64,000 bases of DNA from Symplocastrum torsivum CPER-KK1 (GTDB lineage Bacteria > Cyanobacteriota > Cyanobacteriia > Cyanobacteriales > Coleofasciculaceae): positions 1 to 64,000 of the forward strand of contig JAHHIF010000005.1 in assembly GCA_019358875.1 (NCBI GenBank), in the 5' to 3' direction. Of this stretch, positions 1 through 64,000 are shown one piece after another. The notes beneath the pieces were generated by a model. It had not been told where the DNA came from. It worked only from the letters and a program-made list of their open reading frames with translations, and ran no database searches. Each line of letters begins with the position of its first letter. Within the stretch, counting starts at the first letter, position 1. The translations under genes and the position numbers were made by a program.

Positions 1-478
1 ACAACCCCGGTCGCCTCGCACTCGATATCCAGTTGTGAAAAAGGGTTTCAACAGAAGGAAAAAACGCCTCAAAAACTCGGTTTGATCTCCCGAGAATCTC
101 CCCTTTTTTGCTGCTGTTATCAACTCAGTGTTGCTGAGTCAATTTGTTGTTACTCTCATCCCCAGAAAGCTGCGCTCATAGGCTTTCGCTCCACTCAGCT
201 TCGCTGAGTCAGAGCGCCTTAGTCTAAACGCCAGATTTCTCGGAACAATAAAAAATGCCCTTTCGAGGTAGGAAAACGAAAGGGCGTCTACTTCCATTGA
301 TTTGAAGAGTACTAAGAAAGTGTGAAGAATTTGTGAATGTTCGATATCACATAACTAGACAAAGCGTCTATACCGCACTTAAACAGAGAGAGGATAGGAG
401 GTGCGATCGCATCTTCTCCAAAATTCCTATCTAGTTCGCTAGCATTCCGCCTAACAACCAACAACCAACAACTAACAA
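1..478. other. Intergenic stretch downstream of trpA
   Basis: No coding region is supported here. It holds two short hairpins with related stems (ACTCAG 123-128 with CTGAGT 134-139; ACTCAGC 193-199 with GCTGAGT 203-209), the terminator listed separately at 251-285, and a heptamer array that starts at 453 and runs into the end of trpA. The first 120 bases show nothing recognisable. Confidence 0.6.
251..285 (-). terminator. Rho-independent terminator of the trpA transcript
   Basis: A perfect 9-bp stem (GCCCTTTCG at 257-265 pairs with CGAAAGGGC at 277-285) is flanked on its left by a run of A, which reads as a T tract on the minus strand. It lies about 195 bases downstream of the trpA stop and is oriented to end the minus-strand ndhL-DUF3007-trpA transcript. 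Confidence 0.8.
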
Positions 479-487
479 CTAACAGCT
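453..487. repeat. Tandem heptamer array overlapping the trpA stop
   Basis: Five consecutive 7-base units (AACAACC, AACAACC, AACAACT, AACAACT, AACAGCT) run from 453 to 487. On the minus strand they read TTAGTTG/TTGGTTG-like units and include the trpA stop codon at 479-481. This is the class of short tandemly repeated repetitive (STRR) sequence known from filamentous cyanobacteria. Arrays of the same or a similar kind lie at 27915 and 54909. Confidence 0.85.
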
Positions 488-1276
488 AATTGCTGACTTG
501 AGCTTTTGGCAAAACTCGCCAATAGCTTGAAGTCCTTCTGCGGGTTCAGCATCAGCTAGGCGTTTGACAAAGGCACTACCAACAATCACCGCATCAGCGC
601 CCCAATTTTTCACCTGTTCGGCTTGTTCAGGTTGGGAGATGCCAAAGCCAACGCCGATAGGTTTATCGGTTACAGTACGCATCTGCACAAGGATATCTTG
701 TACTCGTGATTCCAGTTGGGTTCTCATCCCTGTAACGCCTGTCACGCTAACTAGGTAAATGAACCCCTGAGATTGCTGTGCGATCGCTTCGATGCGCGCT
801 TGTGGACTTGTAGGCGCAACCAGCAAAATTACCTCAATCCCAATCTCCGCCGCAGGCTTGAGCAGAGATTCAGCTTCTTCCAAGGGTAAGTCGGGTACAA
901 CCAACCCCTGAACACCCACAGCCGCAATCTCCTTTAAAAACGATTCAATCCCTCGGTTGAGAATTGGATTGTAGTAGACAAATAGAATAATCGGCGCTTT
1001 CACCTCTGGGGCAACGTTCTTAACCATCTCTAGAACGTCATCCAAGCGCACACCTCGTTGTAAGGCTCTAGTAGCGGCTGCCTGAATGGTTGGTCCATCA
1101 GCTAGAGGATCGGAGTAGGGAACTCCTAGTTCGATCAGGTCAGCGCCAGATTGGTCAAGAACCCGCAAGGCTTGGGCTGTTGTCTCTAGATCTGGATCAC
1201 CAGCCGTGATGAAGGGAATTAGGGCACACTGGGAGCGATCGCGTAGGGACTTTAAACGAGCGGAAACCGAGGTCAT
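479..1276 (-). CDS. trpA: Tryptophan synthase alpha subunit
   Basis: TrpA splits indole-3-glycerol phosphate into indole and glyceraldehyde-3-phosphate; indole is channelled to TrpB in the cytosolic alpha2-beta2 complex. The 265-residue protein has the usual family length and a TIM-barrel pattern: the N-terminal 'PFITAGDPD', the motif '[16 protein letters not shown]' carrying the catalytic Glu (about 49) and Asp (about 60), and the phosphate-binding 'GFGIS' and 'VIVGSAFV' near the C-terminus. It is the last gene of a minus-strand run after ndhL and DUF3007, separated from DUF3007 by 125 bases with a hairpin (1311-1347). No trpB is in the window. The last two residues and the stop codon lie in a heptamer array, so the C-terminus may have been reshaped by the repeat. 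Confidence 0.97.
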
Positions 1277-1310
1277 TCGATTTTAGATTTTAGATTTAAA
1301 CACTTTTCAC

Positions 1311-1347
1311 TGAGGGTTCACTGTTGTTACTTAACAGCCAACCCTCA
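1311..1347 (-). other. Hairpin in the trpA leader
   Basis: TGAGGGTT (1311-1318) pairs with AACCCTCA (1340-1347), and an inner stem pairs CTGTT (1321-1325) with AACAG (1333-1337). It lies between the DUF3007 stop and the trpA start and has no T tract on the minus strand, so it looks more like an mRNA processing or stability structure than a terminator. Two heptamers (ATTTTAG, 1280-1293) sit between it and the trpA start. Confidence 0.5.
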
Positions 1348-1401
1348 ACAAATAACAGATTACTTTAGAGATGCAAGTTAAATGATTGGCAGCTTAGATC
1401 A

Positions 1402-1725
1402 TTATTGCTGATTATCTGCCTCAGAACGGTTTTCCTGCTCAATTTCTACTTGTAGCTGGGCAAGTTCTTCAGGTGTCATTTCCTCAAGGCGCTTTTGTAA
1501 GACGGCTTCCTCATAGTCCTTGAGTTGCTGATTGTAGGTCATATTATTGCTTCCAACGCGGAACAAGTAAGTGAGGAGCCAGCCAACTAAACCACCAACT
1601 AACAACAGTTGACTCCAGATACCTGCCTTGAGGGTATCCAGCCCAGCTACCTGTAAGACTACATACATAATGCCGCCAGCGGCAAAGACACCGAAGGCAA
1701 TCCCGATCGCATCGATTCGTCGCAT
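1402..1725 (-). CDS. DUF3007 family small membrane protein
   Basis: A 107-residue protein with two hydrophobic segments (about 7-27 and 36-56) followed by a charged, Glu-rich tail that probably forms a helix ('EEMTPEELAQLQ'). It matches the cyanobacterial and plastid DUF3007 family, whose members often lie directly after ndhL. Its ATG follows the ndhL stop with no gap, so the two are almost certainly co-transcribed and translationally coupled. That context suggests a role linked to the NDH-1 complex or the thylakoid membrane, but no biochemical function can be read from the sequence. Confidence 0.85.
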   Translation of the reverse strand: MRRIDAIGIAFGVFAAGGIMYVVLQVAGLDTLKAGIWSQLLLVGGLVGWLLTYLFRVGSNNMTYNQQLKDYEEAVLQKRLEEMTPEELAQLQVEIEQENRSEADNQQ

Positions 1726-1938
1726 TTAACCTTGTACTTGACGGCGTTTGGGGCGAAAGTTCAAGAAGGGGCTGAGGAGCAATAAGCCTGGGAAGAAGAA
1801 GAACACCAGAAAGTACATAAAGCCTCGTTCAAATGAGCTAACAACGTACCAACGTTTTTGTAGGTACAAATAAAGAGCTGCAGGAACGACTACGAGGTAG
1901 ACTCCACTGATAGCTAGGTAAAGCAGTGCAACAAGCAT
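1726..1938 (-). CDS. ndhL: NAD(P)H-quinone oxidoreductase subunit L
   Basis: NdhL is a small subunit specific to oxygenic phototrophs. It belongs to the NDH-1 (NDH) complex of the thylakoid membrane, which serves respiration, cyclic electron flow and CO2 uptake. The 70-residue product has two hydrophobic helices (about 3-26 and 40-58) joined by a loop with '[12 protein letters not shown]', and a basic C-terminus, as expected for the family. It is the first gene of the minus-strand run ndhL-DUF3007-trpA. The 225-base space before trnL holds its promoter, but I cannot pick a clear -35/-10 pair. Confidence 0.92.
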
Positions 1939-2163
1939 AATTTTTTATCCGGGCAAACAACAGGGCAGCGATCGCGTTTTTGATGAGCGGCTGAATTGCC
2001 TTAGGTTGACGGCAAAATCCGTTTTTCCTGGCATTTGCTCAACTTTTCTATCTTACCGTGTGCCAGTTCACTGGTATGCTAGTTGCATATAAGACCTAGT
2101 TAATGGTGAAATAGATAAATGCAGAAGTTTCATGGAAACACAGAAACTAACTGCAACTCAATC

Positions 2164-2468
2164 GGGGGCGTGGCGGAATGGTAGACGCTACGGACTTAAA
2201 AAATTGAGCGTTGACGGAGAAATCTGTCAAATGAATGCTCTCAAATTCAGGGAAACCTAAGTCTGGCAACAGATATGGCAATCCTGAGCCAAGCCGGAAA
2301 AAAATTCCCGGAAGGTGCAGAGACTCAACGGGAGCTACCCTAACGTGAAGCCGAGGGTAAAGAGAGAGTCCAATTCTTAAAGCCAGTAATGGCAGTAGCG
2401 AAAGCTACGGAAGAATGAAAATCCGTTGACCTTAAACGGTCGTGTGGGTTCAAGTCCCACCGCCCCCA
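2164..2468 (+). tRNA. trnL-UAA: tRNA-Leu(UAA), interrupted by a group I intron
   Basis: Exon 1 is 2164-2197 and exon 2 is 2418-2468. The acceptor stem pairs GGGGGCG (2164-2170) with CGCCCCC (2461-2467), with discriminator A at 2468; CCA is not encoded. Exon 2 carries the long variable arm typical of tRNA-Leu and a TPsiC arm with GGTTCAAGTCC. After splicing the anticodon loop reads CUUAAAA, giving anticodon UAA; the intron sits between its U and first A. This is the standard interrupted trnL of cyanobacteria and plastids. Confidence 0.96.
2198..2417 (+). ncRNA. Group I self-splicing intron in trnL(UAA)
   Basis: The 220-base insert lies in the anticodon loop, starts with AAAAATTGAGC and ends in G (...AAGAATG) before exon 2. 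It contains conserved group I core blocks recognisable from cyanobacterial trnL introns, such as 'AGACTCAACGGGAGCTACCC' (about 2320-2339) and 'AGAGAGAGTCC' (about 2361-2371). No open reading frame for a homing endonuclease fits inside. Splicing is assumed from family knowledge, not shown. Confidence 0.93.
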
Positions 2469-2632
2469 TCCAAATTTACCAATAAAAAAGATCTCTGTCT
2501 TGTGATAACAAGCCTCAGTTTTCCAAGTGGTTACTTATGCTTGTAGTTCAGAGTAATAAAATGATGTGAAAGTATAGCATTTGGAGACAACAAACACTCG
2601 CCTGCTCTACCCTAATTGCAGATTTTAATCTC

Positions 2633-2833
2633 TTACTTTTTTACAGGTTCAAGGCACCCATAGTAATCGTACTTTTCTCGGTTTTTGTCAAAGACTGTCC
2701 AGCGTGATGGCTGGTTACTGAACAAATCTAAGTCAATATGTTCGTAGATATAATATCCACTAGAACGTTTACCTTGCTGGTCAATTAAAATAACGGGTTG
2801 TAACTTACAATTTGTCTTAATCGGTTTGATCAT
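2633..2833 (-). CDS. Hypothetical 66-residue protein
   Basis: An open frame of 66 residues with ATG start, rich in Tyr, Asp and Lys, with a plausible soluble composition ('GYYIYEHIDLDLF', 'RWTVFDKNREKYDYYG'). I recognise no family. It stands alone between trnL and a long non-coding stretch, and no strong ribosome site is visible. The even residue composition makes a real gene somewhat more likely than chance. Confidence 0.4.
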   Translation of the reverse strand: MIKPIKTNCKLQPVILIDQQGKRSSGYYIYEHIDLDLFSNQPSRWTVFDKNREKYDYYGCLEPVKK

Positions 2834-3561
2834 TTTTCAATTAGGTGGTGTTAGATTGGTTTGAGTCAGGCTATGTGAACCCAGCTAATTGCTTCAGTCA
2901 CTACAGTGTTCCGTAACTATAAGCTGGCTAATTCTCTTAAGCTGGGTCTAAATCATTGGATAAGTTGCTATCTTTGTCTTTCCGATTTCATCGGTTATCC
3001 GTTTTCTACCTATGAGAATTACCTAGGTTCGTTTCAGGAAAGGTTTCTAGGCTGGCATTTCTGGATGATAGGAGCAACAGCGCCAATAACGGACTCCCAA
3101 ACGGATATGACAAAGTAAGGTGTCTGAGCAGCAAGGGCAAGTTGGCTTAATTATCATCAATTGCCCAGGCTTTGTGGCTGTATCCTGTTGTCTGCGACCA
3201 GTTGTCAGGTGAGTCAGCACTTAGAGTGGCTGCTTTAACTTAAGTTCGCATATTTTAAACCTGGGTCAATAATAATTTCAGTATAGCTTCATTTCCTTGA
3301 CCTAAAAAATCTATTTTTGATACTCTGATAAGTTAAATTTATTTGCTAAGTTCAAGAGACACTATAAGCGTTGAGTAGCTAAAAGCTAGAGAAATCTAGT
3401 CTTCCTACCTGATGGCAAAGAGCAAAAAGGGCAGTTGCGAACCACGACATCGCCAGGAGAATAAGCGGTACTCAGTTTGTTCCTTAACTCTCCCCAGAAC
3501 GCTAATACGATAGATATCGAACCTCTTTTGGGCGACGAATAAGTTTGGTGTTTTTAGAGAA
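2834..3561. other. Intergenic stretch without recognised genes
   Basis: About 730 bases. A GTG-initiated frame of 70 codons at 2906-3118 has an odd composition and no ribosome site, so I do not call it. No tRNA, repeat family or transposon end was recognised. Confidence 0.5.
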
Positions 3562-3585
3562 TAAAAAAGGTGGGCATTGCCCACC
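3562..3585 (-). terminator. Rho-independent terminator of the TolB-like gene
   Basis: A perfect 7-bp stem (GGTGGGC 3569-3575 with GCCCACC 3579-3585, loop ATT) is preceded on the plus strand by AAAAAA (3563-3568), which gives a U tract on the minus strand. It lies 28 bases past the stop of the minus-strand gene at 3614. Confidence 0.85.
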
Positions 3586-3613
3586 AGTGATGACTAGCAT
3601 GATTAGCTAGACC

Positions 3614-4594
3614 CTACCGCCTAGCTTTCGATGTAAGTGGTTGCCAATCAGGGGAATAATCAGTTGACGGATGGTTGGTCAGTCTAGTTTGATTCGAGCC
3701 GTCGGCATCCATTACATAGATTTCAGGGTTATAGTTTTCAAAGTTGCTGCCTTCAGGATTCTTGTCGCGGAAAGATACGAAAGCAATTTGATTCCCATCA
3801 GATGACCAAGCTGGAGCATCATCGTCTGCTGGATTGTTGGTCAACTGGGTGAGATTGGAACCATCAGCGTCCATCAAATAGACATCTCTGTTGTCGGTGC
3901 GCTGCGACATAAAGGCAATCTGCTTGCCATCGGGTGACCATGCAGGGTCAGCATCAGATGTTGGATTGTTGGTCAAATTCCTAAGCTTGGAACCGTTGGC
4001 GTTCATCACATAGATTTCAAAATTGCCGTCTCGACTAGAGATGAAGGCAATCTGCTTGCCATCAGGCGACCAGACTGGGTCACCATCGTCGGCGGGATTG
4101 TTGGTTAGCCGGGTTTGATTGGAACCGTCGGCTTTCATCACGTAGATTTCCGAGTTGTTATCGCGATCGCTATCGTTACGACCAGAGGTGAAGGCAATCC
4201 GCTTGCCATCAGGTGACCAGGCTGGGTCAATATCGTACTCTGGATCGTTGGTTAATCGGGTGAGATTAGACCCGTCAGCGTCCATCACGTAAATGTCCGA
4301 GTAGCCTTCGCGATTAGAGGAGAACGCAATCTGTTTTCCGTCAGGCGACCAAGCCGGGTCACTCTCAGATACCGAATCATTCGTTAGCCTGGTGAGATTA
4401 GACCCGTTAGGATTCATTAGGTAAATGTCACCGCTGTTGTCGTCGCGGAAAGAGACAAAAGCAATTTTTGGTGTAGTAGAAGTTTGGGCTTTTACTGTGT
4501 TGTTACTCCCCAAGGCTGTTGCGATTAGTGGCAGCACTAAACAACCAACAGCAAGCGGGAGTTTAGGTATAAAGGCACGAATTTTTTTCCTCAT
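3614..4594 (-). CDS. Secreted TolB-like beta-propeller protein (PD40 repeats)
   Basis: From the ATG at 4594 the protein has about 326 residues: a signal peptide ('MRKKIRAFIPKL' plus a hydrophobic core ending near 'VKAQ'), then six to seven repeats of about 43 residues with the signature 'WSPDGKQIAF...DIYVMDADGSN-TRLTN'. These are PD40/WD40-like blades as in TolB, so a six- or seven-bladed propeller outside the cytoplasmic membrane is likely. The open frame continues 27 codons upstream, but only the start at 4594 puts the signal peptide at the N-terminus. There are no Tol-Pal genes nearby, so it need not be TolB itself; a periplasmic binding scaffold is the safest reading. Confidence 0.85.
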   Translation of the reverse strand: MRKKIRAFIPKLPLAVGCLVLPLIATALGSNNTVKAQTSTTPKIAFVSFRDDNSGDIYLMNPNGSNLTRLTNDSVSESDPAWSPDGKQIAFSSNREGYSDIYVMDADGSNLTRLTNDPEYDIDPAWSPDGKRIAFTSGRNDSDRDNNSEIYVMKADGSNQTRLTNNPADDGDPVWSPDGKQIAFISSRDGNFEIYVMNANGSKLRNLTNNPTSDADPAWSPDGKQIAFMSQRTDNRDVYLMDADGSNLTQLTNNPADDDAPAWSSDGNQIAFVSFRDKNPEGSNFENYNPEIYVMDADGSNQTRLTNHPSTDYSPDWQPLTSKARR

Positions 4595-4684
4595 CACACA
4601 GTATTCTTCTGAGAAATCTACATTTTCTCTCTCCACTCCTGTCCTACCGTGTTCCGGATTGATTGATCGTTCCAAGGCTTGCCA

Positions 4685-4870
4685 TAAGGACGATTAGAAA
4701 CAGCTAAAACACAATCCATACAGCGGACTTGCCTCAGCATTCGTTTGGGGCGAAATACACCAAGATTCGTTTAACCAAGGCTTGATTTCGTTTTTTTAGT
4801 ACCTGTCGGACTGTCTCATGAGAGATACTATCCACGTAGCGCCTAAATCTGCGCCGTGACACACTCATTA
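4685..4870 (-). pseudogene. Remnant of an IS630-family transposase
   Basis: On the minus strand one frame reads 'VDSISHETVRQVLKK', a hallmark of IS630-family transposases. A slip in the A run shifts the frame, after which 'NEIKPWLNESWCISPQTNAE' continues the alignment. A second shift near 4720 gives 'MDCVLAVSNRPYG', equivalent to the 'MEDVLDVYxRPYD' block. Parts of three frames are therefore needed, with both ends of the gene missing. No terminal inverted repeats were found. It is a dead fragment squeezed between the starts of the TolB-like gene and the gene at 4896. Confidence 0.75.
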
Positions 4871-4895
4871 ACTGTAAGACAAGGAACGTTTTCCG

Positions 4896-5177
4896 ATGCA
4901 AAGTCAGGATAGCTTCACCGAAGTGACATTTCACTATGTAAATGGTGAGTCGGAATCGTTTGAGATTCCCCTAACTCCAGAAACCTTCCAGCAACAACTG
5001 TCAGATTTACTCAATCAACCTTGGTTGACCATGCACCTATTTGATAAAACGGTTTTAATTTGTACGGCTCAGATTATGAAGATAGAAGTGAAGCCTCCCC
5101 TAACGGAAATCCAAGGGACAGGTGTCTTCCCTGATACTCTGCGGGTAACAGCGCTGACACATGGAGCGAAAGCTTAG
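4896..5177 (+). CDS. Conserved hypothetical protein of 93 residues
   Basis: A small soluble protein without signal peptide or membrane segment. The N-terminal 'FTEVTFHYVNGESESFEIP' and 'MHLFDKTVLICTAQIMKIEVKPP' suggest a small beta-rich fold, similar to short proteins I remember from other cyanobacteria, but no function is known to me. It starts with ATG at 4896 inside a region that also holds the IS630 remnant on the other strand, and ends 250 bases before the TnpB gene. Confidence 0.65.
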   Translation: MQSQDSFTEVTFHYVNGESESFEIPLTPETFQQQLSDLLNQPWLTMHLFDKTVLICTAQIMKIEVKPPLTEIQGTGVFPDTLRVTALTHGAKA

Positions 5178-5426
5178 CGATCGCATAATAAATCGAGTTA
5201 CCTCTGGCTGCTCTTGTCAACTCAACCAAAACTTAGCTAATGGGGGTTTGGGGGTGGATAAGCCCCGCACCCTAATTGGCACGGATATATCGAGGCAATG
5301 CCGAGTACTGCGCTTCAATTGGGCATCGGGATAAGCCCAGACACAAGGAGTAAATGTAGGTACGGAATCAGCCCATAAATACTTAGGGAACAACAATGCA
5401 CTCCCTAAGTATGATACGATAATCTC

Positions 5427-6665
5427 ATGCTGACATTAACTTACCGCTACCGCATTTATCCAAACGCCCAACAGGAAACAGTAATGCTCGAATGGCTGGA
5501 AACCTGTAGGCGCGTCTATAACTATGCGGTGCGAGAACGCTCATACTGGATGAATTCCAGGAAATGTGATGTTAATGCCTGCTCACTCCAATCCGAATAC
5601 ATCATCCCCGCCGATACGCCCTATCCTGACTATTACAAGCAGAAGAAAGCGTTAACTGAGGCAAAAAAATCTAGTCCACAAATGAAAGCCGTATACTCTC
5701 AGGTACTTCAGGATGTCATTGGTAGAGTTGACTCTGCCTTTGCCTTCATGAAACAGAGAGGATATGGCTTTCCTCGTTTTAAGAAGTTTGGGCAATTCAA
5801 ATCATTCCTGTTCCCCCAGATGAGCAATGAGGCAATTCAAGGGAATCAGATTAAACTGCCCAAGATTGGACAGGTGACAATCAACTTGCATCGCCCGATT
5901 CCTGAAGGATTCAAACTGAAAACAGCTCGAATCGTTCGCAAGGCATCGGGTTGGTACGTCATGCTTGCCTTGCAGCTTGATGTACAGATTCCCGATATTC
6001 CACCACACGGACGAGCGATCGGGATTGATGTCGGACTGGAGTACTTTCTATCTACATCTGACGGCGAACAAGTTTCACGCCCTCGTTTTTTCAATAAGTT
6101 GCACAGGAAGCTGGAATTGCTCCAACGCAGACTTAAGAATAAGTTGAAGGGGTCTAACAACCGTCGTAAGTTAAATCAGAAGATAGGTAGAGTGCATGAA
6201 CAGATTGCTAAATGTAGGCGCGACTTTCACTTGAAACTGGCGCATAAACTGTGTGACCAAGCTGGCATGATTTTTGTGGAAGATTTGGACTTCCGCATTA
6301 TGGCTAAAGGTATGCTCGGAAAACATACCTTAGATGCCGCGCTAGGACAGTTTGTGAATCAGGTTTTACCTTGGGTCTGCTGGAAACGGGATGTTTACTA
6401 CGGCAAGGTTAATGCCAACGGGACATCTCAAGAATGCCCTGATTGTGGAGCATTGGTCAGAAAAGACTTGAGCGTAAGAACTCACTCCTGTCCTGAATGC
6501 GGTTCAGTTAAACCAAGAGACGTTGCCAGTTCTCAAGTGATAGCGAAGCGTGGTCTTGTTGCCGTTGGACAGACGGTAAATGAAATTGCCTGTGGAGGGG
6601 AAGGGGCGGGGGTAGCAATGCCTAGTTACCACCCTTTGAAGCAGGAACTTCTTGGAGTAATCTAA
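5427..6665 (+). CDS. tnpB: TnpB, RNA-guided endonuclease of the IS200/IS605 family
   Basis: TnpB proteins use an RNA made from the transposon right end to cut DNA next to a short motif; they are relatives and probable ancestors of Cas12. The 412-residue protein has an N-terminal helix-turn-helix region ('YRYRIYPNAQQETVMLEWLE'), a central wedge/REC part, and a split RuvC domain: Asp201 in 'GIDVG', Glu285 in 'FVEDLD' and Asp365 in 'PRDV'. The zinc ribbon has Cys337-x2-Cys340 and Cys355-x2-Cys358. All three catalytic acids are kept, so it may be active. The ATG start follows the left-end hairpin by 15 bases. The 3' end adjoins the right-end hairpin, as expected if the guide RNA overlaps the gene end. 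Confidence 0.92.
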   Translation: MLTLTYRYRIYPNAQQETVMLEWLETCRRVYNYAVRERSYWMNSRKCDVNACSLQSEYIIPADTPYPDYYKQKKALTEAKKSSPQMKAVYSQVLQDVIGRVDSAFAFMKQRGYGFPRFKKFGQFKSFLFPQMSNEAIQGNQIKLPKIGQVTINLHRPIPEGFKLKTARIVRKASGWYVMLALQLDVQIPDIPPHGRAIGIDVGLEYFLSTSDGEQVSRPRFFNKLHRKLELLQRRLKNKLKGSNNRRKLNQKIGRVHEQIAKCRRDFHLKLAHKLCDQAGMIFVEDLDFRIMAKGMLGKHTLDAALGQFVNQVLPWVCWKRDVYYGKVNANGTSQECPDCGALVRKDLSVRTHSCPECGSVKPRDVASSQVIAKRGLVAVGQTVNEIACGGEGAGVAMPSYHPLKQELLGVI

Positions 6666-6670
6666 GGAAG

Positions 6671-6705
6671 CCCGCGCTGTACTGACGCGAGCAGTCAGCG
6701 TCGGG
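6671..6705 (+). ncRNA. Right-end hairpin, probable 3' part of the TnpB guide RNA
   Basis: CCCG-CGCTG-ACTG (6671-6684) pairs with CAGT-CAGCG-CGGG (6692-6705), with one bulged base on each side. It follows the tnpB stop by six bases. In this family the right end is transcribed as the scaffold of the omega RNA and the flanking DNA becomes the guide. Transcription here is inferred, not seen. Confidence 0.6.
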
Positions 6706-6708
6706 AGG

Positions 6709-7686
6709 ATGTCACAATCTAAAACCATGCCTACTGTTAGTTTGATTCGTGCTGATTCTTATGAGCGCCAACGACTGAGAGCCTATGTGGAAACCTTGCT
6801 AGAGCCATTAGGAGGGATGAGGGCATTTGTGAAAGAAGGCGATCGTGTCCTACTTAAGCCGAATCTCCTCACATCCGGTCGTCTTGGTAAAGAATGCATC
6901 ACACGCCCTGAACTCGTTTACTGTGTTGCTCAGTTAGTACAAGAAGCTGGTGGTAAGCCTTTTTTTGGAGATAGTCCCGCTTTTGGTACTGCTAAGGGTG
7001 TTGCCGAGGCAAATGGCTATTTGCCAATCATGGAAGAACTCAACTTACCCGTTGTCGAATTCCATGGTCAACGTTATGAAACGGCGAGTCTTACCTTTAA
7101 TCATCTCCGCTTGTGTAAAGAAGCGATGGACGCTGATGTCGTCATCAACCTCCCAAAGATGAAATCTCACATGCAGTTGACGTTGACGATGGGTGTCAAG
7201 AACTTATTCGGTTGTGTACCAGGGAAAATGAAGGCATGGTGGCACATGGAGGCGGGGAAAGATGAGAACCGCTTTGGGGAGATGTTAGTGGAGACTGCAC
7301 GGGCAATTAACCCAGACTTGACGATTCTTGATGGAATTATCGGTCACGAAGGTAATGGTCCTAGCGGTGGCGAACCCCGACAGCTAAATGTTTTGGGGGC
7401 GTCCTCCGATGTCTTTGCCCTTGACCGTTCCCTGGTAGAAATTCTGAATGTTGACCCAACTCTTGTGCCCACGATTACCGCACAAGAGCGATTAGGGCTT
7501 TCTTCTGGATTCGCTGATATCCAGTATCCACTTCAGCGACCAGGGGAACTGCAAGTGCTGGATTGGAAACTACCCGATGCTTTAATGCCGATTGATTTTG
7601 GGATGCCCCGCGTCATCAAGTCCACCTTCAAGCATCTATACATCCGGTTTATCAAAGAACCGCTGAAAACTTATGCCCAACAGTAG
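6709..7686 (+). CDS. DUF362 domain protein with a transposon-derived start
   Basis: A 325-residue DUF362 protein: 'GDRVLLKPNLL' near the N-terminus, 'VVINLPKMKSHMQLTLTMGVKNLFGCVPG' in the middle and a C-terminal 'LDRSLVEIL'. Many DUF362 proteins carry 4Fe-4S ferredoxin clusters; no CxxCxxC motif is visible here, so this belongs to the cluster-free type. Its biochemical role is unknown. The first ATG (6709) together with GGAGG just before it is part of the transposon right end; the sequence homologous to the family appears to start at Met7 (6727). It is followed by a strong terminator. Confidence 0.85.
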   Translation: MSQSKTMPTVSLIRADSYERQRLRAYVETLLEPLGGMRAFVKEGDRVLLKPNLLTSGRLGKECITRPELVYCVAQLVQEAGGKPFFGDSPAFGTAKGVAEANGYLPIMEELNLPVVEFHGQRYETASLTFNHLRLCKEAMDADVVINLPKMKSHMQLTLTMGVKNLFGCVPGKMKAWWHMEAGKDENRFGEMLVETARAINPDLTILDGIIGHEGNGPSGGEPRQLNVLGASSDVFALDRSLVEILNVDPTLVPTITAQERLGLSSGFADIQYPLQRPGELQVLDWKLPDALMPIDFGMPRVIKSTFKHLYIRFIKEPLKTYAQQ

Positions 7687-7774
7687 ATGAAGACTGTTTA
7701 ATTCTGTAAACTCTGTTACAGTGTGATACAAAATCGGCACGTAAGCTTATAATACCCTCCGATTGCTTAATCAC

Positions 7775-7802
7775 ACCGCCCTACTGCTAGAGGCGGTTTT
7801 TT
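7775..7802 (+). terminator. Rho-independent terminator after the DUF362 gene
   Basis: ACCGCC (7775-7780) pairs with GGCGGT (7792-7797), followed by a run of six T. It lies 89 bases after the stop codon and is oriented for the plus strand. Confidence 0.85.
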
Positions 7803-7844
7803 ATGCGGAAATTCGTGAAGTTGATTTAGATTGTCTATAAAATC

Positions 7845-7871
7845 AACCTCCCTCGTAGGGAGGAGGTTTTT
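7845..7871 (+). terminator. Second hairpin with T tract
   Basis: AACCTCC (7845-7851) can pair with GGAGGTT (7862-7868), followed by TTT; an alternative fold pairs CCTCCCT with AGGGAGG. It probably backs up the terminator at 7775. Confidence 0.6.
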
Positions 7872-7881
7872 GTGCCACCGA

Positions 7882-8022
7882 TTAATTCGATTGGAAGACT
7901 TTCTTGAAATTGTTTGCTGGAAGACAGTCTCCTCGAAATAAACCGTTAAAATATAAGGGACAGGGTTCTAAATAAAACCCATTGTTATCGTCTTTAAATT
8001 GACCGAGTTCCAATTTCAACAT
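7882..8022 (-). CDS. Possible small protein, 46 residues
   Basis: From an ATG at 8022 the frame encodes 46 residues with 'GFYLEPCPLYFNGLFRGDCLP'. It is divergent from the small membrane protein gene at 8027, with starts only a few bases apart, and I see no ribosome site. A longer version of the frame would overlap the neighbouring gene antisense. I list it only as possible. Confidence 0.22.
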   Translation of the reverse strand: MLKLELGQFKDDNNGFYLEPCPLYFNGLFRGDCLPANNFKKVFQSN

Positions 8023-8026
8023 TTTT

Positions 8027-8215
8027 ATGGAATCAAGTGGCCCGTCCGCTAACTCTTCTGACCCTAACCCCCATAGGTGGGCAGAAATTTTGGGCACGCT
8101 AATCGCTTTGCTAACACTGACCTTACCTCTGTATGTCATCGCCCACTACTCTTCAGGAAGCAGCGCTGATATCTTGCAACAGACTTCCTACTCACTTCCG
8201 AGGTCAAAAAAGTGA
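8027..8215 (+). CDS. Small single-span membrane protein
   Basis: A 62-residue protein: a polar Ser/Pro/Asn-rich start ('SSGPSANSSDPNPHRWAE'), one strongly hydrophobic helix (about 22-42, 'LGTLIALLTLTLPLYVIAHY') and a short polar tail. The pattern 'RWAEILGTLIALLTLTLP' resembles small membrane proteins I remember from cyanobacteria, but no function is known to me. ATG start; no closely linked partner gene. Confidence 0.6.
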   Translation: MESSGPSANSSDPNPHRWAEILGTLIALLTLTLPLYVIAHYSSGSSADILQQTSYSLPRSKK

Positions 8216-8746
8216 ACTGGAAATTCTGATGTAACTAAAGACAAAGAATTATCTAACTCAAGAGGACTGCTGAAACTCTAAGCTTAGCAACGCTGACAAA
8301 TGTTTAAGTGTTGAGTGTTTCAAAATTCCTTGATTCTAAATCTCAGTGATCTACCTTCAACAAAAAAGGCAGGAGGCAGAAGAAATGCCTTAGTCCTTTG
8401 TCTATGACCGAAGGGAGTAAGGGTATTAAGCCCCCACTGAAAGAACTCCAGTAACTCCCGTTTCGGTGGAGTCTGAATCCCCATCTGAACGGAACCTTTT
8501 GCATTCTTTAACTTTTCCCTTTGTCCTTCAACCTAGAGTGACAATTTTGCCTTGCTATTGATAAAGCTTCGAGAGCTTATCCCTTGAGCTGTCTAGAAGT
8601 CCATGACCCATAGCCTTGAAGTGCCCGTCTTCCCCTAAAATGCTACACGGGGGCTGGTTAACGTTCGCTTGGGTGTTCAACCCCTGTGTGCTTAAGCTTT
8701 AATTGAAAGGCACCCTTAATTTACTGTGTAGCTTAAAAATAAGGTC
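8216..8746. other. Long non-coding stretch upstream of ppa
   Basis: About 530 bases without a credible reading frame. Around 8430-8500 short complementary blocks surround 'CTCCAGTAACTCCC' and 'GGTGGAG'. At 8645-8689 there is a longer hairpin: ACACGGGG (8645-8652) with CCCC-GTGT (8681-8684 and 8686-8689), and inner GGTTAAC with GTTcAACC. It lies 57 bases before the ppa start and could be a structured mRNA leader or a small RNA. I recognise no known RNA family. Confidence 0.45.
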
Positions 8747-9283
8747 ATGGATTTATCACGCATTCCTGCTCAACCCAAACCGGGTCTGATTAACGTTCTC
8801 ATCGAAATTCCGGCAGGTAGCAAAAACAAGTACGAGTTTGATAAAGACCTTCAAGCCTTTGCGCTTGATCGGGTGCTTTTCTCTTCGGTGCAGTACCCCT
8901 ACGACTACGGGTTTGTACCCAACACGCTAGCCGATGATGGCGATCCACTAGACGGTATGGTATTGATGGATCAACCAACGTTTCCAGGGTGTGTCATTGC
9001 CGCTCGGCCCATTGGTATGTTAGAGATGATTGATGGAGGCGATCGCGACGAGAAAATTCTTTGTGTTCCTGACAAAGACCCGCGCTATGCACAGGTGAAA
9101 TCTCTTGAAGATGTTGCCCCTCATCGCTTGGAAGAAATTTCTGAATTTTTCAAGACCTACAAAAATCTAGAAAAAAAAGTCACAGAAATTCTAGGCTGGA
9201 AAAATGTCGATCAGGTAATGCCATTGGTAGAAAAGTGCATCGACGCTGGTCAGCCAGGACGAGATTCAACGGCGGAAGACTAA
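8747..9283 (+). CDS. ppa: Inorganic pyrophosphatase (soluble, family I)
   Basis: Hydrolyses pyrophosphate to two phosphates in the cytosol, which pulls many biosynthetic reactions forward. The 178 residues match the bacterial hexameric type. Visible: '[16 protein letters not shown]' with the substrate-binding Lys and Glu residues, '[20 protein letters not shown]' with the metal-binding Asp cluster, and 'DKDPRYA' further on. The ATG at 8747 starts the conserved sequence. It is a single-gene unit after a long structured upstream region. Confidence 0.96.
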
Positions 9284-9696
9284 CTAAGCTTTTTTTAGTC
9301 CTTCAATGCCCTCTCTTACTCGACAATTGGGTAAGTAGACGCCTCTTAGAGGTGAACATCTTTGTCTAGCTAAGCTTAGAAGCCTCTTCATTCTCGGTGA
9401 TGCTCTTGTGACAAAACTCACAAGCTAGCTGCCTCAAGAACGTTAGAATTGACAGGCTTGACAAAAACTTCCTGACCAAGATAAAGGGTGCTAGAAAATT
9501 AGACGTAGGGGAAGTGCGAAATCGCCGCTTGTTTTTGTACTAGATTACCCTACGTGGTTTCTTTATAAACTCAACCGCTGCCCCTCTTGATAAAAAGCAA
9601 TTGTTCTGACTCACCGATGCCCAGCCTCTCTGATTATCATTGGGTGGAAAGCCTCAGGTGTAAAGCGTTGTTGATCAAGGTCAACTTGATTTAAAA
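9284..9696. other. Intergenic stretch without recognised features
   Basis: About 410 bases between ppa and the metallo-beta-lactamase-fold gene. A weak inverted repeat (GACTAA with TTAGTC) flanks a T run at the ppa end and could act as terminator, but the stem is too short to call. I see nothing else. Confidence 0.4.
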
Positions 9697-10605
9697 ATGC
9701 CAGATTTTGATCCAGCGGCACCGAATCCACGCACATTTAATGCTAGAGCCGACATGGTAACTGGCCTCACTGCTGATTTTGTTGTCCAATTTTGGGGCGT
9801 TCGAGGTCAAATTTCCGCTCCAGGGAAAGAGACGATGCGCTATGGAGGAAATACCTCTTGTGTCGAAATGCGTGTCGGGAAGAAACGCCTCATCTTTGAT
9901 GGCGGTAGTGGGCTGCGAGTTTTGGGGAATAACTTGCTTTCCCAGATGCCAGTAGAAGCCTACATCTTCTTTAGCCAATGCCATTGGGACAGCATTCAAG
10001 GATTTCCTTTTTTCACGCCTGCTTTTATTTCAGGCAACTGTTTTCATATCTATGGCGCGGCAGCATCTAATGGTGCGTCGATGGAGCAGCGTCTAAGCAG
10101 CCAAATGCTTCATCCCAATTTTCCCGTTCCCCTTCAGTTGATGCGGTCAGAGTTGAAATTCCACAACCTGACTTCTGGCAATGAAATATTACTGGATGAT
10201 GTAACAGTTGAGGCAATTTCGCTCAACTACTCACATCGAGCAATGGGTTATCGAGTGAGTTGGCAAGGACACTCAGCCGTTTATGCAATTGATCGCTCCC
10301 ATTATCCTGACCAAATCGATCAAAATCTGCTGCACTTGGCGCGGCAAGCCGATTTACTAATTTTGGATGCTCCTTATACCATTTCCGCTGATGATGCGCT
10401 TAAGTCTTCACCTTTAAACTGGCAAGACGACCTTTGGCAAACGGGTATCGCAACAGCCAAGGCGGCAGGGGTTAAGCGAATTGTTATGTCTCGCTATAAC
10501 CCTGACTATGACGATGATTTTCTTGACAGGGTAGAAGAGCAAGTTCAATCAGTGTTTCCTAACGACTTACTCGCTCGTGAAGGGATGATTCTACCCGTGT
10601 TTTAG
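9697..10605 (+). CDS. Metallo-beta-lactamase-fold protein with degenerate metal site
   Basis: A 302-residue protein of the MBL superfamily: 'VQFWGVRGQISAPG' and 'YGGNTSCVEM' are the N-terminal signatures of the phosphodiesterase-like branch, and 'LIFDGGSGLRVLG' follows. The metal motif normally reads HxHWDHIQG; here it is Gln94-Cys95-His96-Trp97-Asp98-Ser99, so two of three histidines are lost. The later 'LNHP' motif is 'LNYS' in this protein, losing another likely ligand. The fold is kept along the whole length with no stop or frameshift. It is therefore probably a catalytically dead member with a binding or regulatory role; weak or altered metal binding cannot be excluded. Start ATG 9697; Met20 is an alternative. 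Confidence 0.82.
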   Translation: MPDFDPAAPNPRTFNARADMVTGLTADFVVQFWGVRGQISAPGKETMRYGGNTSCVEMRVGKKRLIFDGGSGLRVLGNNLLSQMPVEAYIFFSQCHWDSIQGFPFFTPAFISGNCFHIYGAAASNGASMEQRLSSQMLHPNFPVPLQLMRSELKFHNLTSGNEILLDDVTVEAISLNYSHRAMGYRVSWQGHSAVYAIDRSHYPDQIDQNLLHLARQADLLILDAPYTISADDALKSSPLNWQDDLWQTGIATAKAAGVKRIVMSRYNPDYDDDFLDRVEEQVQSVFPNDLLAREGMILPVF

Positions 10606-10778
10606 ATTTTAGAGGCACTAAAGGCAACAGGAGAGACACTCCAGATAGAGAAGAGAGAGACGTGGCGACGCAGGTAAAGCACAATCAGATATATAGGCTT
10701 TACACAAGTTCCAGCTAAGATGCTAGAAGCTTGCTTTGGCTTGCTCCACTTTGAGAATCTCTAGCTTAGTGATGTCGA

Positions 10779-11603
10779 ATGACAAACTCCCCTCTTGTCG
10801 TTTCTGCCCAGTATCTTAGTGAACACCTTGATGACCCACAAATTGTGATTGTGGATTGTCGTTTTGCGCTAAGCGATCCAAAACTGGGGCATCAGCAATA
10901 TTTACTCAGCCACATTCCTGGTGCCCACTATTTGGATTTAAATCAAGACCTTTCAGCACCTGTAGGACGTCATGGTGGGCGTCATCCGTTACCTGATGCC
11001 AACCACTTAGCCCAGAAACTAGCGGGGATTGGTGTTGATTTTCAACAAACGCTGGTTGTTGCCTATGATGACTCCCGCTTTGCCTTTGCGGCACGGCTTT
11101 GGTGGCTCCTGCGCTACTTAGGGCATAACAACGTTGCTTTACTGGATGGGGGTTGGACGGCATGGCAGTCACAAGCATATCCGGTTACCGATGTTCTACC
11201 AACTCCTCAACAAGGACACTTTGTGCCGCAGTTGCGCTCTAACTGGGTGGTGAATATTGATGCCGTGAAAGCGCTTAAAGACTTACCAGAAGTTGCCTTA
11301 GTTGATTCACGGGAAAGCGATCGCTATCTTGGTAAACAAGAGCCAATTGACCCAATCGCTGGTCATATTCCTGGAGCAATCAATTATCCTTGGCAAGAAG
11401 TCACTAACCCTCAAGGATTTGTACTCCCAAACCTTGAGCAACAACAACGATGGGCAGATATTGAGTCGAAGACAGAAGTCATCGTCTACTGCGGTTCTGG
11501 TGTCACCGCTTGCGTCAATCTCTTCTCCTTGGAACTAGCAGGGATTCACGCGGGTAAGCTTTATGCTGGCAGTTGGAGTGACTGGTGTTCTTATTTGCAA
11601 TAA
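10779..11603 (+). CDS. sseA: Sulfurtransferase with two rhodanese domains
   Basis: Members of this family (thiosulfate or 3-mercaptopyruvate sulfurtransferases) move sulfane sulfur onto thiol acceptors or cyanide. The 274 residues hold two rhodanese domains: the inactive N-terminal one (about 1-135, 'HIPGAHYLDLN', 'LDGGWTAW') and the active C-terminal one (about 150-274). The active loop 'YCGSGVTAC' carries the catalytic Cys, and the CGSGVTA type is usual for this group. No signal peptide, so cytosolic. Followed 74 bases later by a clear terminator. Which donor is preferred cannot be told. Confidence 0.93.
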   Translation: MTNSPLVVSAQYLSEHLDDPQIVIVDCRFALSDPKLGHQQYLLSHIPGAHYLDLNQDLSAPVGRHGGRHPLPDANHLAQKLAGIGVDFQQTLVVAYDDSRFAFAARLWWLLRYLGHNNVALLDGGWTAWQSQAYPVTDVLPTPQQGHFVPQLRSNWVVNIDAVKALKDLPEVALVDSRESDRYLGKQEPIDPIAGHIPGAINYPWQEVTNPQGFVLPNLEQQQRWADIESKTEVIVYCGSGVTACVNLFSLELAGIHAGKLYAGSWSDWCSYLQ

Positions 11604-11677
11604 AGCCCTCTGACTAATCGGCTTCTATAGAGAGTTAACGCAGAACGACAAATTTAAATGTAGAGTTGATAAAGTAC

Positions 11678-11703
11678 AACCGCAGGAGACTTTCTGCGGT
11701 TTT
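11678..11703 (+). terminator. Rho-independent terminator after sseA
   Basis: A perfect 8-bp stem, AACCGCAG (11678-11685) with CTGCGGTT (11694-11701), followed by a short T run. It ends the sulfurtransferase transcript. Confidence 0.85.
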
Positions 11704-11725
11704 ACTCAAATTTACATAGGCTTAA

Positions 11726-11926
11726 GTGAAGTGTGCAAATGCCTCACTCCTGATTCCTGGACAAACGCTTCGCCGTGCGAGAGAGCTGGACTTCTTCCCG
11801 CAAGAGCTGGCACTTCACACACATAAGGATGCTGTAGCATTTCTATTAGCTGAGTGTGATTTCAGGAAAAAAATTGAGAGAATGAGGAAGCACAAGAACG
11901 ATAAATGTATTACTAATATAAAGTAA
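11726..11926 (+). CDS. Possible small protein, 66 residues
   Basis: A GTG-initiated frame of 66 codons with 'LRRARELDFFPQELALHTHKDAV' and a basic C-terminus ('FRKKIERMRKHKND'). Its codon pattern looks reasonable, but there is no clear ribosome site and I know no relatives. It could be a fragment of a larger lost gene. Confidence 0.28.
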   Translation: MKCANASLLIPGQTLRRARELDFFPQELALHTHKDAVAFLLAECDFRKKIERMRKHKNDKCITNIK

Positions 11927-12016
11927 CTATCACAAAATCATTACATAAACATTGCTAAAATAAGAAGCTCAATTATTCTCTAGAACTATTAGGTCTTAGT
12001 TTATATGCCATGCCAA

Positions 12017-12523
12017 ATGAACCGTCTTTCTATTTTTGTAGACGGGAACAATATGTTCTATGCTCAACAAAAAAATGGCTGGTTCTTTGACCCTAGGAGG
12101 GTCTTAGACTACTTTAAAGGTGAGCCAAATACAATGCTGGTGAACGCTTTTTGGTATACCGGATTAAAAGATCCACAAGATCAACGGGGCTTTCGAGATG
12201 CGTTAATTAGTCTTGGTTATACAGTCCGGACAAAAATTCTTAAAGAATATTACGATGATAATTCGGGTCGTTATTCTCAAAAAGCTAATTTAGATATAGA
12301 AATTGTTGTTGATATGTTTAATACGGTAGAACAGTACGATAAAGTGATTCTTTTTAGTGGTGATGGTGACTTTGAACGTGCAATTGAATTACTTCGGTCA
12401 AAAAATACGCATATAACAGTAGTATCAACAGAAGGAATGATTGCAAGAGAACTCAGAAACGCAACTGATCGTTACATAGATTTAAACGATGTACGAAACC
12501 ATATTGAGAAACTCGATTATTAA
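12017..12523 (+). CDS. LabA-like NYN domain protein (DUF88)
   Basis: The NYN domain is a PIN-like nuclease fold. Acidic residues sit in the expected places: 'FVDGNNMFY' at the N-terminus, 'LDIEIVVDM' in the middle and 'SGDGDFERAI' further on. LabA of Synechococcus, a family member, acts in circadian feedback on KaiC-dependent transcription; other relatives are thought to act on RNA. About 168 residues, with nothing besides the NYN domain. The start at 12017 gives the family-like 'MNRLSIFVDGNN'; an ATG four codons upstream is also in frame. The gene and its flanks (about 11900-12560) are more AT-rich than the neighbours, which may mean a different history. Confidence 0.85.
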   Translation: MNRLSIFVDGNNMFYAQQKNGWFFDPRRVLDYFKGEPNTMLVNAFWYTGLKDPQDQRGFRDALISLGYTVRTKILKEYYDDNSGRYSQKANLDIEIVVDMFNTVEQYDKVILFSGDGDFERAIELLRSKNTHITVVSTEGMIARELRNATDRYIDLNDVRNHIEKLDY

Positions 12524-12582
12524 TTATAATTGAACAAAAAATATCCAGTATCTTTTATAGATTTTAGGAAGACCAGTCTCTA

Positions 12583-14256
12583 ATGTCAGTAAATCGAGCT
12601 ATGAACCAGCAACCACAACCAGACCGCATCATTATTTTTGACACCACACTCCGAGATGGCGAACAGTGCCCCGGAGCAACCCTAAATGTAGATGAAAAGC
12701 TCGCTATTGCTCGACAACTGGCTCGTCTGGGGGTAGATGTTATTGAGGCAGGCTTTGCTTTTGCTAGTCCCGGAGATTTTGAGGCAGTTCAGAAGATTGC
12801 CAAGACAGTGGGGACAGAAGATGGTCCTATCGTCTGTAGCTTGGCAAGAGCGATTAAAGCGGATATTGAAGCGGCGGCGGAAGCGCTAAAACCAGCGCGT
12901 CACGCTCGGATTCATACGTTTATCTCGACATCCGACATTCACCTAGAGTATCAGCTCAAGAAATGTAGGGCAGAGGTGTTGGCGATCGCAGAAGAAATGG
13001 TCGCCTATGCCAAATCCTTTATGGACGATGTGGAATTTTCAACGATGGATGCCACACGTACCGATCCAGAGTACCTCTACCAAGTGCTAGAACGTGCGAT
13101 CGCGGCTGGGGCAACAACGATTAATATCCCCGATACCGTTGGTTACAGTATGCCCAGTGAGTTTGGGGAACTGATTCGGGGGATTAAAGAAAATGTGCCG
13201 AATATTGACCAAGCGGTTATTTCAGTCCACGGTCACAATGACCTGGGTGTCGGGGTAGCCAACTTCCTGGAAGCCGTCAAGAATGGAGCACGGCAGCTAG
13301 AATGCACGATTAACGGTATTGGTGAACGCGCAGGAAATGCCTCGTTAGAAGAATTGGTGATGGCACTGCACGTTCGGCGGCAATATTACAATCCGTTCTT
13401 AGGGCGTCCAGCAGACTCTGAAGAACCCCTGACCAATATCGATACTCGCCAAATTTACAAAACCTCTCGTTTGGTGTCCAACCTCACTGGGATGCTGGTG
13501 CAGCCAAATAAGGCAATTGTTGGCGCAAATGCCTTTGCACACGAATCGGGAATCCACCAGGATGGCATCCTTAAGAACAAGCTCACGTATGAAATTATGG
13601 ATGCCCAGTCGATTGGCTTAAATGACAATCAGATTGTCTTGGGCAAACACTCCGGGCGCAATGCCTTCCGCACTCGCCTGAAGGAATTGGGATTTGATTT
13701 ATCAGAAACTGATTTGAATAAGGCATTTCTCCGGTTTAAAGACCTGGCAGATAAGAAAAAAGAAATGTCTGACTGGGATTTGGAAGCAATTGTTAATGAT
13801 GAAATTCAGCAAGCGCCGGAACTATTCCGTCTGGAGTTGGTTCAGGTGTCTTGTGGCGATCGCGCTCGTCCTACGGCAACCGTAACCCTGAGAACACCAA
13901 CTGGGGAAGAACTTACGGATGCCGCGATTGGGACAGGTCCCGTTGATGCCGTCTACAAGGCGATGAACCGGGTTGTGAACGTGCCGAACCAACTGATTGA
14001 GTTTTCCGTTCAGTCAGTCACGGCAGGCATTGATGCGATCGGGGAAGTGACCATCCGGTTGCGGCATAGCGATCGCGTCTATTCGGGTCATGCGGCGAAT
14101 ACCGACATTATTGTCGCCTCCGCTCAAGCCTATGTAAATGCCCTCAACCGACTCTATGCGTCGTTGCAGAGTGAAAAGAATCCATCTGTTTCACCCGATG
14201 AACAGATCACAACAGTTGCCCCTGTAGCAATTCAAGGTTCCAGAGAACAAGCCTAG
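12583..14256 (+). CDS. leuA: 2-isopropylmalate synthase
   Basis: Condenses 2-oxoisovalerate with acetyl-CoA, the first committed step of leucine synthesis. The 557 residues include the HMGL-like TIM barrel with '[13 protein letters not shown]' (about 20-32), the metal-binding '[15 protein letters not shown]', 'GIGERAGNA', the 'HESGIHQDG' motif and the C-terminal regulatory domain (about 400-530) that binds leucine for feedback control. An in-frame second Met (MNQQPQP) seven codons in is an alternative start. The next gene begins five bases after the stop, so they are likely co-transcribed. Confidence 0.97.
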
Positions 14257-14261
14257 ACACT

Positions 14262-16484
14262 ATGCCTCTTCCCCGAATGTGGGTAGAAGTTCGCCAGAAA
14301 TTCCTAGTTAATGCTTGTCTTCTAGGGTTTCTGGCGCTGATTACGGTAGCGATCACAGCACTGTATGTATCCAGTGAGCGTAACTTCCATTGGTGGATCG
14401 ACTGGCATTCCTCAGCGATTAGGGTAACCACCGCTTTTCGAGAATCCCCGTGGGAGGGGTTACAGCTAGTTAAAAACTCTCTTGTCCAAGACCGAAATTG
14501 GATTTACACCCTACCGTTGGTGCCATTCCTCTTGACGTTTGGGACTTCGCGCTTGGTTTACGAACTGGCGCTTGCCTTGGTTTATCTCTTGCCATTTGCG
14601 ATCGCAATGGGAGGGATTTGTTCTAAGCTGGTTCGGGTTCATCAGCAAACGGTTTTTTGGGCAACTGCCCTACTAACCTTACTCATCCCAGTTAGCTGGA
14701 TACCTACGTTCATGGGTATCCCTGACACGGGTGGTGCTTTCCTGATTGCCCTTGCCTCGCTGGTTTACTTACAGGATGTCAAACTCCGGCGATGGTGGCA
14801 AATTCCTCTAGTTGGATTGTTGCTTGGCTTAGCGGTTCTGTTGCGCCGTCATTTTGTCTATGGTTGTATTGCTTTCCTGGGGGCAATTACTGTACAAGCC
14901 TTGCTGAGTTTCTCGGTTGAGGTGCGAAAAAAACCACAACTAGCTTGGCGGAATTTAATCGAGTACGGCGTGCGGATTGGTTTAATCAGTGCCCTAGCAG
15001 TCAGCACAGTGATGGCTGTAGCTTGGCAATTTACCTATCGGGCAAGGATGATCGACTATGGAACGTTGTACAAGTCGTGGAATCTGCCTTTCGGTGAGAT
15101 TACTAGCTTATACGCCTCCTATTATGGGTGGGGAACCTGGCTACTCGTTGCGATCGGATTGTCGGCAAGTATTCTTACCCGTGCTGTCGCTTTACCAACT
15201 ATCAGCTTTCTGGCACTGTCGGGTGTCTTCTCCTTGATTGCATGGCTGGTTGTACTGCGTTATGCGAATGTCTTTTATTCCGTGCATATTACGCCCTTAG
15301 TCATCGTCGGATTATTCGCTTTGATTTGGACAACCTGGATTAGCGTCAAGGGCAAACTTCGCACGCTCATTTTGGGCATAGCCGGCTGCTATTTAGTCAG
15401 CAATCTCGTGATTAGCTTAGCCCCAGTCGGCAATCTAAGCCACTTCTTGCATCCCTTGTTTGCCCTCAACATGCCACCGCTAGTGCGTACAGACTACGAT
15501 GAAGTCGTCCGACTGGTGAAGTACCTACGCCAACTAGCTCCCAAAAAAGAGCCTATCTTCGTGGTGGGCAATCAACGCCTTCAGCTTGATTCTAGTTTGG
15601 TGAGAGGCGTTGAGATCTTACTCTATGGGCACGAGGGTAGAATTCTGCGCCTTCTACCTGTACCGAAGGTAGACTCTCGCGATACCTATCCATTAGAAAG
15701 CTTACTAAAGGCTCAGTATGTGGTTGTCCCCAATTCGTTGCCTAGCTATCCAAGTGGAGGGGTACTGCAAGACACGAATAAATTTCCGGTTGTTGGGGAA
15801 TGGCTAACGGATAAAGAACTGGATGTCGTTACGGTGGTGTTTGATGCATTTACTCAAAATCAGGAAATTGCCCAAGACTTCAGGCGTTTGCCTGTGCAGT
15901 TCACTTTAGAACGGGGTACTGTGGTGAGTATTTACCAGCGAATTCGTCCAACCTCTCTGGACACTGCTGTTCGCACACTTAATACTATTGTGCAGCGTAC
16001 TGGGGAACGACCAGGAGGACAAGTGGACTGGCTGGTTGTGAACCCATACTCGAACTACTCTGTGGTCAAGAAAAATCTCAATAACACTTATAAACTAGTA
16101 TCGCGTCCGAGCGATCGCCTTTTGAAAGCGGATTCCAAGGAACTAGGACAATCGCAACGCGATCGCACACAGGGAAAAGAAACATCTTTTCTTTACCTTG
16201 GTTCACTGCCAGAAAAGGCTAAAGTAACTGGTGCAATTATTTCCTTAAGCGAACCCTGTGTTAGTTCATCTCTACGATTATCTACGTTGAATAAAGACGG
16301 TGAAATTTTCAGCAGCTTAGAAGCAAAATATGTTCCTAATGATTCGCGTAGATTTGCGTTATCAATTAGTGGCAAAAATTCGACCTATCTCTTGTTAGAT
16401 ATCTTGAGCTACGATAGAAATAATTTTAGTAATTTTTGTAAAATGGAAATTAATTCCGTAACGGTATCCAATCAAAAGCAATGA
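14262..16484 (+). CDS. Large multispanning membrane protein, GT-C-like
   Basis: A 740-residue protein with about ten to eleven hydrophobic helices in the first 390 residues and a soluble, probably extracytoplasmic C-terminal half. An acidic/aromatic loop ('SSERNFHWWIDWHSSAIR') follows the first helix, the place where GT-C glycosyltransferases carry catalytic acids, and 'LLLGLAVLLRRHFVYGCIAF' resembles that fold. I therefore suggest a polyprenol-sugar-using GT-C-type enzyme, but with moderate certainty. It starts five bases after leuA and probably shares its transcript by position only. No sugar-nucleotide genes lie nearby; a methyltransferase follows 97 bases on. Confidence 0.65.
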   Translation: MPLPRMWVEVRQKFLVNACLLGFLALITVAITALYVSSERNFHWWIDWHSSAIRVTTAFRESPWEGLQLVKNSLVQDRNWIYTLPLVPFLLTFGTSRLVYELALALVYLLPFAIAMGGICSKLVRVHQQTVFWATALLTLLIPVSWIPTFMGIPDTGGAFLIALASLVYLQDVKLRRWWQIPLVGLLLGLAVLLRRHFVYGCIAFLGAITVQALLSFSVEVRKKPQLAWRNLIEYGVRIGLISALAVSTVMAVAWQFTYRARMIDYGTLYKSWNLPFGEITSLYASYYGWGTWLLVAIGLSASILTRAVALPTISFLALSGVFSLIAWLVVLRYANVFYSVHITPLVIVGLFALIWTTWISVKGKLRTLILGIAGCYLVSNLVISLAPVGNLSHFLHPLFALNMPPLVRTDYDEVVRLVKYLRQLAPKKEPIFVVGNQRLQLDSSLVRGVEILLYGHEGRILRLLPVPKVDSRDTYPLESLLKAQYVVVPNSLPSYPSGGVLQDTNKFPVVGEWLTDKELDVVTVVFDAFTQNQEIAQDFRRLPVQFTLERGTVVSIYQRIRPTSLDTAVRTLNTIVQRTGERPGGQVDWLVVNPYSNYSVVKKNLNNTYKLVSRPSDRLLKADSKELGQSQRDRTQGKETSFLYLGSLPEKAKVTGAIISLSEPCVSSSLRLSTLNKDGEIFSSLEAKYVPNDSRRFALSISGKNSTYLLLDILSYDRNNFSNFCKMEINSVTVSNQKQ

Positions 16485-16485
16485 C

Positions 16486-16524
16486 AAATAGCTTTTTCCT
16501 AAACTTATAAAAATAAGCTATTTT
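16486..16524 (+). terminator. Possible AT-rich terminator
   Basis: AAATAGCTT (16486-16494) pairs with AAGCTATTT (16515-16523) directly after the stop of the 740-residue gene, followed by a T and TAG. The stem is AT-rich and the T tract short, so efficiency is uncertain. Confidence 0.5.
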
Positions 16525-16581
16525 AGCTGCAATTGAAGATTAAACTCTACACTATTGTTGGTAACGATGTAGGCAGAAAAA

Positions 16582-17382
16582 ATGTTAGATGAAACCCTTA
16601 AGCGAGAGCGACAATTTCATGATGCTTGGGCTGCTGCTATTGATGTAGATGGGATAAAAGTAGCCGATTATTTTGAAGCTTGCACGGCTCCAGAGAATAG
16701 ATTTATTTTACGACAAATGGGAGATATTCGAGGCAAACTGCTTTTAGATTTGGGGTGTGGTGCTGGGGAAAATAGTGTCTATTTTGCTAAACAAGGAGCG
16801 AGGTGTGTAGCGACGGATTATTCACCGGGAATGGTAGAAGTAGCGCTTCAGCTAGCTGCTGCTAATGGGGTTGAGATTGAAGGACGTACCGCTAATGCAA
16901 TGGCGTTGGATTTCCCTGACAACACGTTTGATTTAGTCTATGCCTCAAACTTACTACACCATATTCCTGATCCCAAAATCGCTTTAAAGGAAATGCATCG
17001 AGTTCTAAAACCTGGTGGGAAAGCCTGTTTTTGGGACCCGCTCAAGCATAATCCCGTGATTAATGTCTATCGGCGTATGGCAACTGAGGTGCGAACAGAG
17101 GATGAGATGCCACTGGATATTAATATAGTAAATTACATTCAATCTCTGTTTTCCGAGACGGCTTACGACACTTTTTGGATAGCAACTCTTTGGATTTTCT
17201 TGCGTTTCTATCTCATTGAAAAGGTTGACCCCAATCAGGAGCGCTACTGGAAGAAAATTATTATTGAGCAGGAAAGATTAGCGCCAATGTATCTCCGATT
17301 AGAGAAGTTTGATAGTCTTGTGAAAAAGATTCCATTGATGAAGCGCTTTGCCTGGAACATCGCTGTAGTTGCTCAGAAGTAA
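16582..17382 (+). CDS. Class I SAM-dependent methyltransferase
   Basis: A 266-residue Rossmann-fold methyltransferase. Motif I is 'LLLDLGCGAGENSVYFA' (about 54-70), motif II 'CVATDYSPGMV', the acidic/adenine loop 'ANAMALDFPDNTFDLVYASNLLHHIPD', and 'EMHRVLKPGGKACFWDPL' follows, as in Methyltransf_11 (UbiE/small-molecule) enzymes. The C-terminal third (about 160-266) has aromatic, hydrophobic helices and may bind a lipid or contact the membrane. The substrate cannot be read. Located downstream of the GT-C-like gene on the same strand; a joint role in modifying a surface lipid or glycan is only a guess. Confidence 0.87.
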   Translation: MLDETLKRERQFHDAWAAAIDVDGIKVADYFEACTAPENRFILRQMGDIRGKLLLDLGCGAGENSVYFAKQGARCVATDYSPGMVEVALQLAAANGVEIEGRTANAMALDFPDNTFDLVYASNLLHHIPDPKIALKEMHRVLKPGGKACFWDPLKHNPVINVYRRMATEVRTEDEMPLDINIVNYIQSLFSETAYDTFWIATLWIFLRFYLIEKVDPNQERYWKKIIIEQERLAPMYLRLEKFDSLVKKIPLMKRFAWNIAVVAQK

Positions 17383-17599
17383 TTTGAAACCTTTCGTTAT
17401 AAAACTCAGCCTGTAGAAGCGGTTCCTTTGAGAAATTAGGCAGCATATGATGCTTCTTCATAATCCAGGAATTTTTGCTGGACGTAGAAAAAATGTGTTG
17501 CCTTATTAGGGAAAAACTTTCTCACGTTTACAGCCAACCTGCGGAATGTGAGGTTAGAATCGGTAGCGTCATTCTCGTTTGTCTCGATAGGGAGATTAT

Positions 17600-18025
17600 A
17601 TGGCTAAAGACTTAGGAGATCAAAGTCTTCTCAGTAACAAGTTTGGAACAATATCAAACAAAGAGGTTATATTCCTGAGCAAGAAAGGTTTATTTGGTAG
17701 TAAAACTGTAGAAGAAATTCCAATCCATCAGATTGCTGCTGTTCGGTTTTATAAGCAAAAATCTTTTGTTGTAGCGATTCTAGGCGCTCTAGGAATATTG
17801 ACAGCATTTGTAATTGCTACTCTTTTCTCAGGAAGCTTAATTTTAAAAATAATTGGACTTGTAGTTTTAGCGCTAGGAATTTGGATTGCTTATATTGGCA
17901 TTGGGGGAATTCCCACAGTATTGATAACTACAGGCGAAGGAAAAACAACTCAATCTAATGGTTGGCCTAACGATAGAAATGAAGCTAAAGCATTTGCCCT
18001 AGTACTGCGCGAACAACTTAAGTAA
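17600..18025 (+). CDS. Hypothetical membrane protein with a PH-like part
   Basis: A 141-residue protein. The first half ('ISNKEVIFLSKKGLFGSKTVEEIPIHQIAAVRFYK') looks like the strands of a bacterial PH domain, followed by two hydrophobic helices (about 56-78 and 82-104) and a short soluble tail ('NEAKAFALVLREQLK'). The layout resembles small proteins that pair a PH-like strand region with a two-helix membrane hairpin. GGGAG seven bases before the ATG supports the start. No partner gene is evident. Confidence 0.7.
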   Translation: MAKDLGDQSLLSNKFGTISNKEVIFLSKKGLFGSKTVEEIPIHQIAAVRFYKQKSFVVAILGALGILTAFVIATLFSGSLILKIIGLVVLALGIWIAYIGIGGIPTVLITTGEGKTTQSNGWPNDRNEAKAFALVLREQLK

Positions 18026-18262
18026 AAAGAGTTAGCTATTCTTCAAGAGACTAAATATTTGGTTTATTGGGCGAGTTGAGGTAGAACGCGATCGCCTTGG
18101 TAGAGACTGCCTATGATACTGTCTTACAAAATATCTATTCAATTCAACTTTTATAAGTATTTGGTTAGAAATTTTCATATCAGTTTCTGGTAGGAACGTT
18201 ACGATATTCTGTTAATTTATCAGTGTATTTCCGGATTTAAAACTACTTAAAAGGATTTATCC

Positions 18263-18760
18263 TTGAGCTTGAATCTTATACTAGACGAAACTATGATTAT
18301 AGATGCTGTTTGGGTAGCCGAAAAGGTTGTGGAAGGGATTATCTCTTGGCATATAAAAGACCATAATCCACCTCGTCTCTCCGGAAATATGCTTTCTCTA
18401 TTTCAGAAATTTAAGACTTCCTATGACTCTAAAGATATAACCAAACTGAGCAGTGTAATTTCAGACTCCTACTCAGGTTCTTTGTATAGAGCCAAAAACA
18501 AGCTTTCTTTTATTCAGTTACTTAAGCAAACATTACACGCGCTTCCAACGTTTGCATATCCTAGCCTAATTATTAATATCTACCAAATTACTGAAGATAG
18601 TGACAAAGCATTTGCTGCCATTATGGACTTTAAAAGTAATGTCAAGATTGCTTTCGTACCTATTGCCTCTATTGATTCAGGTCAAGTTTATGTTGAGGTT
18701 CGTCCTGAAGGTGAATATCGTATGTCGAGAATTAGGCGCATCGACACTATAAAAGACTAG
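18263..18760 (+). CDS. Hypothetical 165-residue protein, possibly NTF2-like
   Basis: The frame starts at TTG with AAAGGA at a good distance; the first ATG lies ten codons later (18293). The protein is soluble. A segment 'MLSLFQKFKTSYDSKDITKLSSVISDSYSGSLY' recalls the first helices of NTF2/SnoaL-like domains, and the end ('VEVRPEGEYRMSRIRRID') fits a closing strand, but this is a weak resemblance. No catalytic residues are apparent. Moderately AT-rich. Confidence 0.6.
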   Translation: MSLNLILDETMIIDAVWVAEKVVEGIISWHIKDHNPPRLSGNMLSLFQKFKTSYDSKDITKLSSVISDSYSGSLYRAKNKLSFIQLLKQTLHALPTFAYPSLIINIYQITEDSDKAFAAIMDFKSNVKIAFVPIASIDSGQVYVEVRPEGEYRMSRIRRIDTIKD

Positions 18761-18796
18761 AAATTTCCTCAATAAACTCCATATGCTTAATTGCTC

Positions 18797-18830
18797 AGTA
18801 GTAGGATGCGTCACGACACATCCTACTACT
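18797..18830. repeat. Perfect 12-bp inverted repeat
   Basis: AGTAGTAGGATG (18797-18808) and CATCCTACTACT (18819-18830) form a 12-bp stem with a ten-base loop, between two convergent genes. It has no T tract. The 'GTAGGATGCG' style resembles dispersed palindromic elements in other cyanobacteria. It may serve as a shared transcript end. Confidence 0.7.
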
Positions 18831-18922
18831 AGAGGTGGCTGTGATTATTGTGAGCACTAATAATTGATTGTCCACTGAATAACTGAGTGATTGCTACTTT
18901 TACCGCGTTTAAATTGAGTTAT

Positions 18923-19966
18923 CTAATTAGTGATCAAAACAGGTGTTAGGAGAAAAGCCCTAGCTTGATTTTGGAATGACCCATAGCCGACAATCTGCCC
19001 TCTGTTATTAATATCCTTGGCATACCATAATACCCAGCCAGAGTTGTTAGGCAGTAGGTTATTGAGGTCGAACATCTTACCGTTGTTCCACAAAAAGGCA
19101 TGACTATCTCCACTGCTAGTTTCAGAAGAGCCAACCACCTTCCCCACTTTATTCATGCCATAGGCATGACTTTCGTTGCCGCCAAGGGTACCCAAATCAG
19201 TCATCGTGCCATTGTTCCACAAAAAGGCGTGAAAATAACCATTACTGGTTTCCGAAAAGCCAATGACCCTTCCTGCTTGGTTGATACCAGAGGCGCTGCT
19301 TCTGCTACCGCCAAGATTACCTAGATTAATCATCGTGCCGTTATCCCACAGAAAGGCGCGTGACGAAACATCATCGCTAAATGAAGTGCCAACTACCTGT
19401 CCCGCATAGTTGATGTCTTCAGCGCTACTGTTGCTGTCGCTGCCAAGGGTACCCAGAACTGTTGTTGTGCCATTGTTCCACATAAAAGCCTGCCCTGAGC
19501 TGCCGACTACTTGCCCCTTGTTGTTGATGCCAGAGGCAAAGCTGTATTGGCTGTCGAGGTTATCAAAGGCAATCATTGTGCCGCTATCCCATAGAAAGGC
19601 GTGCCTAGCACCGCCATATGGATCATCAATGGTATCTGACTGACCAACCACCTGCCCCTTGTTGTTGATGCTAGAGGCGCTGCTAGATATCCCACCGAGA
19701 GTACCTAAGTCAGTCATCGTACCGTTGTTCCACAAAAAGGCGTGCCGCACAAAATTGGGCTGATTGTTAGTTGCATCACCAACTACTTGACCTGCATCGT
19801 TGAGACCCTTAGCTTCGCTGAAGTTACCACCAAGGGTACCTAGGTCAGTAATGGAATAATAGAAACTGACGGATGCATTAGTTGCAGTAAAGATGGAGAT
19901 TGCCAAAGCAATAGCTAATGCCCCAACCAAACCTTTTAAAAAATTTCTAGCTAAACGGCTATGCAT
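18923..19966 (-). CDS. Exported HAF-repeat protein
   Basis: A 347-residue protein with a signal peptide (about 1-32, 'LKGLVGALAIALAISIFTATNAS') and seven to eight repeats of about 40 residues with the pattern 'GTMTDLGTLGG-SSASGINNKGQVVG-S...HAFLWNNG'. These are HAF repeats (named after His-Ala-Phe), probably forming a beta-propeller-like extracellular domain. There is no catalytic motif or membrane anchor. The last part 'FDLNNLLPNNSGWVLWYAKDINNRGQIVGYG' is the usual family ending. A second HAF gene starts at 63296. Function unknown. Confidence 0.85.
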   Translation of the reverse strand: MHSRLARNFLKGLVGALAIALAISIFTATNASVSFYYSITDLGTLGGNFSEAKGLNDAGQVVGDATNNQPNFVRHAFLWNNGTMTDLGTLGGISSSASSINNKGQVVGQSDTIDDPYGGARHAFLWDSGTMIAFDNLDSQYSFASGINNKGQVVGSSGQAFMWNNGTTTVLGTLGSDSNSSAEDINYAGQVVGTSFSDDVSSRAFLWDNGTMINLGNLGGSRSSASGINQAGRVIGFSETSNGYFHAFLWNNGTMTDLGTLGGNESHAYGMNKVGKVVGSSETSSGDSHAFLWNNGKMFDLNNLLPNNSGWVLWYAKDINNRGQIVGYGSFQNQARAFLLTPVLITN

Positions 19967-20417
19967 AAAATATACTCCTTTGAATTATGATTTTGCGGCT
20001 ATAAATAACTCTCATATAGAAGTCTAAAATTTATGCCTAAAGTTATATAACTTTATATCAATATTTTTGAGCTAGTCATAAACTTGGACTTGCTAATTCT
20101 GTAGCTCAACTAACCAGCAGAAGCATCAATTTCAGTAGGCGACCACAGCTACTAGCAATTTACTACTAGAGATTACTGCGTAAGTCCTGAGGTGTTCTCG
20201 TAGTTTCTAGTCTACAGGTAGTAAAGTCAGCGATCGCTTTTTACTCCATTCACTTTTTAGTTTATGTATGAAGCTGCTGAATAATGTTGTTTTGCCCAGT
20301 GTAAGAGTTTCTACCATGAACCTTGATCGTTCAAAATCCGTATATTTTCGGAAGTATAACTATTGATCTTTCTGTAATATTCCTGGATACAGAAAAATCA
20401 AGCGGAGGGCAAAGCAG
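19967..20417. other. Intergenic stretch between the HAF gene and recQ
   Basis: About 450 AT-rich bases that should hold both divergent promoters. A perfect 16-base palindrome, AAAGTTATATAACTTT, lies at 20039-20054, about 75 bases before the HAF gene start, and may be an operator. No further features recognised. Confidence 0.5.
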
Positions 20418-21941
20418 TTGGATATCAATACTAGAGTCAAGTTCTATCAGTTATCACCCAAATACTTCGCCCCTACAGATAACACGTCTGAAACAACATC
20501 CTGGAACGACGTTCGTGCAGCCTTCCAAAAAACCTGGGGATATGATAATTTTCGACCACCGCAAGGTGAGATTATTCAGTGTCTGCTAGAAAAGCGAGAT
20601 GCGCTGATTGTGATGCCTACGGGTGGTGGAAAGTCGATTTGTTTTCAACTCCCAGCGCTATTACAGACAGGATTAACGTTGGTAGTCTCACCTCTAGTAG
20701 CGCTGATGGAAAATCAGGTGCAGGAACTGCGTCAGCTAAAGTTACCTGCTGCTTTGTTGCATAGTGAATTGCCAGCCTGGGAACGCAAGAAGACGCTGCA
20801 AGCTTTGGAACGGCAACAACTACGATTACTGTATCTCTCGCCAGAAACTTTATTAAGTCCCAAAGTGTGGGAAAGATTGTGTCAGCCGCAGCTAAAAATT
20901 AATGGATTGATATTAGATGAAGCGCATTGCTTAGTTCAGTGGGGTGATACCTTTCGACCCGCTTATCGACGTTTGGGTACAATACGACCAACTTTACTGA
21001 AGCATAAGCCAAAAGGGACAAAAATCAGCATTGCCGCTTTCACAGCCACAGCCGATCCCCGCGCCCAAGAAATCATCCGAAACGTCTTGCAACTGCAACA
21101 GCCAGAGGTCTTTTTACTCAGTCCCTATCGACAAAATCTCAACCTTAAAGTTCAAACTGTCTGGACTCCTAGAGGACGCCGCCAGCAGCTATTGCAGTTT
21201 ATCCAAGCAAGACCCAAACAAGTAGGATTAGTTTACGTGCGATCGCGTCGAGATAGTGAAGAATTAGCGGCTTGGTTAGCACAAGTAGGTTACGCAACAG
21301 CCGCTTACCATGCGGGGTTAAGTGCAGAGGAACGTCGAGAGATTGAAGCGAGTTGGCTGAGTGGGAAAAGTCAGTTTGTTGTCTGTACGTCTGCCTTCGG
21401 CATGGGTATCAACAAGCCAAATGTGCGTTGGATTTTGCATTTTCAGTCCCCACAACTTTTATCAGAGTACATTCAGGAAGTTGGCAGAGGGGGACGGGAT
21501 GGTAAGCCATCTGATGCTTTGACATTAATGTGTGAGCCAACGGGGTTGTTGTATCCAGATGATAAGCAGCAACGAGAGTTTTTTGAGAAGAAGTTGCGAT
21601 CGCACTATCAAAATGCCCAGCAGTTGGTGAAGAAATTGCCACCTCAAGGGGAAGTCGCAACAGTAGCAAGACAGTATCGCGAGGGTGCAGTTGCTCTGGC
21701 TCTCCTGCACAGTGCTGGTCAGCTAAAATGGCAAGACCCATTTCATTACTATAAGCATCCATCTGAAAAATCTCAAACGCTTGCCCAGTTGAGTGCTACC
21801 CAACAGCAAGTACTCAAGCAGATGACTCAATATCTGAATACTCGCGAGTGTCGTTGGCAATTTTTGTTAAAAGCTTTTGGCTTCACTCAGGAAGCAATTG
21901 GATTTAAGTGCGGAAACTGTGACAACTGCTTGAGGCGATAA
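20418..21941 (+). CDS. recQ: RecQ-type ATP-dependent DNA helicase (short form)
   Basis: A 3'-5' superfamily 2 helicase for DNA repair and recombination. The 507 residues show motif 0 'FRPPQGEIIQ', Walker A 'MPTGGGKS', DEAH box 'LDEAHCLVQWG', motif III 'AFTATADP', and motifs V-VI 'FGMGINKPNVRWILH' and 'QEVGRGGRDGKPS'. The zinc-binding part is reduced and ends the protein with 'CGNCDNCLRR'. The winged-helix and HRDC domains of E. coli RecQ are missing, as in many cyanobacterial versions. The start is TTG at 20418, supported by GGAGGG eight bases upstream; there is no good ATG before the conserved part. Confidence 0.92.
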   Translation: MDINTRVKFYQLSPKYFAPTDNTSETTSWNDVRAAFQKTWGYDNFRPPQGEIIQCLLEKRDALIVMPTGGGKSICFQLPALLQTGLTLVVSPLVALMENQVQELRQLKLPAALLHSELPAWERKKTLQALERQQLRLLYLSPETLLSPKVWERLCQPQLKINGLILDEAHCLVQWGDTFRPAYRRLGTIRPTLLKHKPKGTKISIAAFTATADPRAQEIIRNVLQLQQPEVFLLSPYRQNLNLKVQTVWTPRGRRQQLLQFIQARPKQVGLVYVRSRRDSEELAAWLAQVGYATAAYHAGLSAEERREIEASWLSGKSQFVVCTSAFGMGINKPNVRWILHFQSPQLLSEYIQEVGRGGRDGKPSDALTLMCEPTGLLYPDDKQQREFFEKKLRSHYQNAQQLVKKLPPQGEVATVARQYREGAVALALLHSAGQLKWQDPFHYYKHPSEKSQTLAQLSATQQQVLKQMTQYLNTRECRWQFLLKAFGFTQEAIGFKCGNCDNCLRR

Positions 21942-21948
21942 TTGTTAC

Positions 21949-22601
21949 TCATGATTGACTAAAACTGGAGAGGAGCCAACGAGTAATTGCTCCATCATCC
22001 TCTGTTTGCGATCGCGTCAGTGCTGTTTCCACTAATGAAATTGCTAAGCCTGGTAAAACGTGGGACTGTTGAATTGCATAGCTTTTCCCTTGAGTAATGG
22101 TAAAGGCAGTGATTTGAAGAGCATTGCATCCACTACCCAATATTCCTGAACACCTAAGTTTTGGTAGAGAATTCGCTTCCGTTCTAAATCATCACTAAGA
22201 GAAGATGCACCAATCTCGATCACCAAAGTTGGTGGGACTAACTGATTGAGATCGACAGGGGAATTACTCCGGGGTGGAAATTGCAAGGAAGAACCGATAT
22301 AGAAAGCAATGTCGGGTTGACACTCCCGGATACCTGTTTTTTTGAAACTACAGTTCGTAAACTCAATAATTCTGATGTTTTTGAGGGCGGCGAATAGAAC
22401 AATTGCTGTGGAGACAATCGAGTTATCCCGACTGTGCGCTGTTCCCAGTGCTGCCATTTCAATCCTCATTTCGCCTTGTTCGTAGTAGAATCTACCACTG
22501 ACAAGGGTTGGGTCATCAGCAAATGTCAAAAATTCTTCCCAAGTAGCTTTGATCCAAGTATCAGTAGCGATGGTTTGCAAGATGGGGACGGGGTTAACCA
22601 T
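21949..22601 (-). pseudogene. Uma2 family nuclease-like gene, frameshifted
   Basis: Uma2 (DUF820) proteins are PD-(D/E)XK-fold proteins greatly expanded in cyanobacteria. From ATG 22601 the frame covers the core ('WEEFLTF', 'EMRIEMAALGTAHSRDNS', 'QPDIAFYIG', 'PPTLVIEIGASSLSDDLERKRILYQNLGVQEYWVVDA'). It then leaves the family after 'WVVDA'. The overlapping frame continues it exactly: 'NALQITAFTITQGKSYAIQ' and 'SHVLPGLAISLVETAL', ending at 21949. One missing base near 22124 explains this. It could be a real inactivation or a sequencing error; in the first case a protein with an altered C-terminus of about 25 residues would be made. Confidence 0.85.
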
Positions 22602-22864
22602 ATAGCATTACCCTTTGGCACTCGATTACTGCTTACATTATGGGGGTTGGCGGCGGGGACGAAAGAGCCTTATACCATTAAGCACATCGCTCTTCTCGAC
22701 GCTGAAAACTCCTCCCTTGCACTCACAAATAAGTCGGCGGGTGGGGTTCCTCCCACACCTAGAAGAGAGGTAGCTTCCCGCCGACTTGGTTATTTGTTGT
22801 TGGTTGTTGATAAAAAATACAAACAACTAATAACAAACAACAAACAACCCGAAATCCCATGTCC
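22602..22864. repeat. Inverted repeats and heptamers between Uma2 and the petN unit
   Basis: AAGTCGGCGGG (22731-22741) and CCCGCCGACTT (22777-22787) form an 11-bp perfect stem, with a second hairpin inside (GTGGG 22741-22745 with CCCAC 22752-22756). From about 22790 to 22850 follow TTGTTGTTGG-like and AACAAACAACAAAC-like heptamers that can fold back on each other. The whole resembles a small palindromic repeat element and lies where the petN transcript should end. Confidence 0.65.
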
Positions 22865-22999
22865 TTACCTTTTTTTATCCCGATCTTGGCGACGGCGATC
22901 GCGCCACTCTGCCGCCGTCAAATAAAGGACACCTCCGCTGACTACAACTAAGAGTCCTGCCGCAGCTACAAACAAAACAGTAACAAAAGAACTTTCCAC
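22865..22999 (-). CDS. Small single-span membrane protein downstream of petN
   Basis: A 44-residue frame from GTG 22999 with AGAGG just upstream. It has a short polar start (MESS), one hydrophobic helix (about 5-29, 'FVTVLFVAAAGLLVVVSGGV') and a strongly charged tail ('EWRDRRRQDRDKKR'). It starts seven bases after the petN stop, so they form one transcript. The size and topology match small thylakoid complex subunits or assembly factors. I cannot name it. It is too short for routine gene finding, but the tail composition and tight spacing support it. Confidence 0.7.
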   Translation of the reverse strand: MESSFVTVLFVAAAGLLVVVSGGVLYLTAAEWRDRRRQDRDKKR

Positions 23000-23006
23000 G
23001 ATGCCT

Positions 23007-23096
23007 CTAGAAACCGTTACGTGCCCAAACGACCATTGCAATTGACCAAGTGAACAACACTAGTACCGAAACCCAACCCAACGACAGAATATCCAT
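23007..23096 (-). CDS. petN: Cytochrome b6f complex subunit PetN
   Basis: PetN (subunit VIII) is a 29-residue single-span subunit of the thylakoid cytochrome b6f complex, needed for its assembly and stability. The frame reads '[20 protein letters not shown]' followed by MVVWARNGF and a TAG stop, which matches the near-invariant family sequence along its whole length. ATG at 23096. It lies divergently from a membrane protein gene and upstream of the 44-residue gene. Confidence 0.95.
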
Positions 23097-23165
23097 AGCG
23101 ATATATAAAGTACGGAATGACTACAAGCCTTATGATAATTCAATCTGAGCGGTCTTTAGCTTAAG

Positions 23166-23615
23166 GTGAGGATTGTGAACGAGTCTGCTGAGCGAATTGA
23201 ATCTTTAAAAGCTGGCACTGTGTCAGCGTTGTCCCTGGCGCTGGTTGAGAGCGTCATCGCAGTAGGCAATAGTCTAGTGCTGGCAGAGTTTGAGAGATTT
23301 ACTGCCTTACACATGACAACCGCTGTAGATTGGCTAGGAAGAATAGCGATCGCGTTTATTAGTGGTTTCCTCTTTGGCATCACCTACCGCTATGTGATTC
23401 GAGATGATGAAAACTCACACCTCAAAGATGGAGCTGTGCTAGCATTCGGCTTAGTACGAGGGCTTGCCCCCGTAGAAGTGGAACAGAATTTGCTTGACAC
23501 TTTTTGGTTATTGGGTGTGTTGAGTCTTGAGAGTATTGTATGCTTCCTTGTCGCCCGCTTTACCCTGGATTGGGCATTCCACCGCCATTGGATTAAACCC
23601 CTCAAGTCAAGCTAA
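23166..23615 (+). CDS. Conserved membrane protein of unknown function
   Basis: A protein of about 147-149 residues with three to four hydrophobic segments (about 17-40, 55-75, 84-100 and 111-131). It has a conserved-looking loop 'YRYVIRDDENSHLKDGAVLAFGLVRGLA'. I recall similar cyanobacterial proteins, without known function. Two GTG starts are possible: 23166 and 23175. The second has AAGG eight bases upstream and is preferred. The 3' end overlaps the convergent SDR gene by 14 bases. It is divergent from petN, so a shared regulatory region of about 70 bases is likely. Confidence 0.75.
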   Translation: MRIVNESAERIESLKAGTVSALSLALVESVIAVGNSLVLAEFERFTALHMTTAVDWLGRIAIAFISGFLFGITYRYVIRDDENSHLKDGAVLAFGLVRGLAPVEVEQNLLDTFWLLGVLSLESIVCFLVARFTLDWAFHRHWIKPLKSS

Positions 23616-24276
23616 GTTCTTCAAACGAGGTTTGACCATACATCATCTGCCGATCAACCGCAGAGAGAATTTTATTATTTGCCGCATCAGAAACGAGACA
23701 CTGACAAACTAACTGGGCAACATCAGCGCGGTGAATTGTTCCAGCAACTTTGTAGTCTTCTGTAACTACACCATTTCCTGTGGCTGGTTCTGACTTTAAG
23801 CCACCTGGTCGAATTACGGTATAAGTGAGTCCACTCTCAATCAAGTGCTTCTCTGCCTTTTCCTTCTCGATCAAGACAGGCTTTAGTGTTTCCAGGGCTT
23901 GCGGTGGTATAGCAACGACACTTTCTCCACTACCAATCGAAGAAACAAGGATAAACTTTTGCACTCCTGCCTTCACAGCCGCATCAATGAGATTCTTATT
24001 ACCCAGATAGTCAGCGCGATCGCCTTCTTTCGGTAAACCACCGATTGTGCTAATAACTGCATGGATCGGTTCTCCTAACATCACCTGTTCGACTGCTGCC
24101 ACATCCAAAGCATCTCCCATCACCACCGTAATTCCCATCGCTTCTAATTCCGCACGAGACGCTTCTGAACGCAGCAGGGCTTTTACCTTCTGGTTTTGTT
24201 CTACCAAGCATTTAGCGATTTCTCGACCAACGCCCCGACTTGCCCCAGCGAGAAAAATATAGGATGTATCTGTCAT
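23602..24276 (-). CDS. NAD(P)-binding protein, atypical SDR (NmrA-like)
   Basis: A 224-residue Rossmann protein. The glycine-rich loop is 'FLAGASRGVGREIAKCL' at the N-terminus; 'VVMGDALD', 'HAVISTIGG' and 'FILVSSIGSGES' follow, then 'TVIRPGGL' in the second half, as in the SDR_a5/NmrA-like group. The classic Tyr-x3-Lys pair is absent, so it may bind NADP(H) for sensing or catalyse an isomerase- or reductase-type step; the substrate is unknown. Relatives in cyanobacteria are often annotated as epimerases or as YwnB-like proteins. Convergent with, and slightly overlapping, the membrane protein gene at 23166. Confidence 0.85.
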   Translation of the reverse strand: MTDTSYIFLAGASRGVGREIAKCLVEQNQKVKALLRSEASRAELEAMGITVVMGDALDVAAVEQVMLGEPIHAVISTIGGLPKEGDRADYLGNKNLIDAAVKAGVQKFILVSSIGSGESVVAIPPQALETLKPVLIEKEKAEKHLIESGLTYTVIRPGGLKSEPATGNGVVTEDYKVAGTIHRADVAQLVCQCLVSDAANNKILSAVDRQMMYGQTSFEELSLT

Positions 24277-24405
24277 ATAGCCGTTCCTGGAATTCTTACT
24301 TTTATCTCTTTATCAGCATAGGGAATTGCGTGCAATAACTTCTCCCTATCTCAAATCCCGCTTCTTCCAGGCAGGAACTTCCAGGTAACTTTTCAACAAG
24401 GCTTT

Positions 24406-25881
24406 TTAGACAGTACCGACTAAGTTTTTAACTTTTCTACCAGTAAGGAAATAAGTCACCATTTCTCCCTTACCCTTAACCTGGATGACACCACGCTCCT
24501 CAAATACATAATCATTTCGTAAGTACTCGTAGGTTGATTCTGTGACTTGAATACACCCGGCAACACCATGGGATTCCATCCGGCTAGCTGTATTCACGGC
24601 ATCACCCCACAAGTCGTAGATGAATTTTTTAGTACCTATAACTCCGGCAACTACAGGACCAGAGTTAATTCCAATGCGGATATTGAGTGTAGTGCCATGC
24701 CGATCATTAAACTGGGAAACTGCCCGTTGCATATCGATCGCCATTTGGGCGATCGCTTTTGCATGGTCACTGCGGGCTATAGGAATACCACCCACCACCA
24801 TATAAGCGTCCCCAATCGTCTTAATTTTCTCCAATTGGTGTTGCTCACTAAGCTGGTCAAATCCCGTGAAAATCTCGTTGAGCAACCTAACGAGTTCTCT
24901 TGGTGATATCTTTTCCGACAACTGGGTAAAGTTAACGATATCCGCAAAAAGAATCGTCACCTCAGTAAAGCCCTCGGCAATATGCCGTTGTCCCTCTTTT
25001 AGCTGATTAGCAATAGGTTTGGGCAAAATATTGAGCAATAAACTCTCAGACTTTTCCTGTTCTTTGACAAGTTCTTCATTTGCCTCTTGGAGTTGGGCAG
25101 TGCGTTCAATCACACGTCGCTCCAACTCTTTAGATGTTTGCCGCAATCTACCGATAACTAGGGTGATTCCTACAACACCCAACATAGAGAGCATCGCTAA
25201 CATAGCGAAGGTTCCCCGGAGACCCTCTTTTGTTTTGTCCATGAAGCTGTCGAGGGGAGTAGTAATCTCTAGAATTCCTCGCACGTCCCCGACTTTCCAA
25301 TCCTTTTTGGGGCTATCAGAAAGAGTATTATGACAATTGACACAACTGGGTGTGAGGATATCTGCCTGTGCATATCGCAATGCTGTACGACCCTGAAATT
25401 TCTCAATCCGAAAAAATGGCTCCTTGGGATTTTGCCTTAAGGTTTGGAGTGCTTCTCGCTCAAACGTGTCTCTAGGTCCACCGTCATTGCGCCGCTTGGG
25501 AAAGGGATACTCACTATACAGCCGAACTGACATGCCAGGGTTTTGTTCACTAAGCCGATTACCGAGTTCTATTAAGTAGGTCGCTGGTACGGGAATCGCT
25601 TTGTCTTGGGTCGTGTAGTTGTGGGTGATGATAATCCCGTGACCTTCTCCGATCCGATCAACGGCATCGGAACTGTAGAGTGTACGTGCCTCATTGAGCG
25701 CTTGGGCATATAGGGTAGCGTTCTGAAGTGCCTGGGTCTCAATCAGCTTTGATGAGAGATGAGACATATTCCACAAAGCTGCTGACACTCCAGAGCATAG
25801 TAACAGCGTCAGAACGATGACTGTCCGCTTGTAGAGCAGACTGGTAAACATTGTCAAGGCTTGAGAGACCAACTGGCGCAT
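24406..25881 (-). CDS. Adenylate cyclase with DUF3365 heme-type sensor domain
   Basis: About 490 residues. Order: a membrane helix (about 15-35), an extracytoplasmic DUF3365 domain (about 40-220) with 'CVNCH', the c-type heme motif, a second helix (about 225-250), a short coiled coil ('LERRVIERTAQLQEANEELVKEQEKSE') and a class III cyclase domain (about 290-480). The cyclase has both metal Asp residues ('LFADIVNFT' and 'GDAYMVVGG'), the adenine-specific Lys in 'EKIKTIGDAY' and 'WGDAVNTASRME'. It should make cAMP in response to a redox or gas signal sensed at the heme. The start is set at 25881, giving a proper N-terminal helix; the frame is open to 25923. Confidence 0.9.
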   Translation of the reverse strand: MRQLVSQALTMFTSLLYKRTVIVLTLLLCSGVSAALWNMSHLSSKLIETQALQNATLYAQALNEARTLYSSDAVDRIGEGHGIIITHNYTTQDKAIPVPATYLIELGNRLSEQNPGMSVRLYSEYPFPKRRNDGGPRDTFEREALQTLRQNPKEPFFRIEKFQGRTALRYAQADILTPSCVNCHNTLSDSPKKDWKVGDVRGILEITTPLDSFMDKTKEGLRGTFAMLAMLSMLGVVGITLVIGRLRQTSKELERRVIERTAQLQEANEELVKEQEKSESLLLNILPKPIANQLKEGQRHIAEGFTEVTILFADIVNFTQLSEKISPRELVRLLNEIFTGFDQLSEQHQLEKIKTIGDAYMVVGGIPIARSDHAKAIAQMAIDMQRAVSQFNDRHGTTLNIRIGINSGPVVAGVIGTKKFIYDLWGDAVNTASRMESHGVAGCIQVTESTYEYLRNDYVFEERGVIQVKGKGEMVTYFLTGRKVKNLVGTV

Positions 25882-26115
25882 GACATCCCCACAAAGACAG
25901 AGCCTTATAGTTTCATACTTCAACGGCTCAACAGAATGTCCGTAAAACTACGGATAATTGTAATAAGTAGATCAGATTTCTAGCCGTGCAACCCTGTGAT
26001 TTTGAGCCAATCAACTTCCCTAGATTATCAATCGTAGTTGTTATCCCTTGCGATCGCATTCACCTGATTAGGTGACCTCACAGCATGAAAGAGGAAGTAA
26101 AAAACGCCAGTTGAT

Positions 26116-27054
26116 CTAAAAAGACAAGGAAAACCGCTCCCACCCAGTTCCTTGATAGTCAAACTCAAACAGTTCCGGGTGCAGAATCTCTGCCAAGATT
26201 TCCAAAGAATCGACTAGTCGTGGTCCCGGTCGATTGAAGTAGGAATTACCATCGGTAAGATAAACCTTACTGTTTTTGACAGCTTGCAAGTTTTGCCACT
26301 GTGGATGCTGTGCCATCTGTTGGGTTTCCTGGCGAGTCCGATTTAAATCAAAACCACAGGGCATAACAATTATTACCTCTGGGTCAGCTTCTACGAGAGT
26401 CTCCCATTGTAGGTAAGGGGAATGTTTGCCCTCAACACCAAATACAGGCTGACCACCTGCCAGTTTTATGAGTTCTGGAATCCAGTTACCAGTTGCCATG
26501 AGAGGGTCAGTCCACTCAATGCCAGCAACCTTGGGACGGGAATTCTCAGGCAGTCCTTGAGTCTTTTGTCTACAAGCTTTAATGCGAGATTCTAAGCCTG
26601 TTAAGACAGCCTGCGATTCCACTCCTAACGCAGCAGCCACTCGTTCAATGTCTGCCCAAACATCGCCTAGCACGTTAGGTTGCAAGGAAATCACCTTGGG
26701 TTGACTTTTTGTGAATTGAGCAACAGCTTTCTCAACGTCAGCGAAGTTGACAGCACAAACATCACACTGGTCTTGGGTAACAATGTGGGTTGGTTGTAGC
26801 TGTTCTAGGACATCCGTTTTGATGTTGTAGATGCTTAGGGCTTTTCGGGCCAATTCAACGACATCCGCATCAATTTGGGCACTGGGTTTTTCTGAATCTA
26901 GTCGTGCTTCTGTGCAAATGGGTCGATTTTGAATGTCTGCCGGGTAATCACATTCATGCGATCGCCCAACAATCGCATCAACTAACCCTAACGCTGCCAC
27001 AATTTCTGTCGCACTGGGCAGCAAAGAAACAATTCTCAAGTCTGAAGTAGTCAT
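26116..27054 (-). CDS. BtuF/FepB-type binding protein without signal peptide
   Basis: A 312-residue member of the periplasmic-binding-protein family 2 (PF01497): 'RIVSLLPSATEIVAALGL' at the N-terminus, 'GRSHECDYP', 'PTHIVTQDQCDVCAV', the long backbone helix, and 'WTDPLMATGNWIPELIKLAGG'. There is no signal peptide or lipobox, and no ABC permease or ATPase is adjacent. The family contains cytosolic cobalamin- or corrinoid-binding proteins of this build, so a cobalamin-binding role is the best guess. The 'CDVC' pair could bind a metal. The flanks are rpsD on one side and the cyclase on the other; neither explains it. Confidence 0.82.
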   Translation of the reverse strand: MTTSDLRIVSLLPSATEIVAALGLVDAIVGRSHECDYPADIQNRPICTEARLDSEKPSAQIDADVVELARKALSIYNIKTDVLEQLQPTHIVTQDQCDVCAVNFADVEKAVAQFTKSQPKVISLQPNVLGDVWADIERVAAALGVESQAVLTGLESRIKACRQKTQGLPENSRPKVAGIEWTDPLMATGNWIPELIKLAGGQPVFGVEGKHSPYLQWETLVEADPEVIIVMPCGFDLNRTRQETQQMAQHPQWQNLQAVKNSKVYLTDGNSYFNRPGPRLVDSLEILAEILHPELFEFDYQGTGWERFSLSF

Positions 27055-27303
27055 TAGGCAGTGAACAAATCAGCTAGGTACAATTTTCCGAAGATTTGAT
27101 TAGTTAGTCATCACTCCTTGGTCACTAGTCAAAGACTTGCCATGCGCTTTGCACACAAAAACAAGGATACACATAGCCTGCGTCACATCGTTTACTAAGT
27201 AGTATTATTGAAAATGGTATTAAGTCTTTGAAGTGCCCACCTTCAAGGTGTAAGATTATAGTTTTGGGTAAAGACCTAGTTAGGACAAGAAAGAGGAAGT
27301 TAT

Positions 27304-27912
27304 ATGTCGCGATATCGAGGCCCGCGTCTGCGGGTTGTGCGCCGTCTGGGCGATTTGCCAGGGTTGACTCGTAAGACACCCCGTCGAGCATACCCACCGG
27401 GTCAGCATGGACAGGCTCGCAAGAAGCGGTCAGAATATGCGATTCGACTGGAAGAAAAGCAGAAACTCCGCTTCAACTATGGAATTACGGAAAAGCAGTT
27501 GCTCCGTTATGTCCGTAAAGCACGTCGCGCGACGGGTTCAACGGGTCAATCCTTGCTGCAAATGTTAGAAATGCGGTTGGATAACACAGTGTTCCGCTTA
27601 GGAATGGCTGGCACAATCCCAGCGGCACGTCAGTTAGTGAACCACGGTCATGTGATGGTTAATGGTCGGGTGGTCAATATTGCTAGTTACCAGTGTCGTC
27701 CCGGTGACGTGATTAGTGTAAATCAACGCGATCGCTCTAAGCGTCTGGTAGAACAAAACTTGCAATTCCCAGGATTGGCAAACCTTCCTAGCCATTTAGA
27801 GTTTGACAAGGGCAACCTGACTGGCAAGGTCAATGGTGTTGTCGAACGTGAGTGGGTGGCGCTACAAATTAACGAATTACTCGTGGTTGAGTTCTATTCA
27901 CGGAAAGCCTAG
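27304..27912 (+). CDS. rpsD: 30S ribosomal protein S4
   Basis: S4 binds 16S rRNA and nucleates assembly of the 30S body. The 202 residues have the bacterial start '[21 protein letters not shown]', the S4 RNA-binding domain (about 92-155) with '[20 protein letters not shown]' and the usual C-terminal 'VEFYSRKA'. As in most cyanobacteria the gene stands alone, outside the alpha operon. GAGGAAG before the ATG is the ribosome site. A heptamer array begins two bases after the stop codon. Confidence 0.97.
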
Positions 27913-27914
27913 GC

Positions 27915-27954
27915 TAGTTGTTAGTTGTTAGTTGTTAGTTGTTAGTTGTTAGTA
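27915..27954. repeat. Tandem heptamer array after rpsD
   Basis: Five exact copies of TAGTTGT (27915-27949) followed by TAGTA. From about 28013 to 28042, imperfect complementary units (CTAACAACTAAAAACTA) precede the convergent moaA end, so the RNA could fold into a long hairpin that would end both transcripts. It is the same family as the array at 453-487. Confidence 0.9.
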
Positions 27955-28048
27955 GGGAAATATGCCCGAAAGGCTTTCTGAGACAAGGTTTTAGCAACGA
28001 GCTATTATCTATCTAACAACTAAAAACTAAACACTAACAACAACTTGG

Positions 28049-29035
28049 CTATCCACCAATTTGAGACATAGTACGGGTATAGGTGCCAGTAGTCCCAGAG
28101 TCTCGTTGTTTGAAGTTAATCTCTGGTTTAATCATCAGCAATTGACTGACTTGCTCTCTTAAGTGAGCGGTTTGAACCCCTTGACGCAGGGCGGTTTTTA
28201 AGTCAATTTGTCCAGTTTCATTGAGCAAACAAGGGCGTAACCAGCCGTCGGCAGATAAGCGCATTCGGTTGCAGCGATCGCAAAAACATTCCGACATCTG
28301 ACTAATAAATCCTAGAGTTCCCAAAGCACCGGGAATTTGGAATACGTCAGCCGGGCCATTACCCCGGACGCGGGATTCTATTAAGCCAAAAACATCCCGA
28401 ATGCGCTGCCGCAACTCTTCGGAGGGCACCCAAGCCCGCTCACCAAAGAGTTGCGAATTACCAATTGGCATAAACTCGATAAACCGGACGTGCCAGTGGC
28501 GGTTAAGGGTTAAAGCAGCTAAATCTAGTACTTCCTGGTCATTTACCCCTGGAATCACGACGACATTTAGCTTCAAAGGGTCGAACCCAACGTGATACGC
28601 GGCTTGAATGCCTTCCCAAGTCTGCTGCCAGCGCGAACGTCCGCGATTGCCGATAATTTTGTCAAATGTTTCCGCAACAAGAGAATCAAGGCTAATGTTG
28701 ATGCGTCGCAAACCCGCGTCGTAGAGGTCTTGTGCCATATCAGCAAGTAAGAACGCATTCGTCGTCATCGCGAGGTCTTGAGTTTCGGGAAGAAAAGCGA
28801 TCGCTCTTACTAAATCCACAACACCTGGACGCAATAAGGGTTCACCACCCGTAAGACGAAACTTCCTAAAGCCTACAGGAATAAAGACTTCCTGGAGCAA
28901 CGTTAGTAGCTCTTCATTACTCAGCAATTCCTGCCGCAGAATATAGTCAAGCTCTACTCCTTCAGGCATACAGTACTGACAGCGAAAGTTGCAGCGGTCA
29001 ATTAGGCTAATGCGGAGATAATCTACGGTGTTCAT
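28049..29035 (-). CDS. moaA: GTP 3',8-cyclase
   Basis: MoaA is a radical SAM enzyme that, with MoaC, turns GTP into cyclic pyranopterin monophosphate, the first step of molybdenum cofactor synthesis. The 328 residues have the N-terminal cluster motif 'CNFRCQYC', the SAM-binding '[10 protein letters not shown]', and the C-terminal second cluster ligands 'CFCDRC' and the downstream Cys in 'LRPCLL'. The C-terminus ends in Gly-Gly, as required in the family. No other moa gene is nearby; nitrate reductase would be a likely user of the cofactor. Convergent with rpsD. Confidence 0.96.
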
Positions 29036-29094
29036 GCTGCCTTTGGTTATGGGGTAAGAGTGTCAAGGGAACAAAGCCTTGATACTTACTCTCC

Positions 29095-30630
29095 TTAATT
29101 CCTACTCCTTATTCTGAACGATTTACCTAGTTTTGCTGTTTGAATAGGCACAGGTTGAGGTTTGATAGCGAGGCTAGCATCGTTCTTACCCAAGAGCGAT
29201 AGCGATGTCTTAAATCCTTGCTTCGTTTCACGCCAAAGCTTTGTCAGGGATTGACTACGTTGCTCTTGTACAAACACCAAAGGTAATAAGGCAACAAGTC
29301 TTAAAACCGCTGAAAGCGCAAATAATCCAGGTAAGCCACCTGTACTCGTTGACTGAGCGAGAAACCCTCCTGCTGCCGTTCCCATCGCTCCCGTAACACC
29401 AGTAATCGCTGCTGCGATCGCGAAATAAGCGGCTTGACTTCGTGCAGGTGCAACACTCATCTGCATATTACCGTTGCACAAGTCAACTGCTGCCCATGTC
29501 CCACCGCTAAACAGATGCACCAAAGGCAGCCATAGCCAAAGGGACGCTGAGTTCGCTCCTGTTCCTAACCAGAACAAAGGCGTGACGGCGGCAAGAATTC
29601 CAATCAAGATTAGAATCGGGCGATTACCAATCCGGTCTGCTAACTTACCCCACACCACCAACATCAGCAGATTTGCTCCTGCCGTTAAGCTGCCATAAAG
29701 CGTGACCAAACTGACATCTAGATGCAGATTGTCCAGCATATAGAGGTTAAAAAACGGGGCACTGAGGTTTACGGCAAACATCCATAGGCTGAGGTACAGG
29801 AGGAAGGTCAAAAAGTTACCGTCCTTAAACCACTTAGATGCTGGTTCAGTTGACTTACGTTCAGTCAAGCTTTTGAGTTGTGGCAGTGGTGCTTGCGGAT
29901 TCACATCGACGATGAAGAACTGAAAGGCTAAACTAATCAACCCTGCCAAAACAGCCAAAAATAAAACAATGCTGTAGCCTTGGAGTGTTCCACCTCTCCA
30001 AACTGAGATTCCTAGTCCCATCACTGGAACACAAACGAGACTCATCAAAGTAGCAGCACTATTACGAATACCAAAATATCGTCCGCGCAACTGCCGGGGA
30101 ACCAATGATGCCATCCAGCTAAACCAAGAAGCACTGCCTAAGGCACTGAGGATACTCGTTACCAAGACAATGAGGAGTGTCGCAAGGACAAGGTGGTGGT
30201 GTTCAGTTTGGGAGTCACCGACTTGTGCTACGAAAAGCAATAGAACCAGCCAAAGTAGCCGTGACACTCCAAAAACACATAAACCGTACCAATGGCGACT
30301 GGTGGTGCGATCTGCCAGGTAGGCGCCTAGTGGTTGAAGTAAGTTTACTAACATGGGAATTGACGATAGTAAGCCAATTTCCACGCTTGTCGCACCGAGT
30401 TCTAACAAAAAGTTAGTCAGTAAAATACCTGTGGTAGCGCTGCTAAAGATAGTGGCAAAGACACTATCTACGGTAGATGCCCGGAGACTGGTGCGAATCG
30501 CTTCCTTAGAAATTGATAGAGGCGGGTTGGGAACAACAACCGCCTCTGTTAATGCTGGATTTTCTAAAACTTCTACAACCGGGATAGGTATTGCTTCTTC
30601 GAGGATACAATCGACGGCTTTTCTAACCAT
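29095..30630 (-). CDS. Major facilitator superfamily transporter
   Basis: A 511-residue protein with twelve predicted membrane helices in two halves (about 45-240 and 265-465). It has a long soluble N-terminus (about 45 residues) and a polar C-terminus. The loop 2-3 motif is 'GAYLADRTTSRHW' and its partner in the second half is 'WGKLADRIGNRP', both variants of the MFS signature. The substrate cannot be read; such MFS proteins in cyanobacteria are often annotated as drug or nutrient carriers. It sits 59 bases before moaA on the same strand, so they could share a transcript. Confidence 0.85.
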   Translation of the reverse strand: MVRKAVDCILEEAIPIPVVEVLENPALTEAVVVPNPPLSISKEAIRTSLRASTVDSVFATIFSSATTGILLTNFLLELGATSVEIGLLSSIPMLVNLLQPLGAYLADRTTSRHWYGLCVFGVSRLLWLVLLLFVAQVGDSQTEHHHLVLATLLIVLVTSILSALGSASWFSWMASLVPRQLRGRYFGIRNSAATLMSLVCVPVMGLGISVWRGGTLQGYSIVLFLAVLAGLISLAFQFFIVDVNPQAPLPQLKSLTERKSTEPASKWFKDGNFLTFLLYLSLWMFAVNLSAPFFNLYMLDNLHLDVSLVTLYGSLTAGANLLMLVVWGKLADRIGNRPILILIGILAAVTPLFWLGTGANSASLWLWLPLVHLFSGGTWAAVDLCNGNMQMSVAPARSQAAYFAIAAAITGVTGAMGTAAGGFLAQSTSTGGLPGLFALSAVLRLVALLPLVFVQEQRSQSLTKLWRETKQGFKTSLSLLGKNDASLAIKPQPVPIQTAKLGKSFRIRSRN

Positions 30631-31461
30631 GCTGAATGACTTTTGTAGCTAGGAGCTGTGGGGGGTGTTGGAACAGTACCCTTGAACAATAGGCAATGAG
30701 TGACTAGTCAAGCATCGTTCAACGGAAAGATATACTTCTCAACACTTTGCAACACCTGGGAAATACTTGGCAATAGTGTCGTAAAGATTGTTTGTTGCAT
30801 TCCTTACACTAGCGATCGCAGACCTCACAAAATCGCTGAGTGTAGCGTGGCGGAAATAGCTATCCAGTTGAAAAAGGTTAAAAAGCTTACTGTACAAACA
30901 ATATTCATAAAAGCCTTCTGCCTTCTGCCCTTTGCCCTCTGCCTTTTGCTATACCTCTTCGATTGATTCTCGTACCTCTCGATCCTCTAAAACAAACTGC
31001 ACATTACTTAAGGGTTAATCAACGAGTGTCAGTAAACTCGATTCCTTACTATTAACCCCAACAATGCTTTTTATATTCTGCATAAACTGTAGTTGATTAT
31101 CTAATCTCTATAAAATGGCTTAGGAGTTCACAGATTAGTAAGATTCAACACAGACATTATTAGTAAATAGCTTGATAACGCGAGAGTTCAGTTGACTATC
31201 AACTTGTGATTCAGTCAAGGTTTTGTGTTATCGCAACATATTTTAGAATTGTGTTTTTTCGATAAAGATTCTGTAAAACACCTAGCTTTACCTAATAACG
31301 AGAGAATATTCTGGTATCTAGGATACTTCTTGCTAATAAATCGATTACTTCAATAACCAAGTTACTCTTGACCTGCTCCAAGCCTTTCTTTGAGGAGCGA
31401 ACCTTTATGTCTATTGTCAAATGAATTTAGCAGAACGCTATCTCCTTTCAACTGCATCTCA
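30631..31461. other. Long AT-rich intergenic stretch with a heptamer array
   Basis: About 830 bases between divergent genes. At 30914-30948 there are five heptamers (CCTTCTG, CCTTCTG, CCCTTTG, CCCTCTG, CCTTTTG) followed by CTATAC; part of this recurs at 58337. The rest (about 31000-31400) is AT-rich and probably holds the promoter of the TIGR03032 gene. I found no small RNA or gene. Confidence 0.5.
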
Positions 31462-32559
31462 ATGATGAATCAACTTACTTTTCCACCTGATGCCCCTAAG
31501 GTTATTGAGTGTAATGCTTCTGATACCTTTCAAGCATGGCTGAGTCAGGTAAATGGTTCACTCGCCATCACGACTTATCAGGCAGGTAAACTGGCTTTAG
31601 TCGGTTGGAATGGTCAGCAAGTGACTGTTCTCCTACGGCAATTTCCCAAACCGATGGGTTTAGCTGTGCAGGGACAGCGGCTAGCCTTAGCGACACATCA
31701 TGAAGTTTTGCTATTTGCTAATGCCCCGTTGCTGGCTGATGAATACCTGGAAAATCAGCCAGGGCGCTATGACACTCTTTACTTACCCCGTGCCACCTAC
31801 TTTACAGGCGACCTGAACATTCACGACTTGGCTTTTGGTAGGGATAGTTTGTGGCTCGTCAATACACGCTTTTCCTGTCTAGCCTCTCTGAGTAAAGATT
31901 ACAGCTTCATTCCTCGCTGGCAACCCCGCTTCATCTCTCAACTAGTACCGGAAGACCGCTGCCATTTAAATGGCTTAGCAATGATAGACGGACAACCTAA
32001 GTTTGTTACGGCATTAGGGGAAAGTGATGAGGTTGGTGGATGGCGAAACAACAAAGCAACAGGCGGGATTCTCATTGATGTAGATAGTGGAGAGATTGTA
32101 TTACGAGGTTTGTCAATGCCTCATTCTCCCTGTTGGCACGATCGCTTTTTGTGGATACTCAACTCTGGTGAAGGCGAATTGTGGCGTGTTAATCCTCACT
32201 CAGGGCAACACGATGTAGTCTGCGCTTTACCAGGTTTTTTGCGGGGGTTGTGCTGTATTGGGAACTATGCGTTAGTTGGACTCAGCCAAATTCGGGAGCA
32301 GCATATTTTCGGTGGTTTACCTGTACAACAACGGTTTGAGCGCCTGCTGTGTGGTGTAGCTGTCGTAGACCTCCGCAGTGGGCAACTGGTAGGAATGCTG
32401 GAGTTTACAGCAGGTTGTCAAGAGCTTTATGATGTCGAGTTTTTACCCAGTGTCCTGCGTCCAACCATTCTTAATAACGAAAGACCAGAAATGCGACAAG
32501 CCTTTACTGCGCCAGAGTTTTCTTACTGGCTACGCCCAAGTTCGCAAATGACAGGTTAA
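31462..32559 (+). CDS. TIGR03032 family protein
   Basis: About 365 residues with an NHL/WD-like repeated beta pattern typical of TIGR03032: 'SLAITTYQAGKLALVG', 'MGLAVQGQRLALATHHEVLLF', 'LNIHDLAFGRDSLWLVNTRFSCLASL', 'HLNGLAMIDGQPKFVTALGESD', 'MPHSPCWHDRFLWILNSGEGEL', ending with 'GCQELYDVEFLP'. The family is of unknown function, often found with TPR or glycan-related genes. Two adjacent ATG codons (31462 and 31465) start the conserved sequence; the open frame extends upstream without support. No signal peptide. Seventy bases later the RTX protein gene follows on the same strand. Confidence 0.85.
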   Translation: MMNQLTFPPDAPKVIECNASDTFQAWLSQVNGSLAITTYQAGKLALVGWNGQQVTVLLRQFPKPMGLAVQGQRLALATHHEVLLFANAPLLADEYLENQPGRYDTLYLPRATYFTGDLNIHDLAFGRDSLWLVNTRFSCLASLSKDYSFIPRWQPRFISQLVPEDRCHLNGLAMIDGQPKFVTALGESDEVGGWRNNKATGGILIDVDSGEIVLRGLSMPHSPCWHDRFLWILNSGEGELWRVNPHSGQHDVVCALPGFLRGLCCIGNYALVGLSQIREQHIFGGLPVQQRFERLLCGVAVVDLRSGQLVGMLEFTAGCQELYDVEFLPSVLRPTILNNERPEMRQAFTAPEFSYWLRPSSQMTG

Positions 32560-32628
32560 TCAAGAAATCTTTAGAAATCCGACCTTTTTTAAGTTTCGTT
32601 TTTCATTTACCTTTACCTCTTAACTCCT

Positions 32629-35157
32629 ATGTCAATTGTTCCTATTGGTTCAGAATTCCGCGTTAACACTCACACTAGCAGTGAGCAACGCACATTCACC
32701 GAAACACCGCAGTCCGTAGCAATGGATGCTGATGGGGACTTTGTCGTTACCTGGAGTAGCAATGGTCAGGATGGTTCCGGTTGGGGAGTCTACGCCCAGC
32801 GCTATAACGCGGCAGGACAGGCTCTAGGTAACGAATTCCGAGTTAATACTATTACTAGCAATTCTCAACAGTTTTCGACGGTAGCGATGGATGCCGATGG
32901 AGACTTTGTTGTTACCTGGAGTAGCAATGGTCAGGATGGCTCCGGTTGGGGAGTCTACGCCCAGCGCTATAACGCTGTGGGAGAGGCAATTGGTGACCAA
33001 TTCCGAGTCAACAGCTATACCAGTGGTACTCAACAGTTTTCGACGGTAGCGATGGATGACGATGGGGACTTTGTCGTTACCTGGAGTAGTAATAGTCAGG
33101 ATGGCTCTGGTTGGGGCGTATATGCCCAGCGCTATAACGCGGCAGGACAGGCTCTAGGTAACGAATTCCAAGTCAACAGCTATACCAGTGGTTCTCAAAT
33201 CTACTCTAAGGTGGCGATGGATGCAGACGGAGACTTTGTCGTTATCTGGAATAGTGCTGGACAGGATGGCTCTAGCTATGGAGTCTATGCTCAACGCTAC
33301 AGTGCGGCTGGAGAGGTTTTAGGTGGCGAGTTTAAGGTCAATACCTACACCAGCAGCACTCAACGATTTTCCAGCGTTGCGATGGATGCCGATGGGGATT
33401 TTGTGGTGACTTGGACTAGCAGTGGGCAGGATGGTTCCGGTTGGGGAGTCTACGCTCAACGCTACAGTGCAGCCGGAGAGGCTTTAGGTCAGGAGTTCCG
33501 AGTCCATACCTTTACCAGTGGTTCTCAACTCTACTCCACAGTGGCGATGGATGCCGATGGAGATTTTGTAATTACCTGGAGTAGTAATGCTCAAGATGGC
33601 TCTGGCTATGGTGTATATGCTCAGCGTTACAATGCAGCTGGAGAGGCTTTAGGTGATGAGTTTCAGGTTAATACCTATACCAACAATTCTCAACGGTTCT
33701 CCAATGTTGCGATGGACGCTGACGGGGATTTCATTGTTAATTGGACGAGTAATGGTCAGGATGGCTCAAGCTATGGAGTGTACGCTCAACTTTACCGAGA
33801 GTTAGAAGCTCCGAGTAGCACTGGCATTAGTAATGTCATTGTGCAGGAAGATGCTCCTAATACGGTGATTGACTTGTTTGCTGCCTTTACCGATGATGAC
33901 GACACAGATACGAACCTGACCTACACGATCGCCAACAATAGTAATCCCAGTTTATTCGCAGCAACAACCGTTGATGCAGTTACAGGAGAGTTGATACTAG
34001 ACTATGCAACCAACGCCAACGGTACGGGCAACTTGACTATTCGAGCCACAGACTCGGATGGTTTATTTGTCGAAACAACCTTTGGTGTTACGGTTACTGC
34101 CGTCAACGACACTCCCACTGTTGTTAACTCAATTCCAAATCAAAGCGCCGCAGAAGATATCCCTTTCTCTTTTCTACTGCCTGCCAACACCTTCAGTGAT
34201 GTTGATGCCGGAAGTAGCCTTGCTTACACAGCTACCTTGAGTAACGGGAATGCCTTACCGAGTTGGTTGACTTTTAATGCTGCTACTCGCACTTTTAGTG
34301 GTACCCCTCTCAACGGGATGGTCGGTTCCTTAGACATCAGAGTCACAGCAACAGACGAGGTAGGGGCAAATGTTAGCAATACCTTTAATTTAGCGATCGC
34401 CAACACCAATTATGCTCCTATTACTAATGATGAAGTCGCAACTCTGACTGAAGGCAACTCAATCACGCTTGATTTGCTAGCAAATGCTACTGATGCCGAT
34501 GGTGATGTACTCACAGTTGGAAGTTTCATCAATCCTACCTACGGCACCCTAGTACAGAATGAGGAGGGAACATTTACTTACACAGCCCCCCTCAACTTCA
34601 GTGGCGCAGACAGCTTCACCTACACGGTAAGTGATGGTCATGGTGGGACGAGCGAAATGGCTACAGTCAGTCTTACAGTTGACCCACTGAACCTTGAGGG
34701 AACCGCCGCCTCCGAGACGTTAATCGGTACAAGCAGTGATAACATCATCAATGCTTATGGCGGGAGAGATGTCATTGAGGGTAAAGCAGGCGATGACATG
34801 TTAAATGGTGGTAGAGGTAATGACGTATTAACGGGGGGCAGTGGTGCTGACCTCTTAGTCGGTGGTGCTGGTAGTGATACATTTGTCTACACTGATTTTA
34901 ATGACAAGGGTGATACCATCACTGATTTTGGTGTTGGCAGAGATGTCCTTGACCTAAGAACTCTCTTCGATAACCTTGGCTATGCGGGTGCTAATCCAAT
35001 TGCGGCTGGCTATATGCAGTTCGTGCAGAGTGGTAGTAATACTCAAGTCCAAATTGACCCAGATGGAGTGGCTGGCTCCCAAAATTTCAGTTCTCTGGTA
35101 ACTTTAAACAATGTCACTACCACGGCTTTGATGATCGGCAGTAACGTCATTGTCTAA
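32629..35157 (+). CDS. Large RTX/cadherin-like secreted repeat protein
   Basis: An 842-residue acidic protein. Residues about 27-385 are seven tandem repeats of 55 residues ('VAMDADGDFVVTWSSNGQDG...GVYAQRYNAAGEALG-EF-VN'), Asp-rich and probably calcium binding. About 385-490 and 490-590 are cadherin-like or putative Ig domains ('VTVTAVNDTPTVVNSIPNQSA'), 590-685 a tandem-95-type domain ('DSFTYTVSDGHGG'), and about 690-760 holds RTX nonapeptides ('GGRGNDVLTGGSGADLL', 'GGAGSDTFVY'). The C-terminus carries 'ITDFGVGRDVLDL'. There is no N-terminal signal peptide: this build fits type I secretion by a C-terminal signal. Likely a surface or matrix protein in adhesion; no enzyme domain is seen. Confidence 0.9.
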   Translation: MSIVPIGSEFRVNTHTSSEQRTFTETPQSVAMDADGDFVVTWSSNGQDGSGWGVYAQRYNAAGQALGNEFRVNTITSNSQQFSTVAMDADGDFVVTWSSNGQDGSGWGVYAQRYNAVGEAIGDQFRVNSYTSGTQQFSTVAMDDDGDFVVTWSSNSQDGSGWGVYAQRYNAAGQALGNEFQVNSYTSGSQIYSKVAMDADGDFVVIWNSAGQDGSSYGVYAQRYSAAGEVLGGEFKVNTYTSSTQRFSSVAMDADGDFVVTWTSSGQDGSGWGVYAQRYSAAGEALGQEFRVHTFTSGSQLYSTVAMDADGDFVITWSSNAQDGSGYGVYAQRYNAAGEALGDEFQVNTYTNNSQRFSNVAMDADGDFIVNWTSNGQDGSSYGVYAQLYRELEAPSSTGISNVIVQEDAPNTVIDLFAAFTDDDDTDTNLTYTIANNSNPSLFAATTVDAVTGELILDYATNANGTGNLTIRATDSDGLFVETTFGVTVTAVNDTPTVVNSIPNQSAAEDIPFSFLLPANTFSDVDAGSSLAYTATLSNGNALPSWLTFNAATRTFSGTPLNGMVGSLDIRVTATDEVGANVSNTFNLAIANTNYAPITNDEVATLTEGNSITLDLLANATDADGDVLTVGSFINPTYGTLVQNEEGTFTYTAPLNFSGADSFTYTVSDGHGGTSEMATVSLTVDPLNLEGTAASETLIGTSSDNIINAYGGRDVIEGKAGDDMLNGGRGNDVLTGGSGADLLVGGAGSDTFVYTDFNDKGDTITDFGVGRDVLDLRTLFDNLGYAGANPIAAGYMQFVQSGSNTQVQIDPDGVAGSQNFSSLVTLNNVTTTALMIGSNVIV

Positions 35158-35262
35158 TGATTAGACCTATCTTGAAAATAGAGGCTGAAAGCTCATATCG
35201 GAAAGAGTGCGATCGCTCTTGCAATTAAGCGACGATATACGCTGCTGCTTCCCGTACAACTG

Positions 35263-35982
35263 TTAACTGGATGGCTTAGGCTGTCTGCCAAATTTCACCT
35301 CAGGCACAGCAACTGGGGCTGCCCAATGGACGGCATTAGTAATGACGTGCAACACTTCGGGTTGATGGTAAGTTGGGTAATCTTGATCGCCAGGACGAAA
35401 GTAAAAGACTTTACCCTGACCTCGGTGATAACAACATCCACTGCGAAAGACTTCACCCCCCTCGAACCAGCTAACAAAAACCAGAGTATCAGGGGTAGGA
35501 ATATCAAAGAACTCACCGTACATCTCTTCAGCAGCGATTTCAAAAGACTCATCCAACCCAGAAGCGATCGCGTGAGAGGGAGCAACAACCCAAAGGCGTT
35601 CTTTTTCGCCTGCGTTGCGCCATTTGAGATTACAGGACGTACCCATGAGCCGTTTGAAAATCTTGGAGAAGTGACTGGAGTGCAACGCGATTAGACCCAT
35701 GCCAGACAAAACCCGCTTGTGAATTTTGTCTACAATGTCGTCTTGCACCCGATCATGGGCGATGTGTCCCCACCAGATTAAGACATCAGTCTGATTTAAC
35801 ACCGCATCAGTCAAGCCATGCTCCGGTTGCTCCAAAGTCGCCGTCTGTACGGTTAGTCCTGAAGAACGCAGATGTTGGGCAATGACTTCATGGATACCAT
35901 TTGGGTAGATTTTGGCTACTTTCGGGTTAGTTTTTTCGTGTTGGTACTCGTTCCATACCGTGACGCGAGGCGCATGGGTCAT
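35263..35982 (-). CDS. ThuA domain protein
   Basis: A 239-residue ThuA-like protein (glutamine-amidotransferase-like fold, related to the trehalose-utilisation protein ThuA). Visible: '[31 protein letters not shown]' at the N-terminus, '[15 protein letters not shown]' and '[22 protein letters not shown]' in the middle, then '[30 protein letters not shown]'. The last motif with His and Arg is typical of the family. The substrate is probably a sugar derivative; no trehalose genes are near. The start at ATG 35982 has GGAG upstream; GTG 35994 is the open-frame limit. Confidence 0.87.
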
Positions 35983-36153
35983 TACGTTCTCCACAGGTTT
36001 TTACTCTTAATTTTGTCTTGAAAATAGGTGGTAGGCGAGAGGGATTTTCATCGCAATGTTTGTGTACTCCTGTTCATGGGTGTCTAACTAGGATTCCTGG
36101 TTTTAGGAGATTACTATTGAACTCGACTAGTCTCAACAGAAGAGGGCAAAGCC

Positions 36154-36918
36154 ATGAGGGACAACTTAATTACACGCCACTATCGTGCTGAAAACTTAGG
36201 TGCTGCTATCGGGTTGATTGTGTTAACAATACAAGCGATCGCTATTATGTTCGTGATTGCTGCTCCTGCATTAGCACAGGGAACTACCGCTGATGCAGGA
36301 TTTAATCCTCAAGAAACACTGCGGAACACCTTAGAGTGGATAGATAGTCTGGGTTCGCTAGGAGCGATCGCTTATATTACCCTCTATATCGTTGCTACCG
36401 TAGCATTCTTACCGGGGTCAATTGTCACTTTGGGTGCTGGTGTTGTCTTTGGGATTGTTTGGGGTTCAATCTATGTTTTCATCGGTGCATCACTAGGAGC
36501 AACGGCGGCTTTCTTAATTGGACGCTATTTAGCAAGAGATTGGGTTTTTAAGAAAATCGCAGGAAACGAAAAATTTCGAGCGATTGATGAAGCTGTCGGC
36601 AAAGAAGGATTTAAAATTGTTCTGTTAACCCGGCTGTCCCCTGTATTTCCCTTTACCCTCCTGAACTATGCCTTTGGCGTTACAGGAGTTTCCCTCAAAG
36701 ACTACATTCTTGGCTTCGTCGGTATGATTCCAGGCACGATCATGTATGTTTACCTCGGTTCCCTGGCTGGTAATCTTGCCAAAGTTGGTACTGAGGGTCA
36801 ACCTAGCAATCCCACCGTCGAGTGGACAATTCGGATTATTGGTTTTATTGCAACAGTTGCTGTGACTGTTTATGTAACTCGTATTGCCCGAAAGGCTTTG
36901 GAAGAAAAGGTTTCATAA
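36154..36918 (+). CDS. TVP38/TMEM64 family membrane protein
   Basis: A 254-residue DedA/VTT-superfamily protein with five to six hydrophobic segments. The N-terminus looks like a signal anchor ending in 'AAPALAQG'. The VTT core holds 'FLPGSIVTLGAGVVFG', 'GASLGATAAFLIGRYLARDWV', and the re-entrant motif 'RLSPVFPFTLLNYAFGVTGVSLKDY', followed by 'GMIPGTIMYVYLGSLAG'. Relatives act as lipid scramblases or small-molecule exporters. It is followed after 41 bases by the MerA-like flavoprotein gene on the same strand, a pairing I recall from other cyanobacteria. Confidence 0.9.
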   Translation: MRDNLITRHYRAENLGAAIGLIVLTIQAIAIMFVIAAPALAQGTTADAGFNPQETLRNTLEWIDSLGSLGAIAYITLYIVATVAFLPGSIVTLGAGVVFGIVWGSIYVFIGASLGATAAFLIGRYLARDWVFKKIAGNEKFRAIDEAVGKEGFKIVLLTRLSPVFPFTLLNYAFGVTGVSLKDYILGFVGMIPGTIMYVYLGSLAGNLAKVGTEGQPSNPTVEWTIRIIGFIATVAVTVYVTRIARKALEEKVS

Positions 36919-36959
36919 ATAGAGGAATACTTAATTTTTAATTCTCCAAGGTGTTACCC

Positions 36960-38510
36960 ATGTCAAGTTCTGCATTCGAGCGAGTTACTGTCTCACCGAT
37001 GGATGAATATAACCAAACGCTGGTTTCTTATGTCCATCCGCCAGATTGGGTTAATCCTCAACCTGCTGATTGTTACGACCTGGTTGTGATTGGTGCTGGC
37101 ACGGCTGGATTAGTTGCAGCGGCTGGCACAGCGGGTCTAGAACTGGGTTTAAAAGTCGCCTTGATTGAAAAGCATCTCCTGGGTGGGGATTGCTTGAATG
37201 TTGGTTGTGTGCCTTCCAAGTGCATAATTCGGTCTTCTCGCGTTGCTGCCGAAATGCGGGATGCAAGTGCTTTTGGGATTCACCCCCCAGAACACATTGA
37301 AATAGACTTTCCAGCAGTGATGCAGCGGATGCGTAAGCTACGGGCGAGGATTAGTCCTCACGATTCTGTTGATCGCTTTCAAAAGATTGGGATTGATATC
37401 TTCTTGGGATCTGGTCGGTTTTCGAGTGCCAACACGATTGAAGTTGGCGATAAGATTCTCCGGTTTAAGAAAGCTGTGATTGCCACGGGGGCTAGAGCCG
37501 CAGAACTACCCATTGAGGGACTTGAAGAGGCAGGTTATCTCACCAATGAGACAGTCTTTTCCCTAACAGAACGACCGCGACGTTTAGGAGTAATTGGTGG
37601 GGGACCAATTGGGTGCGAGTTAGCTCAGGCTTTCCAACGCTTGGGTTGCGAGGTAATACTTTTACATCAAGGCTCTTACCTATTAAATAAAGAGGATACC
37701 GATGCGGCAGAAATTGTCCAGAGCGTCTTTATCCGGGAAGGTATCCGCTTAGTGCTTGATTGCAAAATTAAGCGTGTGGTTAAAAGCAGTGAAGGCAAGA
37801 CGCTTTACTTTAGCTGTAATGGTCAGGACGAGTCGGTTACGGTCGATGAAATTTTGACAGGCGTGGGTCGTGCGCCTAATGTTGAAGGTTTGAATTTAGA
37901 AGCTGTTGGGGTGGAGTACGACCAGCGAAAAGGCGTGAAGGTGAATGACTACCTCCAGACGACGAACCCTAAAATTTTTGCAGCAGGCGACATCTGCATG
38001 AACTGGAAGTTTACCCATGCGGCTGATGCGGCGGCGCGAATTGTGATCAGAAATGCTCTATTCTCTCCCTTTGGCTTGGGACGCTCTAAACTCAGTAGTC
38101 TGATTATGCCTTGGGTGACTTTTACTGACCCGGAGATTGCTCATGTGGGAATGTATGAGAACGAAGCTAAGCAAAGGGGCTTGGATGTAAATACAGTCAA
38201 AATTGCTTTGAGTGATGTAGATCGTGCGATCGCAGATGGTGAAGAGGAAGGGTTTGTCAAAATCCTTCACAAAAAGGGTTCCGATCAGATTCTCGGTGCA
38301 ACCATTGTTGCCCGTCATGCAGGTGAGATGATCAGTGAAGTGACAACCGCCATTGTCGGCAAGCTAGGTCTAGTCACTCTAAGCCGTGTGATTCATCCTT
38401 ACCCAACCCAGGCTGAAGGCATTAAGGCAGCGGCAGATGCATATTATCGCCGGACGTTTCTCAAGCCGAATATTAAACGACTCTTGGCAGTGGTCACCAA
38501 ACTGTCGTAG
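36960..38510 (+). CDS. MerA-like pyridine nucleotide-disulfide oxidoreductase
   Basis: About 516 residues: FAD-binding 'DLVVIGAGTAGLVAAAG', the redox-active pair in 'GGDCLNVGCVPSKCII', NAD(P)-binding 'LGVIGGGPIGCELAQAF', the second FAD block 'IFAAGDIC', and the dimerisation domain with 'HPYPTQAEGIKAAADAY'. It is like mercuric reductase by overall sequence, but it has no N-terminal heavy-metal domain and no Cys pair at the C-terminus, which MerA needs to hand over Hg(II). It therefore probably reduces another substrate, such as a thiol or quinone. Start ATG 36960 with AAGG seven bases upstream; a GTG at 36951 is in frame. Likely an operon with the TVP38 gene. Confidence 0.88.
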   Translation: MSSSAFERVTVSPMDEYNQTLVSYVHPPDWVNPQPADCYDLVVIGAGTAGLVAAAGTAGLELGLKVALIEKHLLGGDCLNVGCVPSKCIIRSSRVAAEMRDASAFGIHPPEHIEIDFPAVMQRMRKLRARISPHDSVDRFQKIGIDIFLGSGRFSSANTIEVGDKILRFKKAVIATGARAAELPIEGLEEAGYLTNETVFSLTERPRRLGVIGGGPIGCELAQAFQRLGCEVILLHQGSYLLNKEDTDAAEIVQSVFIREGIRLVLDCKIKRVVKSSEGKTLYFSCNGQDESVTVDEILTGVGRAPNVEGLNLEAVGVEYDQRKGVKVNDYLQTTNPKIFAAGDICMNWKFTHAADAAARIVIRNALFSPFGLGRSKLSSLIMPWVTFTDPEIAHVGMYENEAKQRGLDVNTVKIALSDVDRAIADGEEEGFVKILHKKGSDQILGATIVARHAGEMISEVTTAIVGKLGLVTLSRVIHPYPTQAEGIKAAADAYYRRTFLKPNIKRLLAVVTKLS

Positions 38511-38700
38511 TTTTCAGTCGTTAGTTCAAAAGAGGCTGAAGCGATACAGACTCCGTTTGATGAAACTTAAACTCAATTGTTTACGTCAATGGATAACGGT
38601 CTACTCGAAGCGGCGAAACCATAGTGGCTAGTAGATTTCCTCCTTATCCTAAGTCGGGATAATGCTTCGCTTCTTTTATTTCTAAGCCAGAAACTTGTTA

Positions 38701-39219
38701 ATGAAAATTCCGGTTCAATATTGGCTACTTGTACTCGCTTTAGGTGCCACATTCGTTGTTCCCTCTGATGTTACCAATTCCACTCCTGCCCAGGTAACAT
38801 TGGCTCAAGCTCAAACAGACCCCTTTGCATCCATACTAATGGAGCCAAACTTGCAATTAAATGTTCAACGTCAGGCAGGGAATTGTCCTCAAACGGTTGG
38901 GCTTTGGATGTTCATGCTTGGATTTGAAGGGGGTGCTGATCATACAGTGGTCGCTGATACTCAAGCGATCGCTTCTGCACCAGCAAAGTTGGTCGTCTCA
39001 CAGCCGAAACGGCTGGAATACGAAGCACCCTTACGGAGTGAATATGCGTCTTGTGTTGGTCAGGCAAGTTCTGAAGTGTTTCGTGTCTACAGTCTCCAGT
39101 TCCGCAATGGTAAAGTCTCTTTCCGTATGGATATGACTTGGGTGGATGGGTACCACGAAATCCTATACAAAGGTGTGTCGGCTTCTCGTCCCTACATCCA
39201 TTGGCGGGCGACGGAATAG
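38701..39219 (+). CDS. Exported hypothetical protein
   Basis: A 172-residue protein with a signal peptide ('MKIPVQYWLLVLALGATFVV', cleaved near 'AQA'). The mature part has two Cys (in 'GNCPQTVGLWMFML' and 'YASCVGQASSEVF') that may form a disulfide, and ends with 'FRMDMTWVDGYHEILYKGVS'. I recognise no family with certainty. The start at ATG 38701 is two codons after a TTG. It stands alone after the flavoprotein gene, with 190 bases between. Confidence 0.65.
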   Translation: MKIPVQYWLLVLALGATFVVPSDVTNSTPAQVTLAQAQTDPFASILMEPNLQLNVQRQAGNCPQTVGLWMFMLGFEGGADHTVVADTQAIASAPAKLVVSQPKRLEYEAPLRSEYASCVGQASSEVFRVYSLQFRNGKVSFRMDMTWVDGYHEILYKGVSASRPYIHWRATE

Positions 39220-39256
39220 GCTAATTGAAAACTAGCTTCTGTTTAGTGACCTGTAA

Positions 39257-39922
39257 TTACTTCACAGCCTTGTCATCTACTGGGTGTTGACCATAAAACG
39301 GCAGTGCTTCCGACCAATGGGGGCGCTTTCCTTGCTGCCAATCTAGATAGGCAAGTGACAATACACTCGTTACACTTGTCCCCAACTCACTTGGAACATC
39401 AATCAGTTGGTAAGGTATCTCCGAGGACTCCAAAACTTGCTTCCAGTTCTCCTGTGTCATCACCGTATCTAATAGCAACGGTGTTAGTCCTACACCTGTT
39501 GGGTTGGCTTGATAGATTGCGACAAACAGTTCACCACGATGGGCATTCATCTGGAGAGCGATCGCATTTTGGTCTAAGCTTTCTGTCCTTTCTAACCGCT
39601 GCAACCAAGCCACAGCCGCTAGTGTTGAAATAGCAAACAGAGGAATATCCAACTGCTGGGCTAATGTCCGGGCAGTAACAATGCCAATTCGAGTGCTAGT
39701 AAAGCTGCCTGGTCCTTTTGCCACTGCAATAAACGCTAAATCTGCCCACCTCTTAGGTGTTAGAAATTCAGCAAGATGTTGATGTAAATGACTAGACAAA
39801 TCACGCCCTAAATCCCAGGTAGAAGAGCGAGTATCATCAGCAAAGTTACTAACTGCTAGCCCCAATTGGGAGCTAGTTGTATGGAGGGCGAGAGCATATT
39901 TGTTGGGATCAAAGTGTTGCAT
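39257..39922 (-). CDS. tsaB: tRNA threonylcarbamoyladenosine synthesis protein TsaB
   Basis: TsaB forms a complex with TsaD and TsaE that puts the threonylcarbamoyl group on A37 of ANN-decoding tRNAs. The 221 residues have the ASKHA-type N-terminus ('ALALHTTSSQLGLAVSN'), 'HLHQHLAEFLTP' and the typical 'VAKGPGSFTSTRIGIVTARTLAQ'. The first half is well conserved; the second is shorter and variable, as usual. Its ATG overlaps the stop codon of the kinase-WD40 gene by one base (TAATG), so translation of the two is coupled. Confidence 0.93.
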   Translation of the reverse strand: MQHFDPNKYALALHTTSSQLGLAVSNFADDTRSSTWDLGRDLSSHLHQHLAEFLTPKRWADLAFIAVAKGPGSFTSTRIGIVTARTLAQQLDIPLFAISTLAAVAWLQRLERTESLDQNAIALQMNAHRGELFVAIYQANPTGVGLTPLLLDTVMTQENWKQVLESSEIPYQLIDVPSELGTSVTSVLSLAYLDWQQGKRPHWSEALPFYGQHPVDDKAVK

Positions 39923-41808
39923 TAGTTAAACTGCCAAATCTTGATTGTTTTATCCTGAGAACCACTGGCAATTATTCGACTATCAGGACTAATAGCAACC
40001 GCTGTTACACCAGCTAAATGTCCAGAAAGAGTGTGTAGCAGTTTTCCGCTACTAGGATGCCAGATTTTCAGCGTCTTGTCAGTACTAGCACTGATGAGAG
40101 TATTCCCTTGAGTGTTGAGGGCGAGGGAGTTAACAGCTTCTAAATGCCCAGTAAGTGTATTTAGCAATGCGCCGTCACCTAAATTCCAGATTTTAATCGT
40201 CTTGTCGGCACTGCCACTAATTAAGATACGACCACTAGGGCTAAACGTTAGGGAATTAACTGTATCTAAATGACCCTCAATCGTTAGCTGAATACCATGA
40301 CTTATATCCCAAATTTTAATCGTATTATCAACACTGCCACTGGCAAAAATCTGCCCAGTTGGGCTAAAGACAAGCGCTTGAACCGCACCAGAATGTTCAC
40401 AAAAACTTGCTTGTACTTCTTTAGTCTTCAAGTTCCAAAGCTTGATACTTTTATCAGCACTGCCACTCGCAAGTGTTTTCCCATCTGAACTAATCGCGAC
40501 CGCATGAATCCAACCCGAATGTTCACGAAGGGTGTCAATTAGTTCTCTAGTTTCGACATCCCAAAGCTTAATCGTATAGTCCCAACTACCACTTGCTAGA
40601 TGTCGCCCATCTGGACTAAAAGCCACAGCATTAATTAAGCTTAAATGCCCTGAGAAAGTGCAGCAGGGTCGGTGGCTATCTGCTTTCCAAATTTTGATAG
40701 TTTTATCAGCACTGCTACTAGCAAAGGTGTGTCCATCCGGGCTAAATGCAATTGAATTGATTGAACTTGCATGACCTGTGAGTGTGCGTACACATGTCCA
40801 AATAGGGATGATGGACTTTGGCGTTAGACTTTGTGAGTAACTTGGCTGGATAAATGTTGCGGGTATCGTTGTCGTGTGTCCTTGAGGATTAATGTCTTGA
40901 AGGATTTCCGCAGCAGATTGGTAACGCTTTCTAACTACACTGTCGAGCATCTTGTTGAGGATTTGACAAAGTTCTTTACTGACTGGATTCGTTAAATAAT
41001 CTTGCCAAACCCAGATACCTTCCAAGCTATTAAACAGGTCAAATGGATGAATATCGGTGAGCAAATGAATGCAGGTAACACCTAAGCTATACAAATCGCT
41101 ACTGATAACGGCTTTGCCCATCAGTTGTTCTTGTGCTGTGTAGGTAGCAGAACCAATTACAGTTCCAGTTCTTGCTAGGGCAGTTTTTGTAGTGAATTTT
41201 GCAGCACTAAAGTCAACAAGAACGAGTTGCTCCTCACCATTTTTTATCTCCTCATTAGTAAGCGGAGTGGAGGAGCAACGGATGATATTGTTGGGATTAA
41301 TATCTCGATGAATCACACCTTGCTCGTGAACAAACTGCAAGACGGGCAATAGCTCATTGAGGATTTGTCGAATCTGAGCTTCGCTAAAAGCGCCCTCGCT
41401 TGCAAGTTTCTGAGCTAAGCTTTGACCTGTGATTAAGCTTTGGACAATGGCAGGTGCCGCCCCTATTTCAGTGAGATTATCTGGCTCAAAATAGGCTAGG
41501 AGTTGCGGAATTTGAGGATGCTGTCCGAGTTCTTGTAGTCGTGTCGCTTCTTGATGGAATAACTCAGCCGCTTTTTCTGCATTATTGGTGCCTTGATTTT
41601 TTGGAGAAAATTGCTTGATGATGCAGTGAGGTTTTGAGGTAGCTTGTTCGTCTACAGCAAGAAAGGTTCGACCAACGCCCCCCTGACTAATCGGTTCTAA
41701 AGCGCGATAGCGATCGCCTAAAAGCAACCTCGATCCACAAGTTGAGCAAAACCTCGCATTATTAGGATTTTGAGGCTTCGGACAACGAAGGTTGAGGCAG
41801 TAACTCAT
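39922..41808 (-). CDS. Serine/threonine protein kinase with seven WD40 repeats
   Basis: About 628 residues. It begins with a zinc-ribbon-like block 'MSYCLNLRCPKPQNPNNARF' followed by 'CSTCGS', common to cyanobacterial kinases. Next is the kinase domain (about 30-310) with a modified glycine loop 'ISQGGVGRTFLAVDE', the catalytic loop 'VIHRDINPNNII' and 'VDFSAAK' in place of DFG-x-AK (Phe kept, Gly to Ser). The C-terminal part (about 335-625) is a seven-bladed WD40 propeller ('AFSPDGHTFASSSADKTIKI' and similar). The DFS variant occurs in related kinases and may still allow activity. The start at 41808 is chosen because the ribbon block starts there. No transmembrane helix. Confidence 0.92.
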   Translation of the reverse strand: MSYCLNLRCPKPQNPNNARFCSTCGSRLLLGDRYRALEPISQGGVGRTFLAVDEQATSKPHCIIKQFSPKNQGTNNAEKAAELFHQEATRLQELGQHPQIPQLLAYFEPDNLTEIGAAPAIVQSLITGQSLAQKLASEGAFSEAQIRQILNELLPVLQFVHEQGVIHRDINPNNIIRCSSTPLTNEEIKNGEEQLVLVDFSAAKFTTKTALARTGTVIGSATYTAQEQLMGKAVISSDLYSLGVTCIHLLTDIHPFDLFNSLEGIWVWQDYLTNPVSKELCQILNKMLDSVVRKRYQSAAEILQDINPQGHTTTIPATFIQPSYSQSLTPKSIIPIWTCVRTLTGHASSINSIAFSPDGHTFASSSADKTIKIWKADSHRPCCTFSGHLSLINAVAFSPDGRHLASGSWDYTIKLWDVETRELIDTLREHSGWIHAVAISSDGKTLASGSADKSIKLWNLKTKEVQASFCEHSGAVQALVFSPTGQIFASGSVDNTIKIWDISHGIQLTIEGHLDTVNSLTFSPSGRILISGSADKTIKIWNLGDGALLNTLTGHLEAVNSLALNTQGNTLISASTDKTLKIWHPSSGKLLHTLSGHLAGVTAVAISPDSRIIASGSQDKTIKIWQFN

Positions 41809-41996
41809 TCCAGCAGATTCAGATCTAGATGAGTCTATACTAATCCTTCGGTTTGAAAAAAGCGATCGCTTTAGTCGGTGTACGGCTTGGTTAGAATTTG
41901 GGCAGAAAGCTTTGTCATGATAACGACTGTCAGCTACGGCGGTTATGATCATTGGCTATAGGGCTGCTGACTGGTTGAACAATCTAGGGATGGAGA

Positions 41997-43307
41997 ATGG
42001 AGCGAGAACTTTACGACCGAGGGTTAGAAAAGGCGCTTCAAGGAGACCTAAAAGGAGCGATTCAGGATTTTGATCAAGCGTTGCAGATCAATCCGCAATT
42101 TGCTGAAGCCTACTATAAACGTGGTGTTACGCGCTTTGACCTAGGAGATAACCTTGGCGCAATTGAGGACTATACTCAGGCGTTGCAAATCAATAGTGAA
42201 AGTATTGAAAATTACTTTGGGCGAAGTTTGGCGCGGTTAGCACAGGGAGATACTCAAGGCGCACTTGAGGATGCGAATCAAGTACTACAGCTAAAACCTA
42301 ATCATGCTCCTGCTTATAACCTTCAAGGCACGATTTATCGTCGCTTAGGAGATACCCAAAACGCGATCGCTAGTTTTAAAAAAGCTGCTGAACTCTATTT
42401 AGAACAGAAAGATACTGTCAATTGCCGCCGTTGCTTGGACAGCATCAGCCAAATTCAGGCTCCCCAAAAACAAGCAATGACGTTAATTCAGACAGAGGAT
42501 TTCTTCAAGCAAGCCGTGAAGAAAGTTAACCGAGGCAACTACCGTTCCGCCTTGGAAGATTTTAACTGGCTACTTCAAGTTGAGCCACGAGATGCCAAAG
42601 CCTATTGCTATCGTGGTGTTGTTCGCTGCAAGCTAGGTGACCATCAGGGAGCAATTCAAGACTTAGGTCGGGCAATGCAACTGAGTCCCCAAGATACCCA
42701 AGTTCGTTGCCATCGGGGACAAGTCCGTATTGAACTGGGTGATTATCGAGGTGCGATTGATGACTTTACTCAGTTATTAGATAGTAATCCCAAAAATATT
42801 GAAGCCTACACTAATCGGGGTCATGCTTACAGAAAGCTTCGTAGCTATCGACAAGCAATCGAAGATTACTCACGAGCGCTGAGTATTAAACCCGATGATG
42901 GTCTACTGTATTGCTATCGGGCAGTTGCTCGCTTCGATTTTGATGACAAACAGGGAGCGGCTGACGATTATCAAAAAGCGGCAAATATCTACTTTGATAA
43001 GCAAGATTGGGCGAGTTATCGACAAGTATTGGAAAAGCTGAAAAAGCTCCCCTTATCACAAGCTGGTTCTTCAGCACAAAGACGAACGTCTCAATCAAAT
43101 TTGAATAATAGCGCCACTAATCCAAACAACCCAACCTGGTCAAGCTCTTATCCAAGTAGTGATGTACAAAACCGACTCCTGCGGTTGGTAGGAGGGTACT
43201 GGGATGTCGCAACACGACTAATTGATATAGCCAAGCGAAAAAATCCTGGGATGCCAGAACATTGGTATTGGGAGAAGGTGATTGAGGATATAGAAAGCGA
43301 TCGCTAA
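41997..43307 (+). CDS. TPR-repeat protein
   Basis: A 436-residue protein made of nine to ten tetratricopeptide repeats in two blocks (about 1-140 and 165-340), with units such as 'GDLKGAIQDFDQALQINPQFAEAYYKRGV'. A Ser/Asn/Thr-rich linker (about 350-385) and a C-terminal piece ('NRLLRLVGGYWDVATRLIDIAKRKNPG') follow. There is no signal peptide. It is divergent from the kinase-WD40 gene with about 190 bases between the starts, so the two may be co-regulated and could form a scaffold-kinase pair. The C-terminal piece ('MPEHWYWEKVIEDIESD') recurs in cyanobacterial TPR proteins; its role is unknown. Confidence 0.88.
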   Translation: MERELYDRGLEKALQGDLKGAIQDFDQALQINPQFAEAYYKRGVTRFDLGDNLGAIEDYTQALQINSESIENYFGRSLARLAQGDTQGALEDANQVLQLKPNHAPAYNLQGTIYRRLGDTQNAIASFKKAAELYLEQKDTVNCRRCLDSISQIQAPQKQAMTLIQTEDFFKQAVKKVNRGNYRSALEDFNWLLQVEPRDAKAYCYRGVVRCKLGDHQGAIQDLGRAMQLSPQDTQVRCHRGQVRIELGDYRGAIDDFTQLLDSNPKNIEAYTNRGHAYRKLRSYRQAIEDYSRALSIKPDDGLLYCYRAVARFDFDDKQGAADDYQKAANIYFDKQDWASYRQVLEKLKKLPLSQAGSSAQRRTSQSNLNNSATNPNNPTWSSSYPSSDVQNRLLRLVGGYWDVATRLIDIAKRKNPGMPEHWYWEKVIEDIESDR

Positions 43308-43471
43308 AAGCCTATTGATTAAAGTGAAGGGGATTAGGGATTGGGGATTGCCCGAATCCTGAGGTGAAGTTATAGCAGTAGCCACTGAGGTTAGGAAATC
43401 ATCGGAAGCCGAGTTCCTTAACCGGAGCCTATTTGACTGGAAGCTGACCGCCCAAAGCTGACTGCTGATTG

Positions 43472-44272
43472 CTATAACTGGCGTCCCGCAGTTGTTGATC
43501 TTGGTACTAATCCCTCTTGAGCTAGAGTTCCCAAACTAGCTGAACTCAGCAGTTTTACCCAATCAGCGGCAATCATTGCATCATTGGGTCTCTCACGGCG
43601 TAACTGCACCAAAGTTGCTAAAGCATCATGCCAAATCTCTGCTTGTGCGTACAGCTCAACTTGCTTTTGTGGTGGGGCTTGTGCTAACTGAGTGCTAAGT
43701 GAAGAGTTGAGTTCTACCCGTCTAGTCCACCCTTCTACAGTAATATCTTGCGATCGCTCATCTTCGAGGCAAAGCAGTGAGAATGACCACTGATAATCCT
43801 GACCCACCTTTAAAGGCGACAACCCTGCATGGGCAGGAAGGCTGAGTGCGACAATACCCGACATTCCACCTGTCCTAAACGTGGTTTTGTAGAGTTCATT
43901 CTCGTTGCTATCTTTCAACAAAAACTCTACTGGCAGTGAGGAGTTTTCAGGCGATAAGGTAGGCATATACACAAAAAATGTAGGGTAATCTGCTACCGTT
44001 ACCCCAAAGCGATTGTTAGGAACTAGTGCGGTAAGGGGTTTGCCACTAATTGAACAGCCACTGCTTGAACCGCGAGTTCCTCCTCCTTCCACACGACGCG
44101 GTTTACCAATATTCACGGGTGGTTGATATTGGTTTGCTTCCCAACTCCGAGGTATTCCTTGGGCAAAAAGGCTCTGTGGAGTTTGTACTACCGTGAATAT
44201 CGCAATGACTAGTGCCAGTGTCAGGGAGAGTATCTGAGCAAACTTGAAAAAGCGGAACTGTATCTGTGCCAT
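43472..44272 (-). CDS. DUF928 protein (copy 1)
   Basis: A 266-residue exported protein: signal peptide about 1-38 ('FAQILSLTLALVIAIF', cleaved near 'FAQG'), then the DUF928 core with 'RVEGGGTRGSSSGC', 'LTALVPNNRFGVTVADYPTFFVYMP', 'VGQDYQWSFSLLC' and a C-terminal helical part ('QKQVELYAQAEIWHDALATLVQLR'). DUF928 is a cyanobacterial family of unknown role, often next to TPR, CHAT or CHASE2 genes. The two Cys (in 'SSSGC' and 'SLLC') may form a disulfide. It shares its build with the gene 271 bases upstream on the same strand, so they are tandem paralogues. Confidence 0.9.
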   Translation of the reverse strand: MAQIQFRFFKFAQILSLTLALVIAIFTVVQTPQSLFAQGIPRSWEANQYQPPVNIGKPRRVEGGGTRGSSSGCSISGKPLTALVPNNRFGVTVADYPTFFVYMPTLSPENSSLPVEFLLKDSNENELYKTTFRTGGMSGIVALSLPAHAGLSPLKVGQDYQWSFSLLCLEDERSQDITVEGWTRRVELNSSLSTQLAQAPPQKQVELYAQAEIWHDALATLVQLRRERPNDAMIAADWVKLLSSASLGTLAQEGLVPRSTTAGRQL

Positions 44273-44543
44273 GACAGTTATTGGATATTGAGTAGGTGGG
44301 TGTCAAATAGACGCAGGAAGAGAATTACTAGTAGTCATATCAAAGTTGTTTAATCACCCCTCATAAAAACCTCTCCCTATCCCCCTATTTCTCCATCAAC
44401 CGCAACGATGGAAAATTATATGAAGATAAACTCACTGTTTAGTGATACAAGCAATCTGTTGGTTAGTGAGCAATTGGAACCGTCCTACTCGTTGCTAATG
44501 ATGAAAAGCCGCCACTGAGTTCGTTTATTTGTGCCCAACTCCT

Positions 44544-45341
44544 CTAGTTCCTGATGTTTCTCGCACTCTGAATTACAGGTTCTTGGGCAATCACCTCCAG
44601 TCCTACAGAACTGAGTAGGGTTCTCCAAGCAGCGGTGATGTTACTATCGTAGGGGCGATCGCGTCGTAGCTCGACTAACGCTGCTACTGTTTCATACCAA
44701 AGCTTCTTGTCTGCATATAGACCTACACGCTCTTGGGGGCTAGCTTGCTGGACACGAAGCGCAAGATCTGGGTCAGGTGCGACTCGCTTCAACATTCCAA
44801 ATACTGTAAGGTCTTCAGACCGATCAGAGTCTTTGGAATTACACATCAATGTCAACTCCCAGTGATATTCCCGACCCATTTCTAGAGGATAGAGGTTAGA
44901 AACATTCAAGCTCATAATACCAGGTGCTCCCACAACACCTTGAGCAGAGGTTGTTAAAGTATACTCAGCTGTGTAAATTTCTTGATCGTTTGCATCCTTG
45001 AGTACAAACTCTACGGCTGGTGCTGGTGCATCCGCAGAGATTTCAGGCATGTACCAAAAGACAGTCGGATTTTCTGCCATCGTCTCTCCCGCCCCGTCAA
45101 CTGGAACTAGGGCAATGAGTGGCTTGCTTGCCTTCGTCATGCAAGGGCCTCTTGTCGCCCCCTGTTGCCTGTTGACAGGTTTGCCTATACCACTTGGCGG
45201 TCTAAAGGCATTTTCCAGCCTGTTACTGAGAGAGACAGGAGTTGAGCGGGGTTGAGGTTGCGCCACGACATTGAGGCTAAGCCCCAACATCAAAGCCGCC
45301 GTTATGATTGTGAAGCGTGATGAGCGTTTGAACCAAGCCAT
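44544..45341 (-). CDS. DUF928 protein (copy 2)
   Basis: A 265-residue exported paralogue: signal peptide about 1-28 ('ITAALMLGLSLNVVAQPQ'), then 'GIGKPVNRQQGATRGPC', 'LIALVPVDGAGETMAENPTVFWYMPE', 'MGREYHWELTLMC' and the C-terminal helices ('QERVGLYADKKLWYETVAALVELRRDRP'). Motif order and spacing match copy 1, but the sequences are clearly diverged, so the duplication is old. Likely co-transcribed with copy 1. Confidence 0.9.
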   Translation of the reverse strand: MAWFKRSSRFTIITAALMLGLSLNVVAQPQPRSTPVSLSNRLENAFRPPSGIGKPVNRQQGATRGPCMTKASKPLIALVPVDGAGETMAENPTVFWYMPEISADAPAPAVEFVLKDANDQEIYTAEYTLTTSAQGVVGAPGIMSLNVSNLYPLEMGREYHWELTLMCNSKDSDRSEDLTVFGMLKRVAPDPDLALRVQQASPQERVGLYADKKLWYETVAALVELRRDRPYDSNITAAWRTLLSSVGLEVIAQEPVIQSARNIRN

Positions 45342-45778
45342 GATAGGAGTATTTTCGGGTAGATCGGGGACTTTTATTTATTAAAGATGACAGAACAGAA
45401 GCATAGGTTCCAACACATTGGTAGCTAATCTATGATAATCAGGTTCTAATACGAGCATCTGGCTTGGTTTTGATTGTTATCACTTGAGACATTGAAAGCC
45501 TTGCTACCCTTTGAGGTTGAACAAAAACAACTAAGCTGTCACTGGCGCTCGTTCTAAACAACCCTGAACCCAACGGTTGGGCTACGCTAATGTGTTTGGC
45601 TTTTGCGATCGCTTGAGCTGATGCACGCTTGAAGGGTTTGTGGTCAGTCGTTCAGTGGTCAAAAACAATTGCCAAGGAACTCTGAACAGCAAACAACGGC
45701 TCAAAAACGACATGGAGGAGTAATTCCTTAGACAATCCCCTAAGTTCCACTGTTACATAAACTTCATCTATCGTCAGT
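45342..45778. other. Intergenic stretch between DUF928 and the transglutaminase gene
   Basis: About 440 bases between divergent genes. A short palindrome (AACCCAACGGTTGGG, near 45569) and one HIP1-like site are present. I see no gene or repeat family. Confidence 0.4.
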
Positions 45779-47464
45779 ATGATTACTAATTTAGCCTCCT
45801 CTGTTCTACAAAAGCAAAATCCTTGGTTCCGCACAATTAGACCAATTGCTGTCTCTGCTTTGCAAGGTATCGCATTTCAGGGAGACACACTGATTGCTAT
45901 TGATTCAACCAATGGTTATCTATTGCAAATCGATCCCCTGAGCAATAACACCAAAATTTTGAACCCATCCCGTGAGTTAGATTTTGCTGATGCTACAGGT
46001 TTAGCTCTCTTAGGAGACACTGTATGGTTGACGATAAACGATAATGTTTACTTCTGTCCGCTAAACGGGGCTTCAGAGCTTCAGCACTTTGTTACCTTAC
46101 CGTACACAGCGAATGGAATCGCTATTAAAGACTCAACGATCTATGTCACCTGCGAAAAAGCTGGCTATATTCTTGTTTACAGCCGCAACACAGGCCGTGA
46201 GATTACTCGGCTACGTGCCCCAGGCGTTGGAGTAGAGAATATTACAGTACGTGATGAAGAACTTTGGGTCTCAGACGCACAGGAACAGAGCGTTTTTTGC
46301 CTTGACCGCGCTACGGGTGAAATTCAATTTAGCGTTTTAACCCCTTTTGAAAACCCTACGGGCTTAGCGTTTCACACTGACCCTCAAACAGGGCAAGATA
46401 TCCTTTATGTTGCCTATGCTAGCGAAGAACCCTACATCCGGGATAACCCAAACGCCGACCCTAACTACGAACTACAGTATCGCGATCGCACATTTATTCA
46501 TCCTCTGCACTTTCGTTACGACCCTGAACGTCGTTGTGCCCTCTCTAGTGGCTATTTGATTGAAATGTCGTATGTCGAGGAACTTGCTCCCCTCGAAGAT
46601 GTAGAGTTAAAAGACGTAGAATGGCGCATTGCTTTGCCGGCAGAAACTGATCGGCAAAAGGTCAGGAAAGTAGAGCCAGTAGGCATCCCTTTCACAGAAG
46701 AACTTCACAACGATCAGCGAGTTGCCGTCTTTAAATTTGACACCCTCAAACCTGGTGAACGGCATCTATTTGGCTGGAAAGCCCTTTTAGAAGTTTGGAG
46801 CATTAAATACCGCCTGACACCAAGAGATGTCGAAAACATACCAGAGTTGCCGCCAGACTTTGAAGAGCGGTATTTAGTGGATAATGATGACCTTGCTATG
46901 GATACGGAGATTATTCGTCAGGCTGCCCGTGAAGCAATTGGTCGTGAAACAAATCTTCTGCGGAAGATTTACAATATCCGCAATTATGTTTACGACAAAC
47001 TTTCCTACGGTATTAAACCTCACATCGATAGTCCAGACGTAGCATTAGCGCGAGGGGTAGGTTCCTGCGGGGAATACTTAGGTGTTCTACTCGCTTTAGG
47101 ACGCCTCAATGGTATCGCCTGTCGTACCGTTGGTCGCTATAAATGTCCTGCCCATGCTGATAAAATGGGTGTCCCTTTAGAGCCAGACTTTAATCATGTT
47201 TGGATGGAATTTTACGTTCCTGGCATAGGCTGGCTACCAATGGAATCCAATCCTGATGACATTACTGAAGGTGGACCCTATCCTACTCGCTTTTTCATGG
47301 GTCTTGCTTGGTATCACATGGAATTAGGGAAAGGGATTACTTTTGAAAGCCTCCGCAGTGAAGGTGCTCCCGTTAATAAAGAAAATGCTTCGATTGGAGA
47401 GTTAGCAATTAATCATGTAAGGTTTACAATTCTGGAGGAATTGGTGCCATCAGAGTCAGAATAA
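45779..47464 (+). CDS. Beta-propeller plus transglutaminase-like protein
   Basis: A 561-residue protein in two parts. Residues about 20-225 form an NHL/YVTN-like propeller ('ALQGIAFQGDTLIAIDSTNGYLLQID', 'ATGLALLGDTVWLTIND', 'NGIAIKDSTIYVTCEKAGYILVYS'). Residues about 380-540 form a transglutaminase-like domain with the Cys in 'GVGSCGEYLGVLLALGRLNGI', the His in 'FNHVWMEFYVPGIGWLPME' and an Asp in 'SNPDD', a complete Cys-His-Asp triad. Such enzymes are often proteases or peptide ligases. No signal peptide or membrane helix is seen, so it appears cytosolic. The propeller may hold the substrate. ATG at 45779. Confidence 0.87.
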   Translation: MITNLASSVLQKQNPWFRTIRPIAVSALQGIAFQGDTLIAIDSTNGYLLQIDPLSNNTKILNPSRELDFADATGLALLGDTVWLTINDNVYFCPLNGASELQHFVTLPYTANGIAIKDSTIYVTCEKAGYILVYSRNTGREITRLRAPGVGVENITVRDEELWVSDAQEQSVFCLDRATGEIQFSVLTPFENPTGLAFHTDPQTGQDILYVAYASEEPYIRDNPNADPNYELQYRDRTFIHPLHFRYDPERRCALSSGYLIEMSYVEELAPLEDVELKDVEWRIALPAETDRQKVRKVEPVGIPFTEELHNDQRVAVFKFDTLKPGERHLFGWKALLEVWSIKYRLTPRDVENIPELPPDFEERYLVDNDDLAMDTEIIRQAAREAIGRETNLLRKIYNIRNYVYDKLSYGIKPHIDSPDVALARGVGSCGEYLGVLLALGRLNGIACRTVGRYKCPAHADKMGVPLEPDFNHVWMEFYVPGIGWLPMESNPDDITEGGPYPTRFFMGLAWYHMELGKGITFESLRSEGAPVNKENASIGELAINHVRFTILEELVPSESE

Positions 47465-47586
47465 GTCTAAGCGACTGGGGAGCATTCAGTTTTGCAAACA
47501 ATCTCCTGCCCTCACCCCCAACCCCCTCTCTCAATACTGGGCTTCCCCTTGGTGACTCTAGGCTGCCAGGTAAACACACCTTAGGC

Positions 47587-49617
47587 TTATGACTTGAGCA
47601 TTTCCCGCCTGATTCGTTGGCGATCGCATCCTAGAATATCGATTTCATAACGTGCTGGGGAGAGAAGAACCTGAATTTTTCTGCGATCGCACTCTTCACA
47701 GAGATAATCTAGAGCAGACTGGCGGTTATTCTGGCTTAACGAATCTAGGAAACCGCCAAAGCCCAGAAAAGCCAGCCTATACATCAATTGTTGGGTAAAT
47801 TGCCCATCAAAGTAACCGCCGTGAGTATTGATTTTCCTTAAAGCTGAAGCCAGCGTTAAGCGGATGTAATAAATTAAACCAGGCTCCCATCTTCCTCTTT
47901 TCAGGCTAAGCACTCTTTGAAGGGCAGAATTTGGTTTAATTATCTGATCTGTATAATCTGTACAATCAAAGTAAGTAAATAAGCTGGCAATTTCTTCTTC
48001 AGTTCCTTGGAAGCCGTGATATCTTTTCTGAATATCTTTGAGAGATTGTTGTAGATCGAACGAGTCCACGAAAAGGCTCTCTAGTACTTCATTTTGAGAT
48101 AACTTTTGATATTGCTTCAGTTGTTCTAGATTGACGATTCCACTGCCTTGATTATTTTTGATGGCAACATTACCTAGACGATAGCCACTTTCTCGTGTAC
48201 TCGCAGGAAAAAAGATATAGTTAGCAACTGTTGAGGCTAACCTTAGCGCTAAATCTCCTTCATTACTAAACAAGTAGGCTTCTTCAAAGCGGCGCAAAGA
48301 CGAACGTAAGAAGTTTGCTCGTCCTGAGAGGATGGTATTAATTGGAATATCTGGGGATATAAGAAGTAAACGCCCAAAGCAGAAGGCACGCCCAATTGTT
48401 AAAGCAGGGACTTTCTTCGTTGAGCCTAAAGTTCCTACTGAACTTAAGTCAAATACATTGGAAAGGAGTCTAACAGCATTAGTAACAACATAAGCTCCCA
48501 TACTATGACCTATGAATGTCAGCTTGATTCGATTCCGCTCTTTCCAATACCTTTTAGCTTGATTTTCGAGTAATTCTATTGCAGCTTCTCTTAACTCATG
48601 AAATTCATCTTCTACATCTCTAGCAATCAATCTTGTTGCTAGTTTTACAATCTCTTCAAAGTCTTGTTTTGTGATAGAAGAAGTAGTCTTTTTGAAAATC
48701 CAAGATTCATCGAATTCTTCTAAACTAACTGTCTTATCTTTACAATAGCTTTCGACGACTTGATTACATATCAGTTCTAAGTCTTGCTCATTAACAATAG
48801 CTTGCAATTCTGGATTCAGCGCATTCTTGACTTTGTAATTAAATTGTTCTTTTAGCTTGTTAATCAAGCTAATGTTGTGGATATATTTCTCTTTAACTTG
48901 GTTAACTAAAGCTTTATCAAGTTGTCGAATAAATTCAACTAAATCAGGAACTCCAAAATTACTAGCTCTATAATTATCTCGAAAATAAACCAGTGCCCTT
49001 AATAGAATTAAACTGATAACAAAGAAAAACAAAACCATTAAAACCAATAAAATAATGGCATTGATATAGAAAAAAGGATTGGTATACATAAATTGACGTA
49101 CCTGTGGTAGCATTGAAAGCCCAATGCCAATAATCCCACCAATTAACATAGCTCTAGCTAGAAGTGGCAAAGCAGTAAAAGCAGCACACAGCTTTTGCCA
49201 AACCCCTCCTGGTTCATCACCAACTAATGTTTCTGACGGCCATCGATAGCCAATGAACATTAATTTGTTGGCTCGGTCTTGAACTTGTTGACTACTATCT
49301 GTTTTGATATAGTTATAAATTTCTTGATACCGAGCTTTGGTAGCTGCGCGGCTATTATTGAAGCCATGGATAGCAAAAACTATCTCAACAAAGTCTTTTC
49401 TATTTTCTGGATTATTAATTCGTGTATCTAATTTATTAAATAGTAACTCTGCAATCTTGTTGAGATTTTGCTCCGCTTCTTTCGCCGTTGAATGCTTATG
49501 AGCTTGTGGAGTATCTCCTTCTACGTTAATTGGGGCAGTACTCTCTACAAAATATCCAGGGATTTTAGGATTTTCTTCTTCCGATAAAGAGAATATTGAA
49601 ATTAAAGATTTACTCAT
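47587..49617 (-). CDS. Large alpha/beta hydrolase-like membrane protein
   Basis: A 676-residue protein. The first alpha/beta strand block is 'VEIVFAIHGFNNSRAATKARY' (about 63-83), then 'LMFIGYRWPSE'. Two membrane helices (about 147-165 and 180-212) are inserted next. A helical insert (about 215-355) precedes the nucleophile elbow 'LTFIGHSMGAYVVTNAVRLL' with Ser in GHSMG; 'LLLISPDIP' could carry the acid. The C-terminal 200 residues have no recognised domain. The fold is like the DUF900/PGAP1-type lipases, but with an unusual membrane insertion. AT-rich compared with neighbours such as hisA. No partner gene is evident. Confidence 0.75.
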   Translation of the reverse strand: MSKSLISIFSLSEEENPKIPGYFVESTAPINVEGDTPQAHKHSTAKEAEQNLNKIAELLFNKLDTRINNPENRKDFVEIVFAIHGFNNSRAATKARYQEIYNYIKTDSSQQVQDRANKLMFIGYRWPSETLVGDEPGGVWQKLCAAFTALPLLARAMLIGGIIGIGLSMLPQVRQFMYTNPFFYINAIILLVLMVLFFFVISLILLRALVYFRDNYRASNFGVPDLVEFIRQLDKALVNQVKEKYIHNISLINKLKEQFNYKVKNALNPELQAIVNEQDLELICNQVVESYCKDKTVSLEEFDESWIFKKTTSSITKQDFEEIVKLATRLIARDVEDEFHELREAAIELLENQAKRYWKERNRIKLTFIGHSMGAYVVTNAVRLLSNVFDLSSVGTLGSTKKVPALTIGRAFCFGRLLLISPDIPINTILSGRANFLRSSLRRFEEAYLFSNEGDLALRLASTVANYIFFPASTRESGYRLGNVAIKNNQGSGIVNLEQLKQYQKLSQNEVLESLFVDSFDLQQSLKDIQKRYHGFQGTEEEIASLFTYFDCTDYTDQIIKPNSALQRVLSLKRGRWEPGLIYYIRLTLASALRKINTHGGYFDGQFTQQLMYRLAFLGFGGFLDSLSQNNRQSALDYLCEECDRRKIQVLLSPARYEIDILGCDRQRIRREMLKS

Positions 49618-49750
49618 ATTTGAATGATATTTATTTTTAGTTGTTTAAATCAATGGTGATAAAAGAGGCTTATTGTATTCTCATGTTAATCCTTAATGGT
49701 CTAAATTGAGGATTAGTTGATTTTTCATGAAGCGAGTTTAGAAATTACCG

Positions 49751-50524
49751 ATGGAAGTTATTCCAGCCATTGATTTACTCGAAGGTCGTTGTGTGCGATT
49801 GTATCAGGGAGATTATGCGCGATCGCAAGTATTTAACGATAACCCTGCTGATGTTGCCAAACAATGGGTTGATCAAGGAGCCACACGACTGCATATTGTT
49901 GACTTAGATGGTGCTAAAGTGGGTCATCCAGTGAATACTCAAGCGATCGCAGCGATTGTGCAAGCCGTCTCTGTACCCGTGCAAGTTGGAGGGGGTTTAC
50001 GCGATCGCGTTGGTGTTGCTCAACTTTTGTCTACTGGTGTCCAGCGAGTTATTTTAGGCACAGCCGCTGTGGAAGATCACCCACTGGTAGAACAACTGTG
50101 CAAAGAATTTCCAGGACAAATCGTGATTGGTATCGATGCACGCAATGGCTTGGTTGCAACTCGTGGTTGGTTGGAAACGTCAGAGGTGAAGGCAACAGAT
50201 CTTGCTGGGCAGATGGCTCAACTGGGAGTTGCGGCGATCATTTATACTGACATCCACCGTGATGGTACACTTGCTGGACCAAATTTAGATGCTTTGAGAG
50301 AACTGGCTACAGGTATTTCTATTCCTGTTATTGCCTCTGGTGGTGTTAGTTCAATTACCGACCTTTTAAGTTTACTTGCCCTCGAACCGCTAGGAGTTAG
50401 TGGTGTTATTGTTGGTCGTGCGCTCTACACGGGTGATATTCTTTTGAAAGAAGCCATTCAAGCCGTTGGCTCAGGACGTTTACAGGATATTCCTCCAGAT
50501 CTAGGCTTTTCGTCATTTGCTTAA
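49751..50524 (+). CDS. hisA: Phosphoribosylformimino-5-aminoimidazole carboxamide ribotide isomerase
   Basis: HisA performs the fourth step of histidine synthesis, an Amadori rearrangement that opens the aminoaldose of ProFAR. The 257-residue TIM barrel has the catalytic Asp8 in '[19 protein letters not shown]', '[11 protein letters not shown]', 'VGGGLRD' and the second catalytic Asp in '[16 protein letters not shown]', plus the phosphate-binding 'ASGGVSS' and '[11 protein letters not shown]'. ATG 49751. It is a single gene; other his genes are not in the window. Confidence 0.97.
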
Positions 50525-50531
50525 GGTATGC

Positions 50532-50550
50532 AAAGTGTGATTACACTTTT
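50532..50550 (+). terminator. Short terminator after hisA
   Basis: AAAGTGT (50532-50538) pairs with ACACTTT (50543-50549), loop GATT, followed by T. It begins eight bases after the hisA stop. The stem is short, so it may be weak. Confidence 0.6.
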
Positions 50551-50576
50551 GTTGATTTGAATTATTGCACTCTGTA

Positions 50577-50643
50577 GGGGCGAGGCATTTGGACGATAAG
50601 TTAGAGGAAAAAACGATGATTTTGCTATCCAAATGCTCGCCCT
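50577..50643. repeat. Palindromic MITE-like element
   Basis: GGGCGAG(G)CATTTGGA (left arm within 50577-50593) and TCCAAATGCTCGCCC (right arm, 50628-50642) form a 15-bp stem with one bulge, with about 35 bases between. The neighbouring GTAGGGG and CCTTCCCC extend it loosely. It belongs to the same style of element as 58197-58261 (shared GGGCGA-GCATT). The rest of 50525-50888 shows no other feature. Confidence 0.7.
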
Positions 50644-50888
50644 TCCCCGCTGTATACGTTAGCTTAACCACACAGCAACTTGATAGCCATTGAGCCTCTC
50701 AAAAGTAATACATCTCAAGGAATATATAAAAGGAATGAACTATTAATTCCGTGAGCTGCGATTCTGCGAATGTGGCAAAATTTGTTTAACTTAACAATAG
50801 CAATGCCCCCTAGGCAAATGATTGCAGTCATCTGTCTAGCAGGACTTCCTCCCAAATTGACAGTACCAATCCAGGAGACAACCTTAAA

Positions 50889-51101
50889 ATGCCAAAAGCT
50901 AACGATGAACATCTTCCTGATCTAGATAGATATCACTTCCAGGAACAAGCAATTGTGCGTTACAAATGCCTCAAAAGTCTTAAACAAGCTGAATTAAGTT
51001 TAGAAGATCAGCTATTCTTACAAAACTTTCAGTGTGCAATGTCCTATCTTTGGAATTTTCCTGAACACAGCAGAAAAAATTTCTCTGGCTATCGTTTTTA
51101 G
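50889..51101 (+). CDS. Hypothetical 70-residue protein
   Basis: A short soluble frame with ATG start: 'DLDRYHFQEQAIVRYKCLKSLKQAELSLEDQLFLQNFQCAM'. Predicted mostly helical, with a Trp-containing end. It lies directly before the CRISPR leader but resembles no Cas protein that I know. The residue pattern is natural enough to keep it as a likely gene. Confidence 0.45.
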   Translation: MPKANDEHLPDLDRYHFQEQAIVRYKCLKSLKQAELSLEDQLFLQNFQCAMSYLWNFPEHSRKNFSGYRF

Positions 51102-51341
51102 GCGTAGTGGCAAATGCGCGAATGGGTAGGTGTTTTTTTGAATAAGCTACGTTTGAGGCGGTATGGCTAATTAGATCAAGGGTTACAAGCCATTATAGCT
51201 AATCAACGATTCGCGCATTAGTCACAGCAAGGGTTTGAGCGATTTTGCCTGTTGACAGATAGTGATTTTTTTGAAATGATTAAGTCATTCGCGCAACTGC
51301 ACATTGAAAACTACATACAGCAAGCTTTTCAGCATCCCGCT
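51102..51341 (+). promoter_or_regulatory. CRISPR leader
   Basis: The 240 bases upstream of the first perfect repeat. It is AT-rich near the array and contains ATGCGCGAAT (51114-51123), its exact reverse complement ATTCGCGCAT (51209-51218), and a third copy ATTCGCGCA (51287-51295). The leader is placed on this side because the repeat at the far end is degenerate. Promoter elements cannot be pinpointed. Confidence 0.65.
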
Positions 51342-51667
51342 CTTTCAGCGCTATGTAATCCCTATCAGGGATTGAAACTTAATCGGCAAGTTTTATAAAA
51401 AGCAGTCTGATCTGCTTTCAGCGCTATGTAATCCCTATCAGGGATTGAAACGAGTCTAAGCGTCGTCGGGGTTTGATACTTAAGCGGCTTTCAGCGCTAT
51501 GTAATCCCTATCAGGGATTGAAACAAGGCGATCGCCCAGTCTGGTCTTAAGCCCTTTCCTTTCAGCGCTATGTAATCCCTATCAGGGATTGAAACTTTAA
51601 TATCTGCTTTGAATTCTTTGTAGTTCTCCTCTTTCAGCGCTATGTAATCCCTTTCAGGGATTGATAC
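51342..51667 (+). CRISPR. CRISPR array: five repeats, four spacers, no cas genes
   Basis: Repeats of 37 bases start at 51342, 51415, 51488, 51559 and 51631. Each begins CTTTCAGCGCTATG, contains the small palindrome AATCCCTATCAGGGATT and ends ATTGAAAC, a common 5'-handle in type I and III systems. The first four are identical; the fifth has two changes (CCCTTTCAGGG and ATTGATAC). Spacers: 51379-51414 (36), 51452-51487 (36), 51525-51558 (34), 51596-51630 (35). No cas gene is in the window, so the array depends on Cas proteins encoded elsewhere or is inactive. Confidence 0.97.
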
Positions 51668-51770
51668 CAAATCCGGTTCTATAGTTCTAGTCGTAGAGAC
51701 GTTCCGGCGGAACGTCTCTACAAAGTTTTATGGGTTGCCGAAAAAGGGGTAGTTGACCCGGATTCGGTAT
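51664..51770. mobile_element. MITE-like element fused to the CRISPR trailer
   Basis: Terminal inverted repeats ATACCAAATCCGG (51664-51676) and CCGGATTCGGTAT (51758-51770) match at 12 of 13 positions and enclose 107 bases. Inside is a perfect 13-bp hairpin, GTAGAGACGTTCC with GGAACGTCTCTAC (51693-51721). No coding capacity. Its left end overlaps the last four bases of the fifth CRISPR repeat. Confidence 0.7.
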
Positions 51771-51841
51771 GATTGCTCTCTCTACGACTACATCACCTAA
51801 TGTGCAAAATCTTCTGCCTACTTCCCGCTTACATCTGACGA

Positions 51842-54800
51842 CTAGCTAACTTGACCTAACTCTTCAATCATCTGCTGAACTTGAGCAGCAACTAAACGAT
51901 CTGAATCCGCTTTCAATGCTGGTAACAACTCCATACAAGCACGAGGAGAAGCCGCTTTTAGATACGTCAAAACAGCTTCCCGAACAAAACCTATAGGATG
52001 ACGTAGACATACTAGCGTTCCTTCTGGAGTTAGACTCCAGTGAGCAGCCCTCGCCAAATGAAAACAACAAGCTAAAGGCCAATCTGCCAAGAAATGGCGT
52101 AAATCAATCAACCGCCGTAAGCGATCGCTTGGACTCATCGGTTGATAAGGAACCAACTCCTCCAAGGAAGCAAGCTTCTCAGTCGTAGAACGGCGGTCTA
52201 AAATTGCCAAAAAGGCTCGTTTCTGTGGAATATCTATCGTATTATCCAGAATTTCTATCGCCAAGGCAATATTCGTCCGTGATTCCGACTCTAGATTGAA
52301 GGCAGCCGCTTGAATCGCGCTTACCGGATAAAGGAACTTCATTAACAAGAAGCACCGCTCAAACAAGTCAGTTTGTGTATCTTGTAGCGCCCGTCGTAGC
52401 AACTCTGCCTCTCGTCCAGAAATTTTATCTGCCCCTAGGTCGAGAAGCGCTGCATAAATCTGACCTAAAAACAATAACTCTTGCTCGATTAAGGTTTCTA
52501 CTCCGCTACGACCCAAGCGGTCAAGTACTCCCTCAATCCCCGCTTCATTCGGGATTTTCAGGAGGATACGAAGAATATTACGGCGTGTCTTATCCCAACT
52601 CGTCATCAACTGTCGCACTAATTGGTTTAAGGCTTCTGGTGTCCCTACCTCACCCAATGCCGTCCAAGCTTGTAACCTCACCAAATCAGGTTTATGGGTA
52701 TCTTCCGCCAACTCCAACAACAACGGAATAGCTTCATCCCCAAGACGAACTAAAGCCCCTCTAGCTGCCTCGCGAGTAGATTTGTAGTACAGTCCTCGAA
52801 CCAGCGACGGATAATACTCTTCCAACCGTGTTGCCGCAATAACCTCAAGTAAGGCACAGCGCACTCGCAATGACTCATCCTGCAAAAGACTGGGAATATA
52901 AAGCCTAAGCGCTTGCAAATAATCAGCCTCTCCCAGCGCTCTAGTCGCCATCACCCGCTCACGTTCCCGTTTTGAGGTGAGCATCCGGCGCAGAGTATTC
53001 GTTGCTTCTGCCTTCTCTGTCGGTGTTCCTCGACGCAGAATTAAAGCCGCTGCTGTCCCTCGCACTGTTGGATCAACAGCCGAGTGCAGATAATGTTTAA
53101 TTGCGCGAACCTCCAGTTCAGGTTGAGTTAGCCAAACATAGCGCAGTGCCAACGCAAGCACTTCTGCTGGTGGTTTTTGATCAATTAGGACTTGAACATC
53201 ATTTAAGTAAGCTGGGTTGGGATTTTCTAGCATCGCCTCCAAACTCTGGCGCTGCAGTGCTACTGATAGCCGAGGCAATAGTGGTGCTAGCACTTCACCA
53301 ACATTCGTTGGGTCAATTTGGTATAGCAGTTGAATACAAGAGCGTTTATCAGCTTCCGTACCCGGTTGCTCTAAGGCTTCTACCACTGCCCGCTTAAATG
53401 CCCGCAAGTCTACATCCGAAAAACCCAGCCGTCCTTGCTCAGCACTCTGAACCAGCAAACTGACATAACTTGAACGCAATAACCAGGCACTCAATAGCCA
53501 GATTAGCGAAAACATCACAATCGCAAAGATAAATACCCAACTTTGCCATTGCTGCAATATCACTTCCGACTGTCCTGGAAATACCCAGTGAAACAGCCAA
53601 ATCGTTGCTAAAATCCCAATACCAGTAATGCCTGTGGTTGTCGGTTCAGCAATGCCCTGTACTGAAGTCTGGATGGAATTGCGGATGGCTTCTTGCAGAG
53701 GTTGGAAGAGTACGGGTTCAATGCCAGCGATTAAGGTATATCGCAATAGCTCATCAACGAACCTAAGCAAGATGAGTCCAATAAACAGCCCCGTAATCAA
53801 TTCCGGTAAGGCAAAAACATTACGGATAAGCTCAATCACGAAATCTAGCAATCCCGTTAACGTCATCAAGCCTATGATTGACAACGAGGCGGGCAACATC
53901 ATCGCAGCAACAAAGACGCCTAATCGGTCAATTGCCCGACTGGAGATAAACACTTGGCTAACGAGTTCAAATAGCCCAACACATCCGCTGAATAAACCCA
54001 GGAAACCTGCAATATCAGAGGCATCCAAGTTTTCCTCTAATTGACCGAGGTACTGAAATTCAATCAGGAGATAAAGCGCTTCACCCAGGATAAAAAAGGC
54101 AAATAAGGGAATAATGTACCGTCGCAGAGGTCCACTGGTACGACGGACGGTGAATTCGTCCTCCTCATCTTCCCACTGGCGCATTGGAGAGTTGGGAAAG
54201 GCTTGCTGATAGCGCTGAGCCAAGTAGAACAATGTTCCCGCCGCTAACAGCATCATGACAGCCGCGACAATAATTACATTTTCTAGCCCAACAAGGAATA
54301 GCAGAAGCGGCAAGGAGAAGCCTGAAATTACGTCTGCGACTAAAAGGCCACTAGAAATTAATGGGTAGGCGCGTTTAATCTCCCGAATATTGAACAGTTG
54401 ATTGGCAGCGACTTGGGAATTGAGGTCGTTGAGGACTTCTACTGCATCCATCCACAAGCGCAAGAGAAAGACGGTACCCAAAGCAATGAGACCGTCTAAG
54501 TAATCAATATTTAGTGCCAGACGACAGATTACTAATGGGAAAGCCGTGAAAAATGCGATCGCCACCAAGACAATCCGCATTGGTAAGATGCTTTGTAGCC
54601 AGGAATACAAAACACCCAACCCAGAACACATCAAGGCACTGGCGATGTAAATGACTGGCAACCACTTGGCACTGTACTTGTCTAAGAACAGTGCCACTGT
54701 GCTGTGTTCAAACCAAAGCAGACCAATTGAGGTGACGGTGTAGAACACGAACATAAAGAATGTTCGTTCACCTTCTTCTGGGCGAAGATTCACCCATTGG

Positions 54801-54853
54801 AGGATTTTCCGTACCCAGACACCCTGAACATGAGCACGAGGTTGCAGTTTCAT
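51842..54853 (-). CDS. Membrane transporter-like domain fused to HEAT repeats
   Basis: A 1003-residue protein. The first half (about 25-465) has ten to twelve hydrophobic helices with an MFS or ATP/ADP-translocase-like layout ('RTFFMFVFYTVTSIGLLWFEHSTVALFLDKYSAKWLPVIYI'). The second half (about 480-1000) is soluble and made of HEAT/PBS-lyase-like helical repeats ('VRGTAAALILRRGTPTEKAEATNTLRRML', 'VRCALLEVIAAT', 'TREAARGALVRLGDEAIPLLLELA'). I recall this fusion in other cyanobacteria; its substrate is not known. It lies 94 bases after infC on the same strand, separated by heptamer repeats. Confidence 0.85.
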   Translation of the reverse strand: MKLQPRAHVQGVWVRKILQWVNLRPEEGERTFFMFVFYTVTSIGLLWFEHSTVALFLDKYSAKWLPVIYIASALMCSGLGVLYSWLQSILPMRIVLVAIAFFTAFPLVICRLALNIDYLDGLIALGTVFLLRLWMDAVEVLNDLNSQVAANQLFNIREIKRAYPLISSGLLVADVISGFSLPLLLFLVGLENVIIVAAVMMLLAAGTLFYLAQRYQQAFPNSPMRQWEDEEDEFTVRRTSGPLRRYIIPLFAFFILGEALYLLIEFQYLGQLEENLDASDIAGFLGLFSGCVGLFELVSQVFISSRAIDRLGVFVAAMMLPASLSIIGLMTLTGLLDFVIELIRNVFALPELITGLFIGLILLRFVDELLRYTLIAGIEPVLFQPLQEAIRNSIQTSVQGIAEPTTTGITGIGILATIWLFHWVFPGQSEVILQQWQSWVFIFAIVMFSLIWLLSAWLLRSSYVSLLVQSAEQGRLGFSDVDLRAFKRAVVEALEQPGTEADKRSCIQLLYQIDPTNVGEVLAPLLPRLSVALQRQSLEAMLENPNPAYLNDVQVLIDQKPPAEVLALALRYVWLTQPELEVRAIKHYLHSAVDPTVRGTAAALILRRGTPTEKAEATNTLRRMLTSKRERERVMATRALGEADYLQALRLYIPSLLQDESLRVRCALLEVIAATRLEEYYPSLVRGLYYKSTREAARGALVRLGDEAIPLLLELAEDTHKPDLVRLQAWTALGEVGTPEALNQLVRQLMTSWDKTRRNILRILLKIPNEAGIEGVLDRLGRSGVETLIEQELLFLGQIYAALLDLGADKISGREAELLRRALQDTQTDLFERCFLLMKFLYPVSAIQAAAFNLESESRTNIALAIEILDNTIDIPQKRAFLAILDRRSTTEKLASLEELVPYQPMSPSDRLRRLIDLRHFLADWPLACCFHLARAAHWSLTPEGTLVCLRHPIGFVREAVLTYLKAASPRACMELLPALKADSDRLVAAQVQQMIEELGQVS

Positions 54854-54908
54854 TTGTCAAATTTGTCAGTTGTCATTCGTCAGTTGCCAGTTGTTCCCCT
54901 GATGGTCA

Positions 54909-54950
54909 CTGACCACTGACGACTGACCACTGACCATTAACCATTAATCA
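54909..54950. repeat. Tandem heptamer array at the infC stop
   Basis: Six 7-base units: CTGACCA, CTGACGA, CTGACCA, CTGACCA, TTAACCA, TTAATCA. The last unit contains the infC stop codon (TGA on the minus strand, 54948-54950). Looser related units (GTCAGTT) continue to about 54855, up to the next start codon. Confidence 0.85.
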
Positions 54951-55475
54951 TTTTTTTGGAGAAAGCAGCATCATCATGTTGCGACCTTCACGTTTTGGCG
55001 CTTGCTGGACTTCTGCTACTTGTTCCAAATCCGTTGCCATGCGCTTGAGCAAATCCTCGGCTAAGTCGCTATGTTGAATTTCTCGCCCTCGGAAGGTAAT
55101 CGTGGCTTTGACCTTATCACCATCTTTGAGAAAACGCACCGCTTGATTGACACGAACCTGATAGTCGTGATCCTCAATCTTGTAGCGCATCTTCACTTCT
55201 TTGACATCAGCCGTATGCTGCTTCTTCCGGGCTTCGCGAGCTTTCTTTTCTTGCTCAAATTTGTACTTGCCGTAGTCCATGATGCGACACACTGGCGGAT
55301 CTGCCTTGTCGCTAACTAAGACGAGATCCAACTCTTGTTCCTCAGCGATGCGTAAGGCTTCTTGAGGCGTGAGTATCCCCAACTGTCCTCCATCTTTGTC
55401 GATGGCTCGAATCTTGGGAAAGCGAATTCTTTCGTTAATTTGGGGTAGATCGCGTTGGCGTCTTTTATCAATCAC
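54948..55475 (-). CDS. infC: Translation initiation factor IF-3
   Basis: IF-3 keeps 30S subunits free and checks the start codon-initiator tRNA pairing. The 175 residues include '[17 protein letters not shown]', '[42 protein letters not shown]', the linker rich in Lys and the C-terminal domain with '[20 protein letters not shown]'. The frame starts at GTG 55475 (second codon ATT). Other cyanobacterial IF-3 proteins have one or two more residues (MPVI-like); an upstream unusual start cannot be excluded, as IF-3 genes are known for rare start codons. No L35/L20 genes follow. Confidence 0.96.
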
Positions 55476-55709
55476 AGGCGTTTGTTTGATTTGTAGGTGT
55501 TGGAGGGTTGATAAAGAGTAGGCTTAATGTACACTTGCCATTTTACTGAGTCTTATCAAATTTCTGTTGAGCTTGTTAATGTATCTTCCCAATCGCTGAG
55601 TGTAGGGAAACTCTATACGCTGTAAAGCCGTCATTCTAGGACACGCCGCTCAGGGGAAGTCATTAAAATGGAAGAGGGTTTGTAAACGTTCTTGAAGTTG
55701 AGGCTTTTT

Positions 55710-56666
55710 GTGATAACGTCCGTGCATTGGCAGCAACGAGTTGGTAGTCAACGGGACTGGGTTTGGCGAGGCTGGCAAACCCGCTATACCTATTTTCGCG
55801 CACCACAAGCCACTCAAGAAGAGCTAGCAACACCAGTTTTGCTACTGCATGGGTTTGGAGCCTCAATTGGACACTGGCGCCACAATTTAGAAGTGATTGG
55901 TCAACATCACACTGTTTATGCCTTGGATATGCTTGGGTTTGGTGCATCCCGAAAGGCATCTGCTAACTACAAGGTTGACCTCTGGGTAGACCAGGTTTAT
56001 GAATTTTGGCAAACCTTTATCCGACAGCCAGTCGTTCTTGTCGGCAACTCCATTGGTTCGCTGGTTTGTCTTGCTGCTGCTGCCGCTCATCCAGAAATGG
56101 TGAAAGGCATTGCCATGATCAACTTACCTGATTTTTCGCTGCGAGAAGAGGCACTTCCTAGCTGGTTACGACCAATAGTTACAACGGTGGAAGGTCTAGT
56201 TGCATCACCTATCGTGTTAAAAAGCCTTTTTTATGTAGTACGACGCCCTCCAATTGTTCGTAAGTGGGTAGGGCTTGCTTATGCGACTCCCGCAGCGGTT
56301 ACGGCTGAATTAGTGGAAATTTTAACAGGGCCAGCTCAAGATCGAGGAGCCGCAGCAACGTTTAGCGCCCTTTTTAAAGCAATGACCTCGGCTGAGTTTG
56401 GTCCTCGTGTCAAAACGGTCTTACCAACCTTAAATATGCCCCTACTTTTAATGTGGGGGCGTCAAGACCGGATGATTCCCCCGCAGTTAGCACGACAGTT
56501 TGTCACCCTTAACTCAAATTTAGAGTTAGTTGAGATAGATAATGCGGGTCACTGTCCCCAGGATGAATGCCCTGAGCAAGTGAATCAAGTTTTGTTAGAT
56601 TGGCTTGCTGCTAAGTGTACAAATACAAAAGACACCAGAGCCTCGTCACTATCTGCGACGACTTAA
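55710..56666 (+). CDS. Alpha/beta hydrolase
   Basis: About 318 residues with the canonical alpha/beta hydrolase order: 'PVLLLHGFGASIGHWRHNL' (oxyanion region), the nucleophile Ser in 'VLVGNSIGSLVCLAAAAAHP', Asp in 'LMWGRQDRMIPPQLA' and His in 'DNAGHCPQDECPEQVN'. The triad is complete. Resembles the chloroplast and cyanobacterial group of pheophytinase-like and lipase-like hydrolases, but the substrate is not clear. GTG 55710 with TTGAGG eight bases upstream is the preferred start; the open frame begins at TTG 55692. Confidence 0.88.
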   Translation: MITSVHWQQRVGSQRDWVWRGWQTRYTYFRAPQATQEELATPVLLLHGFGASIGHWRHNLEVIGQHHTVYALDMLGFGASRKASANYKVDLWVDQVYEFWQTFIRQPVVLVGNSIGSLVCLAAAAAHPEMVKGIAMINLPDFSLREEALPSWLRPIVTTVEGLVASPIVLKSLFYVVRRPPIVRKWVGLAYATPAAVTAELVEILTGPAQDRGAAATFSALFKAMTSAEFGPRVKTVLPTLNMPLLLMWGRQDRMIPPQLARQFVTLNSNLELVEIDNAGHCPQDECPEQVNQVLLDWLAAKCTNTKDTRASSLSATT

Positions 56667-56856
56667 ATGCTGAAATTGTCTTCATTAGCTGTATTGTCTT
56701 AGCGCATTGCAACAACAATTGCAAATGTCAGCTAGCTATGACATAGATGCTTATATTGGCATTTGATTACGTTAAAAAGCTCTCTACCAACGAGGCGTAG
56801 TAGAGAGCATAGAGACTAAATCTGATTAATGCCGTTTCGCCTGTGAAGAGAAAAAT

Positions 56857-57228
56857 TTAGCCAATACTTACCTGGTTTGTTTCAACGCCAGTTGCACCAC
56901 TAACACCTCTTGCAACACTAACCATTTTGTCAAGAATGGCTTGGCTGGGAACTTTACCTTTGAAAACAACAGTGCCGCCAGTTTGGGCAACATAAAGGGT
57001 ATCAACATCATCCAGATCTGGGTCTTCATCAAACGCTAAAGCAACCCGCTTAGCAAGACCACTTTGGTCGTATTCTCCATTCAAACCAACTCGCTCTGGA
57101 GGAACCTGTTCTGTTTGGGCACCACCAGTAGCTGCGGGCGCTTGAGTTGCTGTAGGCTGAGCAGCCGGAGGATTAACCTGGGCATTCTTGGGTTTGCCCA
57201 TACCAAATAGTCTTTGTAACCAACCCAT
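56857..57228 (-). CDS. BON-domain-like protein
   Basis: A 123-residue protein. The N-terminal part has a short helix ('MGWLQRLFGMGKPKN') and an Ala/Pro/Gln/Thr-rich linker (about 16-45). The C-terminal part (about 52-123) reads 'LAKRVALAFDEDPDLDDVDTLYVAQTGGTVVFKGKVPSQ', then 'AILDKMVSVARGVSGATGVETNQV', the pattern of a BON domain, which in other proteins binds phospholipids or cell envelope components. No signal peptide, so it may be attached to the inner face of a membrane by the N-terminal helix. A single gene. Confidence 0.8.
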   Translation of the reverse strand: MGWLQRLFGMGKPKNAQVNPPAAQPTATQAPAATGGAQTEQVPPERVGLNGEYDQSGLAKRVALAFDEDPDLDDVDTLYVAQTGGTVVFKGKVPSQAILDKMVSVARGVSGATGVETNQVSIG

Positions 57229-57509
57229 AGTTTTTACACTCCAATAACACTAGATCGTCTTACATCTTATGGGATTATGGATAAATCTTGAAATCAAGCG
57301 CATCTGCCCAAAAACATATTAAGGTTTCGTTAATACTCTGACTTTTGGTGTAGGAGTTCCTCTAGCTACAAATTACTTGTTCATGAGCAGTAGTAGTTTG
57401 GGTGGTTTTGCCGTTGTGATAGACCGCGATAAGATAGAAAGTTCTACGCTAAAATGACTTCAAAATTTTGGCGATCGCTCACATCAGCGCGGTGTCCTTG
57501 TTCTAACCA

Positions 57510-58028
57510 ATGAAACATACTCTTTCAGTTTTGGTCGAAGATGAAGCCGGAGTCCTAACCCGAATTGCCGGATTATTTGCCCGTCGTGGCTTTAACATTG
57601 AAAGTCTCGCTGTCGGTCCAGCCGAGCAGGTGGGTATCTCCCGGATTACGATGGTGGTACCCGGAGATGACAACAGTATTGAGCAGTTGACCAAGCAACT
57701 CTACAAGCTAATCAACGTACTGAAAGTACAAGACATCACCACTACCCCCTGTGTTGAACGGGAATTGATGCTGATTAAGGTGAATGCGACGAGTTCAACG
57801 CGCTCAGAAATTATTGAACTGGCTCAGGTATTCCGTGCCCGTGTAGTAGATATTGCTGAGGATTCCCTGACTATAGAAGTTGTGGGAGACCCTGGTAAGA
57901 TCGTTGCGATCGTCCAGGTTTTAGGTAAGTTTGGTATCCGTGAAATCGCCCGTACTGGCAAAATCGCTCTAACTCGTGAGTCAGGGGTGAATACCGAATA
58001 TCTCAAATCTCTGGAAGCAAAGATTTAG
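57510..58028 (+). CDS. ilvH: Acetolactate synthase small (regulatory) subunit
   Basis: IlvH stimulates the catalytic subunit IlvB and gives valine feedback control in branched-chain amino acid synthesis. The 172 residues have the N-terminal ACT domain ('[33 protein letters not shown]', about 3-75) with the valine-binding Gly and Asn region and the C-terminal ALS_ss_C domain ('[31 protein letters not shown]'). No catalytic subunit gene is next to it, as usual in cyanobacteria. Together with leuA (12583) it is the second branched-chain gene in the window. Confidence 0.97.
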
Positions 58029-58384
58029 TTGAACGCTAGAGGTTCCGAGATAAAAGTTTCTCACCCGTTGCGAACGCAGGAAAAGGAAGGGGAGAGTTTA
58101 TTACTGTGAGTTCTCTCAATAGACCCATCTTGAAAGTCTACTTTCATCCTTTTGTTGTGACCGTAGCTCATGGTGCCTCTTGCAAAAATCCTTGAAGGGC
58201 GAAGCATTCGTGTAAAAATTCCCTCATAAGTGCCGTAAATCAAGGCACGAATGCTTTGCCCCTACTGATATAGCAGTCGCCAAGGCGACTGTTGACTCTC
58301 GCCAAATACTGAAACCAAGACCCATCAATATGCATCCCTTCTGCCCTCTGCCTTTTGCTATACATTTCGACTTTTGCAAGAGAC
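58029..58384. repeat. Repeat-rich gap with MITE-like palindrome and heptamers
   Basis: GGGCGAAGCATTCGTG (58197-58212) and CACGAATGCTTTGCCC (58246-58261) form a 16-bp stem with one G:T pair. A second hairpin pairs CAGTCGC (58274-58280) with GCGACTG (58285-58291). Three heptamers (CCTTCTG, CCCTCTG, CCTTTTG; 58337-58357) followed by CTATAC repeat the sequence seen at 30935-30954. No gene is present. Confidence 0.75.
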
Positions 58385-60709
58385 TCAATGAGCGAACGCT
58401 CGTTTCACGACTTCTTCGTGAAGACTTTCTTGGCAGCTTTCGGACTCCTTTATCTGCACTGGCAGCACAATAGAGAATTCTGTTCCCTCTCCTGGTGTTG
58501 AAAAACATTTCAAGTGTCCACCGTGTTTGTCAACAACAATCTGAAAGCTGATTGACAAACCTAACCCTGTCCCTTTACCCACCGACTTGGTTGTAAAAAA
58601 GGGGTCAAATATCTGTTGTTGCATCTGAGGCGGTATTCCAGGCCCATTATCTATGATGCGAATAAGTACTGTGTTGTCATCTTGGGCTTCTGTAAGAATC
58701 CGGATTGCCGGTTTTTGCGGAGCGACTTGAGGTACAGATGTTGAGGTATTCACACAGCCGCTTCTCGTTTCCTGTTCAAGGATAGAATCTGTTTCTCGTG
58801 CTTCTTCTAAAGCATCGATTGCATTGCTGAGAATATTCATGAACACTTGGTTGAGTTGCCCTGCATAGCACTCGACTGGCGGCAACATTCCATACTCTTT
58901 GATAACCTGAATTCCTGGATTTCCGGCTCTTGCTTTTAAGCGGTGCTGTAACAGAAGTAAGGTGTTATCAATACCTTGGTGCAAATCCACAGGTGCCCTA
59001 GCTGCCTTGTCCAAGCGAGAAAAGTTTCGCAACGACAGCACCAACTGACGAATCCGTTCTGCACCAAGCTGCATTGAATCCATAACTTTCGGTAAGTCCC
59101 TGCTGAGGAAATCTAAGTCAATTGCCTCGACTTCGGCTTGAATTGCGGGTGCTGGGTTGGGATACTGCTGTCTGTAGAGGTCAATGAGGTGTAGCAGGTC
59201 TTGAGTGTAATGAGTTGCGTGGGGGATATTACCGTAGATAAAAGAGACAGGATTGTTGATTTCATGGGCAATCCCAGCCACCAATAACCCCAAACTCGAC
59301 ATTTTCTCGGTTTGGATTAATTGAGTTTGAGTCTCTTGCAGTTCGTGTAAGGCTTGTTCTAGCTGAGCGGCTTTTTCTCGCAATTGTGCTTCTGATTGTA
59401 TAAGGGCAGCTTCTGCTTCTTTTCGTTCTGTAATGTCGCGGGAGTTAACAACTAAGCGGGTGGGTGCATCCATCAATAGATTGCTGTAGGTTGACTCCAA
59501 ATAGCGCCATGAGCCTTCCTTGTGCCGGAAGCGTAGTTCTATTGAAAACTCAGTGGTTGGGTCTTGAACGACTCGTTGAAGGTCATCTTTGACTAAAGAA
59601 ACATCGTCTGGATGCAGAAATTCAAAGGTATTTTTGCCAATCAACTCCTTTGGCTTGTAGCCCAAAATATTTTGCAGCGCAGGGCTTGCATAGCGAATTG
59701 TGCCATCTGCTTCCAAAATGGTGATCAAGTTAGAGCTGTTTTGCAAAAGCGATCGCCATTTGGCTTCATTCTGTGCCCAAACGGCTGCCTCTCGCTTACG
59801 TTCCTCTTCAACACCAATGGCAGCAGCGATAATCCCCATCAGCTTTTTGTCGGCTTCACTCGGCACAAAATTGTTTTGATAAAGCACACACAGTGAACCA
59901 ACATATTCACCACTGCATCTGACGGCTTTTCCTACATACGTTTGCAACTGACAAGAAAGAATCAAAGGATTGTTTTGAGCATAATTTGAGTTTTGCAGGT
60001 CGTTAAACACGAATACTTGTTCGCCGCCCTGCTGAATAACCTCCTTGCAGATTTGGTTTTTCGGTTCGCTAACAATACTAAAATCCGGTGGTGTACGCCA
60101 TTGACCGAATGACCAAAGTAAGCCTTGATGCAGTCGATTGTAGAGTGCCCAAGTCCCAGCCAGTAATTCTCCTGCTAGTGCGGTTAGGCAATTAATATTC
60201 TCATCGGGGTCTGCACCCAGCCGAGAAAAGCATTCATAAATTCTTGAGAGTTGTTCTCCAACCTTGAGGTTGGTAATGTCGCTTAAGTTGCAAATGATTT
60301 CCTCCAGACAACCATCTGAGTTGATCATTGGTACAGTATTGACCGACAACCAGATGCGATCGCGATTTGTCGGTCGATAAACACCTAAAACTAAGTTGCG
60401 TATCGCCTTACGGGTTGAAAGCAGCAGCAATGCTTGTCTTGCCCGTACTGGTGCCGACTGAAGCTTGAGTTGGAACGGTGTTCCATCTTCTTGGATCACA
60501 TGCCAATCGGGGTCAAGTGGCGTTTGACCAACTAACTGAGTGTATGTTAGTCCCAGCAGATTCAGTGCTGCCTGATTCACTGAGCGGATTTCACCCTGCC
60601 CTCCCATAACCAACACACCAAGGGGTAACTCTTGGAAGGAAGTTTCCAAAGGGGTGTCACCCTTAGCTGCGAGGGCAGCATTTTGCTGATCAAGTTTTAG
60701 AGGTAACAT
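58385..60709 (-). CDS. Soluble PAS-GAF-PAS sensor histidine kinase
   Basis: A 774-residue two-component sensor. Order: PAS (about 20-150, 'LGVLVMGGQGEIRSVNQAAL'), GAF (about 160-305), PAS-PAC (about 320-440, 'LITILEADGTIRYASPALQNILGYKPKELIG'), a coiled coil ('AQLREKAAQLEQALHELQETQTQLIQTEKM'), a HisKA-type segment with the phosphoacceptor His in 'VAGIAHEINNPVSFIYGNI', and the HATPase with 'NQVFMNILSNAIDALEEA', 'IRIIDNGPGIPP' and 'GKGTGLGLSISFQIV'. No membrane helix, so it senses a cytosolic signal. No response regulator gene is adjacent. Confidence 0.93.
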   Translation of the reverse strand: MLPLKLDQQNAALAAKGDTPLETSFQELPLGVLVMGGQGEIRSVNQAALNLLGLTYTQLVGQTPLDPDWHVIQEDGTPFQLKLQSAPVRARQALLLLSTRKAIRNLVLGVYRPTNRDRIWLSVNTVPMINSDGCLEEIICNLSDITNLKVGEQLSRIYECFSRLGADPDENINCLTALAGELLAGTWALYNRLHQGLLWSFGQWRTPPDFSIVSEPKNQICKEVIQQGGEQVFVFNDLQNSNYAQNNPLILSCQLQTYVGKAVRCSGEYVGSLCVLYQNNFVPSEADKKLMGIIAAAIGVEEERKREAAVWAQNEAKWRSLLQNSSNLITILEADGTIRYASPALQNILGYKPKELIGKNTFEFLHPDDVSLVKDDLQRVVQDPTTEFSIELRFRHKEGSWRYLESTYSNLLMDAPTRLVVNSRDITERKEAEAALIQSEAQLREKAAQLEQALHELQETQTQLIQTEKMSSLGLLVAGIAHEINNPVSFIYGNIPHATHYTQDLLHLIDLYRQQYPNPAPAIQAEVEAIDLDFLSRDLPKVMDSMQLGAERIRQLVLSLRNFSRLDKAARAPVDLHQGIDNTLLLLQHRLKARAGNPGIQVIKEYGMLPPVECYAGQLNQVFMNILSNAIDALEEARETDSILEQETRSGCVNTSTSVPQVAPQKPAIRILTEAQDDNTVLIRIIDNGPGIPPQMQQQIFDPFFTTKSVGKGTGLGLSISFQIVVDKHGGHLKCFSTPGEGTEFSIVLPVQIKESESCQESLHEEVVKRAFAH

Positions 60710-61274
60710 AGCTTCCTATCAGGGGGGCTGGGTGAATATCTGGAGTCTTTTTCCTATTGACTCTTGTGTAGCTTTTTCAGATGTTGAATTGGATACACCC
60801 TGAGTAAGAACTTTCTACTTTATGTCTTCTTATTTTGATTTTACGAGCTAAAATCTTTTCTGCTGAAAGGTAGATGCCAAATTATCAAAATTCCCACTCT
60901 AATTAAAATAGATTAACATCTCTGACGAGAATAACTGAAGGAATTTTAGAATTTTTTTATCAATAGTAGAAGTAAATGCAAATCTCCAAACTAGCTCCTA
61001 GCCTACACCACACTGACCTAGCTTTAAGAATTTGCTTGGCTTTACGTCCTCAACATTTCTTAACAAAAAAAGCTTTCTTATACGCCCAGAGCCAGTTTGC
61101 CTGTTAACAACTTGGTTGTCAATTCTGTAAAATTCCTAGACGAAAATAATGTCGCTTCTATATACGAAAAAGCAGTAACAAGGAACAAGAAGTAATAATC
61201 TTATACCTCATTACAACGTTGGTAAACCACACCCGATAGGATGATGCCGTTAGGGATTATAAAGCCTAACAGGG
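60710..61274. other. AT-rich intergenic stretch
   Basis: About 560 bases between two minus-strand genes. The only structure seen is GTTAGG-CCTAAC (61249-61270), downstream of the pentapeptide gene on the minus strand and without a T tract. Otherwise nothing recognised. Confidence 0.45.
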
Positions 61275-63227
61275 CTACTTAAGATAAATCAATAAATTCA
61301 GTCCTGGAATAGTCCGAGAAAGAGTCCATAGGAGAAGCGCAAGATAAAGAATTCCTAAACCCCATTGATACCAAACCAGAGTAGTGATGATGCCAGGAAG
61401 GTGTTCATCTCGCAAACGGATATCATTGAAGCCAAATTTCAGCAAGTTATTGAGGCTGAAGTCATAGTAATTGAGCCAGTTCCAGCGACGATCCCAAAGG
61501 ATAGGCATATAGCGATCGCGAAAAAAGGGGAACCGAGGCACCACAGGTAAGCGTCCGATTAACAAACGCAACTGGCGCAAACTTCCGTCTTCAACAAAGT
61601 AAGTCACATCGATCAAATCGTGATAGCGACCTTGTTGATAGAGTCGCCACAATAGCATTAAGGGAATTGGCACAAGAATTCCTCCTAAACACAAAAGTGT
61701 TAACCAAGGTTGTTCACCACTGCGAAAGATCGCAATCACTCCAGTGAACGTTAGTAAAGCGTAACTCCCTAACATACAAACCGTTTCTAAGTACGTCGGG
61801 AGAATTGGTTGAGGAAATCGCCGCCGCCAGCGATCGAGTAGCCAGAACAGGAAACCAAAATAAGCGATCGCACAGCAGCCAACCCCAAACACTAGCCAAA
61901 AACTCGTACCATACTCACTCAACAGCAGCAGGAAACCTAAGGCTACCCAGTGCAATGCATCGTTTACCCAATAGGAATGACTTCTATCGTCGCCTCTACC
62001 CCCCAAAATACGACTAGCGAGTTGCTCTCGCCGCAAGCGTTGGGTAGTGTACTCCAATCGATTGGCATCAGCAATTTGCTCTTGTTCTCGAAAGTTCCGC
62101 ACTAGATTACGAAGAACGTCCTCATTACCTTGCAGCATTGGGATATAGAGAACGCGACCAATTTGACCCGCATCGCCAAAAATTTTCGCTTGGTCAGAGT
62201 CAAACGTTAAACCTGCAACATCTAGGTAAGCATCTGGAGCAAACCGCGCATTGCTAAAATCCACTTGGTCAAGGAGACTGACACCCCGCAAGAGTACAGG
62301 TTCCTGGAACTGGCTTTCGCGAAAAGTGGTGGACTTTTCCAACGTAACGTCAGTGAGAATTAACGAGTGAGCAAACAGACTTTTGCTCATCAATAAGCGA
62401 TCGCGCCAGTTCGCTTGAGAAAAATTCACATCTTGAAGCCACTCTATCCGTGTGAAGTTCGCTAGGCGTTTAAACTCTGCCCCACTAAAACTTGCTTTAG
62501 CCTCAAAAGTAGCGCCTGTAAAGTTAGCAACACCTTGAAAATGTGTCTGATTAAATCCAGCTTTGGCAAAGAAGGTGGTGTTACAAAAATTCACATCTTG
62601 TTTAAACGTTGCCTCTGTCAAATCGGCTAATCTGCCGAAGCGAGTGTGCGACCAGTTTCCTTCCTGAACAAAAGTAGCGAATGGTGCTTCTAGCCGATGG
62701 AGAAAGAACGTATTGGCAAAATTAACGGTACCTGTGAAGCGGGTATGTACAAGTTTAATGGGTCCTCGAAAAATTGTGATTGGGCTGTCCTGTTCAGTGA
62801 GTTCAGTCAAAAAGCGATCGTCACGTTGTAATTGTTCTTGTTCAGTGGGTGTCAACAACGGGGATAGTGCAGGTGCATAAAGAGGCGATCGCAACCCCAC
62901 GCGACTAGCAGTAAACTCACCTTGAATCAAGGATTCACTCAAATCTATACCAAGAGGAATTTTTGAGCGATTAATTTGGGTTTGCAACTGCTGGTAGAAC
63001 TGGTCACGAAAATCAGCATTGTCATTAGTCAAGTCAATAACTAGCTGCCGAAGGTCAATCATATAAACCCCGTCACTAGGAAGGGGCGACTTAATTCGTT
63101 CTTGCAGCAGTTCAAACGTAAGAATCGTTCGTTCTGGTGGGGTTGCTGCCCATGTTGGTGTAGAAAGCAAAAGCAGGAGCAAAATCAGGAATAATCCAAC
63201 TCGATGAATTTTTCTAACTAAAAGCAT
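61275..63227 (-). CDS. Pentapeptide-repeat membrane protein
   Basis: About 650 residues from ATG 63227. A signal peptide ('GLFLILLLLLLSTPTWAATP') is followed by a soluble part (about 35-370) with pentapeptide-like repeats of the A(D/N)LXX type ('ANFTGATFEAKASFSGAEFKRLANFTRIEWLQDVNFSQANW'), which form a right-handed beta-helix. A long helix (about 375-420) leads into four membrane helices (about 425-445, 450-475, 490-515, 520-545) and a last one at the C-terminus. Function unknown; pentapeptide helices often mimic DNA or act as scaffolds. The longer open frame to 63344 would overlap the divergent HAF gene, so the inner start is chosen. Confidence 0.82.
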   Translation of the reverse strand: MLLVRKIHRVGLFLILLLLLLSTPTWAATPPERTILTFELLQERIKSPLPSDGVYMIDLRQLVIDLTNDNADFRDQFYQQLQTQINRSKIPLGIDLSESLIQGEFTASRVGLRSPLYAPALSPLLTPTEQEQLQRDDRFLTELTEQDSPITIFRGPIKLVHTRFTGTVNFANTFFLHRLEAPFATFVQEGNWSHTRFGRLADLTEATFKQDVNFCNTTFFAKAGFNQTHFQGVANFTGATFEAKASFSGAEFKRLANFTRIEWLQDVNFSQANWRDRLLMSKSLFAHSLILTDVTLEKSTTFRESQFQEPVLLRGVSLLDQVDFSNARFAPDAYLDVAGLTFDSDQAKIFGDAGQIGRVLYIPMLQGNEDVLRNLVRNFREQEQIADANRLEYTTQRLRREQLASRILGGRGDDRSHSYWVNDALHWVALGFLLLLSEYGTSFWLVFGVGCCAIAYFGFLFWLLDRWRRRFPQPILPTYLETVCMLGSYALLTFTGVIAIFRSGEQPWLTLLCLGGILVPIPLMLLWRLYQQGRYHDLIDVTYFVEDGSLRQLRLLIGRLPVVPRFPFFRDRYMPILWDRRWNWLNYYDFSLNNLLKFGFNDIRLRDEHLPGIITTLVWYQWGLGILYLALLLWTLSRTIPGLNLLIYLK

Positions 63228-63295
63228 CAGTTTTTCAAGGGAAAGGGGAAAACTCTTAGAGAGTGCAAGCACCTTTATCAAACAGAACCAACCTA

Positions 63296-64000
63296 ATGCT
63301 GAAGCATTTATTAACAAAATTTTTACCCTTATTAGTGGGAGCAATGCTTATTGCTATAGGAATCACGCAATTTACCACAACTCAAGCCACCACGACTTTC
63401 TCTTACGCTGTAACTGACCTAGGTACCCTTGGCGGTGACAAAAGTGTTGCCTATGACCTAAATGACTCAGCACAAGCTGTAGGTTATTCAACCGTTAATA
63501 TTGGATCTAGAACGAACGCCGTATTGTGGAGCAACGGCACGCTAACTGACTTAAAGCAGTTTAGCGGTATCCCTTATAACGATGGTGTAGGGATTAACAA
63601 TGTAGGACAGGTAGTTTGTAATATCCAGTTCGGTTCACATACCGGTGGACGAATTCCCTATATATGGCAAAACGGTAACGTAACTAACATCTTTCAAAGT
63701 AACCAGAGCGGCTATGCCACTGCAATTAATAACGTAGGACAGGTAGTTGGCTGGGATGTTAGTCTATCAGCCTTTATTTGGCAGAATGGCTCGACGACTT
63801 ACCTCAATTCTCTCGGTGATAACACCAGCAACAATAATGATAGAGCTTCAGACATCAACAACAAAGGACAGATAGTCGGCTATGCATCTACCAATAATGG
63901 CAATCAGTTGCACGCCGTTTTGTGGGAAAACAATACGGTAACTGACTTGGGTACCCTTCCTGGTGGTAGTAATAGCGAAGCCTTAGGCATTAATAAAGCG
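63296..64000 (+). CDS. HAF-repeat exported protein, cut by the window end
   Basis: The frame from ATG 63296 is open to the last base (235 codons). It encodes a signal peptide (about 1-31, 'LPLLVGAMLIAIGITQFTTT') and HAF-type repeats: 'YAVTDLGTLGGDKSVAYDLN', 'NNVGQVVGWDVSLSAFIWQNG', 'INNKGQIVGYASTNNGNQL', 'TDLGTLPGGSNSEALGIN'. It has the same build as the protein at 18923-19966 but is clearly diverged from it. The C-terminal part lies outside the window. It is divergent from the pentapeptide-repeat gene, 68 bases apart. Confidence 0.88.
   Translation, partial: MLKHLLTKFLPLLVGAMLIAIGITQFTTTQATTTFSYAVTDLGTLGGDKSVAYDLNDSAQAVGYSTVNIGSRTNAVLWSNGTLTDLKQFSGIPYNDGVGINNVGQVVCNIQFGSHTGGRIPYIWQNGNVTNIFQSNQSGYATAINNVGQVVGWDVSLSAFIWQNGSTTYLNSLGDNTSNNNDRASDINNKGQIVGYASTNNGNQLHAVLWENNTVTDLGTLPGGSNSEALGINKA

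Follow-up and report, generated by a model that had tools for sequence, protein, structure and literature searches.

A tnpB insertion sequence in the cyanobacterium Symplocastrum torsivum CPER-KK1 runs directly into a DUF362 gene, and its last bases hold a GGAGG and an ATG that reads in frame into that gene. Does the mobile element provide its neighbour with a ribosome site and a start codon, as a first-pass annotation of this DNA had proposed, or is the frame across the junction open by chance? We consider it probable, at roughly three chances in four, that a tnpB-only element inserted 11 nt before the DUF362 start, that the in-frame ATG at its end is fortuitous, and that the native ATG at 6727 is the likely start. 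The features of the locus are listed in Table 1, with positions counted in the window, i.e. the whole stretch of 64,000 nucleotides that was analysed. Two repetitive stretches were seen elsewhere in the window: five copies of a repeat of about 37 nt (CTTTCAGCGCTATGTAATCCCTATCAGGGATTGAAAC) at 51340-51673, spaced 71-73 nt, which resemble a short CRISPR array whose last repeat has diverged, and six tandem copies of a 165-nt repeat (67-85% alike) at 32716-33840, which belong to a gene for a repetitive protein.

Table 1. Features of the tnpB element and its flanks, in window positions.
Feature	Positions	Strand	Basis
93-aa gene without known family; the DUF362 gene's ancestral neighbour upstream, from which the element now parts it	4896..5177	+	
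TAM (target motif) TTAG, just left of the element	5233..5236	+	relatives' left ends, split genes, join compared with L009
Whole element: tnpB-only IS200/IS605-type (IS1341-like) insertion sequence	5237..6715	+	borders from family copies and split genes; TnpB inside
tnpB, 412 aa, D/E/D RuvC motifs and zinc ribbon	5427..6665	+	Pfam, phmmer
Right-end hairpin, where the 3' stem-loop of the omegaRNA scaffold is expected	6671..6705	+	fold, covariation; role from PMC10278001
Right terminus GGGAGGATGTCAC, with GGAGG and in-frame ATG 6709-6711 at zero spacing	6703..6715	+	
Possible N-terminal extension MSQSKT	6709..6726	+	reading frame only; two codons and one base from the element
AATCTAAAACC, native 5' leader; the TnpB guide is expected to begin with these bases	6716..6726	+	ungapped alignment to the L009 leader
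DUF362 (Npun_F2552 family) gene, counted from its family start ATG, which is Met7 in the long frame	6727..7686	+	orthologues, NF052623, PF04015

The borders of the element can be read from family copies with a common interior and different flanks, and from genes that such copies have split (a slash marks the border in what follows). Similarity among independent copies is lost at TGTCAC/ or TGTCAA/, and because they diverge directly at this point the right end is placed on base 6715, exactly at GTCAC. The element does not stop short of GGAGGATG, and the first-pass annotation was right that the transposon end reaches in frame into DUF362: GGGAGGATGTCAC occupies 6703-6715, and the frame from ATG 6709 is open. 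At the other end, relatives start after TTAG or TTAA (TTAR), as does the element of the window at TTAG 5233-5236, and a C always follows the TTAR. Two split genes fix the border as TTAR/C. In genome G025 (L238:1-1913) a DUF29 gene is split at TTA-A/TC: it reads ...LDLDHL up to TTA A/, resumes with /TC GAG GAG past the element and gives LDLDHLIEEIESLG when joined. In genome G234 (L540:1-1728, on contig 14; also L541) cpcD is split after ATG-TTA-G: ATG TTA G/ resumes as /GT CAA TCA, and the join restores MLGQS. Both joins were made by eye, and because of them the C after TTAR is taken as element sequence. When the window flanks are joined on the TTAG/C model, their last 30 nt align ungapped with the leader of the closest orthologue (L009) and match it at 19 of 30 positions, against 14 of 30 for a TTAGC model. 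A TAM of TTAGC, with the element beginning at 5238, was rejected in view of the two splits and the ungapped L009 match; an in-frame TAG before the native leader, once taken as proof of the start, fell together with that border model. The joins of window/L009, L238 and L540 all take the form TTAR/flank, i.e. the element inserted 3' of TTAR with no target duplication. Its left edge lies about 140 bp further out than had been annotated: the element begins at 5237, not at 5379, and 5379-5419 is an internal hairpin beside the tnpB ORF.

A single long ORF fills 5237-6715 and there is no tnpA inside the element; a PF01797 search found two Y1 transposase genes elsewhere in the host genome, on other contigs. 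The TnpB protein carries the Pfam domains OrfB_IS605, HTH_OrfB_IS605 and Cas12f1-like_TNB, and phmmer matches it to the structures of ISDra2 TnpB (8bf8, 8exa, 8h1j), its nearest natural solved relative. The RuvC motifs IGIDVG, VEDL and PRDVASS are intact in alignment to TnpB-type nuclease.

In TnpB elements the right end is the 3' end of the omegaRNA scaffold, with the flank as guide and a conserved 3' stem-loop adjoining it (PMC10278001). The right-end hairpin of the window covaries in RNAalifold, where 9 of 12 pairs have changed on both sides among 19 right ends; the left-end hairpin is visible in sequence only, and Rfam gave no match in 4700-7000. Judged by the family, hairpin and GGGAGGATGTCAC would together serve the needs of transposition and of the omegaRNA, as cleavage site and as 3' end of the guide-RNA scaffold, and the guide would be read from AATCTAAAACCATG onward. 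Because the right end is the boundary between scaffold and guide, its terminus is expected to be conserved without any role in translation. The 13-mer GGGAGGATGTCAC occurs in seven copies in the host genome and exactly in 40 of 59 related genomes, with a nearly empty reversed control, although several of the exact matches sit in contexts other than right ends. The terminus varies, too. Among 108 right ends adjoining tnpB genes, a few of them doubtfully assigned, 39 carry AGGATGTCA[AC] and 31 the full GGAGGATGTCA, while the start-like codon at this position is ATG in 54 and GTG in 25. The nearest relatives (L068, L110, L111, L112 and L115, with TnpB 75-88% identical) have GGGAGTGTCAC or GGGAGTTGTCAC, and L114 (TnpB 70% identical) has GGGAAAAGTCAC. 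The assertion that the conserved end always carries GGAGGATG is therefore mistaken: about 31-39 of the 108 right ends do, and the six nearest relatives do not. Unusual arrangements of the family were observed at L182:2001-3749, a tnpB element inside another tnpB gene, and at L233 (G010, contig 219), where two right ends in opposite orientation stand about 25 nt apart and form long palindromes.

Which ATG, then, starts the DUF362 protein? The DUF362 frame begins 43 nt past tnpB: ATG 6709-6711 opens a frame of 325 codons, the seventh of which is ATG 6727, followed by the DUF362 domain. The proposal that the family sequence starts at Met7 agrees with the element-free orthologues, 22 of 29 of which have an ATG at the Met7 position (in the other seven the start lies one to four codons further upstream), and with NCBIfam NF052623, which matches residues 9-320 at 596.8 bits (cut-off 500), residue 9 being profile position 2. 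PF04015 matches the protein at 198 bits, and no solved structure is related to it by sequence. Alignment of the N-termini shows MSQSKT before the common start in none of the 29. The orthologue L017 (genome G018) contains one in-frame TGA and is either a pseudogene or affected by a sequencing error.

Six residues were said to have been added by the transposon. The frame does give MSQSKT, but the element supplies ATG TCA C only, and AATCTAAAACC (6716-6726) is native. Nor does the locus bear out that a native ribosome site was replaced: an SD-like tetramer at -18 to -4 is present in one of the 22 orthologues with a Met7 start and absent from 21, and the last 11 native nucleotides with their CC remain. 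To judge from these leaders, the native DUF362 gene probably had no Shine-Dalgarno site to replace. Two pyrimidines precede the start in all 22 (background 26%), and SD-less starts, in which a dipyrimidine precedes the start codon, are common in cyanobacteria (PMC3160421). The two bases before the start are CC at ATG 6727 and GG at ATG 6709; the dipyrimidine directly before the ATG that characterizes an SD-less cyanobacterial start is thus found at 6727.

The remaining part of the proposal, a working ribosome site in GGAGGATG, is contradicted by the zero spacing between GGAGG and ATG and by the adjoining hairpin. In Escherichia coli the SD effect is strongest at a spacing of about 7 nt (PMC5303271). 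GGAGG 6704-6708 abuts ATG 6709 at 0 nt and lies 18 nt from ATG 6727; ATG 6709 misses the SD-start spacing of roughly 5-9 nt, although the rule derives from E. coli and the host is a cyanobacterium. In the window-strand fold, moreover, GGG 6703-6705 ends the 3' arm and closes the right-end hairpin, so that it overlaps the supposed Shine-Dalgarno site. That GGAGGATG acts as ribosome site and start codon, with a transposon-dependent DUF362 protein starting MSQSKTMPT, is accordingly quite unlikely in our estimate: the frame is open and in phase and the codon is an ATG, but the spacing is nil, the GGG is paired, and the insertion has left the native ATG 6727 and its CC dipyrimidine untouched. SD-less cyanobacterial initiation at ATG 6709, or use of both starts, could occur. 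The two in-frame ATGs stand 18 nt apart with no stop between them, and a mixture of long and short DUF362 proteins might result, or ribosomes from ATG 6709 might read through and aid expression; as far as the sequence can tell, however, ATG 6709 lacks both a usable SD spacing and a preceding dipyrimidine, and we regard this as very improbable. DUF362 translation probably still starts at the native ATG 6727, as the leader sequence suggests, and we infer that ATG 6709 is a fortuitous upstream start with at most minor use.

Sequence comparison shows that the tnpB-only element inserted after TTAG in a short spacer between the 93-aa gene and the DUF362 gene, which places the DUF362 start codon 11 nt past the insertion point. 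A homologue of the 93-aa gene lies 23-280 nt upstream of DUF362 at 16 of 29 orthologue loci, and the element has therefore split a conserved gene pair. The 93-aa gene itself (4896-5177) has no Pfam or NCBIfam match; it is a possible functional partner of the DUF362 gene. The insertion may have cut off the native promoter, leaving DUF362 expression reliant on the element transcript. It might even have silenced the gene, if a promoter common to the 93-aa gene was parted from it and TnpB uses up the transcript as guide RNA. The conserved neighbourhood would fit such a loss, as would the lack of a sigma-70-like promoter match in a consensus scan of 5100-6800, and the guide would start only 11 nt before the start codon. 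On the other hand, DUF362 retains an intact, well-conserved frame, the scan covers one promoter type only, and TnpB reportedly does not process the 3' side of its RNA (PMC10278001). Silencing is therefore an unlikely outcome in our view.

The element's terminal ATG is by chance in frame with DUF362, since no stop interrupts the flank in this phase. The first-pass annotation had suggested that such fusions could be a recurrent outcome of the family. Our survey took right ends with GGAGGATGTCA[AC] in many cyanobacterial genomes and counted, in a non-redundant set of the flanks beyond them, frames of at least 100 codons. The first 177 flanks gave 15:5:9 for the ATG frame and the two others (p=0.03 against one third), and Pfam-confirmed genes in them, shorter frames included, numbered 14, 5 and 6. 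Another 111 flanks, all of them new, gave 5:8:5, and the nominal ATG-frame excess was dropped. Pooled over 288 flanks the counts are 20:13:14, ATG frame first (p=0.12 against one third). The want of a reproducible frame excess is a further argument against a start at MSQSKT. A phase rule derived from the sequence bears on these numbers: inside a gene, a sense TTAR falls either in the ATG phase, as TTA-Rnn, or in the phase nTT-ARn, whereas the third phase holds TAG or TAA. Therefore about half of the sense insertions inside genes leave the remainder in the ATG frame, the expected share of the ATG phase lies between one third and one half, and the pooled 43% needs no selection. The rule, with two phases of which one is the ATG phase, is simple and checkable. 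Family-wide, the ATG is in frame with a downstream gene about as often as the other phases are, and more frequently so inside genes, because two of three phases are permitted there and one is that of the ATG. Recurrence stands, since in-frame right ends are found at 20 of 288 flanks, but it proceeds at about the same rate as for the other frames. The locus is an ordinary insertion, and the frequency of such fusions in the family is roughly what geometry predicts.

Occasionally a right end is the only start codon left. In the split cpcD of G234 the element's end gives ATG-TCA-C, and the frame is full length, with MSRQSLVGSSS in place of MLGQSLVGSSS; the NCBI CpcD model matches it from its first position to 76 of 77. 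The other CpcD matches in this genome, found with a query that approximated the protein closely but differed from it at a few residues, are all CpcD-like domains within longer frames, and the split gene appears to be the genome's only stand-alone CpcD. One copy lies near the end of contig 14 and another near the start of contig 15; they share >2 kb of identical sequence and probably represent one place. If CpcD is still made in G234, the element's ATG must be used. Likewise, the C-terminal three quarters of the DUF29 gene in G025 lie in the right-end ATG frame, and a nearly complete Uma2-type fragment is found near a contig end in G281 (L370:989-1522, minus strand); in L238 and L370 no start other than the right-end ATG precedes the conserved domain. 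As read from the frames, cpcD and DUF29 show that a right end can supply the only start codon, and these three loci (L540 CpcD, L238 DUF29, L370 Uma2) are also the points elsewhere that favour a start at MSQSKT in the window. One might generalize that ATGTCA[AC] right ends are portable start codons, which by insertion at an in-frame TTA or before a gene cause the frame to be translated from the element's ATG; we hold this possible but rather doubtful. If it were true, insertions expected to kill a gene could leave a nearly complete protein, e.g. by the change from MLGQS to MSRQS in cpcD of G234. That gene offers a natural test of whether a split gene can regain its start codon from the insertion sequence that divided it. 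Downstream of such right ends, gene prediction may assign genes N-termini that derive from the element.

The element shares with tnpB-only IS200/IS605 (IS1341-type) insertion sequences of cyanobacteria and with the ISDra2-like TnpB/omegaRNA system the OrfB_IS605 and TNB domains, the D/E/D motifs, duplication-free insertion 3' of a short TAM, and a covarying right-end hairpin adjoining the flank; its own features are the TAM TTAR and the terminus GTCAC, the terminal ATG being one of several variants and missing in the six nearest relatives. The DUF362 protein shares with the Npun_F2552/DUF362 family a full match to NF052623 and PF04015, and differs in six possible extra N-terminal residues that are absent from the orthologues. 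In our literature search, no paper described IS605 right ends that serve as start codons. Insertion sequences that alter the expression of neighbours by outward or hybrid promoters or by fusion starts likewise have an element end directly upstream of a gene, and the end described here could, as in those cases, change the 5' leader. In contrast to promoter-supplying insertion sequences, its possible contribution would be a start codon and not a promoter.
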